DNA of 20,831 bases from a virus. The DNA lies in IMG/VR virus record IMGVR_UViG_3300035698_025401, positions 1-20,831 of that record. The stretch is one strand, 5' to 3'. Below are positions 1 to 20,831 of this stretch, piece after piece (the stretch's first letter is position 1; every line of letters starts with the position of its first letter). A program made the position numbers and the translations under genes. A model generated the notes under the pieces. That model was not told the origin of the DNA, ran no database searches, and saw only the letters and a list, made by a program, of their open reading frames with translations.

Positions 1-3000
1 CAGGTAAATTTCCGATTCTATCACTTAAACTTGGTATATCGTTTAGATATTTCCCAGCCCGTTCTGATGCTTTTTCCATTTCCTGCTGATGGATTATAAA
101 TGAATCAAGTTCTGCAGTATAACCTTTTTCTCTCAATGCCTGGATCTCTGCTTCCATCACTTCTATGTATGCGACTTTTCCTTTTCCATAATCTTTGTAT
201 CTTGCGAGTTCTTTTTCTTTTTGTGCCAAGATGGCCTCAGATGTTGAGTCAAGAGCTTTTTGTGCTTTGGCTTCATATTTAGTTATCCAATCAGGAATTT
301 CTAGAAGACTTAATTTATAATCTCTTGACTTTTCATTTAAATCCTCCATTTTCTTTATTTGAGCATTTGTGTAAAAATCTCCACCACCTTTATATTGCAA
401 TGAAGATAGTTTCTGAATTTCACCTGCTCGTTTTCTATAATCACCTTCTATTTCAAGAAGTTTATCATTTGTATTTTTTGCCTTATCGATCATTTGATCA
501 GCACCATGTATATTTATTACACCAGACATAAAAGTTAATATATTTTTAAACTTTTTGTCATCCTCTGCTGATAATGAAATATTTCTTTTGAAATATTCAA
601 ACGCTATACTAATATCTTCTAATTTGCTTTTATAATCATCTACAATAACATTGTCTATTGTGAATTTCTTTATAAAAAGTTCAGCAGTATTTTCTTTAGC
701 TTCTAATTTTATTTCAGGAGATCCAGACATTCCTTCAATTTTCAAAAGTTTTTTCTGTAGATCTGTCTTACCAATCAATTCAAGTTGTTTATCCTGTTCT
801 ACTATAAGGTTTTCAAGTTCTGTATTTTCCGATTTAAGACTTTCCTTATATCTGTATATTGCACTTGCTATTTGTTCAGAGGTTGCTCCTAAATCTTTAT
901 AATAAATTTCTATTTCATAAAGCATTCTATCTATCGCAGCTTTATATTCTGGCATATCATTAGCTGCTATATTATTTTTATCAGCATAATCTTTATAGTA
1001 ATTTATTTCAGATTCTAATTGTTCCATACTTACTTCAGAAAGCATCCTAATCTTTTTTTCTTTCTTTTCTACATCTGAAATATCTAATTCGTCTATTTTT
1101 GACATTTTTAACTCAATAGTAATATCTTCCCAACTATCATCTTTATATCCATATGCCCCAATACTTATTGTGGCTTGATCTTTTTGTTGTTGAAGAAGTT
1201 TTTTAAATCTTTCTTTTATTTCAGAGGCTTTTTTTAATCCAGCCGCATAATCTTTAAAATAATCTTCCATTTTCTTTATATGAGCATATAATTCTGGTTT
1301 CTCTCTCTCTAAAACATCTTCGTTGTTTTTTAAAACAGCAATAGCATCTTTTAAAGATTTTTCTAATACATCTTTTGACATATCTGATTTATATTTTTTA
1401 GGGCTTGTTTGAAAATGAACCATTTCATGTCTATCTTTTGGTTCAGATTCTTTAAATCTAATTTGATTTTGTAATTTGCTTATTTTTTCTTTAGTTACTT
1501 TTATTGCATTTGTTGCTGAATCAATTGCTGATTGATCAGCAATAATTCTATCATTGAATTTTTTCCAAATTTTCCCTGTTTCATTAATCTTATCTTCTGG
1601 AACAGAGACATTGATACTATCAAAATATTTTTGAACTGGTGAGCTTATTTTTTCACCAAGATTCTGAAGTAAAATTTCAAAATCAAGAGAAGCAGCAGAC
1701 ATTTGTTGAACTTTTCTGATTTGTTCTTTATAAAATGCATTTTCTTTTTCTATGTATGTTTCGACTGCTTTGTTTTGCTTATCATCTTTAAGAAAATCAA
1801 CTAAGTCAAAACCAAGATTTTGTGCATTTTTAGATGTAATTATTCCTATCAATTCTTCATCCGACATTGACTTTTTTTCTATAATTTCTTTATACATACT
1901 AGAGTTTTTCTTAATCTGATTTGAAATATTTTCCTTGTATTTGATTAAATCTTGTATTTCTTTTGCTTTTTTGGACGATGATATGGAAAACAAATTTTCT
2001 TTTCCATCCCCAAGAGGATTAAATTTCTCAAATGAAACAGATCTTTTATCTATTTCTATTTTTTGATCTTGAAGATTTTTTATAGCTTCTTCAACTTTAG
2101 AAACTTCAAGATTTTTTATTTCCTCATAAAGAACAACAATTTGATTTGCTGAAAATGTACTTACTGTCTCTTTAAAATTTCCTTTTGTAACACCTTCAAT
2201 ATTAAAATATTTTTCAAAGATTTCTTTTATTTCTTTTTCTCTATGTGCCTCATCGAAACCTACATCGGCAACTGCTCCTCCTCCTATCGCAGCTCCAATT
2301 CCATACGTAATAGGATTAAGAGTCAAAGTTCCATGCCCCATTAAAACAGAACTAAGAGTTGACAAAATAGGATGTTTTTCAAAAGTATTTGCCAAAAGAC
2401 CTAATGTTTCACCAAGAGTTCCTATCAAAGGGGAATAATCTTTAAGACTTTTTGCTGCATTATCAACCCCTCTACCAATATCTCCAAAAAATTCAATTAT
2501 ACCATCTTCATTATCGCTTAAAAAAGATGTCATATTTTGTGTAGCCTTTCTTAATGAATCATTCCACTCATCAAAAATTCCTATTCCAAGTTCTGAAAAT
2601 GCAGATTTCAATATTTTCATATCGTTTACATAAGTATTTCTCATATCTTCTGCAATTTTCTTAGAGATACCATTTGACTCTTCTATTCTCTTTTGAAGCA
2701 ATCTTACAAGTGGAACAACATCTCTAAGCATTACTGCTGCTCTACCACCACGCTCTGCAAAATTATCAAATATATCTCCAGTAGTCCAACCAGCTTCATT
2801 TATTGCCTCAAGAGCATCCAATAAACCTTTTCCAGAACCACTTTTATTCAATTTTTTAAAAACGTCATCTACCTTGCCCATTGCAAACGATAGTTGGGTT
2901 CCTGCTAAAGAGCCTTGAACACCTGAGTTACCTAACGTACCTATCATAGCTGACAAAGCTTCTATACTGTATCCGTATGCTTTGGCTTTTGGAGCTGCGT

Positions 3001-4291
3001 ATCTAAATGTATCAGCCATTTGTTCGATATTTACATTAGACATTGTAGTTGTCGCAATAAAAGCATCATTTACTCTTGTAAGATCTGATACGGTTAATCC
3101 CATAGAAATCATTGCATTTGTACTTATATCTGCTGCTCTTGCAAGATCAATTTGTCCAGAGGTAGATAATTCTATTACAGCGGCCAATGCTTTTGTTGTC
3201 TGAATAGCTGTTAATCCTGCCATACCTAAAAACTTTGCACCACTTGCAACTTGCATGGCTGTTTTTTCTGTAGAAGATCCAAGCCTTCTTACTTCTTCCT
3301 CAAGAGCTATTGATTCTCTATTGGTAGTTTGAAGAATTGCATTTACCCTAACCATTTCTTGTCTGAATTTTCCACCAGATTCAATTACAGTAGAGAATAT
3401 TTCTTTACCTTGCCAAGCAAGCATGGTTGTAGTTAGAAATGGCAATAGTTGTCTTAGTTGGCGATTAAATTTTACAAGTCCTTCGCTTCCATTATGAAAA
3501 CCATCATTAATTCCTCTTTGATTGTTTTTTAATTTATCGTAAGCTTTGGAAAGTTTCTTAACCTGTTTTTCCATATCTTTGTATTTTGAATCAATAGATT
3601 CTATAACTTTGTTTTGATCTTTAAAAGCATCAACAAGAGAAGATATTCCCTTTTTTAGATTTTTATTTTGTGATCTTAATCTAGAGTTACCGGCTCCAAG
3701 ATCTTTTGAGACTTGATTTAGATTACTATAGGCTTTTGTAAGATCTTTTAATGCTTTTGTAGTGACTTTGTGGCCGGAGGATTCTTTTGATAAACTTTTC
3801 TTAACTTTATCTATTTCTTTAGTGGCTGAGGCAAGAGATGAAGATGTTTTATTATATGCACTAGCTAAACCAGAATTATTCTTTGTTTGCTGTTGCATTA
3901 ACTTATCTAAATTTCCATACCTTCCTTCTAAGCTTTTATATTTTTGATTTAATTCTGAGAGACTTCCAGAAACTTCTTTGTGCAGCTTAGCTTCTTTCAT
4001 AAACTTAGACTGATAATTTCTCATACCAGCCGTAGTTTTTTCTCGTTTTTTTGTTAAGTCTTCAACTTCTTCTTTAAGTTTAGATGTTTCTTTCGTAGAG
4101 GTTGATGTTGCTTTTTGAAAGGCTTGTTCAGCAACAACAACTGCTGCTGAACTTTTCTTAGAAATCTTCTCTACATCCTTAAAAGATTTCTCAGTCTTCT
4201 CCATATTCTTGATTAATTTGTCTGTTTCTTCTTGGGCCTTTCTCATATCAGAAAAGAATTTCGATAAATCAAATGTTATTTTCTCACTCAT
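1..4291 (-). CDS. phage tail tape measure protein, TP901-like (partial, C-terminus beyond the window)
   Basis: The frame is open from the ATG at 4291 to the left edge, giving more than 1,430 residues, so the C-terminus is missing. Residues 1-280 are Lys/Glu/Ser-rich and look like long coiled coil. About residues 300-540 carry the recognisable TP901-type tape-measure core (EEEVRRLGSSTEKTA, then GLTAIQTTKALAAVIELS, then GTLGNSGVQGSLAGTQL). A Gly/Ala-rich hydrophobic patch follows near residues 655-675 (around 2270-2330), then another long charged helical stretch. Tape measure proteins set tail length, fill the tail tube and help DNA cross the host envelope. The start has an AAGGTGA ribosome-binding site and lies 3 nt after the stop of the chaperone second frame, the standard position after G/GT. 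No peptidase or lysozyme motif was recognised in the visible part. The family call is confident; fine domain limits are estimates. Confidence 0.93.
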   Translation of the reverse strand, partial: MSEKITFDLSKFFSDMRKAQEETDKLIKNMEKTEKSFKDVEKISKKSSAAVVVAEQAFQKATSTSTKETSKLKEEVEDLTKKREKTTAGMRNYQSKFMKEAKLHKEVSGSLSELNQKYKSLEGRYGNLDKLMQQQTKNNSGLASAYNKTSSSLASATKEIDKVKKSLSKESSGHKVTTKALKDLTKAYSNLNQVSKDLGAGNSRLRSQNKNLKKGISSLVDAFKDQNKVIESIDSKYKDMEKQVKKLSKAYDKLKNNQRGINDGFHNGSEGLVKFNRQLRQLLPFLTTTMLAWQGKEIFSTVIESGGKFRQEMVRVNAILQTTNRESIALEEEVRRLGSSTEKTAMQVASGAKFLGMAGLTAIQTTKALAAVIELSTSGQIDLARAADISTNAMISMGLTVSDLTRVNDAFIATTTMSNVNIEQMADTFRYAAPKAKAYGYSIEALSAMIGTLGNSGVQGSLAGTQLSFAMGKVDDVFKKLNKSGSGKGLLDALEAINEAGWTTGDIFDNFAERGGRAAVMLRDVVPLVRLLQKRIEESNGISKKIAEDMRNTYVNDMKILKSAFSELGIGIFDEWNDSLRKATQNMTSFLSDNEDGIIEFFGDIGRGVDNAAKSLKDYSPLIGTLGETLGLLANTFEKHPILSTLSSVLMGHGTLTLNPITYGIGAAIGGGAVADVGFDEAHREKEIKEIFEKYFNIEGVTKGNFKETVSTFSANQIVVLYEEIKNLEVSKVEEAIKNLQDQKIEIDKRSVSFEKFNPLGDGKENLFSISSSKKAKEIQDLIKYKENISNQIKKNSSMYKEIIEKKSMSDEELIGIITSKNAQNLGFDLVDFLKDDKQNKAVETYIEKENAFYKEQIRKVQQMSAASLDFEILLQNLGEKISSPVQKYFDSINVSVPEDKINETGKIWKKFNDRIIADQSAIDSATNAIKVTKEKISKLQNQIRFKESEPKDRHEMVHFQTSPKKYKSDMSKDVLEKSLKDAIAVLKNNEDVLEREKPELYAHIKKMEDYFKDYAAGLKKASEIKERFKKLLQQQKDQATISIGAYGYKDDSWEDITIELKMSKIDELDISDVEKKEKKIRMLSEVSMEQLESEINYYKDYADKNNIAANDMPEYKAAIDRMLYEIEIYYKDLGATSEQIASAIYRYKESLKSENTELENLIVEQDKQLELIGKTDLQKKLLKIEGMSGSPEIKLEAKENTAELFIKKFTIDNVIVDDYKSKLEDISIAFEYFKRNISLSAEDDKKFKNILTFMSGVINIHGADQMIDKAKNTNDKLLEIEGDYRKRAGEIQKLSSLQYKGGGDFYTNAQIKKMEDLNEKSRDYKLSLLEIPDWITKYEAKAQKALDSTSEAILAQKEKELARYKDYGKGKVAYIEVMEAEIQALREKGYTAELDSFIIHQQEMEKASERAGKYLNDIPSLSDRIGNLP

Positions 4292-4294
4292 GAA

Positions 4295-4693
4295 TCACCT
4301 TCTTTTCTTTTTTGGTTTCTTTTGTCTAACCTTTCGTCCAGCCTCTTCCTTTGCCTTATTTTTTTCTTTTTTCTTTTGCTTTTCATTCCATTTTGTTATG
4401 AATTCACCTTCTATATGTAGTATTTTCTCATATATCTCCCAAGTTTCATCATAATCAAAACAAAGATTCCTTACGCTTTCAGAACTTACTCCACCTATTC
4501 CAGAGAATCCTGCTACTCGGTCGAACTTGCTTAAAATCTGCCAAAGTTCTAATGCTCGATTGTTTTCTGGCAATAGAAGAGGAAGGTCACACTCAACTAA
4601 TTTTCCTTTTATGAAAATATCCTCTTCTCTTGCACATTTTCCACCGTAAAGACTTCTACAAACATCACAATTCGTAGAAGTCCCTTTTGCCAT
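4295..4693 (-). CDS. tail assembly chaperone, second-frame (GT-like) part, reached by -1 frameshift
   Basis: From its first ATG this frame gives 132 residues with a Cys cluster near the start (C9, C12, C20) and a very basic tail (KKKEKNKAKEEAGRKV and KKPKKKRR). The ATG at 4693 has no convincing ribosome-binding site. The frame is open upstream through LIEYAAW and meets the previous gene exactly at an A AAA AAC slippery heptamer, so the natural product is probably a fusion of about 277 residues spanning 4295-5127. Position between tail tube and tape measure, plus the overlapping -1 frame, is the signature of lambda G/GT-type chaperones, which bind the tape measure protein and tube subunits during tail assembly and are absent from the virion. 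Sequence similarity to lambda was not recognised; the call rests on synteny and frameshift architecture. Confidence 0.8.
   Translation of the reverse strand: MAKGTSTNCDVCRSLYGGKCAREEDIFIKGKLVECDLPLLLPENNRALELWQILSKFDRVAGFSGIGGVSSESVRNLCFDYDETWEIYEKILHIEGEFITKWNEKQKKKEKNKAKEEAGRKVRQKKPKKKRR
4651..4682 (-). other. 9-bp stem-loop downstream of the frameshift site
   Basis: GACTTCTAC (4651-4659) and GTAGAAGTC (4674-4682) pair perfectly around a 14-nt loop. With a two-base bulge the stem could extend by three A-T pairs. It lies 31 nt after the slippery heptamer in the transcript. That is farther than the usual 5-9 nt spacer of frameshift stimulators, so a stimulatory role is only a possibility. 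Confidence 0.45.
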
Positions 4694-4710
4694 CCAAGCA
4701 GCATACTCAA

Positions 4711-5127
4711 TTAGTTTTTTGTTTCTTCCTCTTTTTTAACCTCTCTGTTTTCCTGAATCTCATCAACCTGGTCTAGAACCCAACCAATTATCTCTGGATT
4801 ATATGACCAAACGGCAAGTTTGTTTTCCTTAGTGCATTTAAGAACATTTCCATTCATATCTTCTACACCTTTCCAGTCAAGAATAGTATCAACTATTCTT
4901 TCTTTTTGAACTTCCATTAAATTAGGTTCTTTAACTAATTCTTTTTTTGTTTTTCTGTTAGGTGAAACCCAATCTTTTTTCTCATGTTTCTTAAACACCA
5001 CATCAAGCTCCTGTGGTGTCATTGGAGACACAAAAAAAGTAGCGAGTATTTTGCTATCAGGATCATTATTGTCTTCCTTGAAATCAATCTGAATGGTCTC
5101 TTTTTCTATTCTTAATCTTAATGCCAT
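4711..5127 (-). CDS. tail assembly chaperone, first-frame (G-like) protein
   Basis: A 138-residue acidic protein beginning MALRLRIEKETIQIDF, with a beta-rich N-terminal half and a helical C-terminal half (EPNLMEVQKERIVDTILDWK, then NPEIIGWVLDQVDEIQE). The GxxDxxG-like 'LDWKGVED' stretch and small C-terminal helices are typical of phage tail assembly chaperones. It follows the tail tube gene and precedes the tape measure gene. Most ribosomes should stop at 4711 to give this short form; a minority should shift -1 at 4714-4720 and make the long form. The ATG has a GGGAG ribosome-binding site 8 nt upstream. The leader in front of it holds a large RNA pseudoknot (5150-5227), which may tune the amount of this gene relative to the tube gene. 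The role is inferred from synteny and the frameshift. Confidence 0.8.
   Translation of the reverse strand: MALRLRIEKETIQIDFKEDNNDPDSKILATFFVSPMTPQELDVVFKKHEKKDWVSPNRKTKKELVKEPNLMEVQKERIVDTILDWKGVEDMNGNVLKCTKENKLAVWSYNPEIIGWVLDQVDEIQENREVKKEEETKN
4714..4720 (-). promoter_or_regulatory. -1 ribosomal frameshift slippery site A AAA AAC
   Basis: In the frame of the upstream chaperone gene the codons read ACA AAA AAC TAA, placing a perfect X XXY YYZ heptamer directly before the stop codon. A -1 slip continues as CTA ATT GAG TAT GCT GCT TGG ATG, in frame with the downstream ORF without a stop. A Shine-Dalgarno-like GAGG (4728-4731) lies 7 nt upstream of the heptamer. Internal SD-like elements of this kind are known to stimulate -1 frameshifting in bacterial dnaX. 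Confidence 0.85.
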
Positions 5128-5149
5128 GTTAAATTCTCCCGTTATTTTT

Positions 5150-5227
5150 AATCCCCCGGTTTTGTTTTAAATGCGTCCTATAGAATCCAAAACCGGGAGA
5201 TTATTTGTATTCTAATCAAAGGACGCA
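5150..5227 (-). promoter_or_regulatory. large H-type RNA pseudoknot in the tail tube-chaperone intergenic region
   Basis: Two interlocked helices can form in the late transcript. Helix A pairs 5221-5227 with 5172-5178 (TGCGTCC/GGACGCA, 7 bp) and 5209-5214 with 5181-5186 (TAGAAT/ATTCTA, 6 bp), separated by a 6/2 internal loop. Helix B pairs 5188-5202 with 5150-5164 (AATCTCCCGGTTTTG with CAAAACCGGGGGATT; 14 of 15 pairs, 10 continuous around CCCGG). The 5' strand of helix B lies in the loop of helix A, and its 3' strand lies downstream, so the topology is a pseudoknot with linkers of 6, 1 and 7 nt. No T-tract follows on either strand, so it is not an intrinsic terminator. It ends 10 nt before the chaperone ribosome-binding site. 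The function is unknown. Confidence 0.75.
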
Positions 5228-5276
5228 AACTTTGTTTTTCAAGTATTATAATATACTAAAAAAACTTTAATTTCAA

Positions 5277-6737
5277 CTAAATTATAACAATATCGCAACT
5301 GTCTTCACCTGCTGACCCAAGTGCTGTTGTAGGCATTGCAAGAGTTGTAGTTGCTCCCTCAATTCCAATTGTTGGCGTATTAGATCTGGCAAGTGGCATA
5401 CTGATTGCTAGTTTTCTTTCTTCGTCATGACCAGCTCCATCAACAGCCGCACCCATATTCCCAAAAAGTAGATGCATTTTAAAAGTATTTCCAACAGATC
5501 CAAGGGTAAAATACTTAGCATCATCCTTTCTGAAATAAATATTCATGTCAGTTGTAATTTCTCTAGTATTTTCAACAAAACCTTCTGGATTAGTTGTTCC
5601 AACCTCATCAATAATATAATCTTTTGGAACATTAAATGAAAGATCAGACGACCTGAATTGACCCTGAACATCATCTATCCAGACATATGTGTATCTTGAT
5701 TCAATAGCATTTGCAACTGTAGTTCCAGTAGGTAGATATCCAACAACCTCATCATCAACTTCCCAATCAGACTCAAGAACATGCCCAGCTATAAATGTAA
5801 GTTTGTCAGTTGTAGCATCTATACTTTCAATTTGATACCCAACAGTAGAATTTGAATCAACTGTCCCATCTGCTGCATGAATACAGCTCACAAAAGCACC
5901 TACGCTAAATTTAGTTGTATCATCAACAATGGTAAAAAGAGCTCCTGTAGTTCCTTTCGTTTGTACATCATCAGAACCTGCAAAAACCATTGCCATACCC
6001 TGACCACTCATAGTCCAAGTTACAGCTCCTTCATTATCGACTCCAACACTACCAGAATTTACAGTACATCCTGAAAGGCCCTGAATAAAATGATCAGTCA
6101 TAACCCAAAGTGAGAATGTAGGAGAATTAACCGCTTGTCTATACCAATCAGAAGTAAGTGTTACTACATAAGGCCCACTTGCTGATCCAGCATGTGCATT
6201 TGCTGTGCTTCCATCCCAAGCTCTAATACAATTATGGAAAGTTCCAGTTGTAGATGTTGCAGCTGTTATTCCTCTATAATAAATAGTTTCATTTGCTGTA
6301 GTTCCATCAGTTATTGTAATAACTCCAGTTTCAGGAAGCCTTGTATCTCCAGCTAAAGTAGTATAAGGTATTTCAAGCAAATCAATAGCAATGTCAACAG
6401 CTAAAACTGCTGTTACTGTATCTCCATCTACTTTGCTTCCCTGTAAACACTCCATTAGAACGTCACCCTGAATATCTTCTTTATGATTATCAGGCATTCT
6501 TAGATACATGTTGCAAGACCAATCTCCAGGAGGTTGTGCATTCTGAAACTGATCAATAATATCCAAGGAATCATTTATTTCCTCAGAATTCATAAAATCA
6601 GGGTTTTGTTTAATAGTTGCTGGCCCTGCTGGTAAAATATAATCTGTTGTAGCAGGAAATTTTAGAGTTCCAGCAGTATCTTCTTTTACAGCGAAAACCT
6701 TTTGCTTCCTAGCTGTTCCTATCCCATCATCTGACAT
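5277..6737 (-). CDS. major tail tube protein
   Basis: A 486-residue, beta-rich, Cys-poor protein between the tail terminator gene and the chaperone/tape measure genes, where siphoviruses encode the tube subunit. The N-terminal part (GTARKQKVFAVKEDTAGTLK, then DYILPAGPATIKQNPDFMNS) resembles Phage_tube_2-type tube proteins that start with a short AxKEDTxGT segment. The middle holds virion insert motifs, such as TGTFHNCIRAWDGSTANAHA around residues 164-183, common in phage structural proteins. The length exceeds the ~150-250 residues of simple tube proteins, which suggests one or two decorating insert domains. The start has an AGGAG site 8 nt upstream (positions about 6746-6750). Family assignment is by pattern and synteny; exact domain limits are not certain. 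Confidence 0.8.
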   Translation of the reverse strand: MSDDGIGTARKQKVFAVKEDTAGTLKFPATTDYILPAGPATIKQNPDFMNSEEINDSLDIIDQFQNAQPPGDWSCNMYLRMPDNHKEDIQGDVLMECLQGSKVDGDTVTAVLAVDIAIDLLEIPYTTLAGDTRLPETGVITITDGTTANETIYYRGITAATSTTGTFHNCIRAWDGSTANAHAGSASGPYVVTLTSDWYRQAVNSPTFSLWVMTDHFIQGLSGCTVNSGSVGVDNEGAVTWTMSGQGMAMVFAGSDDVQTKGTTGALFTIVDDTTKFSVGAFVSCIHAADGTVDSNSTVGYQIESIDATTDKLTFIAGHVLESDWEVDDEVVGYLPTGTTVANAIESRYTYVWIDDVQGQFRSSDLSFNVPKDYIIDEVGTTNPEGFVENTREITTDMNIYFRKDDAKYFTLGSVGNTFKMHLLFGNMGAAVDGAGHDEERKLAISMPLARSNTPTIGIEGATTTLAMPTTALGSAGEDSCDIVII

Positions 6738-6801
6738 GTCGATTCTCCTTGTTTATAATTAATAATAAAATAATAATTTTAAATTAATAAATTAAAAATA
6801 T

Positions 6802-7197
6802 TTACACAGGATAATAAATTACTTTAGTGGAAAAAGAACACCTAGTTTGGTAGAAACCTTCTGTCTCTCCATATTCATTTATTTCCATCGCTTCAAAAGT
6901 TACATCATCTATATCTAAAGTACGAAATAATACCCTTATGGCCTCTGCATAAGTAAGAGCATTTCTATTTCCTGAATTAACAGGAGTGTATACATCAACA
7001 ATTACTGTACATGCATTTAAATCTGCTCCATCTCTACCAATCTCAAGATCCCTACTTGTTCCATTTCTGACTATTAGTTTAATCCAAGAAGTATCAGGAG
7101 ATGGATTGTATGTTTTATTAGGCCATGCAATATCAGTTGTTTTCCAACTCTCATACAATAATCCAACCACAACATCTCTAAGTTCTAAGGAATTCAT
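6802..7197 (-). CDS. tail terminator-like protein (DUF4128/gpU-like)
   Basis: A 131-residue protein with the usual layout of tail terminators: a short N-terminal helix, a central WIKLIVRNGTSRDLEIG strand region, then VIVDVYTPVNSGNRNALTYA, where the family has a xVDVFxPxGxGxxxA-like stretch, and a C-terminal strand ending KVIYYPV. Tail terminators form a ring that stops tube polymerisation and provides the joining surface to the head. The gene overlaps the preceding HK97-gp10-like gene by four bases (ATGA) and has an AAAGGA site, so translational coupling is likely. It precedes the tail tube gene, as expected. Moderately confident, supported by gene order. Confidence 0.72.
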   Translation of the reverse strand: MNSLELRDVVVGLLYESWKTTDIAWPNKTYNPSPDTSWIKLIVRNGTSRDLEIGRDGADLNACTVIVDVYTPVNSGNRNALTYAEAIRVLFRTLDIDDVTFEAMEINEYGETEGFYQTRCSFSTKVIYYPV

Positions 7198-7622
7198 AAC
7201 TTTCCTTTTGCATCTTCATATCTTTCATCAAAAGAATTAGAAATAGCTTTTATAAAACCTGGATTTGCATTAGGCCCTGTTCCTGCTGTTGGTGTTCCTC
7301 TTTCAAGATCAGTTATAAATTCTGCATTATTGAAAATAGATATAGTAGAGCTTCCATTAAAATCAAGTTTAAATTCATTAGCTCTATCACTAACTCTATT
7401 TAAAACTTCTTGAAAATTCCTTTTATGGTATATATCGTAATTTCCGATCGTTTCATCGTTTTCTTCATTACTTAGTTGCCAATTAAGAGCATGGTATCCT
7501 GTATCAAAAGGTGTATTTGCAGCTAAATCAACAACCATACCTTTAAAGGTATTTTCAAGAGCTCTAATATATCCATCCTGTTGCTTCTTTAAGGTTTCTC
7601 TTATTTTATCTTTAGGATTCAT
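7194..7622 (-). CDS. HK97-gp10-like minor tail/neck protein
   Basis: A 142-residue protein with an N-terminal helix (KIRETLKKQQDGYIRALENTFK) followed by the family hallmark 'NTPFDTGYHALNW' at about residues 35-47; HK97-gp10 proteins typically carry TPVDTGxLRxSW here. The later 'ISIFNNAEFITDLERGTP' matches the strand with N-x-x-x-YaxxlExG in the same family, and the C-terminal helix (FIKAISNSFDERYEDA) completes the fold. These proteins belong to the neck or proximal tail completion module. The gene lies between the head closure and tail terminator genes, with an AGGGA site at suitable spacing and a 4-base overlap with the next gene. Confidence 0.82.
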   Translation of the reverse strand: MNPKDKIRETLKKQQDGYIRALENTFKGMVVDLAANTPFDTGYHALNWQLSNEENDETIGNYDIYHKRNFQEVLNRVSDRANEFKLDFNGSSTISIFNNAEFITDLERGTPTAGTGPNANPGFIKAISNSFDERYEDAKGKL

Positions 7623-7623
7623 T

Positions 7624-7986
7624 TTATTCCCTGCAAAATAAAGAAAACATTATAATATCTTCTGATGGAGCAACCTTGCCAACTCTATATATTAAAATAC
7701 TTGTATTATCTGTTCTTGTAGCTGTATCCGAACTAGAAAGAGTTATTTCAGAACCAGCATTATCTATAGCAGGAACAAGTAGTTTAAAATCATTTATTTT
7801 TATTTCATCACCATATACATCATCTTCAAAATTCTCTTGAATGCAATATGTAGAATAATCTGTATCATCACCAAGTGTTTCAGTTACAGGATTGTACGTA
7901 TTGCTTTTATGATGCAAAGTAATACTAAATCCATTTTCTTTGAATTTTTCATAAATCCTATTTCTTACAACTGAAACATTTATCAT
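7624..7986 (-). CDS. putative head closure (head-tail connector) protein
   Basis: A 120-residue small beta-barrel candidate with a helical N-terminus (VVRNRIYEKFKENGFSITLH) and the segment NTYNPVTETLGDDTDYSTYC. A sequence of the form 'xYdPxTgxx' followed by strands is typical of head closure proteins of the SPP1 gp16/HK97 gp7 kind. It sits directly after the adaptor gene (3 nt gap) and before the HK97-gp10-like gene, the invariable place for the head closure ring. A GAGGAG ribosome-binding site precedes the ATG. The assignment relies mainly on gene order, length and general pattern, and remote similarity was not tested. Confidence 0.62.
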   Translation of the reverse strand: MINVSVVRNRIYEKFKENGFSITLHHKSNTYNPVTETLGDDTDYSTYCIQENFEDDVYGDEIKINDFKLLVPAIDNAGSEITLSSSDTATRTDNTSILIYRVGKVAPSEDIIMFSLFCRE

Positions 7987-7989
7987 CTT

Positions 7990-8487
7990 CTAACTCCTCA
8001 TCAAAGTATTAGATGATTGAACTAAACCTATTAAAATGCCAGAGATACTTGGAAATACTGGCTTTTGAGTATTTTGCGATTCAAAATACTCAAAACTTAC
8101 ACTCCCGTATTTTTCTTTTTTCATATTGCCTGCACTTACATTAGGTTGCAATGCCCAAGGTGAAACATTTTCCTGATATGCAGCTTCGCAAACAGCATTT
8201 TTAACTTTTGCAGGAATGATATCATCCTCAAATAATAAACCATTCCTTTCATAAGCATCTTCCCTCGGCCACTCTAAATTATTAGTAGTTTGAGCCTTCA
8301 CCCCAATAAAACTATTAGCCTCAATGTATCTCATGCCTCGAAGAACACAACCATCAACATTATCACTATCGTTTGTAGAATCCCAGTCAGTATAATTCAT
8401 AGCTTCACAATAATTTTCTACATCTAAAGCACTTACATATGAATTAGCATTTTCAACACCTGAACCATCCTCAACGATAATAGTCAT
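7990..8487 (-). CDS. DnaT_2-like head-tail adaptor protein
   Basis: A 165-residue protein that opens with VEDGSGVENANSYVSALDVE, the characteristic start of the DnaT_2 family ('DnaT-like ssDNA-binding' in databases). It contains the family's later landmarks: RGMRYIEA, then LEWPRED at residues 71-77, then the 'DDIIPAKVKNAVCEAAYQ' helix. Despite the database name, members encoded between capsid and head closure genes are adaptors of the first connector ring, like SPP1 gp15/HK97 gp6. The segment MKKEKYGSVSFEYFES near residues 122-137 corresponds to the family's conserved EKxGxxxxxY segment. The spacing to neighbours is 2-3 nt, consistent with one operon. I am confident of the family and fairly confident of the adaptor role. 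Confidence 0.82.
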   Translation of the reverse strand: MTIIVEDGSGVENANSYVSALDVENYCEAMNYTDWDSTNDSDNVDGCVLRGMRYIEANSFIGVKAQTTNNLEWPREDAYERNGLLFEDDIIPAKVKNAVCEAAYQENVSPWALQPNVSAGNMKKEKYGSVSFEYFESQNTQKPVFPSISGILIGLVQSSNTLMRS

Positions 8488-8489
8488 AA

Positions 8490-8738
8490 TTATTTGCCCT
8501 TATTTTTAGGCTTTACAATTTTCTTCAAAACTTTTTTTGGCAATTCAACATCATTTGTACCTTCTGATACTTTTTCTAGAACTTTTTCAAAAATTTGTTC
8601 ATATCCATTATCTGTAAGTACTTTTATCTCAAAATTATCCTCAGTAATACAAACATCATCTACAAACTTAATAGCTTTATCTTTTTGGCCATTCCAAATA
8701 GCATCAGGTGATTTCTTATTTTTAATAAATTTAGCCAT
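8490..8738 (-). CDS. small basic protein of unknown function in the head module
   Basis: An 82-residue Lys-rich protein (net basic, C-terminal KKVLKKIVKPKNKGK). The N-terminal part has the order MAKFIKNKKSPDAIWNGQ, then KFVDDVCITEDNFEIKVLT. Small proteins of this kind often lie between capsid and adaptor genes and some carry a helix-extension-helix fold used in capsid assembly, but no motif confirms that here. It has an AAAGGA ribosome-binding site and is 2 nt from the adaptor gene, so it is part of the late operon. Not recognised as a known family. Confidence 0.7.
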   Translation of the reverse strand: MAKFIKNKKSPDAIWNGQKDKAIKFVDDVCITEDNFEIKVLTDNGYEQIFEKVLEKVSEGTNDVELPKKVLKKIVKPKNKGK

Positions 8739-8762
8739 ATTTTATCCTTTACTATATTTATA

Positions 8763-9254
8763 TTATGTTGCAGCCAAACAAGTCAATGTCACACTTTTAG
8801 TTGCAACAGTGTATCCAAGAATAGTTGTATTAGGTACTTTCAGAACAACAGTATCTCCTGTTTCCCATAGACTAGTTCCAACTACATTCATTTGGCCAAT
8901 ACCTTTAGTTATGTTACAATCACCAGTAAGTGTTATCCCACTATATAGCCCTGCATCACCAGATTCTGCTGTAGTTACAATAATTCCACTTGTAGAGACA
9001 GTTCCATTAAACCATTTATGGTTAGCCCCTCCACTAGATTCCTGTAATTTGATATCAATCGGAATGGCTGCAAATCCAGAGGTTGATCCACTTAACAACC
9101 CTCCTCCTGAAGAATTAGCTATCATTCCACTTGAAGTAGTAGAAACATGAAAAACTATTCCACCACAAAGAGCAACATCCCTTTGGGTATCATCTGTATC
9201 TCTTGAGTCAAACTCATCTTTAACTTTTGGTTGAATACCATTTTTACCTATCAT
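8763..9254 (-). CDS. putative capsid surface/decoration protein, paralogue B
   Basis: A 163-residue Gly/Ser/Thr-rich beta protein. It shares an almost identical beginning (MIGKNGIQPKV, then FDSxDTD) and end (TILGYTVAxxS, then TCLAA) with the gene just upstream at 9274-9717, so the two arose by tandem duplication. The middle has diverged and contains an extra Ser/Gly-rich loop around residues 41-58. There is no signal peptide and no transmembrane segment. Placement directly after the major capsid gene and the repetitive Thr/Gly/Ala composition suggest a head decoration or outer capsid protein, but this is inference from context. A strong AAGGAGG site (about 9262-9268) precedes the ATG, suggesting high expression. 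Confidence 0.72.
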   Translation of the reverse strand: MIGKNGIQPKVKDEFDSRDTDDTQRDVALCGGIVFHVSTTSSGMIANSSGGGLLSGSTSGFAAIPIDIKLQESSGGANHKWFNGTVSTSGIIVTTAESGDAGLYSGITLTGDCNITKGIGQMNVVGTSLWETGDTVVLKVPNTTILGYTVATKSVTLTCLAAT

Positions 9255-9273
9255 ACCTCTTCCTCCTTAAAAA

Positions 9274-9717
9274 TTAGGCGGCAGCTAAACAAGTTACTTT
9301 AGCAGAATCAGCTGCAACAGTATATCCAAGAATTGTAGCTTGTGCAGCTTCAACAGTAAAATGATCATCCTTTGCCCATGTCAATGATCCGGTTACTTCA
9401 ACAGTTCCAACACCTTCAGTTAGAACACAAGTTGTGGCTGGAACTTGTGCTGCTGTACCGTCACCACCTGTAGTTACGGCTAATGCAGTTGTTGTAATTG
9501 TATCATTAAACCAATTATGTGTATCTCCAGCAGCATTTTCCAATGCAATTTGAACAGTAATTGCAGCAAATCCAGTTCCTGCTGTAGGAGCATCATCAAT
9601 CGCAGTAACTACAAAAACTATATCTCCAGACATAGCTGTATCTACAATTTCTTTATCTGTGTCTACTGAATCAAACTTATCTCTAACTTTTGGTTGAATT
9701 CCATTTTTACCTATCAT
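9274..9717 (-). CDS. putative capsid surface/decoration protein, paralogue A
   Basis: A 147-residue Ala/Thr/Gly-rich protein immediately after the major capsid gene (14 nt gap), with an AAGGAG site. Paralogous to the 163-residue product that follows it: both begin MIGKNGIQPKV and finish with TILGYTVA and TCLAA. The shared motif GFAAI at about residues 49-53, an aromatic 'WFN' at about residues 69-71 and a C-terminal beta segment argue for the same fold. The size, the lack of charged helices and the position fit a small decoration or stabilising protein that coats the SU10-type capsid. A role as head fibre or neck decoration cannot be excluded. Confidence 0.72.
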   Translation of the reverse strand: MIGKNGIQPKVRDKFDSVDTDKEIVDTAMSGDIVFVVTAIDDAPTAGTGFAAITVQIALENAAGDTHNWFNDTITTTALAVTTGGDGTAAQVPATTCVLTEGVGTVEVTGSLTWAKDDHFTVEAAQATILGYTVAADSAKVTCLAAA

Positions 9718-9731
9718 CTCATTCTCCTTTA

Positions 9732-10697
9732 TTAAGAAGTACTAAGACCGGTAATAGTTCCATGCCGTTCCGCACTACCAACATTCAAACCACACATTGT
9801 AAATAGCATTCCACCAGTAGAGGCACCAGCCTGAGATTTTTCCTCATAGAAAAGAGAAGGTTTACCAGGAACTACATTAAACACAGGGTGACATTCTGCA
9901 ATATCTGCTACAAGAATTGTACTTGCTGTTAACTGAGGACACCAAACTATACCTAAATTAGGAAGAAATTCATTTTGAATAGTCTGAATATTCATTCCTC
10001 CAACCGTTCTACTTTCAGGAACATATCCATAAATCTCAGAAATTCTCTGTTTCTGAAGCATGCTACAAAAAAGAACAGGGGTTGTTGGTTGACTTCCAGC
10101 ATCTGCCATATCTCTCATAAGTTCATCTATAAGAGCTTTAGAAATATCAGCCGCTCCAGCAGCTACAGTAGTTCCGGCAAAAGAAGTTATTCCACCAGTT
10201 TGAGCAGCAGCCGTTTGGTTTGCAGATATACTTAATGTTCCATTTAGAAAAGACCACTCAATATCAAGAGCCATCAGTTTAAGTTTCACCATAATCTGAA
10301 AATCAAGTTCAGAGCTAACATTATTACTAACATTTGCTAGACCGTCTCCAGTAGTAGTAAGTGCTGTCAACTGACCAAGAGTAGCTTCTCTCTTGTAAGA
10401 TGTTCTCACAGCATACTGATGAATTTCGCACGTATTCTGAGTTTGTAATCTTGCTTGCTCCGTAGGAACAACGCCATCTACAGAATCATCTTCAGAAATT
10501 GCCGCAACTTCTGAAGGAGCAGTAATGTTGTAAGTACTTATCATTGGGAATACAAAAGAATTAGTTCTTTGAATGCCAGATAAACCACCAATCATAGAAA
10601 GGAAAGGTGTTTCTGTTTTAGCTACCTCCATTAGTTCAGCTGTATAGGAAGCTGCCTCTGAATCTACATAATTATCATGCGGATCTACAAATGCCAT
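9732..10697 (-). CDS. major capsid protein, SU10-like (DUF5309), HK97 fold
   Basis: A 321-residue protein with the SU10 major capsid pattern. The N-terminal segment has ETPFLSMIGG (about residues 29-38). A region follows with EQARLQTQNTCEIHQYAV and RTSYKREATLG, equivalent to the family's 'R..L.N.cqI....VSgTq' segment. Next comes the spine-helix segment SELDFQIMVKLKLMALDIEWS. The P-domain/A-domain part contains MRDMADAG and PNLGIVWCPQL, and the end is beta-rich (MLFTMCGLNVGSAERHG). HK97-fold subunits build the icosahedral head. The gene has its own near-consensus promoter about 150 bp upstream and an AAGGAG ribosome-binding site, as expected for the most abundant virion protein. No N-terminal delta domain is seen, in keeping with a separate scaffold gene upstream. 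Confidence 0.88.
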   Translation of the reverse strand: MAFVDPHDNYVDSEAASYTAELMEVAKTETPFLSMIGGLSGIQRTNSFVFPMISTYNITAPSEVAAISEDDSVDGVVPTEQARLQTQNTCEIHQYAVRTSYKREATLGQLTALTTTGDGLANVSNNVSSELDFQIMVKLKLMALDIEWSFLNGTLSISANQTAAAQTGGITSFAGTTVAAGAADISKALIDELMRDMADAGSQPTTPVLFCSMLQKQRISEIYGYVPESRTVGGMNIQTIQNEFLPNLGIVWCPQLTASTILVADIAECHPVFNVVPGKPSLFYEEKSQAGASTGGMLFTMCGLNVGSAERHGTITGLSTS

Positions 10698-10821
10698 AAT
10701 AGAATCTCCTTAAAAAGTTAATAAAATACAAAAAATATATATTAATAGAGAAATAAATCTCTAATAAATAGTAAAATAAATTAAAATTGTGATTGCTTTG
10801 CACGATTAAATGCTAAGGAAG

Positions 10822-10844
10822 TATAGGCCTATTTGCAGCCTATA
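10822..10844 (-). promoter_or_regulatory. hairpin/palindrome at the 5' end of the capsid mRNA
   Basis: TATAGGC (10822-10828) and GCCTATA (10838-10844) pair around a 9-nt loop. The expected start site is about 7 nt below the -10 box, near 10842, so the hairpin would form the extreme 5' end of the capsid transcript. Such ends often protect mRNA from decay. Alternatively the palindrome could be a repressor operator overlapping the start site. Confidence 0.5.
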
Positions 10845-10848
10845 ATAG

Positions 10849-10877
10849 AGTATAACATAAAAGGAAGGATTTGTCAA
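10849..10877 (-). promoter_or_regulatory. late promoter for the major capsid/tail operon
   Basis: On the minus strand a perfect -35 TTGACA (10872-10877) is separated by 17 bp from the -10 TATACT (10849-10854). The leader then runs about 145 nt to the capsid ATG. With the terminator at 10918-10955 just upstream, capsid transcription is insulated from the scaffold gene. Confidence 0.85.
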
Positions 10878-10917
10878 GTAAAAAGTCTAATATTTCAATA
10901 AGTTATAAAGTTTATAT

Positions 10918-10955
10918 AAAAACATGTATAGAAATAGAAGATCTATACATGTTTT
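10918..10955 (-). terminator. hairpin terminator after the scaffold gene
   Basis: AAAACATGTATAG (10919-10931) pairs perfectly with CTATACATGTTTT (10943-10955), with one further inner A-T pair and a 9-nt loop. Read on the minus strand it ends in five T. It lies about 10 nt after the scaffold stop codon. It is A+T-rich but long; T residues on both sides could allow two-way action. Confidence 0.65.
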
Positions 10956-10964
10956 AGAATAGTT

Positions 10965-11903
10965 TTATTTCTGCAAATTTGTCATCTCTCTCTTCAATCG
11001 TATTGATTTTTGAAAATCACCATCTTTTAATGCTTTAGCCTGATCAGCTCTCAGTGCCTCCATGCCAACTAACCCAACAGATGAGTTACTTCCACCAGTT
11101 CCAGAACGCCCAGCTCCTTTTAGCAAACTTTCCTTATCAATATCGTTTTCAACCATTATTTTAAAAGCTTCCTCAAACCCTGCATAGTTTCCAGGTTGCT
11201 CCAAAGAATTTATTCTCTCTCCATCTAAATACCCATAAACTTCTCTAGATCCATTTTCTGTAAGTTCAACTTTGAAATTATCTCCAAACAAAAGTCTTGC
11301 TTCTCTTGGTGACCTAGCTAATTTATCTTTTACAAAAGGAGACGTGTTAAATTTATCAGAGACAAATAATTTATATAGATCTGATTCCTGTTTTGAAATT
11401 ATTTCATCCCTATCTTTTAAATTTGTTAGAAATTCATCTTTTTCAATTTGATATTTTCCAGAGAGATCTTTAGCAATTTTATCCATAGCTTTCTTTTTTA
11501 TCTTCTCAACTTCCTCTGCATTCTTCAAATCCTTACCTTTCAAGGATGATAAGGTATCAAATGCTTCATTTGCTTTTGTTATGTATGCTGCCATATCAGA
11601 AATTTCTGATGTCTCCATAACAGACGATATCGACTTCAGTGAGGATATTTCACTTTTAAGATTATCAACACTAGAAATATCAAATTTTAGTCCTTCAAGC
11701 GTGTCAGATATTCCTTTTAGATCAGAGGCTTCTTTTCTTTTGATTTTAAGATCGTTTTGAAGTGATGGTAATTTCTGTAGTAGATGTAATGCATCTATAC
11801 CTTGTTCTTTATCATCATTTTCAGAATCAATATAGATAGGCATTGATTTATCATTCATTTGTATTGCTGTTTTGTCTTCTGTTAATTTGTAAGATAGAGT
11901 CAT
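10965..11903 (-). CDS. putative scaffolding protein
   Basis: A 312-residue, mainly helical, charged protein. Residues ~35-175 are coiled-coil-like with repeated LKxxISSL patterns and Lys/Glu-rich heptads. A C-terminal part has KDKLARSPREARLLFGDNFK and a Gly/Ser-rich linker (GAGRSGTGGSNSSVGL) before a final basic helix. This arrangement, a coiled-coil body with a basic C-terminal helix encoded just upstream of the capsid gene, is typical of scaffolding proteins that guide procapsid assembly and bind the capsid protein by the C-terminus. The ATG at 11903 has an AAAGGA site; an in-frame TTG at 11933 exists but lacks one. A separate maturation protease was not seen. A strong promoter lies upstream and a terminator downstream, so the gene forms its own transcription unit. 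Confidence 0.75.
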   Translation of the reverse strand: MTLSYKLTEDKTAIQMNDKSMPIYIDSENDDKEQGIDALHLLQKLPSLQNDLKIKRKEASDLKGISDTLEGLKFDISSVDNLKSEISSLKSISSVMETSEISDMAAYITKANEAFDTLSSLKGKDLKNAEEVEKIKKKAMDKIAKDLSGKYQIEKDEFLTNLKDRDEIISKQESDLYKLFVSDKFNTSPFVKDKLARSPREARLLFGDNFKVELTENGSREVYGYLDGERINSLEQPGNYAGFEEAFKIMVENDIDKESLLKGAGRSGTGGSNSSVGLVGMEALRADQAKALKDGDFQKSIRLKREMTNLQK

Positions 11904-11951
11904 GATTATTCCTTTAACTAATAAATTTTGCAATACCTAGTTATAGATATT

Positions 11952-11976
11952 GGATGCAGAAAGATTCTGCTACTCC
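11952..11976 (-). promoter_or_regulatory. 5' leader hairpin of the scaffold mRNA
   Basis: GCAGAA (11956-11961) and TTCTGC (11965-11970) pair around a three-base loop, with outer GGA/TCC pairs extending it across a small internal loop. It begins within about 10 nt of the predicted transcription start near 11981, the same arrangement as at the capsid promoter. Confidence 0.45.
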
Positions 11977-11987
11977 CAGTTATTTTT

Positions 11988-12016
11988 ATTATATTGATTT
12001 AATTTACAAAAGTCAA
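11988..12016 (-). promoter_or_regulatory. late promoter for the scaffold gene
   Basis: On the minus strand, -35 TTGACT (12011-12016), a 17-bp spacer, and a perfect -10 TATAAT (11988-11993). Transcription would start near 11981 and reach the scaffold ATG after about 80 nt. The match to the sigma70/sigmaA consensus means the unmodified host polymerase could use it. Confidence 0.85.
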
Positions 12017-12059
12017 ATAAATGTAAAATGAATTAGATAATTTATCAGAAGTCTATAAT

Positions 12060-12350
12060 TTAAATAGAATAAAAATCTATGGCGCGGAATAATTTAGTTA
12101 ATTTTCAGGAAAGTTATTGATTGATTCTAGATTTCAGAAGTTTTTATTTACAGAAGTTTATTGTTTACAGAGAGTAAGTTTTATTGAAGAGATTATTCTA
12201 GATTTAAAAGATTTTAAACTTTCCTTAAAAAAGATTTTTGATTTTAAAAAAATCCCTTTAGATAATCTTAAATGTTAATCTTTAAAAATAATCTTTAAGT
12301 ATATTCTAAGGAAGCTGAGAGGGTTGTGGGAGTAAGAGGATTTGACAAGT
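12060..12350. other. A+T-rich non-coding stretch with imperfect direct repeats
   Basis: No gene is supported between the scaffold promoter and the repeat array. The region is very A+T-rich and contains short recurring words: TTTACAGA with AAGTTT twice (12140-12175), TTCTAGATTT twice, and GATTTTAAA/AATCTTTAA variants crowded at 12205-12300. Together with the adjacent repeat array it resembles the A+T-rich unwinding element of an iteron origin. It could also simply be a spacer between opposing transcription units. Confidence 0.4.
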
Positions 12351-12433
12351 GAATCAACGAAAGTACCCATCGAATCAACGAAAGTACCCATCGAACAACG
12401 AAAGTACCCATCGAATCAACGAAAGTACCCATC
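12351..12433 (+). repeat. four tandem ~21-bp repeats (iteron- or operator-like array)
   Basis: Four head-to-tail copies at 12351-12371, 12372-12392, 12393-12412 and 12413-12433 share the core CAACGAAAGTACCCATC. The third copy lacks one base and all else is identical. The period of two DNA turns puts each copy on the same helical face, as in plasmid iterons or multi-site operators. The array lies between an A+T-rich stretch and the plus-strand promoter (-10 at 12482), ending about 48 bp before that -10 box. No Rep-type gene was recognised in the window. Confidence 0.8.
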
Positions 12434-12478
12434 TTTTTTTAACAATTTAAAGAAAAAAGATGCAAAATTCCTGATTTG

Positions 12479-12487
12479 TGTTATAAT
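12479..12487 (+). promoter_or_regulatory. extended -10 promoter of the plus-strand island
   Basis: TGTTATAAT gives a perfect -10 (12482-12487) with the upstream TG of extended -10 promoters. The -35 region is poor, so activation through the upstream repeat array is possible. The start site would be near 12494. Confidence 0.7.
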
Positions 12488-12498
12488 GGAAATGAAAG

Positions 12499-12565
12499 AT
12501 CGGGGGAGGTGGCAGGCCAGCCATTAAATGTTCCGCACCACATTTTTCTCCCCTGATGTTTTTTT
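12499..12565 (+). terminator. leader hairpin with T-tract: attenuator-like terminator
   Basis: ATCGGGGGAG (12499-12508) pairs with CTCCCCTGAT (12548-12557), ten pairs including one G-T, and seven T follow at 12559-12565. It starts only about five bases after the predicted transcription start and lies before the first gene of the island. It would therefore release a ~70-nt RNA unless read through. The loop contains CCGCACC (12533-12539), which is complementary to GGTGCGG (12582-12588) overlapping the ribosome-binding region of the next gene. Confidence 0.65.
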
Positions 12566-12590
12566 AAGGTGCAAAAAAGAGGGTGCGGTT

Positions 12591-12854
12591 ATGAACAGTC
12601 AGAATAAAGTTTTTAAGAAAAATATTCCCATTTACGATATTTCAGCAGGAAAAATCATTCAATTGAAAAAATTGTTGTCTTCTGGTTGGAATCATACAGA
12701 GGCTTCATATATTTCTGAAATACTTTTTTACTGTAAAAACCAATCAGAAATATATAGAAACACTTCTGAAAACAAATTCAATAATTACAAATCTTTTTCA
12801 GACTCCATCAATATTCATAAAAATAATGCAACAATAAATATTAATAAAATATAA
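12591..12854 (+). CDS. unrecognised 87-residue protein, first gene of the plus island
   Basis: An 87-residue protein starting MNSQNKVFKK; the ATG at 12591 has a GAGGG site 7 nt upstream and is preferred over the in-frame ATG at 12528, which lies inside the terminator hairpin. Residues 17-45 (ISAGKIIQLKKLLSSGWNHT and following) look like two or three short helices, possibly a helix-turn-helix-like DNA-binding unit, followed by a polar Asn/Ser-rich tail. Given its place downstream of the repeat array and attenuator it might be the regulator of the cassette, but no family was recognised. Confidence 0.65.
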   Translation: MNSQNKVFKKNIPIYDISAGKIIQLKKLLSSGWNHTEASYISEILFYCKNQSEIYRNTSENKFNNYKSFSDSINIHKNNATININKI

Positions 12855-12867
12855 ATAGGAGAAAAAA

Positions 12868-13209
12868 ATGAAAATAACAATAAAAAAAAGAGGACTGGCT
12901 GAAATTAAATGTATTTTAGAAGAAAAACTTAAACAAATCAAAAGAAAAAAGAATAATGATTTAGATGAAAATAGAAATAAAATAAAAGAAGCTGAAAGAT
13001 TAAGTACAACAATAATAAATACAAATGAAAAAGAATTAATACACAGTTATAGTTCTACTAATTTAGGTTGTGAAAGATATGCTATATCAGTTAATTATGA
13101 AGAAATAAAACGCAGGTTAGAGATTATTCTAAAATTTGTTAACTTTGCCGTTAGAATGGAGCAGAATATTGAATTAGAAGAAAACGATATTCAAATGATA
13201 TTCAAATGA
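12868..13209 (+). CDS. unrecognised charged, coiled-coil-like protein (113 aa)
   Basis: A 113-residue Lys/Glu-rich protein; residues 8-50 form a strongly charged helical stretch (ILEEKLKQIKRKKNNDLDEN and following). A second helical part (YEEIKRRLEIILKFVNFAVR) follows a short linker. No catalytic motif, signal peptide or membrane segment is visible. It has a good AGGAG site and follows the first island gene by 13 nt. The final codons lie in an 11-bp tandem repeat (13186-13229), and the stop codon is inside the second repeat unit. Changing the repeat number would not move this stop while at least two copies remain. Confidence 0.62.
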   Translation: MKITIKKRGLAEIKCILEEKLKQIKRKKNNDLDENRNKIKEAERLSTTIINTNEKELIHSYSSTNLGCERYAISVNYEEIKRRLEIILKFVNFAVRMEQNIELEENDIQMIFK

Positions 13210-13229
13210 TATTCAAATGATATTCAAAT
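13186..13229 (+). repeat. four perfect 11-bp tandem repeats (GATATTCAAAT)
   Basis: Copies at 13186-13196, 13197-13207, 13208-13218 and 13219-13229 are identical. They span the 3' end and stop codon of the preceding gene and run to the ribosome-binding site (AAGGAG) of the next one. Copy number would therefore alter the intergenic spacing, and a single copy would alter the C-terminus. Confidence 0.85.
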
Positions 13230-13239
13230 AAGGAGAAAA

Positions 13240-13698
13240 ATGAAAATAATAACTGATAATTTAAAAGACTATTCTAATCCTCTCTTTTGTCAATACGAAG
13301 GAGAGGATAAACCACAACGAGCATATATTGAAATTGATCCAAGATGGGAAGAAATAGTAATCTTGGCTAATTATGATAAAAAGAATTGTATGTATACGTC
13401 ACGACAATGGTATTTTTTAACTAAGAGAATTACTTGCCCTAGTTCTATTTCAAAAACTGCTTTATTTTCATATATGGAATCATCAAGTTTTAGAAATGAT
13501 GTTTTAGAACTTTGTGATTCGTTTGAATCTCATTTTAATGGAACTAATGATGTTGGTTGGTGGAATAAAAATGCAAATAGTATAAAAGATAAAATGGAAA
13601 ATGATCTATATGAATATTATATATCAGGATTAAATGAAGATAAACATCTAACAGAAGAGAAAAAGGAAAATGATGAACACAGTAAAAATAAAACATAA
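13240..13698 (+). CDS. unrecognised protein (152 aa) with IELD-type N-terminal region
   Basis: A 152-residue acidic protein with an AAGGAG site. The N-terminal half has PQRAYIEIDPRWEEIVILAN, then RQWYFLTKRITCPSSIS, and later HFNGTNDVGWWNKNANSIKD. This order (PQxAYIExD, a tryptophan strand, a GxNxVG-like segment) faintly resembles a widespread family of small uncharacterised proteins of mobile elements, but the likeness is weak and no function is known for it. The C-terminal 20 residues are a disordered, charged tail (EEKKENDEHSKNK). The 3' end overlaps the next gene by 29 nt, which suggests translational coupling. Confidence 0.65.
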   Translation: MKIITDNLKDYSNPLFCQYEGEDKPQRAYIEIDPRWEEIVILANYDKKNCMYTSRQWYFLTKRITCPSSISKTALFSYMESSSFRNDVLELCDSFESHFNGTNDVGWWNKNANSIKDKMENDLYEYYISGLNEDKHLTEEKKENDEHSKNKT

Positions 13699-13894
13699 AA
13701 AAGATAAAACCGGGAAAACAAGTGAATTCAAATGCACTATAAATGGAACAAAAATAGGAGTTTGTGAATATAAAATTGATAGCAAAAATAAGTTTGTCCA
13801 AAAAGTAACTCTAGTTATAGAGGCTGATCCTAAAACTTCTGTTTTTGATATCAGTTCAGATGATTTGATAATGGTTGAAAAGGATAATTTATGA
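13670..13894 (+). CDS. small phage protein of unknown function (74 aa), beta-rich
   Basis: A 74-residue protein with alternating hydrophobic strands (TVKIKHKKDK, then EFKCTINGTKIGVCEYKID, then KVTLVIEADPKT, then DDLIMVEKDN), probably a small all-beta fold. Small proteins of this look are frequent in phage accessory regions and have no assigned role. Start at 13670 (MM; the second Met at 13673 is equally possible) with an AAAGGA site. It overlaps the preceding gene by 29 nt, and its TGA overlaps the ATG of the next ORF (ATGA). Confidence 0.65.
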   Translation: MMNTVKIKHKKDKTGKTSEFKCTINGTKIGVCEYKIDSKNKFVQKVTLVIEADPKTSVFDISSDDLIMVEKDNL

Positions 13895-13983
13895 TTCATA
13901 AAATTTGGCAAAAAGCGCTTGTTTTGGCCTTGTATTTCATTGTTGTGGTATACTTGTTCTCATTTTCTCTGAAAAGCTGTTAA
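13891..13983 (+). CDS. 30-residue single-pass membrane peptide
   Basis: The ORF starts at an ATGA overlap with the stop of the preceding gene and encodes MIHKIWQKA, then a hydrophobic run LVLALYFIVVVYLFSFSL (about residues 10-27), then KSC. It is one predicted transmembrane helix with a basic, cytoplasmic-type N-terminus. Coupling to the upstream gene supports translation despite its small size. Possible roles include a superinfection-exclusion or anti-host membrane peptide, but nothing specific is recognised. Its last codons lie in the 5' arm of a 12-bp hairpin. Confidence 0.55.
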   Translation: MIHKIWQKALVLALYFIVVVYLFSFSLKSC

Positions 13984-14008
13984 GAGGTACTTCAGGAGCT
14001 TTTCAGAG
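13967..14008 (+). other. 12-bp perfect inverted repeat without T-tract
   Basis: CTCTGAAAAGCT (13967-13978) pairs perfectly with AGCTTTTCAGAG (13997-14008) around an 18-nt loop. It spans the stop codon of the 30-residue peptide. No T-run follows on either strand, so it is more likely an mRNA stability or processing element, or a protein-binding palindrome, than a terminator. Confidence 0.6.
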
Positions 14009-14055
14009 GGTAACAATTACAATTCAATAAAACATTTTTTAAAGGATAAAATTGA

Positions 14056-14295
14056 ATGGATGAAGATAAAAACAAAACACCTAAAATTCTTGAAAATTTA
14101 AAACCAAAAAATAAATATGTAGAAAAGGCATTACAATTACATACGAGTGAGAAAATATGTCAAATAGGGATATTCTGTACAGCCGCAAGGACAGAACTGA
14201 AAGAAAAAGATCCAGATGTTTCAAATGAAATCCTTTTGTATTTAAATCACGCTATAAAACATGCATTTTATCTAGGTTTATCTTTTAGTAAATAA
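14056..14295 (+). CDS. unrecognised small phage protein (79 aa), last gene of the plus island
   Basis: A 79-residue helical protein. A Lys-rich N-terminus (MDEDKNKTPKILENLKPKNK) leads into LHTSEKICQIGIFCTAARTE, then a final helix pair SNEILLYLNHAIKHAFYLG. Two Cys (C35, C41) lie in the central helix. It has an AAAGGA site and is followed immediately by a strong bidirectional terminator, closing the plus-strand cassette. No function is recognised; conserved-looking helices suggest a real gene rather than a random ORF. Confidence 0.65.
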   Translation: MDEDKNKTPKILENLKPKNKYVEKALQLHTSEKICQIGIFCTAARTELKEKDPDVSNEILLYLNHAIKHAFYLGLSFSK

Positions 14296-14340
14296 AAAAA
14301 GATAAACCCTACAAAATATGAAAGTAGGGTTTATCTTTTT
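14294..14340 (+). terminator. bidirectional intrinsic terminator
   Basis: GATAAACCCTAC (14301-14312) and GTAGGGTTTATC (14324-14335) form a perfect 12-bp stem with an 11-nt loop, flanked by A-run and T-run (T5 on the plus strand, T7 on the minus strand). It separates the convergent plus island and the portal operon; the stop codon of the minus-strand gene overlaps its edge. Confidence 0.92.
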
Positions 14341-14602
14341 AATCAGTAATTATTACTTCTATTACATCGTTACCAGATTCTGTTTTTGCCTGAAACAATA
14401 CACCTTCTATAGCAGCCACATTACTAAGACTAAACCCTTTCTCTTCTGGAAAAGTCATGAAAGTTGTTTCACCTTTCATTCTTACATAATATTTGCCACT
14501 ACCTCTTGTCCAAAAAGCACATTGTCCAGAAACTCTAATTTTGTCTATTTTTATATCTGTCCAAGTTGCATCATTTATAATTGTATTTATAATTACTTGC
14601 AT
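14339..14602 (-). CDS. unrecognised protein after the portal gene (87 aa)
   Basis: An 87-residue beta-rich protein (VIINTIINDATWTDIKIDKI, then SGKYYVRMKGETTFMTFPEE, then GVLFQAKTESGNDVIEVII). It lies 12 nt after the portal gene with an AGGAG site and ends at the bidirectional terminator, so it is the last gene of the terminase-portal transcript. A small virion or head-assembly protein is likely from its place, but no family was recognised. Confidence 0.65.
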   Translation of the reverse strand: MQVIINTIINDATWTDIKIDKIRVSGQCAFWTRGSGKYYVRMKGETTFMTFPEEKGFSLSNVAAIEGVLFQAKTESGNDVIEVIITD

Positions 14603-14614
14603 AATTTCTCCTGT

Positions 14615-16201
14615 TTATTTTTTTGTAATAATTGGTACAGCCGCTTCTTTCTTTTTTTCAGGAATTCCATCAATATTTACCTCATTTACCTCATTTACCT
14701 TATTTACCTTATTTACCTTTTCTTCATTTTTTAAGTTTTCTTTTTTTTCTTTATCTGATCTTGTAATAATTTCTTCTAGATTTGCCCTATCTCTTAATAC
14801 TCCCCTCCTTTTATACTCTATCAATAAGGTTTCTTTGTCTATTGCATTTTCTCTAAAACTATCAAGTAGAACTTGAACACTTGTATCTCCATATGTTGGA
14901 ATTAAATCAGAGTTAACTTTTACAAGATCTTCTTTGCTTTTCTCTAATCCCATATAATCTGCCATGCAATTAATTACATTATTTAAAATATCATGATACA
15001 ATAATGCCCAATTTTTAAGAGTGCTACTACTCTCTAAACTATCAAGTAATCTACTTGTTGCTGTTTCTCTATCTACTTTATTTTCAGTTAAAGACAATCC
15101 AAAAGAATTCATTTGTTTTTCTATCTCTCTTAGATTGTTGCTTCCTGATTCTAGTGCTTTCCCACTACTTTCAACAACTCTTAAATCACCACCAGGATCA
15201 GATGTATGAACTATTTGATTGCAACCAATCACTACTTTCTTGTCTTCTTGAATATCATCTAAGGCAACTCCAAGAAATGTAAGCATAGCTCCATAATGAA
15301 GTTGGTTTCTCTGATCACTGCTACTTTGCCAATGTTCAATATTAAGCCAAGCTAGATCCATTAGTGGAAAATCACAATAAAGACCATTTATTTCAGTACC
15401 CAACATAAATCCAAATAATGGAATATAACTAAGACCAGTATTTCCATTTGACTGAAGTTCGTATCCATTATTGTCTATATATGTTTCATAACTACCTATT
15501 CTAAGAACACGAATCCTACTTACAGTTTTTTCACCAAATGCACCATCCGGAACGGTAGTTGTGTCTTTGATTCTTACATTACTAAGAGTTTTAACTCCAT
15601 TGATTTTCTCAAACCTACCACCTATGATATTACTTGCACTTATAACATTACAATAAGGTCTTAACCCCATCTCCTTTTCTTTCTTTTGACTAAGGATTTC
15701 ACGATTTCCATCTTTTTCTCTAACAAAATCAACCCCACCCTCTTCTTCAATGTCAACCTCTGGATAGTCAACCAAAATATAGCTCAACCCATAAGCAATT
15801 GCATCGCTGAAATGCTTAAACCCTAGAACATTTATATTGTTTCCTTCTAGATCTATATCGCTTAGGTATTCTTTAAGTGTATCGTTCATTTTATCATTGT
15901 ACACAACAGGCTTACTGAATACCTCTCCTGCTAATTTCTTGACAGTTCTTTTATACACATTCAGAAGAAAACTCCTATTTACTCTGTTTGAATATCCTAG
16001 AGCTGTTTCAGCTTCCTCCTGTGGAAGATAAGTTGTTCTAGCTAATCTCATGGCTTTTGTTCCTCCCATGAGAGTTGAAGGAAGTACCCTTTCTGCCATA
16101 TATGTACTGTATGCAGCCGTTGGGGTACTTAATTCATTAAAATATCCACTAAGTTCTTTTCCAAAATCACCACTAAGATCTAGAGTAGCTCCATCTTCCA
16201 T
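14615..16201 (-). CDS. portal protein, DUF4055-like
   Basis: A 528-residue protein with the order seen in DUF4055-type portals: TTYLPQEEAETALGYSNRVN (residues 57-76), then FLLNVYKRTVKKLAGEVFSK (78-97), then FSDAIAYGLSYILVDYPEVD (131-150), followed by the body and a C-terminal helical region. Portals form the dodecameric channel at one capsid vertex that binds terminase and passes DNA. Close to the C-terminus is an in-frame 9-bp repeat that yields VNK/VNE units (DNA 14675-14719), probably a disordered tail. The start has a GGAG site and shares one base with the stop of the preceding gene. The large terminase is two genes upstream, as expected. Confidence 0.88.
   Translation of the reverse strand: MEDGATLDLSGDFGKELSGYFNELSTPTAAYSTYMAERVLPSTLMGGTKAMRLARTTYLPQEEAETALGYSNRVNRSFLLNVYKRTVKKLAGEVFSKPVVYNDKMNDTLKEYLSDIDLEGNNINVLGFKHFSDAIAYGLSYILVDYPEVDIEEEGGVDFVREKDGNREILSQKKEKEMGLRPYCNVISASNIIGGRFEKINGVKTLSNVRIKDTTTVPDGAFGEKTVSRIRVLRIGSYETYIDNNGYELQSNGNTGLSYIPLFGFMLGTEINGLYCDFPLMDLAWLNIEHWQSSSDQRNQLHYGAMLTFLGVALDDIQEDKKVVIGCNQIVHTSDPGGDLRVVESSGKALESGSNNLREIEKQMNSFGLSLTENKVDRETATSRLLDSLESSSTLKNWALLYHDILNNVINCMADYMGLEKSKEDLVKVNSDLIPTYGDTSVQVLLDSFRENAIDKETLLIEYKRRGVLRDRANLEEIITRSDKEKKENLKNEEKVNKVNKVNEVNEVNIDGIPEKKKEAAVPIITKK
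14675..14719 (-). repeat. five 9-bp tandem repeats in the portal gene
   Basis: Units of ATTTACCT(C/T) on the plus strand at 14675, 14684, 14693, 14702 and 14711. Nine bases keep the frame, so copy-number change only lengthens or shortens the VNK/VNE tail of the portal. Confidence 0.85.
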
Positions 16202-16419
16202 TATAATTCTCCAAATACTTTAATTGTATCAATTAGTCCATTGTTTGATTCATTTATACCTCTAGACAAATATTCATCTTCTTGTATAATTTCTGCATAA
16301 GTAGGTACTTCAAAATATCCAATATTAATCTGACTAAATCTATCTAAGAAAACAATTCCTTCTTCAATTTCTACAAATATTCCAGATTTATGATTAGATA
16401 AAATAGTACCTTTCTTCAT
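16201..16419 (-). CDS. unrecognised small protein between terminase and portal (72 aa)
   Basis: A 72-residue protein starting MKKGTILSNHKSGIFVEIEE, with beta-strand alternation in the first half and an acidic second half (YAEIIQEDEYLSRGINESN). It has a very strong GGAGGAG site and overlaps the portal start by one base (TAATG), so it is translationally coupled to the portal. The location suggests a role in packaging or portal assembly, but this is context only. Confidence 0.65.
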   Translation of the reverse strand: MKKGTILSNHKSGIFVEIEEGIVFLDRFSQINIGYFEVPTYAEIIQEDEYLSRGINESNNGLIDTIKVFGEL

Positions 16420-16430
16420 TTCTCCTCCAG

Positions 16431-18479
16431 TTAAACCTCCTGGGTTTGAACAGCAGATTTTCTATCAAGTATTCTAAATCTAAGAGCATCCCAAATGTGA
16501 TCTTCCATAGAACTTAGAACATCTTCTGGATTTTTCTCATCTCTAATTAGTATAGGAACTGTTCTAAGAAAATTTCTACAATTATTAAATACGAAAAATC
16601 CAGGTTCTTCCATTTTTTCTTTAGCACTTTCAGCAAGCATAGTTCTAAACAATTCAACTCCTATAACTCTACTTCCAGATTTCTTATTACTTCTCTTCCA
16701 ACGAATACCTTTCTTTATATTACCATTTTCATCTTTAAATTTCAACATCCTAAGAGCAATACTAGGCAAACCACTCTCTGTTACAAATATATTATTATCT
16801 GCTGCACCAGGGTGAACAGTTCTATCTTTTAACAACCAATGATTTTCAATATAGTCAATAGTGTTTTTGGTCACATCAACTACATTTAACATAACTCCTT
16901 CATTAGCTTTACCGGTATATCCATAGTATTCTAAAATATGAAATAATGTACCTTTTGGGAAACTTCTCATAATACCATCACCAATGTCTACCTCTTCATC
17001 ATTTGTACATTCTGCAAAGAAACAAATTGCAAATGGATGACTGCTGCCATAATCGTAAGTAACATCTATATACCAACTTTTAGGAATCTTAAAAGGATTT
17101 ATACAATGAATACTTTTATTCCAAACATCAGAGAATATTCCACCAATAGCAATATCCCAACTTCCCTCAATCCAAGCTTTCTTTTTGGCTTTGTCAGAAA
17201 TTCCAGATGCTATTCTTTGCATATAATTAGGGTCAGCATCTAACAATGGCCTATTTTCAGAAATATCACTGTCAATCCAACATCTTTTTTCACCAACCTC
17301 ATCAGTGTATATTTCACAACTTTCAGAAATATCTATGAATCTTTCTTTAACCCAACCAGCTCCTGGGCCAAATGGATTAGTAGTACTTCTATATCTCTTT
17401 GGAATTTCTGGATGAGGACTCCTGCAAATACTTTTTATGCTTTCATAACTATCTGGAGATAGAAAATTTGTTAATTCTTCCCAACCACAATTTTTATTAA
17501 CAACATGAAATCCATTACTAATTTTAGTTATATAATGATTTACTTCCTCAATCCTAAGATCAATCATGTCAGTTCTGTAATCTAATTTATTAGTGTATCC
17601 TCGACCAATACTGCCAGAAAAGTAATCACTTTCTATATATTTTGCGGAATAAGGATGAATGTATTGTAAAAAATTATTACAAGAATCATAACAAGAATCA
17701 TAACAATTAGAACCATTATCTCCAGGATTTTTATAAACTAATACCGGTAAATCTCTGGTTTTGAATTTATTCAAGAATTTTAAGTTATTATGACTACAGC
17801 CGAAACTCCAAGTATCATTTAAATCTAATTCGTCCATAGTATTAAGAACACTATGGTCTAATCCTTGATTTTGTACTCCTATAACTTTACTGTTTTTGTC
17901 TACTACTTTAAGTTGACAACAAGGTTGGTTGTATATCTCAACTTTATTTTGAACAGGTCTAGGGCCATTTAATGTTTGAACTAAATCACCTTCAAAAACA
18001 TCTATAATGCATTTATAACTTCCATCTCCCATAAGAACTTCTGTTTCAGGAGTTACACACCAAGGTATTTCCCATCCATGATAATTCCAATAATCACTCG
18101 GCCTTTCCATATATCTAAATAACAATTGCTCTCCATCAGGAAATGTCCACTTGTTTTCAGAAATATGATACTTAGCTTTTGGAAATACCTTAGGTATCCA
18201 CTCTTGAGATTTTGTTATAACATCAAATAATTGTTTATATGTTTGACGAAATATAATACCTCTCCAGCTTACTCCCCAACCTACTCCTACATCTTTTAAA
18301 TAGTCAAAAAGAAGTATTAATGTCTTGCCACTACCTCTAGTTCCTGTGACAAGAACCTCAAAAATAGGGCAGGTTAAGAAATCCACCTGAAAACCAGGGT
18401 TTGGAGTAAAAACAACGTCACTGTGGTCATAATTTTGTCCGTTTATTGTCAGCATTTCACTTTTTTCAGTTTTTTTCAA
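16431..18479 (-). CDS. terminase large subunit, interrupted by a mini-intein
   Basis: The 682-residue precursor is the DNA-packaging motor. The Walker A motif VTGTRGSGKT lies at residues 44-53. The Walker B segment is split: extein ends at GWEIPW (140) and resumes at CGWEELTNF (331), restoring IPWCGWEELT after splicing. The coupling motif STTNP is at 365-369. The C-terminal nuclease shows D472 and D476 (IDVTYDYGSSH), D561 (AADNN), and D660 with D664 (MEDHIWDALR). Without the 190-residue intein the protein has 492 residues, normal for TerL. The start is TTG at 18479 with an AGGGGAG site 4-5 nt away; an in-frame ATG at codon 9 has a weaker site. No small terminase gene was identified nearby. 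Confidence 0.92.
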   Translation of the reverse strand: MKKTEKSEMLTINGQNYDHSDVVFTPNPGFQVDFLTCPIFEVLVTGTRGSGKTLILLFDYLKDVGVGWGVSWRGIIFRQTYKQLFDVITKSQEWIPKVFPKAKYHISENKWTFPDGEQLLFRYMERPSDYWNYHGWEIPWCVTPETEVLMGDGSYKCIIDVFEGDLVQTLNGPRPVQNKVEIYNQPCCQLKVVDKNSKVIGVQNQGLDHSVLNTMDELDLNDTWSFGCSHNNLKFLNKFKTRDLPVLVYKNPGDNGSNCYDSCYDSCNNFLQYIHPYSAKYIESDYFSGSIGRGYTNKLDYRTDMIDLRIEEVNHYITKISNGFHVVNKNCGWEELTNFLSPDSYESIKSICRSPHPEIPKRYRSTTNPFGPGAGWVKERFIDISESCEIYTDEVGEKRCWIDSDISENRPLLDADPNYMQRIASGISDKAKKKAWIEGSWDIAIGGIFSDVWNKSIHCINPFKIPKSWYIDVTYDYGSSHPFAICFFAECTNDEEVDIGDGIMRSFPKGTLFHILEYYGYTGKANEGVMLNVVDVTKNTIDYIENHWLLKDRTVHPGAADNNIFVTESGLPSIALRMLKFKDENGNIKKGIRWKRSNKKSGSRVIGVELFRTMLAESAKEKMEEPGFFVFNNCRNFLRTVPILIRDEKNPEDVLSSMEDHIWDALRFRILDRKSAVQTQEV
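17490..18059 (-). mobile_element. mini-intein in the terminase Walker B region
   Basis: Residues 141-330 of the terminase precursor. Block A is CVTPETEVLMGDGSY, beginning with the nucleophilic Cys141, then GDLVQTLNGPRPV, which matches Hint-domain N-terminal strands. Block B is GLDHSVL with the expected His209, although the usual Thr three residues before it is Gly. The C-terminal blocks read DLRIEEVNHYITKISNGFHV and VNKN, ending in Asn330 before the +1 Cys331. The usual penultimate His is Lys, which is known to be tolerated in some inteins. At 190 residues it has no LAGLIDADG or HNH segment, so it is a mini-intein. A CYDS duplication (17679-17702) lies in its central loop. Splicing would restore the Walker B segment of the ATPase. 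Confidence 0.88.
17679..17702 (-). repeat. two 12-bp direct repeats in the intein linker
   Basis: ACAAGAATCATA occurs at 17679-17690 and 17691-17702 in direct tandem and encodes the doubled CYDS unit. It marks the place where an endonuclease domain would sit in larger inteins. Confidence 0.75.
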
Positions 18480-18526
18480 TTTTCTCCCCTTTTTTTAAAA
18501 ATAAAACCTTTAAATTCTCTGAAATA

Positions 18527-18535
18527 TGGTATAAT
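18527..18535 (+). promoter_or_regulatory. extended -10 promoter for the right-hand plus-strand genes
   Basis: TGGTATAAT combines a perfect TATAAT (18530-18535) with the upstream TG. The -35 is weak. The same TGNTATAAT form occurs at 12479-12487, suggesting that both plus-strand units are read by the same polymerase at a similar stage. Transcription would start near 18542. Confidence 0.68.
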
Positions 18536-18579
18536 AAAAGTAATAAAGGTACAAAGAATAAGTAAAGAATAATAAAAGA

Positions 18580-18927
18580 ATGGTTAAAGAATACAGACAA
18601 TTAACGGAAAAGTCAAATAAGGTAAATTTTATGGTAGATATGAAATACGGAAAAAGTGGGGAAAATGAAGAGATGAATCTAAAGTTCAATTCAGAACAAG
18701 GAAGAAAAATTCATAGAAATCAGAATTTGAACGAAAAGTATAACAATTGTATATTTGTTTTTGATATGTTTATTTCCTCTACTGAAAATATTTTATTGGA
18801 AGAAAACAGAACTATAAAAAATTTAAGAGAATGTAAAATTAGTGCGCTTGAAGCTAGATGTTCCCTGAAACAATTTATAAATGAATTAGAATATCAGGCA
18901 GGAAATATTGATTTTCCATTATCTTAA
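18580..18927 (+). CDS. unrecognised protein (about 115 aa)
   Basis: An acidic/basic helical protein with Cys57 and Cys87, Cys95; the second half (ENILLEENRTIKNLRECKIS, then CSLKQFINELEYQAG) is a likely helical hairpin. The start is uncertain: the ATG at 18580 has no clear ribosome-binding site, and an in-frame ATG at 18673 has only a weak GAAGAG upstream. It is the first gene after the extended -10 promoter and is divergent to terminase. A small terminase role is conceivable from position alone, but the opposite orientation argues against it. Confidence 0.55.
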   Translation: MVKEYRQLTEKSNKVNFMVDMKYGKSGENEEMNLKFNSEQGRKIHRNQNLNEKYNNCIFVFDMFISSTENILLEENRTIKNLRECKISALEARCSLKQFINELEYQAGNIDFPLS

Positions 18928-18938
18928 AGGAATTAAAA

Positions 18939-19326
18939 TTGTTAAATAAAACAGAAGAAAACAGTAACTTAGACAACGTAGGTAATCAGATTTACAAATC
19001 AAATAGTGAAATTTGGAGTGTTCCTAGACTTATTTTTATATCTAGAAATTTAAAAGTTATGAATACCTTTAGAACATTTAAATATTTCAAATTTATATCC
19101 ACATAAGATCCAGTCCACGTCTGAATATATTCTACATATCCAAAAGGTTTTAGATGCTGATTTATCTTGTCCTATAATTTTAGATGAAGAAGGAGCTGTG
19201 ATGGATGGGAGACATAGAATTGTTAAAGCTTTGTTGAATAAAGAGAATTTTATAAAAGCTGTTAGATTTAAGAAAACTCCAGACTGTGATGAATATGTCA
19301 TGTTATTCAAAACTTTTGAAAAATGA
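18939..19326 (+). pseudogene. ParB-like domain protein, frame-disrupted
   Basis: The first part (18939-19061) starts at TTG with an AAGG site and reads NQIYKSNSEIWSVPRLIFIS, then RNLKVM. The second part reads on in the +1 frame from 19063: IPLEHLNISNLYPHKIQST, then SCPIILDEEGAVMDGRHRIV, then KALLNKENFIKAVRFKK. The DGRHR and PIILDE motifs identify a ParB/Srx-type N-terminal domain as found in phage ParB-like nucleases or regulators. The downstream frame has no usable start, so both parts belong to one gene split by an extra base near 19062. It may be a true mutation, a sequencing error, or an unrecognised +1 recoding site; no slippery run is obvious. Unshifted translation stops at 19106 after 55 residues. 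Confidence 0.7.
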
Positions 19327-19364
19327 ATAGAAATTAAGATATTTGAATCAAGTAAGGAATTAAT

Positions 19365-20117
19365 TTGAAATTTTATCCAGAAACTCATAAATATATTCAC
19401 AAAAATCAGGAATACTTGTCTTGCACTACCCTTATAGGTCAACTATTTCCTAAATTTAATAAATCAGAAATAGCTAAAAGATGTGCTAAAAAACAAAATG
19501 TAAGAAAAAAGAATATTTTAAGAGAGTGGAAAAGATCAAGTACTATTGGAACTATAGTTCATGAATATGCAGAGGATGTTTTAAATAAAAAGAAACCTAA
19601 ATCTGATAAGTTTCTTAAAACTAAATATAAATTAGATCAGGAGGAATCTAATAAGATATTTAAGTTAAAACAAAATGTTAGAAATATAATCCCTAACTTG
19701 CCTGATTTGCCAAAAGGAGAAATAATAACAGAGCAGGTACTATTTGATGAGAAAACATTAATTTCAGGAACTATAGATCTTCCAATATATACACCTGAAA
19801 CAATACATGTGATGGATTGGAAAACATCTAAACAAATTTCTAAGTTTGCTTTTAACAGAGAAACGGATTTGATGGATTTTGGTGTACCGAATGCAAATTA
19901 TTACAAATACTCAATGCAGTTAGCAGTATATCAATATCTTATAACCAACACCTCTGAAAATAAAAACTATAAAGGGCAGAAATTCAAACATTATATAATA
20001 CACATACCTTCTGAAACAATCATAGAAGTACCAAAAAAGGAGATGAACAAAAATAACAAAAATATAAATCAAATTTTAAACAAAAGAAAATTGAAATTAA
20101 TAAAAGATAAAAGGTAA
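19365..20117 (+). CDS. PD-(D/E)XK family nuclease, RecB-like
   Basis: A 250-residue protein with the order of RecB-like nucleases used in phage recombination. The start is FYPETHKYIHKNQEYLSCTT, equivalent to the 'H.Y......l.S.T' entry of the family. GTIVHEYAE (residues 62-70) supplies the His/Glu motif. E123 lies in ITEQVLF, D138 in SGTIDL, and the DWK triad element is D151-W152-K153, followed by SMQLAVYQYL (Q185, Y189) which is the QxxxY motif. All active-site positions are present, so it should be active. The TTG start has a TAAGGA site 7 nt upstream. It probably processes DNA ends for replication or recombination, or degrades host DNA. Confidence 0.85.
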   Translation: MKFYPETHKYIHKNQEYLSCTTLIGQLFPKFNKSEIAKRCAKKQNVRKKNILREWKRSSTIGTIVHEYAEDVLNKKKPKSDKFLKTKYKLDQEESNKIFKLKQNVRNIIPNLPDLPKGEIITEQVLFDEKTLISGTIDLPIYTPETIHVMDWKTSKQISKFAFNRETDLMDFGVPNANYYKYSMQLAVYQYLITNTSENKNYKGQKFKHYIIHIPSETIIEVPKKEMNKNNKNINQILNKRKLKLIKDKR

Positions 20118-20121
20118 TGGC

Positions 20122-20373
20122 ATGAAAAAAGACGCAATAGGGAACTCTATAGAAAATAATTTTAAAAAACTGTACTTAGGTGAATGGAAATCTGAATCTG
20201 ATTATGAACTGTATTATAAGTTGTGGGTTGAGTATAGAAATAAAACCAACCATCTTACAGAAAGGGAAGGAGGAAAAGCATACAAGATTCATAAAAAGTT
20301 ATTCTGTGATTTACCTAAAAACTATAATTACGAACAAGCAAAGAAAGATTCACTTCTAACAAAAGGAAAATAA
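20122..20373 (+). CDS. unrecognised small protein (83 aa)
   Basis: An 83-residue aromatic and Lys-rich protein: KKLYLGEWKSESDYELYYKL, then YRNKTNHLTEREGGKAYKIH and a short basic tail. The Trp/Tyr-rich helices look globular. It follows the nuclease by 4 nt with an AAAGG site, so it is in the same operon. No family is recognised. Confidence 0.62.
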   Translation: MKKDAIGNSIENNFKKLYLGEWKSESDYELYYKLWVEYRNKTNHLTEREGGKAYKIHKKLFCDLPKNYNYEQAKKDSLLTKGK

Positions 20374-20376
20374 AAA

Positions 20377-20424
20377 ATGTTGGAGCCATGGGAAGATTTT
20401 GATGTATGGAGAATAATAATTTAA
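20377..20424 (+). CDS. possible 15-residue peptide
   Basis: ATG at 20377 with AAAGGA about 7 nt upstream encodes MLEPWEDFDVWRIII. It is too short to judge; the ribosome-binding site and tight spacing are the only support. It may be a leader peptide or a fragment of a decayed gene. Confidence 0.25.
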   Translation: MLEPWEDFDVWRIII

Positions 20425-20440
20425 AAAAGAAGGAAAAAAT

Positions 20441-20794
20441 ATGAAAATTTTTGTTACATTTTTGTTACATTTTTGTTACATTTGTTATATCTGTAATAAT
20501 ATTTCTGTACATGATAATAGGAACATCAACTAGAATATCTGAAATAAAAGAAAGAGCACCTAGTTCTATCGGATAGAGGATGGAAAATTCTTAGGTACGA
20601 AGTATCAACTTGGTAGCTTCTGTAACCATGGAGGGAAAGTATGGTATCATGTACAAGATGTAAAAAATAAAGAAATTCAATACAGGGTTAGAATTACATT
20701 ATGGAATAATGAGTTACATTATAGATACGGCGCTCCTGAAAAATTAAGCAGAATACAAATAAATGGCGTAGAGGATATTCCTTTTGTTGAATAA
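20441..20794 (+). pseudogene. membrane-anchored phage protein, out of frame at a repeat and at a second site
   Basis: The ATG at 20441 has an AAGGAA site and reads MKIFVTF, but three 11-bp repeats (20447-20479) then push it out of frame. The frame after the repeats encodes a membrane helix (VISVIIFLYMIIGTS) and TRISEIKERAP; with one or four repeat copies it would join the ATG. A second shift near 20565 is needed to enter FYRIEDGKFLGTKYQLGSF, then HGGKVWYHV, ending at 20794. The KERAP and GGKVWY order resembles a common uncharacterised phage inner-membrane protein. As written the gene gives only about 30 residues. Phase variation, decay, or indel errors could each explain it. Confidence 0.6.
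20447..20479 (+). repeat. three 11-bp tandem repeats (ATTTTTGTTAC)
   Basis: Copies at 20447-20457, 20458-20468 and 20469-20479, followed by a degenerate fourth (ATTTGTTAT). It begins six bases inside the membrane protein gene. Eleven bases shift the frame with each copy gained or lost, so only 1, 4 or 7 copies connect the ATG with the transmembrane frame. Confidence 0.88.
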
Positions 20795-20797
20795 ATT

Positions 20798-20831
20798 ACG
20801 TGGGATACGTGGGATACGTGGGATACGTGGG
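20798..20831 (+). repeat. 9-bp tandem repeat (ACGTGGGAT) running off the right edge
   Basis: Three full copies (20798-20806, 20807-20815, 20816-20824) and a partial fourth reach the end of the window, 4 nt after a stop codon. The full length and what follows cannot be seen. Confidence 0.8.

Follow-up and report, generated by a model that had tools for sequence, protein, structure and literature searches.

Among the closest described systems, the preQ1-II and SAM-II riboswitches are pseudoknots that mask the Shine-Dalgarno sequence (SD), and the gene 32 operator of phage T4 is a pseudoknot that lies 5' of a phage start site, serves translational control and is bound by the gene's own protein. 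Two papers have this T4 gene 32 translational operator pseudoknot as their topic (PMC3014915, PMC535899). A third system is the int-alpA RNA, family RF02996 of Rfam release 15, filed there under the type 'Gene; sRNA' with a gathering cut-off of 35.8 bits. Our literature search found no paper citing RF02996, and int-alpA was mentioned only as an entry in a list of E. coli small RNAs (PMC12370729). In enterobacteria, int-alpA elements are flanked by an integrase and a hypothetical gene. Here we describe a structured RNA ahead of a phage tail assembly chaperone gene which, with fair confidence, we read from its sequence as a cis-acting leader of that gene that would act as a translational switch through its loop, and as a divergent member of a class of phage RNAs to which int-alpA RNA also belongs. 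The fold seen in the earlier sequence-only reading is confirmed; its interpretation is partly supported, being right that a real structure under selection is linked to the start site of the chaperone.

The window, that is, the whole stretch of DNA analysed, is a single 20.8-kb IMG/VR virus record (20,831 nt), and because its late genes lie on the minus strand, the transcript is the reverse complement of the window. The element lies on this minus-strand transcript between the gene of a phage tail tube protein (5277..6737, minus strand; phrog_290 'minor tail protein', with a match to Pfam PF18906 Phage_tube_2 at 28.8 bits, barely above the cut-off) and that of a tail assembly chaperone (4711..5127, minus strand; phrog_313). 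A slippery-type A AAA AAC is found at 4714-4720 (minus strand), immediately 5' of the chaperone stop codon, and the next open frame past it runs in the -1 frame through 4295; this is likely the programmed frameshift that tail assembly chaperones usually have, and the Lys-Asn C-terminus is unchanged across 8 aligned chaperones, which is what a slippery A AAA AAY would predict. We rejected a frameshift-stimulating role for the fold, since the slippery site lies more than 400 nt downstream of it rather than just before it. A role as intrinsic terminator was rejected as well: the sequence-only reading was right that no U-tract follows and that the fold stops 5' of the chaperone SD, and no terminator-like site is present there. 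A promoter-like TTGAAA-17-TATTAT at 5276-5248 is of a kind that is not above its frequency in shuffles, and we therefore make no promoter claim.

Elsewhere in the window, a perfect 17-bp hairpin with an 11-nt loop stands between two convergent genes (14296-14340) and is perhaps a two-way terminator. The products of two adjacent genes (8763-9254 and 9274-9717, minus strand) share the start MIGKNGIQPKV and resemble a tandem duplication; a Pfam search of both products gave no match, and a similar adjacent pair is carried by one of the relatives described below (L016). The terminase large subunit (16431-18479, minus strand) aligns to phage homologues in two pieces with ~69% covered, leaving residues roughly 143-330 unaligned; this insert, which begins CVTPETEVLMGDGSYKCIIDVFEGD, looks intein-like by its sequence, and its sole family match is NF038136, far under the cut-off (E=0.055).

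Upon examining the element itself, we found both of the interlocking helices that had been proposed from the sequence. The first, S1, pairs TGCGTCCT (5227-5220) with AGGACGCA (5179-5172) over 8 bp and is continued by 6 bp of TAGAAT/ATTCTA; the second, S2, is longer than had been proposed, at 16 bp with one G-U included, and pairs TAATCTCCCGGTTTTG (5203-5188) with CAAAACCGGGGGATTA (5164-5149). Two features had gone unnoted. The 5' arm of S2 includes TCTCCCG, the exact 7-nt complement of the chaperone SD CGGGAGA, and S1 can be extended by CAAA/TTTG in competition with outer S2, so that the two full helices are probably not simultaneous. In terms of pseudoknot geometry, too, the full 16-bp helix is unlikely together with full P1/P3, the connecting strands being only ~5 and ~7 nt. 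Segmented by hand, the RNA reads on the minus strand as the 5' strand of P1, which is S1 of the earlier reading (TGCGTCCT, 5220..5227; a pairing that covaries in relatives), a joining strand TTGAT (5215..5219) where relatives carry UA-P2-GAYA(A), the 5' strand of P3 (TAGAATACAAA, 5204..5214), the P3 loop L3 (TAATCTCCCGGT, 5192..5203), the 3' strand of P3 (TTTGGATTCTA, 5181..5191; a helix with one A.G mismatch) and the 3' strand of P1 (AGGACGCA, 5172..5179). These are followed by two words that complement L3, namely copy 1, the 3' arm of S2 (CAAAACCGGGGGATTA, 5149..5164), which ends 21 nt 5' of the start codon, and copy 2, the chaperone SD CGGGAGA itself (5135..5141), which pairs via TCTCCCG and whose pairing covaries in relatives. 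The window copy has neither P2 nor the junction motifs, and its copy 1 helix is extended.

Next, we compared the fold with chance expectation. S1 and S2 form the sole interlocked pair of such strength in a scan of the window, and a total of 3 such pairs arose when the whole window was dinucleotide-shuffled 40 times, with helices of S2 strength at a mean of 0.025 per shuffled window, in agreement with the earlier claim that the helices are beyond chance in A+T-rich DNA. The fold has a z-score of -3.07 with the pseudoknot pairing left out. The pairing between L3 and copy 1 scores 28.7 over 12 bp, and none of 20000 random 26-nt stretches reached 28. The 7-bp match between L3 and the SD is equalled by 872 of 20000 random SD regions with the GGAG core fixed (~4%) and is weak taken alone, so that its support comes from the relatives and the class-wide tests. 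A free descriptor search against shuffles gave z=1.0 for the window and missed true helices of several elements; being too permissive, it was replaced by the explicit hand segmentation. Rfam searches of the element matched no SD-masking riboswitch family, and matches to snoRNA and miRNA families had E near 1 and were set aside as chance.

Relatives were gathered by tail-tube searches, which yielded a set of uncultivated phages that share this gene pair, mostly at 29-57% identity to their query; no direct DNA or protein relatives of the gene pair were found among the isolated phages and plasmids searched, nor a tail-tube relative in the genome contigs searched. The element is found at the same location in these diverged phages, and among the distinct tube-chaperone gaps all except those of L017 and L079 hold a structured RNA. 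By hand segmentation the elements share a common plan of P1, UA, a P2 hairpin, GAYA(A) and a P3 hairpin with an accessible L3, after which the 3' strands of P3 and P1 stand close together, followed by a short linker, copy 1, a spacer and the SD. In most relatives copy 1 ends ~17-22 nt 5' of the start codon, and in most the SD is a second complement of L3, i.e. a second copy of the copy 1 word; a single partner copy is present in L016, L066, L023 and L067. The closest relative of the window in the tail-tube tree (L069; support 92/90) carries the full fold, and the SD segments of the two are nearly identical (AATAAACGGGAGATATTACAATG versus AATAACGGGAGAATTTAACATG). As side observations, L071 has a second pair of inverted repeats that interlock, GTCCTA/TAGGAC with ACTACC/GGTAGT, in the stretch from the tube stop to the element (6396-6445), and in L066 the element lies 5' of a short open frame inserted ahead of the chaperone (3250-3350), with the loop word TCTGGG repeated immediately before the chaperone start.

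Covariation among relatives had been put forward as the test of both helices, and both came through it. Because MAFFT alone misaligned the helices, a covariance model was seeded with 3 elements of near-equal geometry, and it found 11 more in 229 kb, all at expected loci. In the resulting 14-sequence alignment, which was fitted to the structure and is hence biased in its favour, both sides vary in 16 of the 19 nested pairs, 95.2% of cells are paired (64.3% after shuffling) and covariation scores 0.785, as against 0.206 when shuffled and at most 0.11 when slid. The second helix, the pairing of L3 with copy 1, covaries as well. Furthermore, when arms were swapped among 22 elements, a set that excludes L023, whose only loop partner is the SD itself, the true pairing was reached in 0 of 5000 swaps for each of P1, P2, P3, L3-copy 1 and L3-SD, in a test that rests on hand segmentation with P1 to P3 also chosen for pairing. 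The result was likewise 0 of 5000 for L3-copy 1 and L3-SD in the 18 tail-chaperone elements alone. For instance, L024 has the loop CCTGG and GCCAGGAG twice, L072 has the loop CCTGTTT and AAACAGG twice, and L066 has the loop CCCAGA and the partner TCTGGG. Covariation at the sequence level thus shows the predicted pairings P1, P2, P3, L3-copy 1 and L3-SD in the class. The description of the locus as an H-type pseudoknot therefore captured a real interlock but was incomplete, relatives having a three-way junction and a loop with two alternative partners, one of them the SD.

The earlier reading knew of no described phage RNA element of this form at this position; RF02996, to which the element is related, offers a precedent. 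One tail-chaperone element (L073) matches the family at 46.7 bits, and its cut-off is also passed in the records of L068, L074 (G016) and L083 (G022). In G022 there is a second match (L091), which precedes a gene with a weak match to a helix-turn-helix, and an element upstream of a Rha antirepressor (L129) passes as well. With a junction pattern, more elements came to light ahead of a Rha antirepressor, a DUF1376-like gene and other genes. A model blind to the loop partners, R2, recovered the enterobacterial int-alpA elements and found a new site in G023 (L111), where each partner of the loop CTGCA is present: TGCAG and the SD GCAGGAGG. G022 and G023 carry the element ahead of more than one gene (L091, 1430-1500; L111, around 1501), and one phage-encoded or host factor could therefore act on several genes. 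A scan of IMG/VR for the succession of loop, copy 1 and SD returned 39 stretches, and the real ones among them were known tail elements only. The window itself matches neither RF02996 at its gathering cut-off (35.8 bits) nor R2 and would not count as a member on those tests; on the sequence evidence of its location, P1/P3 topology, loop word TCTCCCGG, both partners and its relative L069, we place it in the class as a putative divergent member.

A second pattern identified at least 120 int-alpA-type stretches in IMG/VR, and we tested 46 among the matches listed whose loops were distinct and whose start codon lay 24-45 nt downstream. In these 46 elements, with each loop taken once and the statistics otherwise uncorrected for relatedness, L3 matches its own copy 1 (z=15.8, 0 of 20000 swaps) and its own SD (z=11.6, 0 of 20000 swaps), and three control regions gave z-scores of -1.6, -1.1 and 0.0. 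Both partners are present in 39 of the 46. Among the matches listed, copy 1 tends to the 3' part of L3 and the SD to its 5' part, and because both use the middle of L3, the two pairings exclude each other. A hairpin around the SD covaries in the int-alpA type (z=8.7) but not in the tail-chaperone type (z=-0.1), and the mechanism of the latter may differ in detail. The genes downstream of int-alpA-type elements include Dam and other methyltransferases and NUMOD/HNH, AP2 and endonuclease VII-like proteins; elements ahead of NUMOD, HNH, AP2 or endonuclease VII-like genes were seen in L207, L189, L204 and L182, which suggests that the element moves together with homing-type endonucleases or controls them.

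Judged from these sequences, the element probably controls how much of the next protein is made. Once transcribed, P1 and P3 would fold and present L3, which would take one of two downstream words with a common core. In the ON state L3 would form the pseudoknot with copy 1, with its 3' end ~20 nt from the start codon and the SD left free, and in the OFF state it would pair with copy 2, the SD itself, masking it unless copy 1 captures L3, so that the balance between copy 1 and the SD would set the frequency of ribosome starts on the chaperone. We infer that the L3-SD pairing lowers translation, that copy 1 is a relieving decoy, and that the window variant, without P2 and with an unusually strong copy 1 helix, works alike, mostly ON. 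The calculated energies in the window are -17.2 for the hairpin, -24.0 for the copy 1 helix and -10.4 for the SD pairing; by these values the hairpin would form first and the copy 1 helix would then outcompete its upper part and the SD pairing, and the default state of the window element is therefore probably ON. The proposal that the fold sets the tube-to-chaperone ratio is upheld in its link to the chaperone start site, and such an effect is one plausible outcome, though an inferred one. Sequence conservation of the junction UA/GAYAA suggests a bound protein or ligand as the trigger, and a ribosome finishing the upstream gene would be another candidate.

If that ribosome were the trigger of the same element, it would open P1 from the upstream stop codon, shift the partner of L3 and couple both genes free of any ligand. 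In most relatives and in the enterobacterial int-alpA elements, P1 starts 2-15 nt past the upstream stop codon, a distance that the ribosome footprint puts within reach of a terminating ribosome; however, it is 33-70 nt in the window, L069, L071, L016, L024 and L091, and the conservation of junction nucleotides is left unexplained, so that we regard this trigger as rather unlikely. The window's own copy might also be a decaying relic without function, as could be argued from its lack of a match to R2 and RF02996 and the loss of P2 and the junction motifs. Its P1/P3 arms and 16-bp copy 1 helix are nevertheless intact in A+T-rich DNA, and L072 and L082 likewise have no P2 but keep P1, P3 and both partners, making a relic improbable.

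We also weighed two further readings. It could protect or process the RNA, as a block to 3'-5' exonucleases or a mark for cleavage that sets the tube-to-chaperone ratio through mRNA stability; this would suit a compact and stable fold directly 3' of the tube gene, but it predicts neither that the loop covaries with the next gene's SD nor that the distance from copy 1 to the start codon is near-constant, and we consider it decidedly improbable. A trans-acting small RNA with the loop as its seed would accord with the type under which Rfam files RF02996. That account has hardly any likelihood in our judgement, given that the loop matches its own downstream SD, with both changing together between phages, and that the elements stand immediately before the start codon ahead of many different genes.

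The cis-acting leader that we prefer would give an orphan structured RNA family, RF02996, a concrete and testable job, namely cis control of translation starts through two competing loop partners, with one fold reused ahead of many phage genes, structural ones included, and with natural variants available for reporter and probing work and for finding the trigger. A broader and more tentative proposal, which we hold to be possible but somewhat short of an even chance, is a widespread and hitherto unrecognised class of phage sensor RNAs whose junction senses a protein or small molecule and whose loop moves between decoy and SD to switch the start of the following gene; if true, it would serve integrase-linked genes, the antirepressor, homing-type endonucleases, methyltransferases and the tail chaperone.

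In comparison with known systems, the proposed element resembles preQ1-II and SAM-II in that a pseudoknot beside the start site decides the availability of the SD, whereas its fold is different and those riboswitches depend on a ligand, which for this element is a candidate trigger. It is like the T4 gene 32 operator in having a pseudoknot 5' of a phage start site, and we know of no T4 gene 32 junction whose loop has a second, SD-matching partner. Since a catalogued family without an assigned function has a related fold, the element is not new in kind; what appears to be new is its occurrence in the tail cluster, the variant without P2 and the double partner including the SD. The structure line of RF02996 in Rfam leaves out both the loop pairing and the second, SD-located partner, and the int-alpA type has an additional hairpin around the SD that the tail-chaperone type does not have. 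RF02996 and most tail-chaperone relatives have in common a three-way junction that includes P2 and is joined by UA and GAAAA strands; this junction is absent in the window, which the model does not match. The window nevertheless shares with RF02996 its site between one gene's stop and the next gene's SD and a P3 loop whose complement follows closely 3' of P1, and with the two-partner class the second loop partner overlapping the next gene's SD (TCTCCCG/CGGGAGA, 7 bp).
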